Source: Gemmatimonadaceae bacterium
Lineage (GTDB): Bacteria > Gemmatimonadota > Gemmatimonadetes > Gemmatimonadales > Gemmatimonadaceae
Length of the DNA: 43,562 bases
Assembly (NCBI GenBank): GCA_036003045.1
Contig: DASYSS010000086.1
Span: 1 to 43,562, forward strand
Reading direction: 5' to 3'
The translations under genes and the position numbers were made by a program. Each line of letters starts with the position of its first letter. Position 1 is the stretch's first letter. A model generated the notes under the pieces. It ran no database searches. It had not been told where the DNA came from and saw only the letters and a list, made by a program, of their open reading frames with translations. Shown piece after piece: positions 1 through 43,562 of this stretch.

Positions 1-1382
1 GCGCCTCGCCCGAGGTCGTCGGCACGACGATCAGCCGCGCCGACGCGATCGCCGACATCGACACGATGATGCGCATACTGGAGGACGTTCACCCGGATCT
101 GTACGCTGAGCGCCCGCGGGATTCGGTCTCCATGGCGCGAGCGCGCATCGTGGCCGGCCTCCCACCGTCGATGAGTCGGGCCGAGCTGTGGGTGCGACTG
201 GCGCCATTGACGGCGTCGTTGGGCGACGGGCACACGAGCGTTTATTTCCCGGGCGAGGAAGTCTCGCGGATGGTCGCCGGCGGCGCGCGGCTGTTTCCGC
301 CTCAGGTCGTGCAGGACGACGCTGGACACCTGATCGTCGCGGCACCGGTCGCGCGGGACGTGGAGATCGAGGCCGGCGACCGCATCCTGTCCGTGAATGG
401 GTTAAACGCGGACTCTTTGGTACGGGCCTGGACGAACGAGGTGAGCGGCGAGAGCATGCGTTTTCGCGTGGCCGGCGTGACGAGCGGGTTCAGGAGCATG
501 CTGTTGCTTCATTCGATCGGCGCGCCATACACGCTCCAATTCGAGCGTGCCGGCGGACCACCGCGGCGTGCCGTGCTCGCGGGTCTGACCCAGGATTCAC
601 TCCGGGCGCTCGTCTTGGGGAACGCGGCAGGGAGACGCCGAACCGCCACGCCAAACTTCAGCTATGAGAAGCTCTCGCCTGGCGTCGGATACATGAATTT
701 TCGAACGATGGGCGGCGACCCGTCGGTCTTTCGCGGCGACGTCGCGAAGATGTTCGCGCAGGTCGGCGCGGATTCCGTCCAAACGCTCTTCATCGATCTC
801 AGAAGCAACGGCGGCGGCGATTCACGCTTGGGGGATGAGCTCCTGCGCCATCTCACCACCAAGCCGTACCGCATGGGCGGCGGCAAACAGTGGAAGATGA
901 GCGGCGAATACCGGACGTACTTCAAGACATGGGTGCCTGCGCCGCTCCGCTGGATCCATGCGTGGAATTTCTTCGGAGTGGGCCGCCAGCTGATGCACGG
1001 ACCCGACGGCAAGATCGTCGACCTGCCCGAATCGGCGGAGGCGCATTCATCGGCCGGCCCGTTCTTCACCGGTAACGTGTGCGTGCTGATCGGACGACAG
1101 ACGTTTTCGAGCGCGGCGGACTTGGCCGACGGGATCAAGACCTACCGTCTCGCGACGCTCATCGGCGAGGAAACGGGCGGCCGGCCGAACGGCTTCGGCG
1201 AAGCCTACGTGTTTCGCCTACCCAAGTCGCAGCTCGCGGTGTCGGTGTCGTCGGCGCGATTCGTCCGCGCGAGCGGCGACACCTCGGATCACCGAGGCGT
1301 CGTCCCCGACGTCGCGGCCGGACCGTCCGAGCTCGCGGCGTCCACTCTCTCGATCCAGTCGCGCAACTGCTCGAAGTTCTGA
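1..1382 (+). CDS. S41 family peptidase, 5' end outside window
   Basis: The reading frame is open from the first bases of the window, so the start codon lies upstream and only the C-terminal ~460 residues are present. A PDZ-like stretch (AGDRILSVNG) is followed by the S41 protease core: a substrate strand region with DLRSNGGGDSRLGDELL, then the nucleophile region TFSSAADLADG, and the GEETGGRPNGFGE loop. The tail reads HRGVVPDV, the usual S41 ending. S41 enzymes are secreted or periplasmic serine proteases; the substrate cannot be told. The internal Met codons near base 66 are not a credible start because the upstream residues (ADAIADIDTMMRILEDVHPD) already belong to the family's N-terminal helical domain. 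Its last 94 bases overlap the convergent gene ending at 1289. Confidence 0.85.
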   Translation, partial: ASPEVVGTTISRADAIADIDTMMRILEDVHPDLYAERPRDSVSMARARIVAGLPPSMSRAELWVRLAPLTASLGDGHTSVYFPGEEVSRMVAGGARLFPPQVVQDDAGHLIVAAPVARDVEIEAGDRILSVNGLNADSLVRAWTNEVSGESMRFRVAGVTSGFRSMLLLHSIGAPYTLQFERAGGPPRRAVLAGLTQDSLRALVLGNAAGRRRTATPNFSYEKLSPGVGYMNFRTMGGDPSVFRGDVAKMFAQVGADSVQTLFIDLRSNGGGDSRLGDELLRHLTTKPYRMGGGKQWKMSGEYRTYFKTWVPAPLRWIHAWNFFGVGRQLMHGPDGKIVDLPESAEAHSSAGPFFTGNVCVLIGRQTFSSAADLADGIKTYRLATLIGEETGGRPNGFGEAYVFRLPKSQLAVSVSSARFVRASGDTSDHRGVVPDVAAGPSELAASTLSIQSRNCSKF

Positions 1383-2638
1383 GCGCCGAGCTTTTTGTCG
1401 ACGAGCAGACCGTCGCGGAACAGAAGCGTCGTCGGCATCTGGTTCCGTGCTTCCGTGAGCGCGAGCCCCTTACCTGACAGCGGGACGCGAGGAACGCTGG
1501 TCTGGAACGCCGTCCACTGGCGCGTGATTTCGGCTTCCGAGCTGCCCGGGTCGGCCGCCGCCTCGATCGAGACGTCGGCGTGCGCGAAATAGTCGCGAGC
1601 TTGATCGAGGTTCGTGAACGCTTCCTGGCTGTGCGCACTCCACGGCGCCCAGATCATCACGACGTTGACCCGGTGACTCGGTCGTGCCGCGGTCCGGAAG
1701 ATGTCGTCCCACGTCCGGCGATGGGGCAATGGCTCGGCGACGGCTGGCAGCGGTTGCGATGGAATGTCGAGCACGTTGCTCGCCATCATGAAGCCGCGAT
1801 AGTCCGGTCCGTCGTAGCGGAAGCAGAGACGCCCGTCCTTCGTCCAGCTCGGGAACAGCGCCGAGCCCGCGAGCCCCGGGAGCGTGCGAATCGTGTGCTG
1901 CTGCAAATCCACGATCTGAATGTTGTATCCCGAACCCTGCGGCTTGAGCGAATGGAACGCGATGTAGCGCCCGTCCCATGAGAAATCGGCCTTCGCGCCC
2001 TTGATGCCGGTGTCGAAGATGTCGTCGCAGTTGTCGAGACCGCGCACGACGATGTTGCCGTCGACGAACGTCGTGATGCGCTTGCCGTCCTTCGAGATCA
2101 GCGGACGTTCGCCGGTGCCGATCTTGTCGCACGATTTGACCTTCTGGATCGGCAACACGGCTTTGTTGCCCTCGAGATAGTAATAGTTGCTCGTGATGGT
2201 GAGGATGAGGTCCTTCCCGTCGCGCTGCGCCCAGCTGTAGTAGTCGCCGAGGCCGGGAGGCGCGACGTTGCGCGTGACCTCGTTGGAGCGCGTGTCGCGA
2301 ATCGAAACGCTCGGGCCGCCCGAGTAGATGACACGCGTTCCGTCGAGCGACCAGTACGCGTCGATGCCGTCCTCGCTGAACAGAATCTTCTTCGACGCGA
2401 GATCGACCATCGTCTCCGCGGTCTTGATGCCGTTGGGATGGCGCGCGTCGCTCTTTTCGGACGCGTACACGAGCGTGCGTCCGTCGGGCGAGATCCGCGC
2501 GTACGCGAACACGCCTTCCTTGGGCTTGAGCGTGAAGAGACGCGCGTACTTCGGCCCGGCTGTGGGAGCGCGCGCGCCGAGCAACAACACGCCTGGCAGC
2601 GCGAAGAAGAGAGCGGGGCGGGCGTGGACGAGGCGCAT
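1289..2638 (-). CDS. Secreted beta-propeller (TolB/PD40-like) fused to a cysteine-less thioredoxin-like domain
   Basis: 449 residues. A hydrophobic N-terminal segment suggests export. Residues ~30-300 contain repeated PD40/WD40-like blades (ISPDGRTLVYAS, KDGKRITTF, SWDGRYIAFHS, TKDGRLCFRYDG). Residues ~325-435 look like a thioredoxin-fold domain: a beta strand VNVVMIWAPW, then SAHSQEAF where redox thioredoxins have C-x-x-C, a later MPTTLLFRDG (the cis-Pro strand) and a final amphipathic helix. Both redox cysteines are absent, so the domain is probably structural or binding, not an oxidoreductase. It starts 24 bases after the stop of the upstream propeller gene, so the two are likely co-transcribed. 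Its 3' end overlaps the S41 gene on the other strand. Confidence 0.85.
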   Translation of the reverse strand: MRLVHARPALFFALPGVLLLGARAPTAGPKYARLFTLKPKEGVFAYARISPDGRTLVYASEKSDARHPNGIKTAETMVDLASKKILFSEDGIDAYWSLDGTRVIYSGGPSVSIRDTRSNEVTRNVAPPGLGDYYSWAQRDGKDLILTITSNYYYLEGNKAVLPIQKVKSCDKIGTGERPLISKDGKRITTFVDGNIVVRGLDNCDDIFDTGIKGAKADFSWDGRYIAFHSLKPQGSGYNIQIVDLQQHTIRTLPGLAGSALFPSWTKDGRLCFRYDGPDYRGFMMASNVLDIPSQPLPAVAEPLPHRRTWDDIFRTAARPSHRVNVVMIWAPWSAHSQEAFTNLDQARDYFAHADVSIEAAADPGSSEAEITRQWTAFQTSVPRVPLSGKGLALTEARNQMPTTLLFRDGLLVDKKLGAQNFEQLRDWIERVDAASSDGPAATSGTTPR

Positions 2639-2662
2639 GAGAGGACTCTCAGAGAGGGCCGC

Positions 2663-4606
2663 TTACTGGCGGCCGGTGGTCCGAATCGACGACAGGTCCA
2701 TCGTGTAGACCCGCGGTGTCGTGACGTCGTTCGTCACATACAACACCGTCTTGCCGTCCGGCGAGAGTGAGAGCTCGCCGGTGAACGACGGGATCGGAAT
2801 GGTGAACAGCTTTTGCACCGCCTTGGTATCCACCGTTATCGCGTAGACGCCGACGTCGCGCTCTTCGGCCCACGGCAGTCCCATGACGACGACCTGCGAG
2901 CCGCCCGGCAGCACGCGCAGCCCAGTCGGGCCGTTGAGCATCTGAAAGGGCAGCTCGATCGTCGTGCGCCCGGTGCCGTCCGACGACACGACCTCGATGG
3001 CGTCGAGGTCGCCGTCGGCGGTGCGGCTCTTTCTGACGGCGAATCGGCTGGCCGTGCCGGACGAAGTCGGGTAAGGCGGCACATAACGCCCCGGGGTCTT
3101 TGGGAGCAGCGGAGTCTCGACCGAATCACCATCGATGACGAGACGCTTCAACTCGCCGCCGACCGAAACGAGCGCGGTCTTGGAATCGATTGCGAAGCCC
3201 GTGTTCGGAGCCGGCCCGATCACGAACTCGCGAAGCACCCGCGGAGGCGAGCTTCCATTCAATTCGATTCGTAGAAAAGACAGGTGCCGCGTGGCGCCGG
3301 CGCCGACCGCCGACGAGAGCACCAGCTCTTGGGAATCCGAAGTCCAGACGAGCAGTCCGCCGGTGAGACGGACGGTCGCGAGGCGCTGAACCTTGCCGGT
3401 CGCGATCTCCACGGCGGTCACGTACCGGTCGTTGTTCGGCAGACCTCCGATGTACGCGATCCATCGCTGGTCGGGAGACCACGCGCTCGCGAACCCCGAT
3501 CTGTCGGATAGGTCGATCGACGCGCGGGGCGTGCCGTCGGCACGATTGATTCGAAGCTGGCACGCCGACGGCGAGCAGCGAAGCGACGAGATCATGCTGC
3601 CGTCGGGCGACCACGTCGCTTCGGTGATCGGATCCACCGAATCGTCGAGCAGCCGACGCGAGCCGTCGGCGATGGAGAAGCTGCGCATCCGCCGCGTGTC
3701 GCCGCGGTCGGAGAAGAGCAGCGTCGTGCCGTTCATCCACCCCTCGGCGGTCTGTCGCGGAACGAGCGGGAACGACGTGAGTTGTTTTCCCGTCGTGTCG
3801 GCGACGATCATGCGACCTGGAAAGCCGCCTTCGGCGTACGCCAGCAGAGAACCGTCGGCCGAGAGTCCGGGCCATCCGCCACTGACTTTGGATGCGACCG
3901 TCGTTTCACTCTTTCCGTCGATGGCGACGCGATGGATGCTCCCGGTCGTCTGCTTGAATTCCTCGTGGAGCGGGAGGCAGCTCCATTCGGGATCGCATGC
4001 CACCGGAGGATTCACGCCGTAATACAGCGAACGGCCATCCGGCGACCACCGGATGCTGCTCACGCTCGCGCGCATGGACGGGACGACGACGCGCTCCGGC
4101 CCGCCCATTAGGGGAACGATCACCAGGCCTTGACCCACGCCGACCGAATCGTCGGCCGCGAAGGCGAGCCACTTTCCGTCATTCGAGATCGACGGTGTGT
4201 CACCCTGCCGAGCGCTCGCTTGGCGAGCCGGCCCCGTCGCTTCGCCGGATCGCGGATCGAGCGGAAGAATCCAGACGTACTGGTCGGCGGAACCGGCGCT
4301 GACTTTCTTGAACGCCAGCGCGTTGCCGGCGGGTGACACGGCGAGATCCCACGCCTCGCCGTCGGCGAGCCGGACGTTGCGTTTGCCGGCACGATCGTAC
4401 ATCCACACGGCGCGCGCCGAGTCGCCGTAATAGACGCGCCGCGCGTCCGGCGTGAGGACCATCTGCGTGACGCGGACGTCCACCGGAAGCGCGTCGGTCA
4501 GCCGTGTCTGCGTCGGCGTTGCCGAGGCCGGCCGCGCGGGAGAGGTCGGCGTCTGTGCGGCGAGCGAAGTCGACGCGATCGCGAGCAATACCACGTGGCG
4601 CATCAT
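2663..4606 (-). CDS. Secreted TolB-like beta-propeller protein
   Basis: 647 residues with a short signal peptide ending near LAAQ. The body is made of many PD40-type blades, each with an S/T-P/A-D-G-x-x-hydrophobic pattern (LTPDARRVYYG, VSPAGNALAF, ISNDGKWLAF, WSPDGRSLYYG, LSADGSLLAYA, WSPDGSMISS, LSPDGKTVLYV). Such propellers act as periplasmic interaction platforms; no catalytic peptidase domain follows the propeller, unlike dipeptidyl-peptidase-type relatives. It sits between a sialidase-like lipoprotein (63-base gap) and another propeller protein (24-base gap) on the same strand, consistent with an operon for extracytoplasmic proteins. The specific partner is unknown. Confidence 0.85.
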   Translation of the reverse strand: MMRHVVLLAIASTSLAAQTPTSPARPASATPTQTRLTDALPVDVRVTQMVLTPDARRVYYGDSARAVWMYDRAGKRNVRLADGEAWDLAVSPAGNALAFKKVSAGSADQYVWILPLDPRSGEATGPARQASARQGDTPSISNDGKWLAFAADDSVGVGQGLVIVPLMGGPERVVVPSMRASVSSIRWSPDGRSLYYGVNPPVACDPEWSCLPLHEEFKQTTGSIHRVAIDGKSETTVASKVSGGWPGLSADGSLLAYAEGGFPGRMIVADTTGKQLTSFPLVPRQTAEGWMNGTTLLFSDRGDTRRMRSFSIADGSRRLLDDSVDPITEATWSPDGSMISSLRCSPSACQLRINRADGTPRASIDLSDRSGFASAWSPDQRWIAYIGGLPNNDRYVTAVEIATGKVQRLATVRLTGGLLVWTSDSQELVLSSAVGAGATRHLSFLRIELNGSSPPRVLREFVIGPAPNTGFAIDSKTALVSVGGELKRLVIDGDSVETPLLPKTPGRYVPPYPTSSGTASRFAVRKSRTADGDLDAIEVVSSDGTGRTTIELPFQMLNGPTGLRVLPGGSQVVVMGLPWAEERDVGVYAITVDTKAVQKLFTIPIPSFTGELSLSPDGKTVLYVTNDVTTPRVYTMDLSSIRTTGRQ

Positions 4607-4669
4607 GAACCGCGTGCTCCCGCGAAGGAGGTTCGACGAAATATCAGTGCTTCTTGAAGACTGCGCCAG

Positions 4670-6004
4670 CTAATTGCCGCGCGTCGGCGCGCAGCGTCGA
4701 ACGTGTCGCACGAGTACCGTCGCCGGGACCCACGACTGCCACTTCGAAGGTCCAGTGCCCGGATGTCGCGTCGATTGAGTCGCGAGCCGCATTCCGGGCC
4801 ACACGACGGTCTCGGTGTCGCGTCCGAAGGACGAAATCGCGGGCGGTCCCGCTGGCTTGGCCAACGGGACCGTCTCGAACGCAGAGAAGCCGCCTGGTCC
4901 CCACGTCCCTGAGAGAATTCTCGAGTACTTCATGTCGAGTCCGTTGACGTCGTCGGTCTGCAGCATGACGATGCGCACGCCATCGTCCTCCGGGGCGAGG
5001 TCGAAGCTCACAACGTCGCCGGGCACCATCGTCTGATCGAGCTGAAACGATTTGAAGTCGCGCGTCGTGGCGTGATGCAAGGTCACCGAATCCGGAGCGA
5101 GGCCGCGCCAAAAGACGTGAAAGGCGCCGTCGTGAGTGTGCGAAGGAATTGGTGCGGATCCCTCACGGTCGAGCACGCGAGTCTCGGGACCCCACGCGCC
5201 GCTCCAGGGGCGGTGACGAACGTAAAGTCCCGGACTCGCCGGGTCGCCCGGAATTCCTCCTGTCGACGCGGGCATATGGAAATACGCAATCGTCGCCCCC
5301 GACCGGTCCATCGCCGCGGCGAGCGGAAGCTCCCAGACCGGCTTGTGCGGCACGCTGAATCGCGCGACGTCCCACGTCCCGTGAGCACGAATGCCGGCAA
5401 CCACGCCTGAGAACTGGTCGTCGGCGACCGGCAAAGCAACGATGACGTCGTCGCCTGCGGACGCGACGACATTTGGTCCGGGAAGAACGCTGAACGGAGC
5501 CGAAAACCCCGAGTCGGGGCGCGACCATCGAACGCCGTCCGTTGTGGCGTGGACCAGGTGTCCAGTTCCGAGCGTCGTCCAAACCACGTGGACCGTTCCG
5601 CGCAAGCCCGGAACGACCCACGCGTCCTCTCCGGCCACGTCGCTCATGAAGGGAGGCTTCGTGATCGGCGCCGCGTGTCCGTTCATGTCGAATGAGACGC
5701 CGAGGAGTCGTCCCCACGACCGCTGCGTCTCGGTATCGGCGTACGTGCTCATTCTGTCCGCGATCAGCGCCGTACCAGCGTCAAGCGGCAGCAAAGTTGG
5801 ACCTTCTCGCCTTCCGCCGAACCCGAATGACGCTCCGTTGACGAACAGCGTTTCGGGACCCGTCCATTCCCACGTGCACGCCGAGCGATCGCTCAGTTGT
5901 TGCGATTCGGCCGGGATTGGGGAGCTCGATCGGGAACACCCGGCAAGCGACACGAGCGAGACCAACGCGGCGATCGCGCAGCGCGACCTCGCGGCGAGGT
6001 TCAG
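4670..6004 (-). CDS. Sialidase-like beta-propeller lipoprotein
   Basis: 444 residues if started at the CTG codon at 6004-6002. The reading frame is open further upstream but that part is Arg-rich and not protein-like. From the CTG the protein begins with an Arg-containing n-region, a hydrophobic stretch and the lipobox SLAGC about 23 residues in, a textbook lipoprotein signal. GGGAG lies about 11 bases upstream. The CTG overlaps the TGA of the preceding membrane-protein gene (CTGA), suggesting translational coupling; no ATG or GTG gives a sensible signal. The body has repeated strands of the exo-sialidase/BNR type (VHVVWTTLGTGHLVHATTDG, GLYVRHRPWSGAWGPET, FHVFWRGLAPDSVTLHHA). Enzymatic activity is not demonstrable. 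Confidence 0.78.
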   Translation of the reverse strand: MNLAARSRCAIAALVSLVSLAGCSRSSSPIPAESQQLSDRSACTWEWTGPETLFVNGASFGFGGRREGPTLLPLDAGTALIADRMSTYADTETQRSWGRLLGVSFDMNGHAAPITKPPFMSDVAGEDAWVVPGLRGTVHVVWTTLGTGHLVHATTDGVRWSRPDSGFSAPFSVLPGPNVVASAGDDVIVALPVADDQFSGVVAGIRAHGTWDVARFSVPHKPVWELPLAAAMDRSGATIAYFHMPASTGGIPGDPASPGLYVRHRPWSGAWGPETRVLDREGSAPIPSHTHDGAFHVFWRGLAPDSVTLHHATTRDFKSFQLDQTMVPGDVVSFDLAPEDDGVRIVMLQTDDVNGLDMKYSRILSGTWGPGGFSAFETVPLAKPAGPPAISSFGRDTETVVWPGMRLATQSTRHPGTGPSKWQSWVPATVLVRHVRRCAPTRGN

Positions 6005-6282
6005 GACAGATCGATCTCCCTTCGGCCGCGGAGCGACGAAAGGAGCGCCACCACCGTGAGAACGATCAAGAACGGATCGATCACCAGCAGGTCGACGCGG
6101 CTGCACGAGTCCGGACAGAGCACCCCTAAGCTCATCAAGAACTCGTAGACCGCGTAGGCCGTCCAGATGAACGCGGCCCCCCACACCGTCGCGCGGTGGG
6201 TTCGAAGGGCGATGGCGAAAAACAGCGCGGCAGGCACGAACGCCGCCAGCGGCCACTCTCGCAAAAAGCCTAGCACTAACAT
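6001..6282 (-). CDS. Small integral membrane protein (3 predicted TM helices)
   Basis: 93 residues, mostly hydrophobic: helices around residues 12-27, 34-53 and 66-82, with a Cys-containing loop (LCPDSCSRVD) between the second and third and a basic C-terminal tail. The layout resembles a small uncharacterised membrane family with a YE-x-L...C...RVDLL-x-I pattern. The start is ATG at 6282 with only a weak upstream AGG. Its TGA stop overlaps the start of the downstream lipoprotein gene. It is the first gene of a minus-strand run that continues to 1289. Function unknown. Confidence 0.75.
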   Translation of the reverse strand: MLVLGFLREWPLAAFVPAALFFAIALRTHRATVWGAAFIWTAYAVYEFLMSLGVLCPDSCSRVDLLVIDPFLIVLTVVALLSSLRGRREIDLS

Positions 6283-6441
6283 GACCTGATGCCCGAACGG
6301 TTGTGCGACGGTCGACCCACGAGACGCGCCGAACGATTGTCAGACCTGCGACACCCCGAGAGGCCTCTCGCCCCGCAGGGGATTGGGTTCCATCATTAGA
6401 TACGAATCCGGACAACCCGCTGCCTCACTCATTTCATTGCC

Positions 6442-7584
6442 ATGAGACTCAATATTGCGCTTGCCCTGTTCGGTCTCGCTACACCCCTCGGCGGGGGCGG
6501 TCTTGGCGTAAACCTCGGTGCCGGCAGGTTCGGCCCCCTCAGCCCCCTCAGCCCCCCCAGCCCCCCCAGCCCACCCAGTTCCCCGGCCGCCGCGCCGTGC
6601 ACGACGGCGACGGCACCGTGCGAGCGCTGGATCACCTTCGGTTCGGGGCCCGCCCGATCGATGGTGTACGCGTCGTACCCGCTCGACGTGGTCGACCCGG
6701 CGATCACGCGCGCCCTCGTCATGGTGCACGGCGCCGGGCGAAACGCGGACCACTATTTCGAGACCAGCACCGCCGCCGGCTTCCTCGCCGGCGCGCTCGA
6801 GAACACGATCATCGTCGCGCCGCACTTCATCGCGGGGCGGGACAAGCCGGCGGCCAACGAAGTGATGTGGCCGGAAGGGCAGAACTCGTGGCGCTCCGGC
6901 GGCATGTCGCCGACGAACCCTACCATCTCGTCATTCGATTTCTTGGATGAGATCATCCGCAAGCTGGCCGACAAAAAAGTCTTTCCCAACCTCACCAAAA
7001 TCGTCGTCGCGGGTCACTCGGCCGGCGGGCAGGTCGCGACGCGGTACGAGATGACGAGCAAGACGTACGGGACGCCGGGTGTGAGCATCACGTACGTCGT
7101 CGCCAATCCGTCGACGTACGCGTGGCCCGCGGCTGTGCGTCCCCTGCCGACAGGAAACGCCGACCCGGCGACGGCCGACAAAGAAGCGCTCGGCCCCGAC
7201 GGCGAGAAGGTCAACACGAGTTTTCAGTTCGGCGCGTTCGATACGACGAAAGCGCGCAACTACAATCGCTGGCCCGCGGGCCTCGAGAATCGGGCGGGCT
7301 ACAGCGCAGGCCCGTCGAACGAGCAACTGGTGAAACAGCTCGTCGACCGGCCGACGACCTACCTGCTTGGTCAGGTCGACGTGCTACCCCTCGGCGGCTT
7401 CGACGGATCGGCGAACGCTATGGCGCAGGGTCCGACACGGCGGGCGCGAGGGGAAGCTTTCTTCAAGTACGTGACCGAAACGCTCGGCGCCAAGCACAAC
7501 GCGATCATCGTTCCCGAGTGCGGGCACAACGATCGCTGCATCTTCACGACGGACATCGTATTTCCGGTGATCTTTCCCAAATAG
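6442..7584 (+). CDS. Secreted alpha/beta hydrolase (esterase-like)
   Basis: 380 residues with an N-terminal hydrophobic segment followed by a Pro/Ser repeat (residues 32-46) that acts as a linker. The catalytic region starts near residue 60. The oxyanion strand is ALVMVHGAGR (91-100), the nucleophile elbow is GHSAGG with Ser193, a candidate acid lies in LLGQVDVLPLGG and the catalytic His in PECGHNDRC near the C-terminus. The fold is that of a secreted esterase or PHB-depolymerase-like hydrolase; the substrate is not evident. It stands alone: the gene to its left is divergent and the gene to its right convergent. No Shine-Dalgarno sequence is obvious before the ATG. Confidence 0.88.
   Translation: MRLNIALALFGLATPLGGGGLGVNLGAGRFGPLSPLSPPSPPSPPSSPAAAPCTTATAPCERWITFGSGPARSMVYASYPLDVVDPAITRALVMVHGAGRNADHYFETSTAAGFLAGALENTIIVAPHFIAGRDKPAANEVMWPEGQNSWRSGGMSPTNPTISSFDFLDEIIRKLADKKVFPNLTKIVVAGHSAGGQVATRYEMTSKTYGTPGVSITYVVANPSTYAWPAAVRPLPTGNADPATADKEALGPDGEKVNTSFQFGAFDTTKARNYNRWPAGLENRAGYSAGPSNEQLVKQLVDRPTTYLLGQVDVLPLGGFDGSANAMAQGPTRRARGEAFFKYVTETLGAKHNAIIVPECGHNDRCIFTTDIVFPVIFPK
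6534..6578 (+). repeat. 9-nt minisatellite (5 units) coding Pro-Leu/Pro-Ser
   Basis: Five consecutive 9-base units, CCCCCTCAG twice, CCCCCCCAG twice and CCCACCCAG once, lie in frame in the hydrolase gene and encode PLS-PLS-PPS-PPS-PPS. The length divides by three, so gain or loss of units would keep the frame and only change linker length. Confidence 0.95.
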
Positions 7585-7618
7585 CGGCGAAGGCGGGGGG
7601 CGTCCAAAGAGTTGCGCG

Positions 7619-8629
7619 TTATGTCGCCGTCTCGCGAATGACTTGGCGCGCTGCTTTGTCCGAGCGCAGCCCGAGGAAGCGCGGATGTCGAAGCTGCCCG
7701 TCTCTCGTCCATTCGGTGAACCCGATTTGCGCGACGAGGTCGGGGCGAACCCAATGGACGCCGCGGGTCGGCGTCCTGCCGCGAACGAACGGGGATCGCA
7801 CGCGCTCTCGGGACGCGAGGCGGGCGGAGAGGCTCTTTAGAGTTCGCTCGTCGAAGCCCGTTCCCACCTTACCCGCGTACACGAGCGACCCGTCGTCGTA
7901 GTAGCCGAGCAGCAGGGCACCCAGGCCCGAGCGCGCTCCGGCCGGGTCCGTCCAACCGCCGATCACCAGCTCTTGCTCGTTCACGCACTTGAACTTGAGC
8001 CAGTCGCGCGAGCGTCCGGACTCGTAGCGTGAGTCGGCGCGCTTGGCGATGACGCCCTCGAGCCCGTTCGCGCACGCGTCGCGCCAGGCCTGTTCACCGT
8101 CTTCGGCACGGTGAGCCGTGAAGCGCAGGCGCCGGTTGAACGAAAGGAGACGCCGCAAAACGAGCTTTCGATGCAGAAGCGAGAGCCGGGTGAGATCGAA
8201 GCCGCCGGCATAGACGACGTCGAACACGTAGAGGTAGACGGCGACGCCGGTGCGTTTCGCGCGGACGGGGTCCCGGAGCTGCATTCGGCGCTGGAGCCTG
8301 GCGAAGCTGGTTCGCTTGCCCTCGAATGCGACGATCTCGCCATCGACGACGTAGTCGCCGGCGGGCTGAGCGCGAAAGGCTTCTTCGATCTCGGGATATT
8401 GGCGGTTGAGAGACAGCTTGTTGCGCGAGAGCAGCCGAACACCACGACGGTCCCGGAATACCAGACAGCGGACGCCGTCGAATTTCGGTTCGAAGATCCA
8501 GGCCGGGTCGGAGAAGCGCTCTTCGGTGAGCGTAGCGAGCATCGGCGGGACCCACCTGGGCATCGAACGTTCTCGCAGCCGAGACCTCGCATCCGCGGGC
8601 AGCGTCGCGAGCGGGGAGGAGGCGCTCAA
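7619..8629 (-). CDS. Stand-alone ATP-dependent DNA ligase (LigD ligase-domain type)
   Basis: 336 residues from the TTG at 8629. The adenylation motif is EPKFDGVR with Lys49 as nucleophile; further nucleotidyltransferase motifs follow (DGEIVAFEG, YLYVFDVVY, GLEGVIAKR, WLKFKC), then an OB-fold domain with GKVGTGFDE and VAQIGFTEWT. This matches the ligase module of bacterial NHEJ LigD, without polymerase or nuclease domains. The TTG overlaps the TGA of the upstream Cys-rich gene (TTGA). Residues before the internal Met at 8563, including LPADARSRL and PRWVPPMLATL, match the start typical of the family, so that Met is probably not the start. Ku is not in this window. Confidence 0.88.
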   Translation of the reverse strand: MSASSPLATLPADARSRLRERSMPRWVPPMLATLTEERFSDPAWIFEPKFDGVRCLVFRDRRGVRLLSRNKLSLNRQYPEIEEAFRAQPAGDYVVDGEIVAFEGKRTSFARLQRRMQLRDPVRAKRTGVAVYLYVFDVVYAGGFDLTRLSLLHRKLVLRRLLSFNRRLRFTAHRAEDGEQAWRDACANGLEGVIAKRADSRYESGRSRDWLKFKCVNEQELVIGGWTDPAGARSGLGALLLGYYDDGSLVYAGKVGTGFDERTLKSLSARLASRERVRSPFVRGRTPTRGVHWVRPDLVAQIGFTEWTRDGQLRHPRFLGLRSDKAARQVIRETAT

Positions 8630-8874
8630 TGGGTGGCGTGCGCCGCGTTGTCGACGATGGCGTCGGCCCCCTCGGAGTGCGCGCAGTGCGCGCAACAATA
8701 GAAGGAGCCGTCGGCCTCGACCCCGTGGCCGATGACCTTGCAGCCGCAGTGCTCACACACGGGCGCCAGCTTCTGGATGGCGCACTCGAAACTGTCGAAC
8801 GTATGCGCCTGTCCGGCGGTCACCACCTGAAACGACATCTCGTAGTCGTTGCCGCACACTTCGCATATGGCCAT
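8626..8874 (-). CDS. Cys-rich metallothionein-like / zinc-ribbon small protein
   Basis: 82 residues from ATG 8874, preceded by GAGG eight bases upstream; a longer frame exists but its extra N-terminus is not family-like. The sequence begins MAICEVCGNDYEMSF and contains three Cys/His clusters: CEVCG, CEHCGCKVIGHG and CCAHCAH. This is the pattern of a widespread actinobacterial/proteobacterial small protein often annotated as prokaryotic metallothionein or zinc-ribbon. It likely binds zinc or another soft metal; a role in metal storage is inferred from the family. It is translationally overlapped with the downstream DNA ligase, which is an unusual partner. Confidence 0.85.
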   Translation of the reverse strand: MAICEVCGNDYEMSFQVVTAGQAHTFDSFECAIQKLAPVCEHCGCKVIGHGVEADGSFYCCAHCAHSEGADAIVDNAAHATH

Positions 8875-8983
8875 GGCGGATTCCTCGGCTGTGGGGGAGC
8901 GACGGATCGCACGGCCGAGATCGATAGAGTCTCGAGCCTCGTGCGACGCCACGGCGGGGGCGAGCAACATGTGTGCTAGACGT

Positions 8984-9031
8984 GAGAGCGCGCCGGCGCG
9001 GGACGCCGGCGCGGGACGCCGGCGCGCTCTC
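8984..9031 (-). terminator. Strong GC-rich hairpin downstream of the VOC gene
   Basis: GAGAGCGCGCCGGCG (8984-8998) is perfectly complementary to 9017-9031, giving a 15-bp stem around an 18-base loop that itself repeats GCCGGCGCGGGAC. It lies 22 bases past the stop of the minus-strand VOC gene. There is no T-run after it, so it may be a Rho-assisted end or an mRNA-stabilising structure. Confidence 0.6.
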
Positions 9032-9052
9032 GGATAATTCCGCGGCAGGGAA

Positions 9053-9550
9053 TCAGGCGTGCGTGCCCTGCGCCGCGAACTGCTCCATCCATGCGTCCTG
9101 ACGCTGCTTCAACTCGTCCGATGTGAGATCCTCTTTGTGGGTGGCGATCGTCCATTGGTAGCCTTCGGGATCGATGATCGTCCCACAGCGATCGCCCCAG
9201 AACTGATCCGACATCTGGCCCATCGGTCCGTCGGCGGGCTTCGCACCGGCCGATTTCGCGCGGTTGTACAGCGTGTCGGCGTCGTCGACGTACACCCAGA
9301 GCCCGATCGGCGACGCGCCGAGGGCGTGGGCCGACTTCGCGCCCATCATCGCGTCGTGGAGCATGACGCTCGAATCGCCGATTCTGATTTCGGCGTGCAG
9401 AACCTTGCCGTCCGGTCCCACGGCTCGAGATCTTTCTTCTGCGCCAAAGGCGCGCTTGTACCAGTCAATGGCCTTGGACGCGTCGTCCAGAGTGAGCGCC
9501 GGGGTGACCGTGTGGAATCCTTCCGGAACTGCTCGCTTTGCTTTCGCCAT
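9053..9550 (-). CDS. VOC family (glyoxalase/PhnB-like) protein
   Basis: 165 residues from ATG 9550, chosen because AGGAGG lies seven bases upstream; a longer frame has no such site. The beta-alpha-beta-beta-beta modules of the vicinal-oxygen-chelate fold are seen: TPALTLDDASKAIDWYKRAFGAEE, then HAEIRIGDSSVMLHD, and in the second half GLWVYVDDADTLYNRAKSAGA, GDRCGTIIDPEGYQWTIATH. This is the PhnB/YdcE-like branch whose members are often uncharacterised. The helical tail after residue 140 is extra to the core fold. It is a monocistronic unit ended by a strong hairpin. Substrate unknown. Confidence 0.88.
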   Translation of the reverse strand: MAKAKRAVPEGFHTVTPALTLDDASKAIDWYKRAFGAEERSRAVGPDGKVLHAEIRIGDSSVMLHDAMMGAKSAHALGASPIGLWVYVDDADTLYNRAKSAGAKPADGPMGQMSDQFWGDRCGTIIDPEGYQWTIATHKEDLTSDELKQRQDAWMEQFAAQGTHA

Positions 9551-9705
9551 GTGTCGCCTCCTGAGATGAGTCGGGGCGCAAGCCGCGGCGTCGAGGCTCG
9601 CGAGAGGGAATCCGCGCTGCAAAGACTGCGCCCGGCTCGCGGGCCGGCGACCAGTCCGCGCGTAAGAAACGTGTCGCGCAAAAGCGGCGCGCGCTTCTCC
9701 TCCTC

Positions 9706-9757
9706 TTGATTACCAACTGGAAGGCGCGTATCGTGTCTCCACTTGGTAGCCAAGTGG
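9706..9757 (+). promoter_or_regulatory. Promoter and palindromic operator of the PadR gene
   Basis: TTGATT (9706-9711) and TATCGT (9729-9734) are 17 bases apart, a good sigma-70-type pair. Four bases on, CCACTTGGTAGCCAAGTGG (9739-9757) is a perfect inverted repeat of 8 bp with a TAG spacer, ending seven bases before the ATG. It would cover the transcription start and ribosome site, so the PadR protein probably represses itself here. Confidence 0.65.
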
Positions 9758-9764
9758 TGACCGA

Positions 9765-10094
9765 ATGACCGACCGTTCCACCGACCTCATCGCCGGCACG
9801 CTCGACATGCTCGTGCTCAAGAGCTTGAGCCTCGAGCCGATGCACGGCTTTGGCATCTCCCGCCGCATCGAGCAGATCACGCAGGGCGTGTTCAAGGTCA
9901 ACCCTGGGTCGTTGCTGCTGGCGTTCCAGCGCATGCAGCGCGCGGGGCTGATCGCGCCCGAATGGCGTGCCTCGGACAACAACCGCCGCGCAAAGTTCTA
10001 CAAGCTCACACCGAAGGGAAAAAAGCAACTCGAGTCCGAGCGACGCGACTGGCAGCGGCGAACCGCCGCCATCGCGCGCCTGCTGGAAGCGTAG
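9765..10094 (+). CDS. PadR family transcriptional regulator
   Basis: 109 residues. The winged-helix PadR core is complete: GTLDMLVLKSLSLEPMHGFGISRRIEQI, then PGSLLLAFQRMQRAGLIAPEWRASDNNRRAKFYKLTPKGKKQL, followed by the C-terminal dimerisation helix. In the ADOP-associated PadR subgroup the second helix usually ends in GSLYPAL; here it is GSLLLAF. No permease gene follows, so this one is an orphan regulator; the next gene is convergent. The perfect palindrome just before the start is the likely operator. No clear Shine-Dalgarno sequence is visible, so initiation may be weak or partly leaderless. Confidence 0.92.
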   Translation: MTDRSTDLIAGTLDMLVLKSLSLEPMHGFGISRRIEQITQGVFKVNPGSLLLAFQRMQRAGLIAPEWRASDNNRRAKFYKLTPKGKKQLESERRDWQRRTAAIARLLEA

Positions 10095-10224
10095 ACGCCG
10101 TCGAGAACCACAGGGGGCGCATGAGCTGGCCATCGATCGCAGAGGGATTGCGCCGGTCTGTTTGCCGCCGCGATCGATCCAATCTCGGCGTTGAGACAGG
10201 AGTAGATCGCGCCAGCCAGAACTC

Positions 10225-11556
10225 CTACGTCGCGCTTCCCGCGCCGTGATGTCGCAAGAGCGCGTCGATCCGCTCGTCGCCCGATGGGTACGCCGCGTTC
10301 ACGTCCGCGCCCGCGGCGATCAGCGTCTCGAGCATCGCGGGATAGTCCACGCCATTCACGGGCATGTGAACGGCGAAATGGATCGTGGAGTCGAGTACCG
10401 TCCCCTTCCAGACGTTCAGCACTTCGAGCGGAGCGCCGAGCGAGAGGAGGCGATGCACGACGGTCGTCATCCCGTTCGGCGCCGCCCAGTGTAGGGCGGT
10501 CATGTCGTAGCCGTCCTTCGATGCCGGGTCGACGCCCAACTCGAGCAGAAACTCCGCGACATTTGCTCGCGCGAACTTGCAGGCCCACGCGAGGGCGAGC
10601 TCGATGTGTGCGGTCGGATCGTCGGGCAGCTTCCGCCATCGAGGCGCGACCAGCGGAACACCAGGAGCGACCGAGCTCTTGTCGACGACGAAGCGTCGAA
10701 TGAGATCGATCCGTCCGAGCGCGGCCGCTGTGACGACGTTGTCGATTCGCGCTCCGCGTTTGGCCAGCGTCTCAGCGGCATCGCCGTAGCCGAAATCCAG
10801 TGCGGTCATGATCGGCGACTCGTCGTCACCGACTCCATTCGCCGCGGCTCCGTAGTCCATGAGGACGTCCACGAGCGCCGGCATCAGGCCGGCTCCGGCG
10901 GGATGCGCGCTGGAGACGAGAAGGTTCATCGTCGTCTGCCAGTAGCCACCACCGTATGTCTCAGCGGCGGCGTCCACTTCGGCACCGGCGTCGAGCAGGA
11001 AGCGCGCGATCGCCACCGCGTTCTTCGGAGTCATCTGGCGGAAGTCCTCGACGCCGTTGGCTGCGACGTAGTGCAGAAGCGTCGCGCGGTGGACGCGGCG
11101 AGAACGCGCTCGAATGAGCGATGGATTCGCTCGCACGAGCGACTCGAGCGTGGCGAGGTCGCCGCTGACGACGGCGTCGGCGGCGCGCTCGAAGTCGTCG
11201 TACGGTCGCCGCTTGCCTTCGGCTTCCTCGACGTGCTGCGCGAACGCCCCCCAAGTCGCGAAGCCGTGCGCTCCGGCGATGAGATGTTGGGCGTCGGCGA
11301 GGAGAAACGGCTTCGCCGGCGCCGATCCTCCGCGTTCGTTCACCCGCGATTCAATGTGCTCGACCGCCCGGCCGATGCTGTCGCGCACGAATGGCGAGAT
11401 CGAAGCTCCGAGGGAGGCGGCGAGCGATTCGAGCCACTGTCGAGCCCAATCCCGAACTGCTGATGGGTCGGTCGATCGGGCGGCGTCGACGAGTGCCTTC
11501 GCGCGCTTCTTGTATTGCTCGAGGCTAGGCGACGGCGGGAGCGGAAGCGTATCCAT
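10225..11556 (-). CDS. Ankyrin-repeat protein
   Basis: 443 residues, cytoplasmic, no signal peptide. An N-terminal helical region (SLEQYKKRAKALVDAAR) precedes ankyrin repeats over residues ~130-440: DLATLESLVRANPSLI, AIARFLLDAGAEVDA, ALVDVLMDYGAAANG, AETLAKRGARI, NVAEFLLELGVDPASKDGYDMTALHWAAPNGMTTVVHRLLSLGAPLEV and MLETLIAAGADVNAAY. Ankyrin repeats mediate protein-protein binding; the partner is unknown. GGAG is well spaced before the ATG. The gene is convergent with the PadR gene and separated from the downstream side by 130 bases without a recognisable gene. Confidence 0.88.
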   Translation of the reverse strand: MDTLPLPPSPSLEQYKKRAKALVDAARSTDPSAVRDWARQWLESLAASLGASISPFVRDSIGRAVEHIESRVNERGGSAPAKPFLLADAQHLIAGAHGFATWGAFAQHVEEAEGKRRPYDDFERAADAVVSGDLATLESLVRANPSLIRARSRRVHRATLLHYVAANGVEDFRQMTPKNAVAIARFLLDAGAEVDAAAETYGGGYWQTTMNLLVSSAHPAGAGLMPALVDVLMDYGAAANGVGDDESPIMTALDFGYGDAAETLAKRGARIDNVVTAAALGRIDLIRRFVVDKSSVAPGVPLVAPRWRKLPDDPTAHIELALAWACKFARANVAEFLLELGVDPASKDGYDMTALHWAAPNGMTTVVHRLLSLGAPLEVLNVWKGTVLDSTIHFAVHMPVNGVDYPAMLETLIAAGADVNAAYPSGDERIDALLRHHGAGSAT

Positions 11557-11673
11557 ACGAAGCTCCTTTCAAGAGTCCGCCCGGAGTCCGCTCTGGTTGG
11601 GCGTGAAGGAGTTCGTACGCTCTCGATTGTCGAACTGACGGGTGGGCATGGCCCTTTCCGCGGACTGGATGCG

Positions 11674-11690
11674 CCCCTCGCGCTGAGGGG
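11674..11690 (-). terminator. Short hairpin after the DUF3303-like gene
   Basis: CCCCTC and GAGGGG pair around a 5-base loop, only four bases past the stop of the gene ending at 11695. There is no T-run, so this is a weak terminator candidate. Confidence 0.35.
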
Positions 11691-11694
11691 GAGG

Positions 11695-11979
11695 CTAGGC
11701 CTCCCGGCGCGGCGAGTCAAGCACGAGCGCCGCGGCCTCGGCCGACGTGACCACGGGGTGGACCTCGAAATCCACGATGTCCCGCCACGCGCCCATCCAT
11801 TCGTCGAGCAACGCGCGATCGTCGCATTCCATCACTTGATAGCAGTGCGCGAGATCGGGAGTGACCCAACTCCCGAGGTAGCGCAGTCCGTCGGGCGCGA
11901 GGCGTCCGCCGCTTCGAAATCGAGCGTAGACGGGCTTGGCGTCACCGTTTCGAAAATGCTCGACGATCATGTAGATCAC
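11695..11979 (-). CDS. DUF3303-like small protein
   Basis: 94 residues from GTG 11979, giving MIYMIVEHFRNGD. This start is preferred over the ATG nine bases later because GGAGG sits about five bases before the GTG, and because the family usually begins M-x-Y-M-x-x-E-x-F. The sequence (YARFRSGGRLAPDGLRYLGSWVTPDLAHCYQVMEC, then LLDEWMGAWRDIVDFEVHPV) fits a ferredoxin-like alpha/beta fold of unknown function. It starts ten bases after the stop of the TPR membrane protein, so it is probably the second gene of that operon. Confidence 0.8.
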   Translation of the reverse strand: MIYMIVEHFRNGDAKPVYARFRSGGRLAPDGLRYLGSWVTPDLAHCYQVMECDDRALLDEWMGAWRDIVDFEVHPVVTSAEAAALVLDSPRREA

Positions 11980-11989
11980 TCGCCCCTCC

Positions 11990-13414
11990 TCAGGCCGCCG
12001 ACGCGACCGCATTCGCCGCCGCCGAGCGGCGTAGACGTTCCTGTCGCATCACCCCCTTCAGGAGATGGTGCTCGATGGCCTTGTTGATCGGGCTGAGCGA
12101 GAAGATGATCGCCATCTTCACGCCGAGCAGCAGGAAGTAATTGTCGTTGTTCAGCAGGCGCAGCGCGGTCCCGAGAATGGCGTCCTGGAAGATGAACAGC
12201 ACGATCGCGACGGCGAGCGTCAGGGCTTTCGCCTTGCGCCCGATCTTCGCGCGCGTCAGCTCGTCGATCGAGTCCCGGAGCTCGCGATTCGTTCGCTCGA
12301 TCTCCGCCTTCTGCCGCTTGATCACGACGTTTTCCTTGCGCGTCTGTTCGGCCTCGAACATCGCTTTCGCGTCGGCCAATGTCCTGGCGTTGTCCTCTCG
12401 CTCGATCTGCTCTCGCAGCTCGTGAAAGCGCTTGAAATGAGACAGGCTCTTGTCCGGGAGACGCATTCGTTCGTAGAGATCGGACAGTTGCCGGTGTACC
12501 TGGGCGATCTTCGGCTTCACCTTCAGTTCTTCGGCCGCCGACAGCGCGCGCTGAAGAAGCGCGCGAGCGTCACTCCAGCGAGCCCGCAAAACCTGGATTT
12601 CGGCGAGCCGCAGGAGATTCGTCACCGCGCCGGCCAGCAAGTGATGCTGCTGGCGAATGTCGAGCGCCTGCTCGCTCAGTGCCTCGGCCTCGTCCAGACG
12701 CCCGGCGCAGAAGTGAAACGAGGCCAGCTCGGTCAGCGAGTTCGATATGTGCAACGGATGTGCATTCCGTTCGGCCAGCGCGAGCGCGCGGTGGAACATC
12801 TCGGTTGCCTCGGCGTCGTTCCGCTGGCGCATGTAGACCCGGCCGAGCCCGTGTAGCCCGTAGATGCCGAAATAAAAGTCGTCGGCCCTGGCGCTCTCCT
12901 CGTAGGTGACGTTGTACATCTCCAGCGCCTCGTCGAGATGTCCCATCTCGAGATGGATACCGCCCATGCTGTTGGCCGTCGCGGCGAGGAAGATCGGGTA
13001 CGTGCCCGACGCCTTGAGCAACTCGAACGCCTCGAACAGCACCTTGAGCGCGAGATCGAAGTTCCCGAACGTGCGATAGATGGCGCCGATCAGCATCGCC
13101 GATAGACCCAGCCCGTCCGGATCGTCTCGCTCGGAGAAGGCCGCGCGCGCCTCGATGATCAATTGGAGCGAGGCGTGGAGCTCTTCGGCGATGAACTGGT
13201 CGATCCCCTGGAGGAAGATCGCGTACGGCCGGGCGAACTCCGCACCGTCGGCCGCGTCCGCCCACTGACGGAAGTCATCGGCAAGAGCGCGGCGCTCATC
13301 CCGTGCGACGAAGCGAAATCGTCGTAGCGCGCGAGAGAAGTGGGTGTGCAGCTCCGACGGCGAAGAATTCCGGACGGCGGCGAGGTGCTGCGTGACCTCT
13401 TCGAGGTCCGTCAT
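11990..13414 (-). CDS. TPR protein with coiled coil and C-terminal membrane helices
   Basis: 474 residues from ATG 13414 (MTDLEEVTQHL); an upstream Met at 13465 gives a less convincing N-terminus. TPR repeats run from about residue 90 to 340 (for example GNFDLALKVLFEAFELLKASG, GHLDEALEMYNVTYEE, GRLDEAEALSEQALDIRQQ, ARWSDARALLQRALSAAEEL). A charged coiled coil (AEQTRKENVVIKRQKAEIERTNREL) follows, then two hydrophobic helices around 405-428 and 435-455. TPR plus coiled coil normally leads into a histidine kinase or nucleotide cyclase in this layout; here the output domain is replaced by membrane helices. Role unknown, probably a scaffold at the inner membrane. Confidence 0.85.
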   Translation of the reverse strand: MTDLEEVTQHLAAVRNSSPSELHTHFSRALRRFRFVARDERRALADDFRQWADAADGAEFARPYAIFLQGIDQFIAEELHASLQLIIEARAAFSERDDPDGLGLSAMLIGAIYRTFGNFDLALKVLFEAFELLKASGTYPIFLAATANSMGGIHLEMGHLDEALEMYNVTYEESARADDFYFGIYGLHGLGRVYMRQRNDAEATEMFHRALALAERNAHPLHISNSLTELASFHFCAGRLDEAEALSEQALDIRQQHHLLAGAVTNLLRLAEIQVLRARWSDARALLQRALSAAEELKVKPKIAQVHRQLSDLYERMRLPDKSLSHFKRFHELREQIEREDNARTLADAKAMFEAEQTRKENVVIKRQKAEIERTNRELRDSIDELTRAKIGRKAKALTLAVAIVLFIFQDAILGTALRLLNNDNYFLLLGVKMAIIFSLSPINKAIEHHLLKGVMRQERLRRSAAANAVASAA

Positions 13415-13531
13415 GGCGTTGCCCAGCGCCGGGCATGGAAGAACTCGCCAGAATGTGCACGGCACCCGGCCACGGAAACAACTCCGCTGATCTCAGACTC
13501 GCGAGCCGGCGCCTCGGCCGCTCGACTCGAT

Positions 13532-13632
13532 CCTAGCCTCGAGCAGAAGCCTCGAGAAGAAGCCTTCAGCTCTACCTGCGACTCGCAGTTAGGGCTCAAA
13601 GCTCCTGCTCGAAGCTGCCGCTCGAGGCTAGG
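13532..13632. ncRNA. Long structured intergenic hairpin, possible small RNA or 5' leader
   Basis: CCTAGCCTCGAGC (13532-13544) is exactly complementary to 13620-13632. Inside lie further nested complementary pieces: AGCCTT with AAAGCT (one mismatch), GCTCTA with TAGGGC (one G-U) and CTGCG with CGCAG around a 3-base ACT loop at 13576-13588. The whole folds as one ~100-nt irregular hairpin. It lies between the lipoprotein stop (13694) and the TPR gene start (13414), so it could be a leader of the latter, a terminator of the former, or an independent RNA. Confidence 0.45.
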
Positions 13633-13693
13633 CTCGTTCCGCCGCCCGCGATGCCCGCTCCCAGCCGGAACCGAGACGGTCGCCGTTGCGCCG

Positions 13694-14266
13694 TTACCGA
13701 CCGTGTAGCGTCACGAGAACCCTGACCGGATCGACGTACGCCTGGCTGATGATCACCGAGGCCGGTCCAAAGTTGGTCCCCGCCGGGCCAGCGACTTTGA
13801 TCAGGTATTGACCTGTGCCTTTGAGATTCGGCACCGCGAAATCGCCATTCGCGTCCGAGATTCCGTTCCCGACGAGCGTCTGGTTGATGTTCACGGTGTC
13901 GGCGCCCGGATGCGGCGTGAAGGTGAACGTTTGTTCGTACACCGAGACCGCGGCACCCGCGATGGGATCGGTGGCGAGCGTGTCGGTGGCGCCGGGGCGC
14001 GGCGAGCCGACGTGGACTTGCAGCGTGAAGCTCGCGACTGGCTTCGGATTGGAGTTCGGCGGGGTGAGGTTGGTGTCGGGGTGTCCTCCCCCGGGATTGC
14101 CCGGCGGTGTCTTGCTGGAATCGCCCGACGATCCGCCTGCTGAAGTCGATGGATTCGGGCCGGTCAGGCTCGTTTGCGAGCCAGTCGTGTCGCTGCAGGC
14201 GCCGATGACAACCACGATGGCCGCGGTCATCAAGGTCGCGACCCGGCTCGTCACAACTCCGTTCAT
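13694..14266 (-). CDS. Lipoprotein with carboxypeptidase-regulatory-like domain
   Basis: 190 residues. The lipoprotein signal ends in VIGAC (Cys24). A low-complexity Ser/Gly/Pro/Thr/Asn linker covers residues ~26-75. The rest is a small beta-sandwich of the CarboxypepD_reg type: ASFTLQVHVGSPRPG, DPIAGAAVSVYEQTF, GISDANGDFAVPNLKGTGQYLIKVAGPAG. This domain is usually found on surface proteins such as TonB receptors. GGAGG lies just before the ATG. It is divergent from the ECF sigma operon, and the two share a 130-base intergenic region with an inverted repeat. Confidence 0.85.
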   Translation of the reverse strand: MNGVVTSRVATLMTAAIVVVIGACSDTTGSQTSLTGPNPSTSAGGSSGDSSKTPPGNPGGGHPDTNLTPPNSNPKPVASFTLQVHVGSPRPGATDTLATDPIAGAAVSVYEQTFTFTPHPGADTVNINQTLVGNGISDANGDFAVPNLKGTGQYLIKVAGPAGTNFGPASVIISQAYVDPVRVLVTLHGR

Positions 14267-14327
14267 TCTCCCTCCACGATGTGAGACTTGGTGAACACGC
14301 CGAGTGATACCTCGAACCGCCGTGGTG

Positions 14328-14353
14328 AAGTCACTGTCCGGTCGCTGTGACTT
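14328..14353. promoter_or_regulatory. Inverted repeat in the divergent lipoprotein / ECF operon promoter region
   Basis: AAGTCAC (14328-14334) and GTGACTT (14347-14353) form a perfect 7-bp inverted repeat with a 12-base spacer, midway between the divergent starts at 14266 and 14398. Size and spacing fit a dimeric regulator site that could control both directions. Confidence 0.45.
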
Positions 14354-14397
14354 TTCTCGGAAATGCGAGGGTATACGGCGGTAGCCAGGAGTGTGTC

Positions 14398-15435
14398 GTG
14401 AGCGACTTCGTGAGTCGTTGGTGCGGCAGGAGCCCCGGTTTGCGTGGCCTCATTCTTGTCCTCGCGGCGGGCGGCTGGACGCGGGTCGGCGGGCAGGTCG
14501 CGTTCAACCCGTCGGCGCAGTTGTGGCCGAGTAGCGCGGACGCAGCGCGTCCGGCCGTCTCTGTTTTCGGAAGCGCCGTCGCGTGCGCGCTCGTCACATG
14601 CGATCCTGCGCCTTCGTTCGGCCTCGATGTCGGCGTGCGGGGGCCGCTTCGTGTGGCGGTCGCCGGCCCGCGATCGACGCCGCAATTCGGCCTCTCGTAT
14701 TCGTGGCGACACGTCGACATCGCGACACGCGTTGGGCAGGGGATGACGATCCCGTTCCTGCTGAAGAGCGGACCCGAGGACATGCAGGTTCACTTCGATA
14801 GCGACTCGTTTGGCCGCCTCCAATCCGAGACGACATATGTCACTCATGCGGCTGCCGCGCATTCAGCGAAATGGTCGTCGGCCGAGGCCAGGGTCACCTG
14901 GCGGGAAGACCGGTGGTGGGCGACCGCGCTGGTGAGTCGTGTGGCGATCGCGCGGCAAGGATCCGGGCTGTTGGCCGGGGTGCAACTCGGCGCGGAGCTT
15001 GGGCACGGTGTGTCGCTGCTCCTCGGGGCGACGTCGTCGCCGAGACTCCTCGAGAGCGCACAGCCGCAAGCCGGAGGTAGCGCGCTGAGCCTCGGCTTCG
15101 GCTTCAACGCCGGGGTGTTTTCTCGCCGATCGAGCGCTGACACGCGGAGCTCTTCGAGTGCCGCGTTTGCGATGTCGTCCATCGGGGCGGGACGGATTCG
15201 CATCGCTATCCGCGTAGCCGCGGCGGATTCGGTGGAATTCGCGTCCGACTGCACGCAGTGGCGCCCCGTTCAAATGACCAAAGACGCTGACCGCTGGGTC
15301 GTCGAAGTCGCGGCGATCGCCGGGCTTCACCGCGCCAACATTCGAGTCAACGGCGCCAAATGGACCTCGCCGCCGGGGCTCGCGCCGATGGACGACGATT
15401 TTGCGGGCGAGGTGGGAATGTTCGTCGTCCAGTGA
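14398..15435 (+). CDS. Outer-membrane-barrel-like protein with C-terminal glycogen-binding-like E-set domain
   Basis: 345 residues from GTG 14398, chosen because CAGGAG lies six bases upstream; an earlier GTG at 14347 lacks this. An N-terminal hydrophobic segment (GLRGLILVLAAGG) suggests export. Residues ~40-250 show alternating hydrophobic and polar strands typical of a beta barrel (FGLSYSWRHVDIATRV, WWATALVSRVAIARQ, LLAGVQLGAELGHGVSLLLGA). Residues ~265-345 resemble an isoamylase N-terminal/AMPK-beta glycogen-binding E-set: IRIAIRVAAADSVEFASDCTQWRPVQM, WVVEVAAIAGLHRANIRVNGAKW. It is first in a run with an ECF sigma factor 35 bases downstream. Likely glucan-binding surface protein; inferred. 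Confidence 0.7.
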   Translation: MSDFVSRWCGRSPGLRGLILVLAAGGWTRVGGQVAFNPSAQLWPSSADAARPAVSVFGSAVACALVTCDPAPSFGLDVGVRGPLRVAVAGPRSTPQFGLSYSWRHVDIATRVGQGMTIPFLLKSGPEDMQVHFDSDSFGRLQSETTYVTHAAAAHSAKWSSAEARVTWREDRWWATALVSRVAIARQGSGLLAGVQLGAELGHGVSLLLGATSSPRLLESAQPQAGGSALSLGFGFNAGVFSRRSSADTRSSSSAAFAMSSIGAGRIRIAIRVAAADSVEFASDCTQWRPVQMTKDADRWVVEVAAIAGLHRANIRVNGAKWTSPPGLAPMDDDFAGEVGMFVVQ

Positions 15436-15470
15436 CGTTCGGCGGCCGTGCCGAGGTACCACCAATCGGA

Positions 15471-16019
15471 ATGACGGACGCCGAGTTGGTGCGAAGTACC
15501 CTCGATGGCGATGCGCGAGCTTTTACCGAACTGGTCGATCGTCACGCGCCCGCGTGTCTGCGCTACGCGACGCGGATGCTGGGCGAGCGCGCCGACGCTG
15601 AAGACGCGGCCCAGGAGGCGTTTCTGCGCGCGCATCGGGCGCTGGCGAGCTACGATCGGCATCTGTCGTTTCGAACGTGGTTGTTCGCGATTCTCATCAA
15701 TCGTTGCCGCACGGCGATGGCGCGCCGTGCGCGGCGCGAACGAAAGGTGGTCACAGACACCGACGCGATCTCGCTGTCGTTCGTCGCCGATGGCAGCGAA
15801 GCGTTGGAGTTGCGCAACGAGATCGAATGGGCGTTGGCCGCGTTGTCGGCCGAACAACGCGAGGCGTTTCTGCTGCACCACGTCGAAGGGCTGGGCTACG
15901 ACGAGATGGCCGAAGCCACCGGGGCCGGCGTGTCGGCGCTCAAGATGCGAGTGAAGCGCGCCTCCGAACGACTGAAGGTCCTGCTCGAGGAAGGAGCGAA
16001 AGTCGATGACCGACCATGA
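15471..16019 (+). CDS. ECF-type RNA polymerase sigma factor
   Basis: 182 residues from ATG 15471 (MTDAELVRSTLDGD); the longer open frame upstream is inside the preceding gene. Region 2 is intact: FTELVDRHAPACLRYATRMLGERADAEDAAQEAFLRAHRAL, with the core-binding D-A-E-D-A-A-Q-E motif. Region 4 follows: ALSAEQREAFLLHHVEGLGYDEMAEATGAGVSALKMRVKRASERL, with the helix-turn-helix that reads the -35 box. Regions 1.1 and 3 are absent, as expected for ECF factors. The next gene overlaps it by 14 bases and encodes the presumed membrane anti-sigma. Targets cannot be named, though auto-regulation of the operon is likely. Confidence 0.93.
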   Translation: MTDAELVRSTLDGDARAFTELVDRHAPACLRYATRMLGERADAEDAAQEAFLRAHRALASYDRHLSFRTWLFAILINRCRTAMARRARRERKVVTDTDAISLSFVADGSEALELRNEIEWALAALSAEQREAFLLHHVEGLGYDEMAEATGAGVSALKMRVKRASERLKVLLEEGAKVDDRP

Positions 16020-16515
16020 AGTGACATCCACAGACGAACGGCTTGACCCAATCGTCGAGCGCGCGGCGGCGTTGCTGCGACGGCCGGAGCCGGTGGGGCA
16101 AGCCTGGCGCGACGCGCTGATGGCGAGCGTCGCTGTACCGGCGCAACGACGGGGTACGACGATGCGCGTGTGGGTTCCGCTTGGAATCGCCGCGGCCGTA
16201 TGCGCGGTCGTCGGTGTACAGCGGCTCAATGCCGGAAATGGCGGCGATCAAGTGCGATTTGCCGTCTCGGCGCCGAGCGCGAAGCGGGTGTCGCTCGTCG
16301 GAGACTTCAACGGGTGGAATCCGACGGCAGTGCCGATGCGCCGTGGCTCGAGCGACGTGTGGGTCGTCAAGGTCCGTCTTCAGCCGGGGCGCCACGTGTT
16401 CGCGTTCTCGATCGACGGCGCGCTGCGTGCAGACTCGGCGGCGCCGCGAGCGGTCGAAGACGATTTCGGCGTGCCCGGATCGGTGGTCGTTGTTCCGGGG
16501 CGGGGAACCGACTGA
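16006..16515 (+). CDS. Putative anti-sigma with one TM helix and extracytoplasmic CBM48-like glycogen-binding domain
   Basis: 169 residues. Residues 1-52 are a short acidic cytoplasmic region (DPIVERAAALLRRPEPVGQAWRDALMASV), 53-72 a single TM helix (VWVPLGIAAAVCAVVGV), and 82-168 an isoamylase early-set/AMPK-beta type glycogen-binding domain with VRFAVSAP, the diagnostic SLVGDFNGWNP at ~97-106 and GRHVFAFSIDG. The cytoplasmic part is too short for a full zinc-binding anti-sigma fold but sits where anti-sigmas sit: directly after, and overlapping, the ECF gene. I infer that the outer domain senses glucan and the inner part holds the sigma factor. Its stop shares one base with the next start. 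Confidence 0.78.
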   Translation: MTDHEVTSTDERLDPIVERAAALLRRPEPVGQAWRDALMASVAVPAQRRGTTMRVWVPLGIAAAVCAVVGVQRLNAGNGGDQVRFAVSAPSAKRVSLVGDFNGWNPTAVPMRRGSSDVWVVKVRLQPGRHVFAFSIDGALRADSAAPRAVEDDFGVPGSVVVVPGRGTD

Positions 16516-17186
16516 TGCGAGGACTGACTTCATCGAATCCGTATCGACTCGTGGGCATCGTCGCGTTCATCGCCATGCCGTCGCTCTCGTACGCGCAAGG
16601 CGGCGGCACCCAGGCCTGGCCCGCGGCGCCGCAACTGCCGGCGAACATAGAGGTGGTGGTCAATCGCTTTCTCGATTCCGCGCGAACGCGAGGATTGCCG
16701 ACCAGTCCGCTCACCTCGAAGGCCGCCGAGGGCGTGCTCAAGGGAGCCGACAGCGCGCGAATCGTCAGCGCCGTTCGCAAACTGTTCGATGAACTGGATA
16801 GCGCTCGCAAGACGCTGGGCCCGAGCGCGCCGAGCGCGGAGCTGGTCGCGGCGGCGAGCGCGCTGCACGCGGGAGTGACGCCTGCGCAGCTGGCCCACGT
16901 CGCTCAACTTGGGAGCGGACAAGGGAAATCGGAGCGGCTGGTGATGCCGCTCGTCGTTCTCGCGGACCTCGTCGCTCGCCGCGTCTCAACGGACGTCGCC
17001 GTCGCGTCGCTCGAGACGCTGCTGGCGCGCGCGGCACCGGACGCCGAGTACGCGACCCTTCGCACCGCGATTGAGCGCGACATCGCCAACGGAAAGTCGC
17101 CCGACGCGGCTATGCGCGCGCAGAGCGCGGCGGTGGTTCGGACGTTGGACGCGAAAGCGGGGGGAGTTCGGCCGCCCGAAGAATGA
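16515..17186 (+). CDS. Secreted helical protein of unknown function in the ECF operon
   Basis: 223 residues from ATG 16515, which overlaps the previous stop by one base (TGATG). A longer open frame exists but lies inside the previous gene. A signal peptide ends near PSLSYAQ. The mature part is Ala-rich and helical, with a conserved-looking pattern of short helices (VVNRFLDSARTRGLPTSPL, AAEGVLKGADSARIVSAVRKLFDELD, VVLADLVARRVSTDVAVASLETLLARAA). No enzyme motif is seen. Tight coupling to the ECF sigma and CBM48-like genes says it belongs to the same response; it might be a periplasmic partner of the sensor. Confidence 0.8.
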   Translation: MRGLTSSNPYRLVGIVAFIAMPSLSYAQGGGTQAWPAAPQLPANIEVVVNRFLDSARTRGLPTSPLTSKAAEGVLKGADSARIVSAVRKLFDELDSARKTLGPSAPSAELVAAASALHAGVTPAQLAHVAQLGSGQGKSERLVMPLVVLADLVARRVSTDVAVASLETLLARAAPDAEYATLRTAIERDIANGKSPDAAMRAQSAAVVRTLDAKAGGVRPPEE

Positions 17187-17224
17187 GGCGGCGTCTCGTC
17201 ATCGTTTCGCGCCGCATTCGAATC

Positions 17225-17908
17225 TCACGACGGCTTTCGTCCGACGGCACAGATCCAACCCTTCGATCGCTCGACCGAGACCTGAACGTCGGAGAAGCCC
17301 GCGTTCGAGAGTAGGGCCCGATGCCCGTCGACACTCAGGTAGGTCGCGCCGAGCAGTCCGGTCATCACCGGCCGGAAGAGCCAATCGAAGCTGCGACCCT
17401 TGTACGTCTCGGCGAGAATCATGAACGTGCCGCCCGGGCCGAGCACGCGAAGGACTTCTTGCAGATCGGTCGCCAGATGCGGCCAGTAGTAGTGCGTCTC
17501 GACGGCGGTGACGACGTCGAACGTCGCCGGCGGAAAGGGCAGGTTCGAAACCGACGACTCTTGCACGTCGACTCGCCCCTCCGCGATACGCCCCGCGTTG
17601 TGCTTGCGCGACGCCGCAACGCTCGCCGCCGAATAGTCGACGCCGTAGACCTTGCCCATCGTCGCGATGTCGGCGAGAGTCGCGAGCGTTCGCCCGCCGC
17701 CGCAGCCGATGTCGAGCACGGTCGCGTCCCGCGCGATCTCGAGATGGCCGAGCCCCCACTGTGTGAGGCCGGAGTGGCCGCGGTTCATTTGCGCGAGCAC
17801 GAACCGGCCGAGCAACCACTTCGGCTTCCGGCACTGCCTCGCGAACGCGACCGCCGCGCCCACGGCGACGGCCCACGTTACGATCTGGCGAGCGAGGTGC
17901 GGGTCCAT
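17225..17908 (-). CDS. Class I SAM-dependent methyltransferase, membrane-anchored
   Basis: 227 residues from ATG 17908 (MDPHLARQIV). An N-terminal hydrophobic helix (residues ~8-24) suggests membrane attachment. SAM-binding motif I is VLDIGCGGGRTLATLA; further UbiE-like motifs follow: KVYGVDYSAASVAASRKH, GRVDVQESSVSNLPFPPATFDVVTAVETHYYW and LQEVLRVLGPGGTFMILAE. The substrate is unknown; the family includes menaquinone and sterol methyltransferases but a conserved acceptor motif is not visible. It is convergent with the ECF operon (38-base gap) and is separated from the downstream permease by a hairpin. Confidence 0.88.
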   Translation of the reverse strand: MDPHLARQIVTWAVAVGAAVAFARQCRKPKWLLGRFVLAQMNRGHSGLTQWGLGHLEIARDATVLDIGCGGGRTLATLADIATMGKVYGVDYSAASVAASRKHNAGRIAEGRVDVQESSVSNLPFPPATFDVVTAVETHYYWPHLATDLQEVLRVLGPGGTFMILAETYKGRSFDWLFRPVMTGLLGATYLSVDGHRALLSNAGFSDVQVSVERSKGWICAVGRKPS

Positions 17909-17958
17909 TGTCGTTAACGACGAGAACCGACCATCCAAAGTTTCCGCGGGCGTCGATG

Positions 17959-17978
17959 GCGCGGCCGGCGGGCCGCGC
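17959..17978 (-). terminator. GC-rich hairpin after the ADOP permease gene
   Basis: GCGCGGCC and GGCCGCGC pair with a GGCG loop, 56 bases past the permease stop at 18035 and before the methyltransferase start. There is no clear T-run. Confidence 0.4.
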
Positions 17979-18034
17979 GCGTTACACGCGATCGGTCGGG
18001 TTGGACTCCTTGCGTCAGCGACAGCGCCAGGACT

Positions 18035-20398
18035 CTACTCGGCGCGGAGTGCTCGGAGCGGGTCGATCCGGCTGGATCGATGCGACGGGACGTACGCGCC
18101 GGTGAGCGCCGCCGCGAAGACGATCGCTGCCGCGGCGGCGTACGCGGCGGGATCGAGTCGGCTGACTCCGTAGAGCGTGGACGCGACGAAGCGCGTGGCC
18201 AAGAAGCCGACGCTCAACCCGACGACGATTCCCGCGAGCGCGACCGATCCCGCGTCAGTCAGCTCGGCCGCTTTCACCTGGAACGGGGTCGCGCCGAGCG
18301 CCAAGCGCACGCCGATCTCGTGCGTGCGCGCCGCGACCGTGTACGACATCGTGCCATAGATGCCGATGGCCGCGAGCACGAGCGCGATGCCGCCGAAGAT
18401 CGTCAGCGCCACGGTCGCGAATCTGCGGTCGGCGGAGCTTCTGGAAATGCGGTCGTCGAGTGTGCCGAAGGTGGCGGGCGTCATCGGCGCGACCTCATGA
18501 AGTCGTGCTCGAACCGACGGGATCAACGCCGCGGCGTCGCGTGTCGTGCGGACGAACGCGACCAGTTGGCCCTCGGTGCGCGTCGGGTGCTGCGCGAGCG
18601 GCACGTAGATCTCGTTCTGCCCTCCGCGCGGCATGCTCCACAGCGACGCTTCCGCCGCGACGCCGACGATCGTGAGCACCTGATTCCAGAGGTAGTTCGT
18701 CACGATCCCTTCGCCGATGGGATTTCGGCCTGGCCAGAGCGCGTTCGCGATTCCCGGCGTGACGATGGCGACCATCGGCGCCCCGGCGCGATCGGCCGAC
18801 GTGAACGCGCGCCCGCTCACGAGCGGCTGATGCATCACGTCGAAATAGCCGGTCGACACGAGGCGGAATCCGGCCATCGCGGGAAAGTCATGATCGACGG
18901 GGTCGGTGGTGCGTCGTACGGGTCCCGCGGTGCTTCCCCAATCGAGCGGAAGGTGGTTCGCGAACGCGACGCCGCTCACACCCGGAAGGCTGCCAAGCTC
19001 GTCTCCCAAATGCGCGAGCTTGCCCATGTTCACGGTGTCGTCCGGGACGAGCGACGCCGTGACGACGCCGTGGACCTGAATGCCCGTGTCCGCAGAGAGG
19101 ATGTTGCGCATCGTGCGAATGAGCAGCATCGATCCAACGAGAAGCACGATCGCCGTGGCGATCTCGAACCCGACGAGCCAGCGCCATACCGACGCGCGCA
19201 CCGTCTGAGCCGAGCCCCGAGTACCGTGCAACAGAGATCCAGGGTCGCCGCCCGCCAAACGCAGGGCCGGGTACAGTCCAATGAGCACCGACGTGACGAC
19301 GCTCAACGCGACAGCGAACGCCAAAACGCCGGCGTCGACATGGAGCTCGTCGATCCGCGGAACGAGACCCGTGCCGAGCAGGCGCACGACGCGTGTGAAG
19401 ACGATCGCGAGGCCGACGCCGAGCGCCGCGCCGGCGACGGCGAGAATTGTGCTCTCGAGAAACAGCTGCCGAACGACGCGTCCGCGCGGGGCGCCGAGCG
19501 CAGAGCGCACCGCGAGCTCGCGCCCGCGAGACAGCCCGCGGGCCAACTGCGCGCTCACCAAGTTCGTGCAAGCGACGAGCAGCACGAGCGCGGCAGCGGC
19601 GAGCACCACGGTGAACGTCACGCGATACCGGCCGACCACGTAGTCGTGCAGCGGCGACAGATCCGCGTCGACGGCCGACGTCTCGATGCCATACGTCGAG
19701 AGTAATGATCGGGACAGCGCGGTCATCTCGGCGCGCGCGGCCATCTCGGTCGCGCCGGGTGCCAAGCGGGCGACGACTCGATAGTTGCGGCACGTGCGAC
19801 AGGTGCCGGGCTCCTGCTCGTGCGGCCAGTACACGTCGGCGTCGTCGATGAACTTGAAGCCCGCGCGAGCGACACCGATGACGGGGACCGGCGTGTCGCC
19901 GACCTGAATTGTGCCCAAAGGCCGGCGCCCGCTCATTTGCGTTTGCCAGAAGTCGTACGAGACCATGACGACAGGAGGGCCGCCCTCGCGATTTTCGTCG
20001 GCCGTGAACTCTCGGCCGACGGCGGGCGGGGCGCCCAGCACAGAGAAGAACCCGCGCGAAACGCCCATCGTCGTCACGCGGCTGACGTTCGACCCCACGG
20101 TGACGGTTCGCGCTTGGACGAACTGCGCCGAAGCGAGCCCGCTGAACGAATGGCCGCGATTCCGCCAATCGGCAAAGTTGGGGTACGACGCCGCCTGAAG
20201 CGCGCCGCTGCGGGTCTTCTCGCGAAGAAAGACCAATCGATCCGGATTCGCGTAGGGCAGCGGGCGAATCAGGACGGTGTCGAGCACCGCGAACGCGGTG
20301 GTCGTCGCGCCGATGCCGAGGGCGAGCGTGACGAGCGCGAGGGCGGTGAAGCCGGGCTGGCGGCGAAGAGAGCGGAGGGCGTAGCGACTGGAGTCCAT
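18035..20398 (-). CDS. ADOP/MacB-like FtsX-type permease
   Basis: 787 residues from ATG 20398 (MDSSRYALRSLRRQPGFTAL). The ADOP (acidobacterial duplicated orphan permease) layout is present: a first TM helix with LALGIGATTTAFAVLDTVLIRPLPY, a MacB-type periplasmic domain, three TM helices of the first FtsX module (near residues 275, 320-345, 365-385), a second periplasmic domain, and a C-terminal FtsX module (FATVALTIFGGIALVLAAIGIYGTMSYTVAARTHEIGVRLALGAT). It lacks the N-terminal helical extension found in the second copy at 23918-26623. No ATPase gene is adjacent. Such proteins probably work in efflux or lipoprotein handling. Confidence 0.92.
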   Translation of the reverse strand: MDSSRYALRSLRRQPGFTALALVTLALGIGATTTAFAVLDTVLIRPLPYANPDRLVFLREKTRSGALQAASYPNFADWRNRGHSFSGLASAQFVQARTVTVGSNVSRVTTMGVSRGFFSVLGAPPAVGREFTADENREGGPPVVMVSYDFWQTQMSGRRPLGTIQVGDTPVPVIGVARAGFKFIDDADVYWPHEQEPGTCRTCRNYRVVARLAPGATEMAARAEMTALSRSLLSTYGIETSAVDADLSPLHDYVVGRYRVTFTVVLAAAALVLLVACTNLVSAQLARGLSRGRELAVRSALGAPRGRVVRQLFLESTILAVAGAALGVGLAIVFTRVVRLLGTGLVPRIDELHVDAGVLAFAVALSVVTSVLIGLYPALRLAGGDPGSLLHGTRGSAQTVRASVWRWLVGFEIATAIVLLVGSMLLIRTMRNILSADTGIQVHGVVTASLVPDDTVNMGKLAHLGDELGSLPGVSGVAFANHLPLDWGSTAGPVRRTTDPVDHDFPAMAGFRLVSTGYFDVMHQPLVSGRAFTSADRAGAPMVAIVTPGIANALWPGRNPIGEGIVTNYLWNQVLTIVGVAAEASLWSMPRGGQNEIYVPLAQHPTRTEGQLVAFVRTTRDAAALIPSVRARLHEVAPMTPATFGTLDDRISRSSADRRFATVALTIFGGIALVLAAIGIYGTMSYTVAARTHEIGVRLALGATPFQVKAAELTDAGSVALAGIVVGLSVGFLATRFVASTLYGVSRLDPAAYAAAAAIVFAAALTGAYVPSHRSSRIDPLRALRAE

Positions 20399-20492
20399 TC
20401 TCGGGGTGGATTGAGGTAGGACCACGCCGGGATAGACAGTGCAGGGAGGCCGAGGGTTGGGTAAAATCCTCGAATCGCCGCCGGCCGCGCCG

Positions 20493-21185
20493 TTACCAGA
20501 CGTGCGGTATCAACCGAAACGGTACTTTCGCCTTGTAGTCCGCGTAGCCGGCGAGATTCGCGACCAGCATTCGCTCCTCGTCGAACAACCGCCAGATCAA
20601 GAACGGCAGCATCACCACGACGCCCATCAGGCCCCACCACGACCCGAGGGCAAGCGGTGTTCCGATCACGTACAGCAACGCGCTCGCGTACATCGGGTGT
20701 CGAACGATCGCGTATGGCCCGGTCGAAACGACCGTCTGATTCTCCGCGATCTCGATGGTCGCCGAGGTGAACGTGTTCTCGCGGTGGACGCGAAAAATGA
20801 AATAGAAGCCGATCACCACGAGCGCGTCGCCGATGAGAACGATCGCCGTCGAGACGGTGGACCACTGAAAACGGTGGTCGAGCGCCGGAATGACGAGCAG
20901 CGCAATGAATCCGAGCGAGGCGCCAAGCATCACGAGCTTCTGCGCCGGGCGTGTTTCCGCAGTCGGTCCGCCGCGCATGCGACGCTCGAGCAGGGCGGGG
21001 TCGCGCCGCATCAAGTCGAGCGTCGTGAGCAGCGACACGGTGAAAAAGACGGCGAGATACAACCAGCCCTGCCAATAGCGAATGGTCCCGGCGAGTCCGA
21101 AGACGAGCAGCCCCATCACGGCCGCCAGCAGGACGAGCGAGAGCAACGCTCGCGTCGCGAGATTCGACGTCCTCGCTGTCGCCAT
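20493..21185 (-). CDS. Isoprenylcysteine carboxyl methyltransferase-like membrane methyltransferase
   Basis: 230 residues with about five to six TM helices (for example residues 12-33, 38-56, 88-104, 112-131, 175-195). The ICMT/phospholipid methyltransferase signature is clear: FRVHRENTFTSATIEIAENQTVVSTGPYAIVRHPMYASALL, with the RHPMY motif, then FDEERMLVANLAGYADYKAKVPFRLIPHVW, where E-E-x-x-L and Y-x-x-Y-x-x-x-V-P-x-R-x-P bind the cofactor and substrate. The last of three tightly spaced minus-strand genes (5-base gap to the GNAT gene). The substrate is not known; bacterial members methylate isoprenoid or lipid groups. Confidence 0.9.
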   Translation of the reverse strand: MATARTSNLATRALLSLVLLAAVMGLLVFGLAGTIRYWQGWLYLAVFFTVSLLTTLDLMRRDPALLERRMRGGPTAETRPAQKLVMLGASLGFIALLVIPALDHRFQWSTVSTAIVLIGDALVVIGFYFIFRVHRENTFTSATIEIAENQTVVSTGPYAIVRHPMYASALLYVIGTPLALGSWWGLMGVVVMLPFLIWRLFDEERMLVANLAGYADYKAKVPFRLIPHVW

Positions 21186-21190
21186 TGGCC

Positions 21191-21766
21191 TCAGCGTGTG
21201 TCCAGCGTCCAGACCTGCAGCTGGACGGCGGCGCCCTCCGCGCTTTTGGACGGCTCGTCGATCGTCGTCGCGAGCGAGAAGCCCAGCCGTTTGGGAACGG
21301 CGGCGCTCGGCTCGTTTCGAGCGTCACACCGGATCTCGAGGTGGGCGAACCGCCCGGTTCGTCGCGCGACGTCGATGATCGCGCGCACCGCCTCGGTCGC
21401 GAGGCCGCGCCCCGTTTCGTCGGCGCGAAGCCAATAGCCGATCTCGGCGCGGTCGGCGTCGGCGAACGCGACGCGCCCAGCGGCCGAGCGAGGGAAGAGG
21501 TCGATTTCGCCAAGCAGCGTTCGTTCGTCGCTCGTCAGCATGGCGAACCGCCACTCGCGATCGGTCTCGAACTCGGTGCCGAACGCCGCGAGTCGATCGG
21601 CGAGCAGCGGAACGACCGAGGGCGTCGCGACGCGCGGCGGAATCCACGGGGCGAGGTGCTCGTAGTTGGCGACGAGAATCGGGTGCAGCGCCTCGGCGTC
21701 CGCGGCACGCCAAGGTCGGAGGTACAAACGCTGCGTGCGAATTTCGAGCGGAACGGCGGCGGCCAT
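21191..21766 (-). CDS. GNAT family N-acetyltransferase (RimJ/RimL-like)
   Basis: 191 residues. Typical RimJ/RimL start (EIRTQRLYLRPWRAADAEALHPIL), a central RFAMLTSDERTLLGEIDLF strand pair, and the acetyl-CoA-binding region AEIGYWLRADETGRGLATEAVRAIIDVARR where G-R-G-L-A is the pyrophosphate loop. It continues with LEIRCDARNEPSAAVPKRLGFSLATTID. It sits between a methyltransferase gene (7-base gap) and the ICMT-like gene (5-base gap), so it is in the middle of an operon. Acceptor unknown; family members modify ribosomal proteins or small amines. Confidence 0.9.
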   Translation of the reverse strand: MAAAVPLEIRTQRLYLRPWRAADAEALHPILVANYEHLAPWIPPRVATPSVVPLLADRLAAFGTEFETDREWRFAMLTSDERTLLGEIDLFPRSAAGRVAFADADRAEIGYWLRADETGRGLATEAVRAIIDVARRTGRFAHLEIRCDARNEPSAAVPKRLGFSLATTIDEPSKSAEGAAVQLQVWTLDTR

Positions 21767-21773
21767 TCGGCGT

Positions 21774-22460
21774 TCAGCTCAGCGAATATGAGACGAGGAC
21801 GCGCCGCTGCTCCGGGAAGCGTCGGATATCGACGGCGCCGCAATATGGAGCGAACGTCGCGCGAAACTCGTCGTCGGAGAAGAAATGCTTGACGACACGG
21901 TACCGCGAGCCGTCCGACAGCGCGCGCTCCTGAAGATGATTGCCTTCTGCGTCCCGAAGCGCGGTTACCGACCCGGGCCACGGAGTCTGATCGCAAAACG
22001 CGATCCGGGCGCCGGAACGAAGCTGGCGATGCAATCCCTCGAGAAACGCCGCGACACGCGACGCCGGCACGTGGGCGAAGAAGTCGACCGCGAACGCGCC
22101 GTCGAACTCTCCGCCAATCGACGAGAGGTCGTACGCGTCGGCACGAACGAACGACACGCGCGATGCGTCGATCTCCTTGGCGCGCGCGACGGCGAGCACC
22201 GAGTCGTTGTAATCCGACGCGACGATCGTCGCCGCCGACTGAGCCACCCGTTCGGTCCAGAATCCGGGACCGCACGCGATTTCGAGCACTGCTCGCCCAT
22301 ACATCTCCTGACGAAGCGCTTCGATGACCGGCTCGAGCGCCGCGACAACCGCCGGATCGTCGTAGCCCATCGACGAGTCGTACCACTCGGCTCGCCGCGA
22401 GTAGTACAGCTGCATCTCCGCGACGATCGCGTTCGGGGAATCGTTTGCTTTCGTCATCAC
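21774..22460 (-). CDS. Class I SAM-dependent methyltransferase
   Basis: 228 residues. SAM motif I is AVLEIACGPGFWTERVA, followed by IVASDYNDSVLAVARAK, VSFVRADAYDLSSIGGEFDGAFAVDFFAHVP and LHRQLRSGARIAFCDQT. A YYSRRAEWYDSSMGYDDP segment near the N-terminus is like that of many small-molecule methyltransferases. It begins 30 bases after the ABC ATPase stop and is followed by the GNAT and ICMT-like genes with almost no gaps. Substrate unknown; co-location with an ICMT-like enzyme and an acetyltransferase may point to modification of one compound or lipid, but that is a guess. Confidence 0.88.
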   Translation of the reverse strand: MMTKANDSPNAIVAEMQLYYSRRAEWYDSSMGYDDPAVVAALEPVIEALRQEMYGRAVLEIACGPGFWTERVAQSAATIVASDYNDSVLAVARAKEIDASRVSFVRADAYDLSSIGGEFDGAFAVDFFAHVPASRVAAFLEGLHRQLRSGARIAFCDQTPWPGSVTALRDAEGNHLQERALSDGSRYRVVKHFFSDDEFRATFAPYCGAVDIRRFPEQRRVLVSYSLS

Positions 22461-22490
22461 AGTCCCGGGATATCGGTCGGTCGGTATGGA

Positions 22491-23207
22491 TTATAAGCCG
22501 CTCGCCCGGTACCACGTGCCGAGATAGTCCCGCCGAAACTGCTCGTGCTTCGTCGCGATGGCCGGCGGACCGAGCTCATATGTCGTTCCGCTCGTGCACC
22601 AGGTGACATGGTCCGCCGCGTCGAGGAGAGCGGATACTTCGTGCCCCGTAATGACGACGGCCGCCCCATCCGCGGCCATCTCAGACAGAACACCGACGAT
22701 CGCCTCGGCGTCCTTCGGTGGAATGCCGCGAAGCGGCTCGTCGGCGAGGAGACACGTGGGCCGGCGTACGAGCGCCGCCGCGATCTCGGTGCGGCGCAAC
22801 TCTCCGCCGGAAAGCTGAAATGGACGCCGGTCGAGTACGCCGGGGACGCCCATGCGCGCAACGGCGGCAGTCACGTCGCCGCCATCGAACCGGCGCCGGA
22901 TCATCTCGAGTTGCCGTCGAATGGTGAACGCATTCGAGAGCAGGTCGTGGTCCGGCAAATAGAACACGCCTCGCAGCGCCAACCGGCGCAGCGAGGCGCG
23001 CGGATGCACGCGTCCGTCGCAATGCACCACGCCGCTGTCGGGCGCGATGCGTCCCGCGGCGATCTTGATCAGCGTCGATTTCCCCACGCCGTTGCGTCCG
23101 AGCATCACGCGCAGCTCTCCGGCCACGGCGCGCAAGCTCGCAGACGTCAGCACGCGGCGGCCGTCGAACGACTTCCCGACGCAATCGGCGGTGAGGACAG
23201 ACGTCAT
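22491..23207 (-). CDS. ABC transporter ATP-binding protein
   Basis: 238 residues. Walker A is GRNGVGKST (37-45), the signature is LSGGE (132-136), Walker B ends CLLADEP with Asp156/Glu157, and the H-loop is VITGHEV. The Q-loop region reads FYLPDHDLL: the glutamine that normally senses the membrane domain is replaced by Asp. Overall the sequence resembles LptB and branched-chain amino-acid ATPases. Its ATG overlaps the stop of a 102-residue membrane protein by four bases, so that tiny protein is the natural partner; no standard permease is in the operon. Confidence 0.9.
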   Translation of the reverse strand: MTSVLTADCVGKSFDGRRVLTSASLRAVAGELRVMLGRNGVGKSTLIKIAAGRIAPDSGVVHCDGRVHPRASLRRLALRGVFYLPDHDLLSNAFTIRRQLEMIRRRFDGGDVTAAVARMGVPGVLDRRPFQLSGGELRRTEIAAALVRRPTCLLADEPLRGIPPKDAEAIVGVLSEMAADGAAVVITGHEVSALLDAADHVTWCTSGTTYELGPPAIATKHEQFRRDYLGTWYRASGL

Positions 23208-23512
23208 CGCAGGCCGCTCTCGATCGCCCGCAGGCTCAACTCGCCGACCGCGGCGGGCATCGCCAGCGCGCCGATGAACACCACCGGGTGAATTGCGAGA
23301 TTCCCAATCAGCGCCATCTCACGCCGGCGGAGCGTGTCGACGACGCCCAGGGCGACGCTCACGATCACCGCCTCGAGCGCGGCGGCCGTCGACACCGGCA
23401 GCGCAGGGAGGCTGGCGAACAACGCGACGATGGCCGCCACGGCGCGAGCCGCGACCCAGCACGTAGCGCCGCGAACGAAGTACGCCTGTAAGTAGGGCCA
23501 GTGCGCTCGCAT
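23204..23512 (-). CDS. Small membrane protein coupled to the ABC ATPase
   Basis: 102 residues from ATG 23512. Hydrophobic helices lie around residues 17-38, 43-60 and 69-90, with a basic loop (DTLRRREM) between the second and third. The stop overlaps the ABC ATPase start (ATGA), so the two are translated together. It is much too small for a normal ABC permease (five or six helices), and I do not recognise its family. It might be half of an oligomeric membrane domain or an ATPase regulator. A TTG nine codons upstream is an alternative start. Confidence 0.75.
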   Translation of the reverse strand: MRAHWPYLQAYFVRGATCWVAARAVAAIVALFASLPALPVSTAAALEAVIVSVALGVVDTLRRREMALIGNLAIHPVVFIGALAMPAAVGELSLRAIESGLR

Positions 23513-23565
23513 TGCGGGGGTACCCACCGGCCCGGCCAAAGTGCCAGGTCGCCCTCAATCGCCGA

Positions 23566-23901
23566 TCATGACCCCTTGGCGTACACCCACGCCTGCCGGC
23601 CCGACGCGAGCTGCGCGAGCATGCGAATGTAGCCGGCCGGTTCGTAGGCGTCGGCCTTCGCCAATTCGTCGTCCGTCACCTCGAACGCCGTGCCGGCAAC
23701 TCGATGTTCGGTTTGCCCGGTGAAGGTGACGATGGCGTGACGCGCGCGTCCGCTCGTCGATACGAATTTCGGATCAGTGACTTCGAAGATCGACTGCTCG
23801 AAGCCGACCAAGTCGTCAGGGAAGCCGTCCAACAGGCGACCGAACGTAGAGAGCTGCACCGCGTCCTGGCGCAGCGTTCCATAGGAGAAGAGTAGGGGCA
23901 T
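23566..23901 (-). CDS. Gamma-glutamylcyclotransferase (AIG2-like) family protein
   Basis: 111 residues. The family signature FSYGTLRQD lies at residues 5-13 and binds the gamma-glutamyl group. The catalytic acid is the Glu in KADAYEPAGYIR. The fold ends with AWVYAKGS. Full-length for a bacterial GGCT-like protein. It starts 16 bases after the stop of the large ADOP permease gene, so it is probably co-transcribed with PadR and ADOP. The reaction is cyclisation of a gamma-glutamyl amide to 5-oxoproline and an amine; the natural substrate is not evident. Confidence 0.9.
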   Translation of the reverse strand: MPLLFSYGTLRQDAVQLSTFGRLLDGFPDDLVGFEQSIFEVTDPKFVSTSGRARHAIVTFTGQTEHRVAGTAFEVTDDELAKADAYEPAGYIRMLAQLASGRQAWVYAKGS

Positions 23902-23917
23902 GCAGACTCGTTCAAGT

Positions 23918-26623
23918 CTAGGCGCGCATGGCGATCGCGGGGTCGATTCGCGCCGCGCGGAGAGCTGGTATCCAGCAAGCGACGACGCCGATGAGCGACA
24001 TCAGCAAGGCCACCCCGGCAAAGGTCGCGGGATCGTGAGGCGCTACGCCGAACAACAGTCCGCGCATGACGCCCGCGCCGAAGAACGCCCCGACCACGCC
24101 GAGCACCAATCCGCTCACGAGCAACACGCCACCCTCGCCGAGAATCATGCGCTGCACTCGTCCGGAATCGGCGCCGAGGCTCATCCGAACGCCGATCTCG
24201 TTGGTGCGCGCGCTGACCGAGAACGCGAGCACACCGGCGATCCCGACGGCCGCGATGATCACGGCGAGCATTCCAAACGACGACACCAGCGCCGCGTTGA
24301 GCCGGCGCGGTGACAGCGCCTGCGACTTGATCTCCGCGATGGTCATCACCTGGCCGAGCGGCACGGTCGGCGCGATTGCCCGGACGATGCGCGTCGCCGC
24401 CGCGGTCAGCGCGGCGATGTTGCTGTCCGCTCGAACCACGATGCCGCCGCCGATGGCCAGTTCCTGCGCGAACGGCATGTACATGGCCGGCGGATACTCG
24501 GCGTCGAGGCCACCGTCACGCGTATTGCCGACAACGCCGACGATCGTGCGCCAATCGCCGCTGAATGGGGTGAAGCGAAGCACGTCGCCGGTCCAGGCGA
24601 CGCGCTTGCCCACCGGATCCTGGCCGCGGAACAGCTTGTCGGCGAGCGCCTGGTTGATGACGACCACGCTGCCGGCGCCGCGTCTGTCGGTTGCCGCGAA
24701 CGAACGTCCCTTCAACAAGGGAATGCCGGCGGCGTGGAAGTACTCAGGGTCCGCCGTGCGAACCTCGGCGCGCGGGACCGCTTCGCCGACCGCGAGAACC
24801 TTGCCTTCTGCCTTCACCTCGAAACCGACATCTCCGCCGCGCAGCGGAATCGTCGAGCCCACGCCGACCGCGACAACGCCCGGCAGCGCGCGGATCTCGC
24901 GAGAGATGCGGTCGTAACCTTCCTTGGCCGCGGCGTCGCCTTGCATGACGCGCGAGAAATCGCCGTCGCCAAGCGAAAGCAGTTGCGCCGGAATGGCGAG
25001 CACCTGTTCCGTCTTGAGACCGGTGTTCACTTCGGACAGCTGGACCATCGTGCGCGTGAGAAGGCCGGCACCGGCGAGCAGCACGACCGACACCGCGATT
25101 TGCGCGACGACCAGTCCGCGCTGCAGTCGCTGACGCCGTACTCCTCCCGTCGTGCGCCGAGCTCCCGCCGCGATCCAGGAGCCGAACGTGCCTTCCTTGG
25201 GCAGCGAGGCGACGAAGGAGAGAAGCAGCGCCACCCCCGTGGAAAGCGCGAGGGCAAAGCCGAGGACGGCGAAGTCCAATCGGATTTCATTCGAGCGCGT
25301 CGAGTAGCGCTGTGCGAGCGATGTCAGGAGGCGCACGCCGCCGACGGCGAATACGACGCCAAGCGCGGCCCCCGTGAGGGTAAGCAGCAGATTCTCGACG
25401 ACCATCAGCCGTCGCAAGCGCAGGACGCCGGCGCCGAGCGCGGCGCGCACGACGAGCTCCTGCTCGCGGCGAACGCCCCGCATCAGCGTGAGATTCACCA
25501 CGTTCGCGGCCGAGATGATGAGCACGAACGCGGCCGCCGCCATGAGGAGCCACAGCGTCAGGCGCGCTCGTTCGCCGAGTGCCACCTTGAACGGGATCAC
25601 GGCGACGCGATAATGCGAGTTCGGATCGTACGAGTCCTTGTGGTCGCCCTGCATGCGCGCGTAAACGGCATTCACTTCGGTACGCGCCTGCTCGAGGCTC
25701 GAGCCGGACGCGAGCCGGGCGACGACCTCCGTCATACGGTGCGTGCGCCCTTGCACCATCTGGGCGCTCAAGTGGTGTTTGCTCACCACCATGTTCATGA
25801 GCGCGTCCATCCGGGTGGGGAAGGTCGGCGCCGGCTGTAGCACGCCGATCACCGTTGCCGATCCGGTTTCGGTCTTGATTTGCTTACCGACGATGCTCGT
25901 GTCGCCACCGAAGCGCTTCATCCAGAACTCGTGCGTCAGCACCATCACCGCTGGTACGCCCGGACCGTCGTCACTCGGACGCGTGACTCTGCCGAGAATC
26001 GGCGAAAGACCCATCACCTCGAAGTAGTTTCCCGTCACGAGGCCGACGTTCACTCGCTCCGCTTCGCGGTCGCCGCGCATCGTGATCGTCCACGTCGAGT
26101 ATTCAGCGATGCCGCCGAGCGATTTCACCCCGCCGCGAAAATCCGTGACCTCGGGAACGGAAAAGTTGAGGTTCTCGCCGCCCGGCCCGTCCATCGACTG
26201 CCGGAGGTAGACCAGCCGGTCGCCGTCGCGATGCGGCAGAGGCTTGAGGAGCACGGCGCGGACGACGCTGAAGATCGCGGTGTTCGCGCCGATCCCGAGA
26301 GCGAGCGTGATGATCACGACGGACGTGAAGGCCCGGCTGTGGCGAAGCGACCGCGCGGCGTACTTCACGTCGGCGACGATGCCGTCCAGCCACGGGAGAC
26401 CGCGACGATCGCGCACGGCTTCGGCGGCCTGCGTGACGCCGCCCGATTCCAACATCGCCGCGCGGCGCGCGGCGTCGGCATCCATCCCTCGTCGAATGTT
26501 CTCGGCGGTCGCCATCTCGACGTGCGCGCGCAGCTCTTCCTGGAGATCGTCGTCGCGGCGCGAGCCGCTGAAGAATCCAGCGACGCGAGCGAGCGCGACA
26601 CGAATCCATCCGACGACGGCCAT
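23918..26623 (-). CDS. Full-length ADOP family permease
   Basis: 901 residues. An N-terminal helical extension (residues 1-90, with DDDLQEELRAHVEMATAENIRRGMDADAARRAAMLESGG) is the mark of full-length ADOP proteins linked to PadR regulators. Then come a TM helix (SVVIITLALGIGANTAIFSVVRAVLLKPLPH), the first MacB-like periplasmic domain, three TM helices of the first FtsX module, a second periplasmic domain, and a C-terminal FtsX module with SARTNEIGVRMSLGADSGRVQRM. No ATPase domain is present. The ATG shares one base with the stop of the PadR gene (TGATG). Likely an efflux or envelope-stress permease under PadR control; substrate unknown. Confidence 0.93.
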   Translation of the reverse strand: MAVVGWIRVALARVAGFFSGSRRDDDLQEELRAHVEMATAENIRRGMDADAARRAAMLESGGVTQAAEAVRDRRGLPWLDGIVADVKYAARSLRHSRAFTSVVIITLALGIGANTAIFSVVRAVLLKPLPHRDGDRLVYLRQSMDGPGGENLNFSVPEVTDFRGGVKSLGGIAEYSTWTITMRGDREAERVNVGLVTGNYFEVMGLSPILGRVTRPSDDGPGVPAVMVLTHEFWMKRFGGDTSIVGKQIKTETGSATVIGVLQPAPTFPTRMDALMNMVVSKHHLSAQMVQGRTHRMTEVVARLASGSSLEQARTEVNAVYARMQGDHKDSYDPNSHYRVAVIPFKVALGERARLTLWLLMAAAAFVLIISAANVVNLTLMRGVRREQELVVRAALGAGVLRLRRLMVVENLLLTLTGAALGVVFAVGGVRLLTSLAQRYSTRSNEIRLDFAVLGFALALSTGVALLLSFVASLPKEGTFGSWIAAGARRTTGGVRRQRLQRGLVVAQIAVSVVLLAGAGLLTRTMVQLSEVNTGLKTEQVLAIPAQLLSLGDGDFSRVMQGDAAAKEGYDRISREIRALPGVVAVGVGSTIPLRGGDVGFEVKAEGKVLAVGEAVPRAEVRTADPEYFHAAGIPLLKGRSFAATDRRGAGSVVVINQALADKLFRGQDPVGKRVAWTGDVLRFTPFSGDWRTIVGVVGNTRDGGLDAEYPPAMYMPFAQELAIGGGIVVRADSNIAALTAAATRIVRAIAPTVPLGQVMTIAEIKSQALSPRRLNAALVSSFGMLAVIIAAVGIAGVLAFSVSARTNEIGVRMSLGADSGRVQRMILGEGGVLLVSGLVLGVVGAFFGAGVMRGLLFGVAPHDPATFAGVALLMSLIGVVACWIPALRAARIDPAIAMRA

Positions 26624-26970
26624 CAGGCCTCCCTGCCGCGGCGCGGCGTGAGAAAAGCGGCGATCAGTTCAGCGGTCTCATGCCAGTCGCGCGTCTCGCG
26701 AGCCAGCTGCTTCCGTCCGGCTGCCGTCAGCGAATAGAACTTCGCGCGGCGATTGTTTTCGGATTGGCGCCACTCGGCGACGATGGCGCCCTCCTGCTCG
26801 AGCTTGAGCAGGGCGGGGTAGAGCGTGCCGTAGTTGAGCGAGAGCCGATGCCCGCTCGTCTCTTCGATTCGGCGCGCGATGCCGTAACCGTGGAGCGCGC
26901 CGAGGGACTCGAGAGTTTTGAGGATCATGAGGGCGAGCGTGCCCTGCTTGACGTCGAGCTTGTCGGGCAT
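26623..26970 (-). CDS. PadR family regulator of the ADOP permease
   Basis: 115 residues. The PadR winged helix is complete: GTLALMILKTLESLGALHGYGIARRIEETSG, then LNYGTLYPALLKLEQEGAIVAEWRQSENNRRAKFYSLTAAGRKQL, followed by the dimerisation helix. This is the ADOP-associated type with GTLYPALLKLEQEG. It is the first gene of a PadR-ADOP-GGCT operon and overlaps the permease start by one base. A perfect palindrome with the same GGTAnCC core as in front of the other PadR gene lies just upstream, so auto-repression is likely. Confidence 0.95.
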   Translation of the reverse strand: MPDKLDVKQGTLALMILKTLESLGALHGYGIARRIEETSGHRLSLNYGTLYPALLKLEQEGAIVAEWRQSENNRRAKFYSLTAAGRKQLARETRDWHETAELIAAFLTPRRGREA

Positions 26971-26980
26971 CCGGGGGTCC

Positions 26981-27026
26981 TATGGGTTACCCATACGACG
27001 TTAGGGCGGGGCGGAAAGTTTCGCAA
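26981..27026 (-). promoter_or_regulatory. Promoter and palindromic operator of the PadR-ADOP operon
   Basis: On the minus strand TTGCGA (27026-27021) and TAACGT (27003-26998) are 17 bases apart. Two bases on is TATGGGTAACCCATA (26995-26981), a perfect 6-bp inverted repeat with a 3-base spacer. The same order of promoter then palindrome occurs before the other PadR gene at 9765. Confidence 0.65.
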
Positions 27027-27027
27027 T

Positions 27028-27086
27028 AGCGAAAACAGACGCCCGAACGGCGCGGGATCGCGGCCATTCGGGCGTCTGTCTTCGCT
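27028..27086 (-). terminator. Strong terminator hairpin of the L,D-transpeptidase gene
   Basis: AGCGAA plus ACAGACGCCCGAA (27028-27047) pairs with 27067-27086, 19 of 20 positions, around a 19-base loop. Read on the minus strand the stem is followed by TTTTCGC-like bases inside its base. It is 127 bases past the stop at 27213, and only two bases beyond the -35 of the PadR promoter. Confidence 0.55.
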
Positions 27087-27120
27087 AGGGGAGCCAGATC
27101 CTGGGCTCGAAATCGGAGGC

Positions 27121-27144
27121 CTGACGTCGGATATCCGACGTCAG
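27121..27144. repeat. Perfect 24-bp palindrome without spacer
   Basis: The half CTGACGTCGGAT is followed directly by its exact reverse complement. It sits in the intergenic space between the L,D-transpeptidase stop and the PadR promoter. A second small hairpin, GCCTCA/TGAGGC with a 4-base loop, lies at 27185-27200. The palindrome may be a binding site or part of a tandem terminator. Confidence 0.6.
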
Positions 27145-27212
27145 ACCAACGCTCGCGGGGCGGACTCAGTGCCTCGCGGCGGCCGCCTCAGTCATGAGGC
27201 CGAGCCGCACGA

Positions 27213-27716
27213 TCAATCGTAGATCACCATCGATACACTTCCGCCGGCGTCCTCGATTTGATGAGCGAGGCTGATCGCGTCGTCAGGGGCCATGCGAATA
27301 CAGCCGTGCGACGCTGCCTCGCCGATCGACTCGGGGTCGTTCGTGCCGTGGATGAAGTAGTACGGCGCCTCGAAGTAGATCTTCACGCCTTGCATCGGGT
27401 TGCTCGGCGCGCCGGGCGCTTCGTAGTGCTTATTGCGCGCCCACCCGGTTGGCGGCGGGACCCACTGCGGATTCCAATCGATGTCGCCGGTCCGAAAATG
27501 TCCGGTCGGCGTCGGATGACTGGGGCGGCCGACGGCGACCCCGTATTTGTGCACGACCTCTCCGTCCTGAATCACCTTCAGCTCGCGATCGGAGAGACTG
27601 ACCTCGATCCGCATCGCGGCCTGTTCGGCCCGATGGTGCGACCACAGCAGAGCTGCCGGGACCAGCGGAGCCACGGTCAGTAGCGTCGCGAAGCGTACTC
27701 GGCGCGTGAGTTTCAT
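27213..27716 (-). CDS. L,D-transpeptidase (YkuD family)
   Basis: 167 residues from ATG 27716, with GGGAGG seven bases before it; the longer frame upstream is less likely. One N-terminal TM helix or uncleaved signal (residues ~8-26) anchors it on the periplasmic side. The YkuD catalytic motif is complete: YYFIHGTNDPESIGEAASHGCIRM with His123, His137 and Cys139. These enzymes form 3-3 cross-links in peptidoglycan or attach lipoproteins to it. There is no LysM or peptidoglycan-binding domain. Ended by a strong hairpin downstream. Confidence 0.93.
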   Translation of the reverse strand: MKLTRRVRFATLLTVAPLVPAALLWSHHRAEQAAMRIEVSLSDRELKVIQDGEVVHKYGVAVGRPSHPTPTGHFRTGDIDWNPQWVPPPTGWARNKHYEAPGAPSNPMQGVKIYFEAPYYFIHGTNDPESIGEAASHGCIRMAPDDAISLAHQIEDAGGSVSMVIYD

Positions 27717-27841
27717 GGCGTCCTCCCATGTTCTTGATTCCTTAATGGGCAAGACGTTGGCCATGCACCGCTCGGTGGCGCGCGCGGAGCAGCTCGGTCG
27801 CTAGACCATCTTCATGGAACTCGAGGGAAGGTTCCGCGAGC

Positions 27842-28153
27842 TCAGTGCGGCGTGATCACGCGCTCGGATTTGGCGGGCGACGGCACGGCGCCGGGAGCAG
27901 CGTTTCGCTCGGCGAGCAACTTCGCCATGAAACGGTTCGCTTCCGAGATTCGCTCCACTTCGAGCGCGGTCGTCTCGACCGCGTTCTCGATTCGATCGAG
28001 GCGGGCGGTGAGATCGACCAGGGCGCCGGGCGGATTGCGGGTCAGCCGCTCGTGCCTGAGCTCGATCAAACGCAGGACGAATTTGAGCGTCGTCCCGAAG
28101 GCAACGACGCCAATGACGGACATGATGGCGATGTACGCCGTCTCATTGTTCAT
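27842..28153 (-). CDS. Small single-TM protein with coiled coil
   Basis: 103 residues. One TM helix near the N-terminus (YIAIMSVIGVVAFGTTLKFVLRLIEL), then a basic stretch and a heptad-like region (LTARLDRIENAVETTALEVERISEANRFMAKLLAERN) likely to form a cytoplasmic coiled coil, then a disordered Ala/Pro tail. No known catalytic motif. Small membrane proteins of this plan are common and often act as multimeric scaffolds or phage-shock-type factors; its real role is unknown. The gene stands apart from both neighbours, with gaps of ~100 bases. Confidence 0.75.
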   Translation of the reverse strand: MNNETAYIAIMSVIGVVAFGTTLKFVLRLIELRHERLTRNPPGALVDLTARLDRIENAVETTALEVERISEANRFMAKLLAERNAAPGAVPSPAKSERVITPH

Positions 28154-28251
28154 GCCTTGCTCCAGTCGATCAGCTCTTCCCGAATGGTCACTCTCTCTAT
28201 CCGGACCTACGTTCCCAGCATCGGATCGGTTTCGAGCGCGTGGCCTTCACC

Positions 28252-29718
28252 TCACGGCATGCGCACCGCGACGCGTCCGACGACGCGGATCCAGCGCACC
28301 TCTCCCTTCGCGCCGCGCACGAACTCGATCGACTGGCCGCGCTCCGTTCCGTCGGTGACGACGGCGCGATCCGGACCGAAGAACGCGATCGGCATATCGG
28401 CGCCGAGGCGGCCGCTGTTCTGTTTCTCCTGGACGATGAGTTGCTTGTCATCCGCGCGCACGATCACGGTGTTGGTCGGCCGCGCGTACGTCCCGATGTA
28501 CGGCGCCGGATTGGGCTGCTGCGCGAGCGGTTCCACGTTCGGCAGCGTCTCCACCAACCCGCGGTGGGCGATCGCCTGATTCCGCGCGTACGTCGCGCCG
28601 AGGTACGCTTTGAGCGCCTCGCGCTCGACGTCTTGGATGAGCCGCCAGCCGACGTTCGAGTTCGTGAGGATGGAGATGGCGAAGTTGCGCTCGGGGACGA
28701 TCTCCAGGAGGAGAATATGCCCGGCGAGCGTGCCGCCATGGGACGCCGTGCGGATGTCGCCCATGCGCCGGAGGTGCCAGGCGATCCCGATGTCGTCGTC
28801 GGTGCTCTGCTTCCGCAGCTGTGGCGCGCGCATGAGCTCGAGCGACTCGCGCTTCAAGACACGCTCGCCGTTCTGCGCGGTGCCGTCGCCCATGTGAAAC
28901 CGAGCATACGTCATCATGTCGGTGATGCACAGACCGACGCCGCCGGCCGTGACGCTCGACGACGGTACGAACGGCCGTTGCAGGGTCGGGGTTCCGTTCC
29001 GCGTGAAATGTCCGGCCGCGAACCGCTGCACGATGAATTCGCCGGCGGTCGTGCCCGCGTGCTCCAGTCCGAGCGGCTGGAAGACGAGATCGTGAATCGC
29101 GCGGTTGATCGGTTGGCCGGTGACGACCTCGATGACTCGCCCAGCGATGCTGAACCCTGCGTTGTTGTAGCTCCATGCCGCGCCAGGCGGCGCGACCTGC
29201 ATCAGGTCCGTCACCGTCGGCGATTCGACGAAATCCTTGAGTGTCTCCGTGCCGCGATCGGGACCGGCGACTTGTCCTTCCCAACCGCCGAGATGCGTGA
29301 GCAGGTGCCAGACCGTGACCTGCCGGCTCGCGGCGGAGTCGCGCACGCGGAAGTCGGGCAGGTAAGTCCGAACCGGCGCGCGAAGGTCGACCTTGCCCTG
29401 CTCGACGAGCCGCATGATCGCCGTCGCCGCGAAGGTCTTCGAGATCGAGGCGATGGGAAAAACCGTGTGCGGCGTGACGGGGAGCGGATCTTCGACATTG
29501 GTCACGCCGAGTCCGCGCGTCGTCACGACCCCGTTCGAGATGATGCCGAGTGCGACGCCGGGCACGCCGAACTCCTTCATCTTCGCCTCGGCGAGGGTCG
29601 CGACCGCGTCGAAGCGTGGGTCGGTCGAGGATTGTGCGTGAAGTCGCGGTGCGGCGGCGACGAAGGCGAGTGTCAGCGTGACGGCGACACGTGTCGAACG
29701 CTTCGGTCCAGCGCTCAT
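28252..29718 (-). CDS. Secreted serine hydrolase, class C beta-lactamase / DD-peptidase-like
   Basis: 488 residues with a signal peptide ending near RLHAQ. The beta-lactamase-fold motifs are SISK (Ser91 to Lys94) as nucleophile and base, YNN (184-186) and SHGGT as the third motif. After residue ~390 there is an extra C-terminal beta-rich domain (PYIGTYARPTNTVIVRADDKQLIVQEK) like the lipocalin-type tail of related esterases. Members of this group are esterases, D-aminopeptidases or D-Ala-D-Ala peptidases; true beta-lactamase activity is not implied. Its ATG overlaps the stop of the upstream DUF2007-like gene by four bases. Confidence 0.9.
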   Translation of the reverse strand: MSAGPKRSTRVAVTLTLAFVAAAPRLHAQSSTDPRFDAVATLAEAKMKEFGVPGVALGIISNGVVTTRGLGVTNVEDPLPVTPHTVFPIASISKTFAATAIMRLVEQGKVDLRAPVRTYLPDFRVRDSAASRQVTVWHLLTHLGGWEGQVAGPDRGTETLKDFVESPTVTDLMQVAPPGAAWSYNNAGFSIAGRVIEVVTGQPINRAIHDLVFQPLGLEHAGTTAGEFIVQRFAAGHFTRNGTPTLQRPFVPSSSVTAGGVGLCITDMMTYARFHMGDGTAQNGERVLKRESLELMRAPQLRKQSTDDDIGIAWHLRRMGDIRTASHGGTLAGHILLLEIVPERNFAISILTNSNVGWRLIQDVEREALKAYLGATYARNQAIAHRGLVETLPNVEPLAQQPNPAPYIGTYARPTNTVIVRADDKQLIVQEKQNSGRLGADMPIAFFGPDRAVVTDGTERGQSIEFVRGAKGEVRWIRVVGRVAVRMP

Positions 29719-29972
29719 TTGTCGAAATCCTCCGCGGCATCCTCGTCGACCGGCGAAACCGGAGCGCTGAGCACTTCTTGCGCTTCCTTCAAATGCTCGC
29801 GACGGACGAGGAGATGCGTCCGCTGCGTGATCTCGCCGGCCCGGTCGTAGCGAATCATCGAAGGGATGTCCGCCGACTCGAGTATCGATTGGTCGAGAAC
29901 CGCGAGCGCCTCCACGGGGTACTCGCGGAGCACAACGGGCTCACCGGGGTCGTAGATGATTCGACGCCGCAT
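29715..29972 (-). CDS. DUF2007-like small cytoplasmic protein
   Basis: 85 residues from ATG 29972, with GGGAGG six to seven bases upstream. The sequence MRRRIIYDPGEPVVLREYPVEALAVLDQSILESADIPSMI and the later HLLVRREHLKEAQEVL match the ferredoxin-like DUF2007 (putative signal-transducing) fold. The C-terminus is acidic (DEDAAEDFDK). A longer open frame exists, but its upstream half overlaps another gene and is not protein-like. It overlaps the serine hydrolase start by four bases (ATGA), so the two are translated together. Function unknown; possibly PII-like regulation. Confidence 0.82.
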   Translation of the reverse strand: MRRRIIYDPGEPVVLREYPVEALAVLDQSILESADIPSMIRYDRAGEITQRTHLLVRREHLKEAQEVLSAPVSPVDEDAAEDFDK

Positions 29973-29992
29973 TACTGCCTCCCACGATACCG

Positions 29993-30571
29993 CTACTTGA
30001 GCTCCTTGACGAACCTCGCGTACTCGGCGCGGTGGACGGCGACCGTCGCTGACGGGCCGAACATCTGGATGAACAGCGTTCCGCGAGGCGTTTCTACGAT
30101 CGCGGCGATGAGCGTCTGGCCGGTCCGCACCGAGTCCGCCGAACCCGCGCCGACTCCTCGCCGGTAGGTGCCGCGAAACTCGGCCGTCGTCACGGGAAAC
30201 GTTCCGGACGAATCGCGGGTGACCGTCTCCGGGACGGCGGATCCATCGGGCGTCGAGAATTGGCTGCGCCAGCGGCCGAGGTTTGCCTCGACGTTTCCGC
30301 CCTGCGACGTGCCGAAGAAAAACACGACGACCTCGGCGTCGCTCGCCGCATCCGCACCCTGCACGACGAACTGCGCCAGTCTGGAGGACGACGCAGGCGG
30401 ACGAACCGACCATCCGGCTGGTGCCTTGGTGTGATAGCCGAGCAGCGTGATCGTCGAGTCGCCGGCGGCATGCGCGGCGAATGAGCGCGGACCGGGGAGT
30501 GCGACGGCCACCCGAGCACTCGTGAAAGAGAGTGCGGCGACTGCGTAGATGAGGAAGAGACGTCGAGTCAA
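29993..30571 (-). CDS. Secreted protein of unknown function
   Basis: 192 residues with a signal peptide (RRLFLIYAVAALSFTSARVAVA). The mature part, about 150 residues, resembles a PsbP/Mog1-like sandwich: PAGWSVRPPASSSRLAQFVVQ, AEVVVFFFGTSQGGNVEANLGRWRSQF, then TTAEFRGTYRRG, and TLIAAIVETPRGTLFIQMFGPSATV near the end. Similar proteins occur in planctomycetes and gemmatimonads without a known role. It ends 20 bases before the DUF2007-like gene, so the three may form an operon. Its start is 66 bases from the outer edge of the repeat element. Confidence 0.75.
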   Translation of the reverse strand: MTRRLFLIYAVAALSFTSARVAVALPGPRSFAAHAAGDSTITLLGYHTKAPAGWSVRPPASSSRLAQFVVQGADAASDAEVVVFFFGTSQGGNVEANLGRWRSQFSTPDGSAVPETVTRDSSGTFPVTTAEFRGTYRRGVGAGSADSVRTGQTLIAAIVETPRGTLFIQMFGPSATVAVHRAEYARFVKELK

Positions 30572-30636
30572 AGGCGTGCGCGGTTGAGACGATCAAAATT
30601 GGGAGGGAATCGCGTGTGCGCGCAATCAACGACGCC

Positions 30637-30721
30637 AACTTCCCAACGGCGCTGACTTCCAAAGAGCGCGAACTCCCCAACACCGCCACCGTCCCAAGAG
30701 CGCCAACGTCCCAACGACGGT
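30637..30721 (+). repeat. Left array of 17-nt repeats (5 units, plus a partial one)
   Basis: Five contiguous 17-base units: AACTTCCCAACGGCGCT, GACTTCCAAAGAGCGCG, AACTCCCCAACACCGCC, ACCGTCCCAAGAGCGCC, AACGTCCCAACGACGGT. A degraded further unit (ending CAACGACGCC) precedes at 30620-30636. No spacer separates the units. They lie just 23 bases past the stop of the four-helix-bundle gene. Confidence 0.92.
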
Positions 30722-30744
30722 AACTGCGTAGCGGCCTCTGGATG

Positions 30745-31080
30745 TCACGTACGGAGTAGGGAGCTCAGCATCTTGCTGATGGTGACCAAGCGATCGCGCA
30801 GCGGCCAAAAAGGATTTCGCCTGATCCTCCCAGCCGCGTAGTTGGCCCGGAGGTGCCGAATCGTCTTCTCGGACTCACTCCGCGCCACGCGTAGCCAATG
30901 ATCGCGGCCGCCTTCTTTCCCGCGGCCGAACGCCTCGCTGATGTTCGCCGAGATTGCCTGCGACGATCCCCGTAGGCGCTCGGCGTGGAGGACCCGAGGC
31001 GTCGAGTCGAGCAAACGATTGATCTCGTCGGCAACGAGCCTGGCCGCCTCCAAGACGTTCAAGTTTCGATGATCGCCCAT
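30745..31080 (-). CDS. Four helix bundle protein (S23 / 23S rRNA-intervening-sequence family)
   Basis: 111 residues, about the usual length for the family. The core signature is recognisable: RGSSQAISANISEAFGRGKEGGRDHWLRVARSESEKTIRHL, matching the S-x-x-I-x-x-N-I-x-E-x-x-G-R ... R-x-S-x-x-E pattern, between an N-terminal helix (LEAARLVADEINRLL) and a C-terminal helix (LRDRLVTISKMLSSLLRT). The family includes the protein encoded in 23S rRNA intervening sequences and the Avd accessory of diversity-generating retroelements; these are pentameric, basic, nucleic-acid-binding barrels. No reverse transcriptase is near. The gene is flanked on both sides by mirrored arrays of a 17-nt repeat. No clear Shine-Dalgarno sequence. 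Confidence 0.88.
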   Translation of the reverse strand: MGDHRNLNVLEAARLVADEINRLLDSTPRVLHAERLRGSSQAISANISEAFGRGKEGGRDHWLRVARSESEKTIRHLRANYAAGRIRRNPFWPLRDRLVTISKMLSSLLRT

Positions 31081-31161
31081 GCCGTAGCATGGGTCGCCCG
31101 ACGCCAGGGTGCATCACCGTTGCCATCCGAGCAACACCGTTCCCACGCCACCGGATCTCGA

Positions 31162-31297
31162 GGCAAGTTTGCGACGTTGGCGTCGTCGGGAAGTCGGCGT
31201 GGTTGGGAAGTTGGCGTCGTTGGGGAGTTCGCGTCGTTGGGGAGTTCGCGTCGTTTGGAAGTCGGCGCCGTTGGGCAGTCAGCGCCGTTGGGCAGTT
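31162..31297 (-). repeat. Right array of 17-nt repeats (8 units), inverted relative to the left array
   Basis: Exactly 136 bases, eight units with no spacer. On the minus strand, from the outer edge inward: AACTGCCCAACGGCGCT, GACTGCCCAACGGCGCC, GACTTCCAAACGACGCG, AACTCCCCAACGACGCG, AACTCCCCAACGACGCC, AACTTCCCAACCACGCC, GACTTCCCGACGACGCC, AACGTCGCAAACTTGCC. The outer unit begins directly after the TAG stop of the M20 peptidase gene. Confidence 0.94.
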
Positions 31298-32695
31298 CTA
31301 AACGGATGGCCCTCCAGTCATCCGTTTCACCAATTCGTACAGGAACGTCTGTCCTTGATAGAACGACTCCACTTTGAGCCGCTCGTCGCGGCCGTGGAAG
31401 CGAATGTCGTCGCGGTCGTAGAAGAATCCCTGAATTCCGTACGTCGGAATGCCGGCCGAGCGCAAATACGCGCCGTCGGTGGCTCCCATGACCATCATCG
31501 GAACGGTCTGGACGCCCGGCCAAAGTTGCGTCGTCACGCCGGAGACGGCGGCCAAGAGATCCTGCCGCATCGGCGACGCCGGCCCGTGGATCGGCGTGCC
31601 GTCGATCGTGAGCGAAACGGCGGTATCGCCGATGATGCGCTTGAGGGTCGCCGTCACGTAGCCGATCGAATCGTCGGGCTGCACACGGCAGTTGACGTTC
31701 GCCGCGGCGAGCTGCGGCAGCGCATTCTTGGCGTGGCCGCCCTCGAGCTGCGTCGCGACGCATGTCGTGCGGAGCGTGGCGTTCCACGCGGTGGATGCGG
31801 CGGCGACACGCGGCATCGCGGCTGCGTCTCCTTTGGCCACAGCGGCGAGATCGGTGCGAATCGGTCCCTTCTCGATGGTCGACAGCGCGCGGAAGTATTC
31901 GCGCGTCACCTCGTTGGTCTTGAGCGGGAATCCGAATTTCGAGAGACGATCGAGGGCGCCGGCGAGGTGATAGATCGCGTTGTCGGCGACGGGCAGCGAG
32001 CTGTGTCCACCCTTGTTGTGCACCTCGAGCCGATAATTGACCACGTACTTCTCGCTCACCTGCAGATCGTTCGCCACGCGCGTGCCCGCGACGGCCTCGC
32101 CCCAGCCTCCCTCGTTCAGGCACAACTCGGCATCGATCAAGTCGCGCTTGTTCTTGAGCAGCCATTGGACGCCGTTGTAGGGTCCGCCGCCCTCTTCATC
32201 GGCGGTCAGCGCGACGATGATGTCACGGTCGGGCTTGAACCCTTCGCGCTTGTAGCGAATGAGATTCGCGATCCACACCGCGGCCTGCGCCTTGTCGTCG
32301 CCGACGCCGCGGCCATAGAAGTAGCCGTCCTTTTCGGTGAGCACGAACGGATCCATCGTCCAGTCTTCGCGCTTCGCTTCGACGACGTCGGTGTGCGCGA
32401 GGAGCAGAATCGGCTTTCGACGCCCGGTTCCGCGAAATCGCACGACGAGATTCGCTTTGTTCGGACTCGCGCCGCCGACGAAGATGTCGGCCGCCGGAAA
32501 GCCGGCCGCTTTGAGACGCTTGGCCACCGCTTCGGCGACCGGCGTCGTCGCGCCCGTCGTGTAGCCCGACTTGATCTCGATCATCTCTTTGTGGATCGAG
32601 CGGGCGAGCTGTCGCTCGGCTTCGGGCGGCATCGTCCGATCCTGGGCGTGAACCGCCGTGGCGCACAGCACGGCGACGAGTGCGACGCGAATCAT
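31298..32695 (-). CDS. Secreted M20 family metallopeptidase
   Basis: 465 residues from ATG 32695, giving a signal peptide that ends at AVHAQ; the open frame runs further upstream but into the kinase gene. Zinc-site motifs: LLLAHTDVVEA (His and Asp), GRGVGDDKAQ (second Asp), ALTADEEGGG (catalytic Glu and Glu ligand) and a final RFHGRDER (His). The dimerisation domain holds HNKGGHSSLP. Full length for M20/M28-class exopeptidases such as CPG70-like carboxypeptidases. It starts 26 bases after the kinase gene stop and probably shares its transcript. Its stop codon abuts the repeat array. Confidence 0.93.
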   Translation of the reverse strand: MIRVALVAVLCATAVHAQDRTMPPEAERQLARSIHKEMIEIKSGYTTGATTPVAEAVAKRLKAAGFPAADIFVGGASPNKANLVVRFRGTGRRKPILLLAHTDVVEAKREDWTMDPFVLTEKDGYFYGRGVGDDKAQAAVWIANLIRYKREGFKPDRDIIVALTADEEGGGPYNGVQWLLKNKRDLIDAELCLNEGGWGEAVAGTRVANDLQVSEKYVVNYRLEVHNKGGHSSLPVADNAIYHLAGALDRLSKFGFPLKTNEVTREYFRALSTIEKGPIRTDLAAVAKGDAAAMPRVAAASTAWNATLRTTCVATQLEGGHAKNALPQLAAANVNCRVQPDDSIGYVTATLKRIIGDTAVSLTIDGTPIHGPASPMRQDLLAAVSGVTTQLWPGVQTVPMMVMGATDGAYLRSAGIPTYGIQGFFYDRDDIRFHGRDERLKVESFYQGQTFLYELVKRMTGGPSV

Positions 32696-32721
32696 GAGAT
32701 CCTCGTGTAGTCGAGAGGTCA

Positions 32722-35700
32722 CTAGCTCTTTCCGCCCGCCTGAAGCTTGGCGAGCCGCCGCTTCGCATCGGCGACCGACGGCTGCAGTTCGGGATCGGCG
32801 TTCTTCCACAACTCGACGAACTTGGAAAGATGCGAGATCGCTTTCTCGCGGTCGCCTTTCGCGTCGTACAACTCGCCGAGTCGCTTGTGCGCGCCGGCAA
32901 GGCCGACCCAGTCGTCGTCGTAACGGCCGTCGTACGGAACGCGCAGGAAAGTCTCCAGCTCGGCGATCGCCGAATCGGGCTTGTTCGCCAGGTCGTACGC
33001 GCGGCCGAGGTTGAAATGAACGGTCACCGGGTTTTCGGTCGCGGGATGACCGTCCGAGGCCGTGTCGGCCCGCTGAAACTCGCGAATCGCGTCGGCGTAG
33101 CGCTTTTCTGCCAGCGCGATCTCGCCTAACGCGGCGTGAATGGCGGGCTGCGTGCTTCGGAGAAGCGCCGTGTCCTTGATCTGTGCGAGCTGGGCGAGAA
33201 TGGCCCGCGCGCGATCGGGCCTGCCCGCAACGGCGTAGTTGATGGCAAGCGACGTGTACGGGCGATCGCTCTCGGCGTAACTGGCGAGCGGACGCGCGGC
33301 GAGGGCCGCGTCGAGGCGCGCCGCGGCCCGCTGCGGCTGATTCCTGAGCCAGGAGTCGTACGCCGCCATGGTGATCGAGTCGGAGATCGGCATGGTAGCG
33401 CTTCCCGATTGCGCGGAGAGAGCCGCGGATTCGTGATAGCGTCGTTCGGCCTCACTCAGTCGGCCGTTCACCGCCAGCAGCTCTGAGGAGAGGTAGGTCG
33501 CGCTGGCCCGCACGTCAACGGAGCGCGACGCGGCGTTGACGCTGTCCAGAATGTGGCCCGCGCGCTCGTATTGACCAGCACTGTAGGCCACGAGGTACAG
33601 GCCGTACGCGTACGCCCCGCTGTTCGAAATCCGTTTCGCTTCCTGTGCGACCAAGGAATCCAGCAGTGCGGCTTTGCCTTGGTCAATCGCCATGTTGACC
33701 AGGTTCGGCAGCGGAATCGAGTTGTCCGGGCTGATGCGTGTCGACAGCCGGAAGAGGGATTCCGCCTTCGCGAATTCGCGCATCGATACGAGCGCCACGC
33801 CGAGATTGTTCGCCGCGTAGGCGGTGTCGCCCCGATCGATCAGCGCCTGGTACGCGGCGATGGCTCGTTGTCGATCGTGGCCGGGACCGCGTTGGAAGTA
33901 GTATGCCTCGGTCAGATATCGTTCGTTGTCCGACAACCGCGCGCGCAGCTGGTACGCCTTGGTGATGGCGGAGTCCACAGCCGACGCCGGATAGAAGTTG
34001 TTGGACATCGCCGTACCGAGCTTGCGCCACGCGGTTGCAAACCCGGTATCAATCGTGACGGCGCGGCGAAGCAGCGGAATCGCCTTGGTGAAATCGTGCT
34101 CGATGTCGAACGCCCGATTGCCCTCGGTATACGCTTTGAGCGCGTCGAACGACGACGTCGTCACTTGCTCCAGAGACGGACTCGCTTGCACGCTCTTGAG
34201 CGACTCGCCGATCTTGCCGCGCAGCCTGCGCGTAACGTCGTCGACACCGTTCACCAGCTTGCTCGGGCCGTCGACCGTCGTCTGAAACGAGGCGAGCACG
34301 GTGCCGGAATCGGACGCGACGAGCCGCAGCGCAATGACGAATCCGCCGCCCAGACCGGTGACGTCGCCGGTCACGATCGCCTTGACCCCCTCGCGCTGCG
34401 CCAGCTGTCGCGCGAGCGCGACGTCGAGCTTCGACGTCGGCGGCAACTGCATCCGCTTCAGCGCGGCGGCGACGTTGGCCGGATTGAACAGCTTGATCGA
34501 TGGCGATTCGGCCAGATTCGCGCGCACTCCTTCGGCGACGACGCTCCCGACGCTCGAGTCGGCGCGGCTCACGCCGAAATCGGAAACGAGCACCACGTCG
34601 CGCTGGTTGAGCTTTCCGGCGGCGAACAGGGAACCGACCGGACCGACGCCGAATGCGCGCATCACCATGAACGCGATAATGAGCGCGACGAATGCGACGA
34701 CGGCGTAGATGCCTCCTCGCGTCGTGCGCTTCCACGACACGTGCGGGCTCGCCTTGAGCGCGATCGTGGCCATCGTACCGTGCGGCACTGGTCCGCCGCC
34801 CGGCGTGAGTGACGGAGTCGCGGTGATGGCGCGCCGTGCCACCGATTGTACGTAGCCCGTGAACAGGATCACCGGCAGGCCGAGCGCCATGATGACCAGC
34901 GCGCCGGGGAGCACCCACGTCGGCAGTCCGATCGTGACCGTCGCCGCTTTCGCGATCGCCGCCACCGCGACCACCGCCACCACATACATGAGCAGCGCGC
35001 GTCGAAAGGCGGCCGGACCGTTCATGAGCACCGACGGCATCGCCTGCATCCCGCTGCCGCTCGTCACGCCATTGAGCGTGGCGATGATGTCGGAGGCGCT
35101 CTGCGGGCGGTCCTTGGCGTCCTTCGCCAGGCACCGCATCACCAGGTCGCTGAGCGCCGCCGGAGCCTCGGGTCGCAATTCGGCGACCGGTCGCGGAGGC
35201 TCGCCCATGTGGGCCGCGAGGACTCGGGCAGGTGTGCGGCCGTGAAACGGCGGCTCGCCGGCGAGCAACTCGAACGCCATGCAACCGAACGCGTAAATGT
35301 CGGCGCGATGGTCGACGTCCGGATCGCCGGCGGCCTGCTCCGGCGCCATATAGGCGGGCGTTCCGATCGAGGTGCCGAGCTGCGTGAGCGTCGCTTGGCT
35401 TTCGCGGCTGCCGGTGCGCGAGTCGCTCAACGCCTTGGCGATGCCGAAATCGGTGACGACCGCCGTGCCGCCCGACAGGAGAACGTTGTCCGGCTTGATG
35501 TCGCGGTGGACGATCCCGCGTTCGTGCGCGTACTGGAGCGCGCGGGCAACGTCGCCGAGGATGCGCAGAGTGTCCGTCATCGACAGCGGCGGCTGCTTCG
35601 TCATCCGCCGCCGCAGCGATTCGCCTTCGACGAACGGCATCGTGTAATACGGCAGGCCGTTCGTGTCGCCCGTCGCCAGCACCGGAACGATGTTCGCCTG

Positions 35701-35913
35701 CTGGAGCGACGCCGCCATCCGGATCTCGCGCTCGAATCGTTCGGCGCTGATGCCGGCGGCGAGCTCGGGCGACAGTACCTTGACCACGACCTTGCGTCCG
35801 AGCCGGATTTCGTCGGCTACGAAGACGCGTGACATCCCGCCGCCGCCGAGCTCTCGCTCGAGCGTGTAGGCTCCACTCAACGTCGACTGGAGCTGGGACT
35901 GGAGGTCAGACAC
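32722..35913 (-). CDS. Ser/Thr protein kinase with membrane and TPR domains
   Basis: 1063 residues from GTG 35913. The N-terminal kinase is complete: Gly loop ELGGGGMSRV (21-30), Lys45 in VVVKVL, HRDIKPDN (136-143), DFG (155-157), GTPAYMAPEQ and DRADIYAFGCMAFELL-type helix F. Two TM segments lie near residues 306-360 and one near 405-425. A periplasmic or second cytoplasmic region follows, with an AMPK-like or TolB-N-like sensor (DVVLVSDFGVSRADSSVGSVVAEGVRANL, KAIVTGDVTGLGG), then TPR repeats from ~560 to the end. The plan is that of Hanks-type PknB-like kinases of gemmatimonads. Partners unknown. Confidence 0.93.
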   Translation of the reverse strand: MSDLQSQLQSTLSGAYTLERELGGGGMSRVFVADEIRLGRKVVVKVLSPELAAGISAERFEREIRMAASLQQANIVPVLATGDTNGLPYYTMPFVEGESLRRRMTKQPPLSMTDTLRILGDVARALQYAHERGIVHRDIKPDNVLLSGGTAVVTDFGIAKALSDSRTGSRESQATLTQLGTSIGTPAYMAPEQAAGDPDVDHRADIYAFGCMAFELLAGEPPFHGRTPARVLAAHMGEPPRPVAELRPEAPAALSDLVMRCLAKDAKDRPQSASDIIATLNGVTSGSGMQAMPSVLMNGPAAFRRALLMYVVAVVAVAAIAKAATVTIGLPTWVLPGALVIMALGLPVILFTGYVQSVARRAITATPSLTPGGGPVPHGTMATIALKASPHVSWKRTTRGGIYAVVAFVALIIAFMVMRAFGVGPVGSLFAAGKLNQRDVVLVSDFGVSRADSSVGSVVAEGVRANLAESPSIKLFNPANVAAALKRMQLPPTSKLDVALARQLAQREGVKAIVTGDVTGLGGGFVIALRLVASDSGTVLASFQTTVDGPSKLVNGVDDVTRRLRGKIGESLKSVQASPSLEQVTTSSFDALKAYTEGNRAFDIEHDFTKAIPLLRRAVTIDTGFATAWRKLGTAMSNNFYPASAVDSAITKAYQLRARLSDNERYLTEAYYFQRGPGHDRQRAIAAYQALIDRGDTAYAANNLGVALVSMREFAKAESLFRLSTRISPDNSIPLPNLVNMAIDQGKAALLDSLVAQEAKRISNSGAYAYGLYLVAYSAGQYERAGHILDSVNAASRSVDVRASATYLSSELLAVNGRLSEAERRYHESAALSAQSGSATMPISDSITMAAYDSWLRNQPQRAAARLDAALAARPLASYAESDRPYTSLAINYAVAGRPDRARAILAQLAQIKDTALLRSTQPAIHAALGEIALAEKRYADAIREFQRADTASDGHPATENPVTVHFNLGRAYDLANKPDSAIAELETFLRVPYDGRYDDDWVGLAGAHKRLGELYDAKGDREKAISHLSKFVELWKNADPELQPSVADAKRRLAKLQAGGKS

Positions 35914-36007
35914 GGCGGAAATCTACGAGACGGGGAGGCCGGACGGCCAGAAGCAAAACGACTCGAGACGCCACGGCCGGCGAACGCCGCCAGCGCGGCG
36001 GGTGCGT

Positions 36008-36814
36008 TTACCGAAGAGTGCCCTTGACCTTCTCCACGTCCCGTTGGTCGTGCTGAATGATCACCGTCGCCCTCAGATTCGCCGCCAACTTCTTGAACCG
36101 ATCGAGCGATGCGATCGTCTGCGCGCGGTCGGTGTTGAACGTCGGTACGCCGTTCCCCTCGTAATTCTCTCGGAAGTGCGCAAGGTCGCCGGTGATGAGG
36201 ACGTTGCCGGTTTCCTTGAGTTTCACGAGCAGACTGTGATGCCCCGGCGTGTGGCCTGGCGTACTCAGCATGATTACGCTCCCGTCGCCGAAGACATCCC
36301 TGTCGCCAACCACCGGCTCGACTTTCCCACCGCCGGTGGTCCACGGGGCGAAGATCGCGGCGTCCATCGGCGTGGCGGGCTTGGGATCGGTGACGACGTC
36401 CCAGTCGCCTTTGCCGATCAACAGCGTCGCGTGCGGAAATTGTCTCGCTTGCCCAGTGTGATCGCCGTGGTAGTGGCTGATCGCAACGTATTTGACCTGC
36501 GCCGGCGTCACCTCGAGTTGCGCGAGGAGGTCGGTGAGGGTCGTCTTGGGAGCCGTCGCCGTCGTTCCAACGGGGTTGCCGGTGTCCCAGATCAAATAGT
36601 CTTTGCCGTGCCCGATCAGGTAGCAACTGAACGTCAGCTGCACCATGAGACCGTTGTAGGCATAGGTGTCGGAGAACCGCTGGCCGACGTCGGTCGGCGC
36701 GGCGTTGGTCCCGCACTGAAGGCGCGTCAGCGTGACGGGCGCGGTCTGCGCGCGAGCCGTCATCGAGGCAAGTGCGGCCGCGCAGGCAACGAACGAGATG
36801 GTTTTTCGGCTCAT
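36008..36814 (-). CDS. Secreted metallo-beta-lactamase-fold lactonase-like protein
   Basis: 268 residues from ATG 36814 (MSRKTISF), giving a signal peptide ending at TARAQ; a longer frame exists but has no such signal at its N-terminus. The zinc-binding motif is SHYHGDHTGQ (His114, His116, Asp118, His119), followed by TPGHTPGHHSL, TGDLAHF and a C-terminal IQHDQRD. This matches N-acyl homoserine lactonase-like enzymes (AiiA type, with HxHxDH). It could degrade lactone signals or other esters; substrate specificity cannot be read. It is a single-gene unit. The upstream 141 bases hold short CCGTCCACC repeats. Confidence 0.85.
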   Translation of the reverse strand: MSRKTISFVACAAALASMTARAQTAPVTLTRLQCGTNAAPTDVGQRFSDTYAYNGLMVQLTFSCYLIGHGKDYLIWDTGNPVGTTATAPKTTLTDLLAQLEVTPAQVKYVAISHYHGDHTGQARQFPHATLLIGKGDWDVVTDPKPATPMDAAIFAPWTTGGGKVEPVVGDRDVFGDGSVIMLSTPGHTPGHHSLLVKLKETGNVLITGDLAHFRENYEGNGVPTFNTDRAQTIASLDRFKKLAANLRATVIIQHDQRDVEKVKGTLR

Positions 36815-36897
36815 CGGCAGAGAAAAGGGTGGCGATAAGCTGCAGACTTTTTTCGCCCGCTGCCAGCCGGTCGCCCGCACATCGACACCTACGACGC

Positions 36898-36944
36898 GTT
36901 CGACCGTCCACCGTCCACCTGTCCAGCTGTCGACCCGTCCACCA
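36898..36944. repeat. Short CCGTCCACC-type repeats before the amidase gene
   Basis: CCGTCCACC occurs at about 36905 and 36911 (overlapping as CCGTCCACCGTCCACC) and again near 36936, with degenerate copies (TGTCCAGC, TGTCGACC) between. They lie in the 141-base region between the divergent lactonase and amidase genes. No function apparent. Confidence 0.5.
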
Positions 36945-36955
36945 TCTTTTGCCCG

Positions 36956-38548
36956 ATGTCACCCACCCGTCGGGAGGCCCTCGTCGAACTGAGCGCGCTG
37001 CTCGCCATCCCGCTCGTTCGATGGCCCGAGCGCCTCGCCGATCCTCTCGCCGGCACAATCGTCGAGTACCAGGCGGGCCGCGCGCGGCGCGATTGGAGCG
37101 CGGCCGAGGTGACGAAGCAGGCGCTCGACCGGGCAAACGCTCTGAACGGCTGGCTGCGGGCGATCGATGAGCTGTCGCCGACGGCGTTGGACGACGCACG
37201 CGCTTCGGACGCGCGTGCCCGGAGCGGCTCCCTTCGCGGCCCGCTCGACGGCGTTCCTGTCTTCGCGAAGGCGATCTACGACATGAACGGCCTGCCCACG
37301 ACCGGGTCCAGCGCCGCGTGGGCGCGGCTGTTTCCGGGCGCTGTCACGAGCGATGCGATCGAAGTGGCGCGAATGCGAGCCGCGGGCGCGATCGTCCTCG
37401 GGAAGACCGCCGCCGATGATTTCGCGTATCACGGCAACGGCACGAGCTCGCTCACGGGACAGGTGCGCAATCCGTACGATCCCGCGGGCGTGAAGACTCC
37501 GGGCGGTTCGAGCGCGGGGTCGGCAGTTTCGGTCGCATGCGGCATCGCGTTCGCGGCGCTCGGCACCGACGACGGCGGGTCGAATCGGATTCCGGCGCAA
37601 TTCTGCGGGATCGTCGGCATGAAGCCAACGTTCGGGCTCGTGCCGCGGACGGGCGTCATACCGACATGGCCGTACCTCGACACGCACGGCCCGCTCGCGC
37701 GGCACGTCGCCGACGCCGCGTTGCTGCTCGACGCGATCGCCGGGCCCGACGCGTCCGACGGATTGGCCCTCACCGCGCCGTGGACGCGCGGCGCGCTCGC
37801 TGCACTAGACGACGACGCGCTGTCCGGTGCTCGACTCGGCCTCGTCGACGCGCACGTGCCGCGCGCGCAGATGAGCGCCGAATCGTTGGCTGTGTTCGAC
37901 CGGGCGGTCGCGGATCTGCGAGCGGCGGGCGCGGTAGTCGAGTCGTGCGCGCCGACCGTAACGCGCGCCAACGTCCGCGATCTCTTCGCGCGGCTGGCGA
38001 AGGATCGAAGCGACGTGACGCCGAACGCAGACTCACCGGCGGCGACAGCGAACGCGCTGTACAGATATTTCCAGACGCACGGCGGCGACGCGCGAGCGGA
38101 CGTCGAGCGCGGCCTCGCGCCCTACCGCGCCTTTTACGATGTCCTGCCGAAAGAATGGGCGGACATGGCTCGGCTCATCGATCAGCCGTATGAGCGCGAT
38201 CCGGCCGGCGTGTCATTCGCGCGATCGCGGGAGGCAGCCGTCGCGCAACTGGCGGCGACGTTCCGCGAGCAGCGGATCGACGCGATGGTCTATCCGACGA
38301 TGCCATTCCCCGCGCCGCGCGCCGTGGATCCTTGGCCGGACGTTCGCACGACACTCGGCTATGGAAACTGGATGGGACTGCCCGAGGTGTCGGTGCCGAC
38401 TGGGCTGGGCGCGGATGGTATGCCCGCCGGAAACATTTCTTTCGTCGGACTGCCCGGACGCGACGCGCGGTTGCTCGCGCTCGCCCATGCGTACGAGCGC
38501 AAATCGTCGAGGTTTGTCGCTCCGCCCGCGCCGACTCCGCGCGGATAG
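36956..38548 (+). CDS. Amidase-signature enzyme with Tat-type signal
   Basis: 530 residues from ATG 36956. The N-terminus (SPTRREALVELSALLAIPLVRW) has a twin Arg followed by a hydrophobic stretch, a Tat signal. The amidase signature catalytic set is Lys in VFAKAIYD, then TPGGSSAGSAVSVACGIAFAALGTDDGGSNRIPAQFCG, which holds the cis-Ser and the nucleophile Ser (in the usual GTDTGGS position it reads GTDDGGS). Full length for the GatA/AtzF-type family. It hydrolyses an amide, probably in the periplasm; the natural substrate is unknown. It is the only plus-strand gene between 17186 and 42630. Confidence 0.9.
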   Translation: MSPTRREALVELSALLAIPLVRWPERLADPLAGTIVEYQAGRARRDWSAAEVTKQALDRANALNGWLRAIDELSPTALDDARASDARARSGSLRGPLDGVPVFAKAIYDMNGLPTTGSSAAWARLFPGAVTSDAIEVARMRAAGAIVLGKTAADDFAYHGNGTSSLTGQVRNPYDPAGVKTPGGSSAGSAVSVACGIAFAALGTDDGGSNRIPAQFCGIVGMKPTFGLVPRTGVIPTWPYLDTHGPLARHVADAALLLDAIAGPDASDGLALTAPWTRGALAALDDDALSGARLGLVDAHVPRAQMSAESLAVFDRAVADLRAAGAVVESCAPTVTRANVRDLFARLAKDRSDVTPNADSPAATANALYRYFQTHGGDARADVERGLAPYRAFYDVLPKEWADMARLIDQPYERDPAGVSFARSREAAVAQLAATFREQRIDAMVYPTMPFPAPRAVDPWPDVRTTLGYGNWMGLPEVSVPTGLGADGMPAGNISFVGLPGRDARLLALAHAYERKSSRFVAPPAPTPRG

Positions 38549-38554
38549 TTTGCG

Positions 38555-38826
38555 TCAGACCGGCTGCGCGAGTCCCGCGGCCGATCGTCCGTGCGGGTCC
38601 TGCGTCGCTCGAATCTCGTTGACCATCTCGAGCGCCGGCTTCGAGGCCGTCGGCAGCCGCCGAAGCCGGCATCAAGAACGAGCCTGGCGTCACACGACCC
38701 GCTTCGAGCGCTTCGACGAGCGCCACGGGGACGGTCGCCGCGCTCATGTTGCCGTATTTCTGAACCGTGAGCATGACCTTCTCCATCGGCACGCCCGCGT
38801 ATTTCGCCACGGCGATTCGCACATCG
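38555..38826 (-). pseudogene. Degraded KAS III (FabH-like) C-terminal fragment
   Basis: On the minus strand from about 38826, one frame reads VRIAVAKYAGVPMEKVMLT then VQKYGNMSAATVPVALVEA and GRVTPGSFL, which matches the end of beta-ketoacyl-ACP synthase III (the G-N-x-S-A-A motif holds the catalytic Asn). An in-frame stop lies directly upstream, so the first ~250 residues are missing. Downstream the frame appears to shift: the expected Gly-rich LDAGFGG reads in a neighbouring frame, and a third frame gives PALEMVNEIRATQDPHGRSAA before a TGA at 38555-38557. This is a broken remnant between the amidase and cupin-like genes. Confidence 0.65.
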
Positions 38827-38868
38827 CCGCGACATCACACGGAAGGTACCCGCACTACAGCTCGCCGT

Positions 38869-39633
38869 TCAGTTCCTGACGACGCTGATGACCCGAATCA
38901 CTCCGTCGCTCATGTTGCTCAGCACCCACGCCTGGCCCTTTGCCGCGCGAAAGGTCCCTCCCACCCATCTCGGGCCGCCACCCACCACGAGCTTCTGTTT
39001 TGCGTCCGCGGAATCGAGCGCGATCACCCAAGCCGCCCCCCCCTTCGCGCCGGCGCTCGGCCGCAATGTGCCGCCCGGGTCGATTTCGTGGAGGCTTACC
39101 GTGATCTCGTCCGTGACGAACGCGGGATGTTCCCTCCCGCCGGAGAAACGAGCCTTCTGGCCGGTCGACGACTGGTGGCAGTCGAGCGGCTTTTCCGAGA
39201 CAGCCGCCTCGCAGAGGTTGCGGACGCCGGTCTGCGGTTCGAGCAGCTCGACGGTGATATTGTCGAACGGCGCATTGCCGGGATTGCGGGCGATGTGAGC
39301 GAATTTTCCAAAACTGTAGTGGAACGCGAGGTCGGCGGACGCGACCGTGGCGTCGGGGTTGCCCGGCCGCACGTTGACCAGCGTGCTCGGTCCGAGCGAA
39401 ATCCAGAAATAGTCGGGGTCGTGCTCGTGCAGCAGCGTCGTGTCGTGAGCTGGAACGCGCACGCGCAGCACCCGAATCACCGAGTCCTCGTAGACGAGAT
39501 GGTGGTGCGGCTCTCGCTGCGCCATCACGGCGCCAGGAATCGATTGCGAGAGCGCGAGACACGGCGCGGCGGCGGAGGCGACGACCAGGACGAACACGGC
39601 CGTGCGCGGCTTGCAGAGTTGTCTGAACGACAT
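38869..39633 (-). CDS. Secreted cupin-like protein
   Basis: 254 residues with a signal peptide (TAVFVLVVASAAAPCLALSQS). Two cupin-type halves can be made out: LVYEDSVIRVLRVRVPAHDTTLLHEHDPDYFWISLGPSTL with H-x-H metal-binding pattern, and DEITVSLHEIDPGGTLRPSAGAKGGAAWVIALDSADAKQ with GTFRAAKGQAWVLSNMSDG near the end. Two Cys pairs (NLCEAAV, LDCHQ) may form a disulfide. Bicupins often bind a metal ion and a small ligand or act as oxygenases; no specific role can be given. GCGAGG lies six bases before the ATG. It follows the DUF5916 gene after a terminator. Confidence 0.75.
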   Translation of the reverse strand: MSFRQLCKPRTAVFVLVVASAAAPCLALSQSIPGAVMAQREPHHHLVYEDSVIRVLRVRVPAHDTTLLHEHDPDYFWISLGPSTLVNVRPGNPDATVASADLAFHYSFGKFAHIARNPGNAPFDNITVELLEPQTGVRNLCEAAVSEKPLDCHQSSTGQKARFSGGREHPAFVTDEITVSLHEIDPGGTLRPSAGAKGGAAWVIALDSADAKQKLVVGGGPRWVGGTFRAAKGQAWVLSNMSDGVIRVISVVRN

Positions 39634-39653
39634 GAGGAGCCTCGCGGAAAGAA

Positions 39654-39680
39654 ATCGCGCCGGCGTTCGGCCGGCGCGAT
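39654..39680 (-). terminator. Rho-independent terminator of the DUF5916 gene
   Basis: ATCGCGCCGG (39654-39663) pairs with CCGGCGCGAT (39671-39680) around a 7-base loop. On the minus strand the stem is followed by TTTCTTTCC. It is 24 bases past the stop at 39704 and before the cupin-like gene. Confidence 0.75.
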
Positions 39681-39703
39681 GATCTCGGAGGCGGCGCGGT
39701 CGC

Positions 39704-42295
39704 TCAGCGATTCAGCCAGTAGGACAGCTTCACCAAGAACGTGTTCGCCGGATGCAACCGCATCAAGTCCTGGACATCGCCGGAGAAGTCCCGCGCGCCT
39801 TGCGTCGGGAGCGATCCCTGGCGCCCCTCATTCCAGACGAGAAAGAGCGTCGATCCCGGCCGGTACTCCCAGCGGAACACGAGGTTCGACTGGAACTCCT
39901 TGAAGTTGAAGCCGCCCGGATTGTTCGTGACCGACGTGTCGCCGTACGCCGCGTACCGATCGTCGTAGTCGGCGGCTCTCGGCGTGCTCGATAGTTGCCG
40001 GATGTTCGAGTAGGTGCCCTTCGAGATGAACGGCTGCGTGTACGCCTGGAGCGAGACGTTCGGCGAGAACGTGTAGTTCAACCGAATCGTCGCCGACGTG
40101 GTCGTCTGGTTGAGATGCGCGAAGGTGTAGTGCGTCGCCTTCACCGAATCGGTGAAGTTGCCGTACCACTGATTGTCCGACCTGTTGCGCGCGTAGTTGA
40201 CCGAGAACGCCGAGCTGAAACGGCCGTGCACCTTGTAGTCGATCTCGGGGCCCGCGTTCCATGAATGACTCCGTCCGCCGGAGCCCACGAACCAGTTCGC
40301 GTTGAAATACGGGACGATCGACTTCTTGTCGTCACCGTTGAGGAACATCCACGGCGCGAGGTAGCCGTCCTGTCGCACCGCGGGGCCACCGCGCGAGGAA
40401 CGGTCGTCGTATGTGGTGCCGAGCTGGCCGAGTGTGCCGCCGAAGTGCACGCCCATGTTGTTGCGGAGCGTGATGTGGGTGTTCGTGTTGTACGCGGCCT
40501 CGAGCGGAAGGCCGTCGGTGGTCCAATACTGCCACCAGTTGTTGTTCCACTGGATGCGATTCGTGAACGTGCGCTGCTTCCGGTCGAAGAAGCCGAACCA
40601 GTTGTTCCACGACTGTTGGTCGGCGCGGCGCAGATAGCCCAGATCGTTCACCTCGAACCCGGCGGAGCGGCGCAGGTACGACGTCTCGAACATGAGATTC
40701 TGTCCGGCGACCTTGCCGAAATGCACTTCTTCGGCGTCGCCGTCGAGCGTCGTGCGGTTCGAGTCGAGCGGCAGGCTCGCGTCGGGCCGCTGGTAGTAGT
40801 GCACCGCGTCGGTTTGCAGCGCGAGGATCTGTGCGGCGCTTCCGTCGACTCGGCTCTTGTCGAAGGTCGCGCTCAGCTCGTAGCGGTTCGCGAACATCCG
40901 ATGATGGAAGTCCAGCGCCGCCGCGTACGCGCTCGACGACAGGAACGGCGAGGTCCAATGGTCGAGCTCTCGGTTCACCGCGGTGAGGATGCCGCCGATG
41001 GAGCTGTTGCCGTTCCGGAAATCCTGCTTCGCGCGCGCGACGGCGTAGTTCGTCGCCGGCTCGTACGTCGTATCGCCCTGGCTGGACGCGCGGCCCGTGG
41101 TTGCGTCGAGCACGCCGAAGGTGAGCCCGCTGGGGAATCGCCCCAGTAGCTTGGCGGCGCCGAGGATCGTCGTCGGCGCCTGCGGGACGGTGTCGCCGTA
41201 CGTGCCCGCCAGTTGCGGCGTACGGCCGATGCGGCGGCTGTAGTACAGTCCCTCGCTGCTGCAGTTCACCTGGCTGCAGTTCACGTCGAAACGGAACAAC
41301 CCTCGCCCGGCGACGAAGAACGGCCGGCGCTCGTCGAAGAACGATTCGTACGCCGAGAGATTGAGCACCGCGGGGTCGGCCTCGACCTGCCCGAAATCCG
41401 GATTGATCGTCGCATCGAGCGTCAGGTTCGACGCGACGCGATATTTGAGATCGCCACCGACGGTTGCCTGCGATTTCGTGCCGTAGCGGTTGTCCGTGAT
41501 GTGCGCGGCGTTTTTCGTCACGACGTACGGCATCGCCTCGAGTCGGCGCGGCGCCTCGAGGTCATCGAGGCCGGCGAGCGATCCGAATTGCGAGACGAAG
41601 CCGGTCTTCGATTGGCGAAAGATCGGCCAGCTGTATCGCTCGTTGAAGCGATAGAGGTCGCGATCGACCGTGAAGCCGAACGTGTGGCTCTTGTCGCGGC
41701 CATACCGCAGCTGGGACAGCGGAATGCGGAACTCCGCCGTCCATCCGAGCGAGTCGATTCGCGTCGCGACGTCCCAGACGCCGTCCCATGCGCTGTCTTC
41801 GTTGCCGTCGTCGTAGATCGCCTGATCGATCTTCACGCCCGCGGCGTTCACCCCGAACTCGAATCCGGTCCGCCGGTCGTGATACGAGTCGATGAACAGC
41901 CAAATCATGTCCGACGGCGTGTACGTATCGCGCCGCTCGAGGATCTTGATGATGCTGTCCGGGTGCGGATCGAAGGCGCGCACGAACACGAACAGATTCG
42001 CCGCGTCGTAGGCGACCTTTGCTTCGGTTCGGAAACGGGGCTCTTTTCCTTCGGTCGGCTGCCACTGCTGGAACGCCGTGATCGGCGGCGCCGCGCGCCA
42101 CACGACGTCGTCGTCCTTGCCGTCGATGACGGGCGGCGCTTCCGCGCGAACCGCGAACGCGCTGGAGTCCGTGGGCAGTGGAACCGGACGACGGGCTCCG
42201 CTGGGAGGGGGAGGCGTGCGATTGCTGTATTCCTGCGAGTGCGCCTCGGACTGCGCCAGAAGCACGAGCGTGACGCCAACCGCCAATCGAATCAT
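39704..42295 (-). CDS. DUF5916 outer-membrane protein with carbohydrate-binding-like N-domain
   Basis: 863 residues with a signal peptide. After a Pro-rich linker (RTPPPPSGARRPVPLP) residues ~50-250 form a CBM9-like domain (EAPPVIDGKDDDVVWRAAPPITAFQQWQPTEGKEP, AKVAYDAANLFVFVRAFDPHPDSI, MIWLFIDSYHDRRTGFEFGVNAAGVKIDQAIYDDGNEDSAWDGVWDVATR). The C-terminal ~600 residues are beta-strand rich (many alternating aromatic strands, ending TFLVKLSYWLNR with an aromatic/basic end), consistent with an outer-membrane barrel. DUF5916 proteins are common in Gemmatimonadota and Bacteroidota; the ligand is unknown. A terminator follows. Confidence 0.92.
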   Translation of the reverse strand: MIRLAVGVTLVLLAQSEAHSQEYSNRTPPPPSGARRPVPLPTDSSAFAVRAEAPPVIDGKDDDVVWRAAPPITAFQQWQPTEGKEPRFRTEAKVAYDAANLFVFVRAFDPHPDSIIKILERRDTYTPSDMIWLFIDSYHDRRTGFEFGVNAAGVKIDQAIYDDGNEDSAWDGVWDVATRIDSLGWTAEFRIPLSQLRYGRDKSHTFGFTVDRDLYRFNERYSWPIFRQSKTGFVSQFGSLAGLDDLEAPRRLEAMPYVVTKNAAHITDNRYGTKSQATVGGDLKYRVASNLTLDATINPDFGQVEADPAVLNLSAYESFFDERRPFFVAGRGLFRFDVNCSQVNCSSEGLYYSRRIGRTPQLAGTYGDTVPQAPTTILGAAKLLGRFPSGLTFGVLDATTGRASSQGDTTYEPATNYAVARAKQDFRNGNSSIGGILTAVNRELDHWTSPFLSSSAYAAALDFHHRMFANRYELSATFDKSRVDGSAAQILALQTDAVHYYQRPDASLPLDSNRTTLDGDAEEVHFGKVAGQNLMFETSYLRRSAGFEVNDLGYLRRADQQSWNNWFGFFDRKQRTFTNRIQWNNNWWQYWTTDGLPLEAAYNTNTHITLRNNMGVHFGGTLGQLGTTYDDRSSRGGPAVRQDGYLAPWMFLNGDDKKSIVPYFNANWFVGSGGRSHSWNAGPEIDYKVHGRFSSAFSVNYARNRSDNQWYGNFTDSVKATHYTFAHLNQTTTSATIRLNYTFSPNVSLQAYTQPFISKGTYSNIRQLSSTPRAADYDDRYAAYGDTSVTNNPGGFNFKEFQSNLVFRWEYRPGSTLFLVWNEGRQGSLPTQGARDFSGDVQDLMRLHPANTFLVKLSYWLNR

Positions 42296-42373
42296 CCGAA
42301 TGTCGAGTCTGCTGGTGGAGGTTGCCCCGGTGTACCGGCCGTCCGGTCAACGCCATTGGACAGACTACAGGCG

Positions 42374-42390
42374 GATTTGGTTGGGAAGTT
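42374..42390 (-). repeat. Solo copy of the 17-nt repeat unit
   Basis: The plus-strand sequence ends TGGTTGGGAAGTT, 13 bases identical to the sixth unit of the right array (31162-31297 array), and matches 14 of 17 positions overall. An isolated copy 11 kb from the arrays. Confidence 0.6.
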
Positions 42391-42531
42391 TCACCGATAT
42401 GTCGTAAAGGAAACATCGTCAGCACCAACGACACGGCCGCCACAAAGAATCGCGGACAGGGCCTTCACATTTGCCGTCACGTCATTACGGCGGTACGAGG
42501 GAGGGCGAATCCTCGGCGGAACACACGACCC

Positions 42532-42553
42532 GTGTCGGGTGACACACCGACAC
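42532..42553. promoter_or_regulatory. Inverted repeat upstream of the lipoprotein gene
   Basis: GTGTCGG (42532-42538) and CCGACAC (42547-42553) form a perfect 7-bp inverted repeat with an 8-base spacer (GTGACACA), about 77 bases before the ATG. A plausible dimer-binding site; no known regulator is assigned. Confidence 0.4.
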
Positions 42554-42629
42554 AAATCGGGGAAATGAGGACGCTCGAAACGCTCCGAAAATGACATGAA
42601 TGGATGACATTTCTACTCTCGGAGGTCGT

Positions 42630-43109
42630 ATGTGGCAGAAACTGGGCATCGCAGCTGCCGCGTGCATTTCGGTCATCGGCTGTGCGAGCGGCGGAGCGAG
42701 CGGCGGAGCGAGCAGCGCGCCGGCGCCAGCGCCCGTTGTGGCGACGCAATCCGGCCAATCAAATCTGTTCGGCGCGGCGGCGAGCGAGTACACGCTCCTG
42801 AGCGTGGACGGACATCGATTGCCGTATGCGCCGCAGGCGGCGAGCGACGCCGCGCTTCCACCGACGGAAATCGTGAACGGCGCGCTGACCTTGCAATCGA
42901 GCGGCGCGTTCGTGATCTCGACTTCCTATCGCGAGCTGAAGACGGTCGATCGGCGCCTGTTCGACACCAGGTTCAGCGGTGCCTGCGCGCCGGACGGCAA
43001 CGCGTTTCGCATGTTCTGGGACGGGGGCGGGGACACCCAACTCTCGATCAGCGGCGACACGGTGATCGTGAACAACAGTGGTAGCCTGTTCCGATACCTC
43101 AAGCACTAG
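42630..43109 (+). CDS. Lipoprotein, META/HslJ-like fold
   Basis: 159 residues from ATG 42630; GGAGG lies four bases upstream, so the Met ten codons earlier is not used. The lipoprotein signal ends at ISVIGC. A short Ala/Gly/Ser linker, coded by a 12-nt tandem repeat, leads into a compact beta-rich domain: EYTLLSVDGHRLPYAPQAASDAALPPTEIVNGALTLQSSGAFVISTSYREL, then QLSISGDTVIVNNSGSLFRYLK. This pattern resembles META/lipocalin-like small periplasmic domains. Two Cys residues are present (one acylated, one in SGACAPDG). Function unknown. Confidence 0.85.
   Translation: MWQKLGIAAAACISVIGCASGGASGGASSAPAPAPVVATQSGQSNLFGAAASEYTLLSVDGHRLPYAPQAASDAALPPTEIVNGALTLQSSGAFVISTSYRELKTVDRRLFDTRFSGACAPDGNAFRMFWDGGGDTQLSISGDTVIVNNSGSLFRYLKH
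42684..42719 (+). repeat. 12-nt tandem repeat in the lipoprotein linker
   Basis: GCGAGCGGCGGA occurs twice, at 42684-42695 and 42696-42707, followed by a degenerate third copy GCGAGCAGCGCG. It is in frame and codes for a short Ser/Gly/Ala linker directly after the acylated Cys. Confidence 0.9.
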
Positions 43110-43146
43110 CAACGGGGTCGCTCGGCCAGCGTCGAAGGGCGTGCCG

Positions 43147-43562
43147 CTACTGCGTCGACCGATAGCTTCGCAGCCGTGACAGCATGTGGGCATCGGTCGC
43201 CGTAGGGTCGGCACCCTTCGGCGTCTCGATCACCTTTGGAATGAGCGAAAGGCGCTCGTCGTTCATGATGGCGCGAAACGCACGGTCGCCGAGCGATCCT
43301 TCGCCGATCAGCTCGTGGCGGTCGCGCCGCGACGCGAACGGCGTCTTCGAGTCGTTGAGGTGCATCACCCGCAGCCGCTGCATGCCAAGCGTGTCCTGCA
43401 GCTTCGCCATCACGCCGTCGTAGTCGTTCACGAGATCGTAGCCCGCGGAATACGCGTGACAAGTGTCGAGACACACGGCGACGCGTTTGCGCAGCGGCTT
43501 CGACACGCCGTCGACGAGCGCCGCGAGATCCTCGAACGTCGCGCCGATCGCCGTGCCGCTTC
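43147..43562 (-). CDS. nfo: Deoxyribonuclease IV (AP endonuclease family 2), 5' end outside window
   Basis: Only the C-terminal ~138 residues are in the window; the frame stays open to its last base, so the gene starts beyond it. The TIM-barrel metal-site motifs of Nfo are clear: GATFEDLAALVDGV, CLDTCHAYSAGYDL (His and Asp ligands), VMHLNDSK (His), then DRHELIGEGSLGDRAFRAIM (His, Glu) and KVIETPKG (Glu ligand). The final ~20 residues are the usual tail. Endonuclease IV cleaves the backbone at abasic sites in base excision repair, using three zinc ions. The stop is 37 bases past the lipoprotein gene on the other strand. Confidence 0.93.
   Translation of the reverse strand, partial: SGTAIGATFEDLAALVDGVSKPLRKRVAVCLDTCHAYSAGYDLVNDYDGVMAKLQDTLGMQRLRVMHLNDSKTPFASRRDRHELIGEGSLGDRAFRAIMNDERLSLIPKVIETPKGADPTATDAHMLSRLRSYRSTQ

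What the first reader, a model, noticed from the sequence alone, without database searches (positions are those of the whole stretch)
30637..31297. S23-like four-helix-bundle gene inside a mirrored array of 17-nt repeats
Seen: 5 units of a 17-nt repeat, then the four-helix-bundle gene, then 8 units in the reverse orientation, all without spacers. From each outer edge inward the units come in the same order, so the arms are a true inverted repeat that can pair into a ~85-bp stem with the gene in the loop. Known: members of this family are encoded in the loop of 23S rRNA intervening sequences, and a relative, Avd, binds nucleic acid in diversity-generating retroelements. Inference: this is a free-standing relative of such elements, with the protein binding or mobilising its own stem. 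It is not in an rRNA gene.
Basis: partly seen in the sequence, partly recalled or inferred. Interest (0 to 1): 0.82.

Follow-up and report, generated by a model that had tools for sequence, protein, structure and literature searches.

The report
Self-looping S23-protein hairpin mobile element
The window holds one copy of a tiny, apparently mobile genetic element found in many bacterial phyla: a gene for an S23-type four-helix-bundle protein enclosed by two mirror-image arrays of short repeats, slipped in right after the stop codon of a host gene, and it seems to spread without any known transposase or reverse transcriptase.

Summary
In detail: a TIGR02436/PF05635 (S23-type) gene lies between inverted arrays of a 17-nt unit that can pair into a long stem. 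The claim that units come in mirrored order does not pass a permutation test. The architecture is general. About 88% of TIGR02436 genes in relatives of the window's genome (Gemmatimonadota), and most of those sampled in Cyanobacteria, Alphaproteobacteria and other phyla, have matching inverted short-tandem-repeat arms, against 1-2% of control positions; units are usually 7-9 nt and differ between loci. At one fixed site (nuoC|nuoD) the arms covary (0 of 20,000 permutations). In alphaproteobacteria the 5' arm starts at the stop codon of a co-directional gene and the 3' arm ends about 19 nt before the next start. Filled and empty sites coexist within one genus at two junctions, different elements sit at the same nuoC stop codon, and a Nostoc genome has two copies 98% identical at unrelated loci. 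The protein is under purifying selection where tested. Many element-rich genomes lack detectable reverse transcriptase and Y1 transposase. Gene-less hairpin derivatives exist. This is a free-standing, operon-dwelling counterpart of 23S rRNA intervening sequences; how it moves is unproven.

The parts
30627..31297 (-). whole element, arm to arm (about 670 bp)
   Evidence: TRF arrays, inverted alignment; flanked by co-directional genes on the minus strand
31179..31297 (-). 5' arm in gene sense: about 7 tandem 17-nt units, (CAACGGCGCTGACTKCC)n
   Evidence: TRF period 17, 6.9 copies; begins directly after the stop codon of the upstream peptidase gene
30745..31080 (-). S23-type four-helix-bundle gene (TIGR02436/PF05635), 111 aa
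   Evidence: HMM matches over cut-off; AlphaFold2 four-helix bundle pLDDT 94.8, best PDB match 2rld TM 0.90
30627..30719 (-). 3' arm in gene sense: about 5.5 tandem 17-nt units, reverse complement of the 5' arm
   Evidence: TRF period 17, 5.5 copies; pairs with the 5' arm
31298..31300 (-). stop codon (TAG) of the co-directional upstream M20-type peptidase gene 31298-32809; the 5' arm begins at the next base
   Evidence: ORF list and sequence
29993..30571 (-). co-directional downstream gene (hypothetical exported protein), about 55 nt beyond the 3' arm
   Evidence: ORF list

Best explanation
One copy of a small mobile element made of only an S23-type protein gene and two arms of inverted short tandem repeats. 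It enters at, or just after, the stop codon of a host gene, in the same direction, and so is transcribed from the host operon. In the RNA the arms pair and close the gene in the loop, which keeps the upstream stop codon and the downstream start close together, so the operon still works; this is what a 23S rRNA intervening sequence does in a ribosomal RNA helix. The protein most likely recognises its own arms (as hairpin RNA, hairpin or cruciform DNA) and, with host replication, repair or nuclease functions, promotes copying and spread; the arms are kept matched and repetitive by slippage and hairpin-templated copying. Shown: arm-gene-arm layout across phyla, arm covariation, location at stop codons (alphaproteobacteria), presence/absence, duplication within a genome, purifying selection on the protein, no detectable need for a reverse transcriptase or Y1 transposase in trans. 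Inferred: looping out in vivo, arm recognition by the protein, the copying mechanism.
For: Own genome: three more homologues, each between inverted arrays of a different unit. 90 Gemmatimonadota loci: inverted-arm score >=35 in 88% against 1.2% of random placements and 0.35% of cross-locus pairs. 80 named loci: Cyanobacteria 16/20, Alphaproteobacteria 33/36, Bacteroidota 4/9, other phyla 11/15, controls 1.4%; 10 cyanobacterial plasmid copies inspected, nearly all with arms. Site: in Alphaproteobacteria 32/33 have a co-directional upstream ORF and 29 of those 32 arms begin -10..+15 nt from its stop codon; 33/33 have a co-directional downstream ORF, 3' arm to start median 19 nt. Covariation at nuoC|nuoD: own arms 41.1, swapped 22.6, 0/20000. 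Mobility: nuoC|nuoD in one genus, 13 filled and about 32 empty, three element types at the same base; acyl-CoA dehydrogenase|mmsB, 10 filled, 19 empty, 1 gene-less hairpin; reciprocal empty sites on two Nostoc plasmids; two 98.2%-identical copies with unrelated flanks in one Nostoc genome. dN/dS 0.06 and 0.09. Arm similarity between elements rises with protein identity. No RVT_1 in the window's genome and most element-rich relatives, nor Y1_Tnp. Window RNA: arms pair, z -10.
Against: No binding, expression or transposition was measured. The protein has no recognised catalytic fold, so the copying enzyme is unknown; transposases other than Y1 and reverse transcriptases that RVT_1 misses were not excluded. 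Insertion at stop codons could be selection against other insertions rather than targeting. Presence/absence rests partly on a short local tree that recombination could blur, and losses are not told from gains. The window's own copy has no clean empty site: congeners lack it but differ in what follows the peptidase gene. The arm/protein correlation is modest outside close relatives (Mantel 14/500).
Confidence: 0.6

Rival explanations
1. An ordinary host gene with regulatory or terminator hairpins on both sides; not a mobile element.
For: Strong purifying selection on the protein and persistence over considerable divergence at nuoC|nuoD; some homologues without arms look vertically inherited (L084, L086, L087).
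Against: Scattered presence/absence at the same junction within a genus, different elements at the same base, copies at unrelated loci in one genome, a different unit sequence at each locus, and up to 19 matches per genome.
Confidence: 0.12
2. Retroelement: like Avd in diversity-generating retroelements, the protein serves a reverse transcriptase acting in trans, and the element is copied from its RNA.
For: S23 and Avd share a fold (4dwl TM 0.68); the elements lie co-directionally in transcribed operons and some lie in rRNA (PMC4990558), as expected if RNA is the intermediate.
Against: RVT_1 is absent from the window's genome and from most relatives with 7-12 element genes (8 of 40 genomes have any).
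Confidence: 0.1
3. A REPIN/MITE-like hairpin moved by an IS200/IS605-type or RAYT (Y1) transposase, the S23-type gene being a passenger.
For: Gene-less inverted hairpins exist in the same genomes and at the same site; insertion at nuoC|nuoD shows no target-site duplication.
Against: Y1_Tnp is absent from the window's genome and many element-rich relatives (13 of 40 have one); the gene is conserved under selection, and arm similarity follows protein similarity.
Confidence: 0.1
4. Plain simple-sequence repeats expanded by polymerase slippage next to an unrelated gene.
For: Heptameric simple repeats are common in some bacteria and slippage has been proposed (PMC4679880, PMC4692102); arm copy number varies freely.
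Against: Slippage alone does not give inverted arms on both sides of one gene family at about 90% against 1-2% of controls, nor covariation.
Confidence: 0.03

Closest known systems
23S rRNA intervening sequences (IVS) with an S23 ORF (Leptospira, Coxiella burnetii and others; PMC4990558)
   Same: Same protein family; ORF in the loop of a stem made by terminal inverted repeats; inserted in a transcribed host RNA that keeps working; patchy distribution; mobility long suspected.
   Different: Here in protein-coding operons, at stop codons, not in rRNA; arms are tandem 7-17-nt repeats that covary and vary in copy number; many copies per genome; near-identical copies at unrelated loci. The Coxiella element has a 28-bp single-copy terminal stem and its protein is reported as probably not made in vivo.
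Avd of diversity-generating retroelements (PDB 4dwl)
   Same: Four-helix-bundle relative of S23.
   Different: No linked reverse transcriptase and none found by RVT_1 in the window's genome; flanking inverted arrays instead.
REPIN-RAYT and MITE systems
   Same: Hairpin repeats with gene-carrying and gene-less forms.
   Different: No Y1 transposase needed by co-occurrence; arms are tandem arrays; a gene of another family sits inside the hairpin.
Cyanobacterial heptanucleotide repeats (STRR) and the GGGAATC / GGGGA(C/T)T repeats of Xanthomonas and Nostoc (PMC4692102)
   Same: Heptamer arrays, often in close convergent pairs; Nostoc pairs read here are gene-less hairpins of the same polarity; cyanobacterial S23 elements have heptamer arms.
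   Different: Most such arrays have no S23-type gene nearby; a common origin is suggested by shape, not proven. The 2015 paper does not mention S23 or four-helix proteins.

Membership tests
TIGR02436 / PF05635 (S23-type, 23S rRNA IVP) protein family | match over the curated cut-off | tested here: met
   39.3 bits (cut-off 33.8) and 34.6 bits (cut-off 24)
TIGR02436 / PF05635 (S23-type, 23S rRNA IVP) protein family | four-helix-bundle fold of the S23 family | tested here: met
   pLDDT 94.8; 2rld TM 0.90, 2gsc TM 0.85
23S rRNA intervening sequence | lies inside a 23S rRNA gene | tested here: not met
   no Rfam match in the window; neighbours are protein genes
23S rRNA intervening sequence | terminal inverted repeats enclosing the ORF | tested here: met
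23S rRNA intervening sequence | excised from RNA by RNase III | not testable with these tools
   needs RNA; a long paired stem is predicted
Diversity-generating retroelement (Avd) | reverse transcriptase in the locus or genome | tested here: not met
   no RVT_1 match in G000
REPIN-RAYT / IS200-IS605 | Y1 transposase in the genome | tested here: not met
   no PF01797 match in G000
Mobile genetic element | presence/absence at orthologous sites | tested here: met
   for relatives; for the window copy only absence without conserved synteny
Mobile genetic element | near-identical copies at unrelated loci | tested here: met
   Nostoc L363/L366, 98.2% over 490 nt
Mobile genetic element | known recombinase, transposase or reverse transcriptase encoded | tested here: not met
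   the only gene is the S23-type protein

The most novel reading that the evidence does not exclude
A categorically new class of minimal mobile element: the S23-type protein, which resembles no known recombinase, polymerase or nuclease, is sufficient with host functions to insert an arm-gene-arm unit at stop codons, and maintains matching repeat arms; 23S rRNA intervening sequences and many cyanobacterial and xanthomonad heptamer repeats are its rRNA-resident and gene-less descendants.
Probability: 0.35. Interest if true: 0.95.

Novelty: new variant of a known kind. Interest (0 to 1): 0.85.

Why it matters
It would give a common explanation to three loose ends: the origin of S23-carrying intervening sequences in rRNA, the role of one of the many 'four helix bundle' proteins of unknown function found in multiple copies per genome, and part of the heptameric repeat arrays that have puzzled people working on cyanobacteria and Xanthomonas. 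It would also add an element that lives inside operons without breaking them and appears to spread without a known transposase or reverse transcriptase. The polymorphic sites in one genus and the near-identical copies in one Nostoc make the question directly testable.

Tried and rejected
Mirrored order of units in the window: not significant. Reverse transcriptase or Y1 transposase in trans: co-occurrence does not support either. A clean empty site for the window copy: peptidase orthologues in three congeners lack the element, but their downstream genes differ. The window protein on plasmids or another member on phages: no match. First cross-phylum alignment was too diverse for a scan. PDB by sequence: only chance matches; fold comparison worked. 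Heptamer repeats next to S23 genes in Nostoc: most GGGGA(C/T)T arrays are not at these genes, so the link to STRR stays an idea. Literature: searches of the open library found nothing that joins this protein family to inverted tandem arrays; subscription journals are not covered.

Full report
Check of the finding. The window gene 30745-31080 (minus) matches PF05635 and TIGR02436 above their cut-offs. TRF gives 17-nt arrays at 30627-30719 and 31179-31296. They are inverted copies: score 93 against a shuffle maximum of 31. The gene-sense RNA folds with the arms paired, z -10. The window has no Rfam match and no tRNA. The claim of mirrored unit order fails a permutation test (43/120). The 5' arm begins at the base after the TAG stop of a co-directional M20-type peptidase gene, and the next gene downstream also runs the same way.

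The layout is general. Three homologues in the same genome found by protein search (C69, C74, C7) each lie between inverted arrays of a different unit (24/25, 17 and 16 nt). TIGR02436 genes occur in 35 of 40 relatives, up to 12 per genome. In 90 loci from these genomes the local inverted alignment of the two flanks scores >=35 in 88%, against 1.2% of random placements in the same loci, 0.35% of cross-locus pairs and 11% for direct orientation. In 80 named loci from a collection-wide scan arms are present (score >=32) in 16/20 Cyanobacteria, 33/36 Alphaproteobacteria, 4/9 Bacteroidota and 11/15 from other phyla, against 1.4% of controls. Units are mostly heptamers such as AGGCAGT, GCGAATA, GGGAACA. 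In 130 of 141 elements the G-rich strand is the 5' arm in gene sense (in 11 it is not); the window's subfamily is among the exceptions. Cyanobacterial plasmid copies sit between nrdB and nrdA, cas6 and cas4, cas10 and cmr3.

Where it sits. In Alphaproteobacteria 32 of 33 elements have a co-directional upstream ORF, and 29 of those 32 5' arms begin within -10 to +15 nt of its stop codon; all 33 have a co-directional downstream ORF, starting a median of 19 nt after the 3' arm. The sense strand of the 5' arm holds stop codons in all three frames in 70% of alphaproteobacterial arms, the antisense in none.

Mobility. At nuoC|nuoD in one genus (Mesorhizobium-type genomes) 13 of 48 loci hold an element (gap 474-499 nt), about 32 are empty (20-30 nt), and two hold other inserts. 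Types I and II start at the same base, inside the nuoC stop codon, without a visible target-site duplication; type III starts there too by inspection. Their proteins are 54-61% identical while within-type dS is 0.65-0.80 at dN/dS 0.06-0.09, which argues for separate arrivals (inference). A local tree needs 13 state changes, at least 5 gains or losses of the empty state on well-supported branches. A second junction (acyl-CoA dehydrogenase|mmsB) shows 10 filled, 19 empty and one gene-less hairpin among 30. Two Nostoc plasmids with the same operon carry elements at different junctions, each giving the empty site of the other. In Nostoc spongiaeforme two copies are 98.2% identical over 490 nt from arm to arm with unrelated flanks.

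Arms and protein belong together. For 36 elements at nuoC|nuoD, own arms score 41.1 and swapped arms 22.6; no permutation of 20,000 reaches the observed mean. Arm similarity between different elements rises from 0.06 to 0.56 as protein identity rises above 70% (Mantel 14/500), also between different sites. Gene-less hairpins with the window's unit family occur at about ten places in its genome, with loops of roughly 30-40 nt.

Mechanism. RVT_1 and Y1_Tnp are absent from the window's genome and from many relatives rich in the element. The protein folds like S23 family members 2rld and 2gsc, and less closely like Avd. I therefore favour a self-contained element that uses host enzymes, with the arms looping the gene out of the host mRNA. 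Layout, covariation and mobility are shown; looping, binding and the copying enzyme are inferred.

Comparison. The nearest known kind is the S23-carrying 23S rRNA intervening sequence, with a stem-enclosed ORF removed by RNase III (PMC4990558). The present elements differ in place, arm structure, copy number and evidence of recent copying. PMC4692102 noted 70-75 close convergent pairs of GGGAATC arrays in Xanthomonas, and Nostoc pairs read here are gene-less hairpins; a shared origin is a lead, not a result.

Limits. Loci were taken by similarity, so fractions are not a random census and the alphaproteobacterial sample is dominated by nuoC|nuoD. No experiment was possible. Literature searches covered open-licence papers only.

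Noticed in passing
L139-L148 (G000 contigs C34, C14, C57, C74, C87, C100, C90): Gene-less hairpins or arrays of the 17-nt unit family GCGCTGACGTCCTWAG..., mostly convergent pairs with short loops.
   Followed up: partly
L084, L086, L087 (genomes G004, G005, G002): A TIGR02436 gene in conserved synteny, 76-87% identical between three congeners, with no inverted arms: possibly a domesticated copy.
   Followed up: partly
L371 and L378 (two Nostoc genomes): The element is 95% identical in the same orientation while one flank matches in the opposite orientation, as if the element or its flank had been inverted, perhaps by recombination between the arms.
   Followed up: no
L342: The 3' array has expanded right up to the first codons of mmsB, replacing its usual start region.
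   Followed up: no
G093 (Nostoc sp. KVJ20), L388-L393: 395 dimers of GGGGA(C/T)T against 14 TIGR02436 matches; all close pairs seen in the listing are convergent hairpins without the gene.
   Followed up: partly
L286 and L288: Other, non-homologous inserts of 146 and 393 nt at the same nuoC|nuoD junction; L288 begins with a short AGGCAGT-like stretch.
   Followed up: no
L122 and L128: Elements lie inside CRISPR-Cas operons (type I-D cas6|cas4; type III-B cas10|cmr3) on cyanobacterial plasmids.
   Followed up: no
L291-L321 (IMG/VR contigs): 24 of 31 S23-type genes on putative viral contigs also have inverted arms; the element is rare in viruses (31 loci in 2.9 million contigs).
   Followed up: partly
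window 6533-6578 and 42684-42717: Short tandem repeats (9-nt GCCCCCCCA x5; 12-nt GCGAGCGGCGGA x2.8) unrelated to the finding.
   Followed up: no
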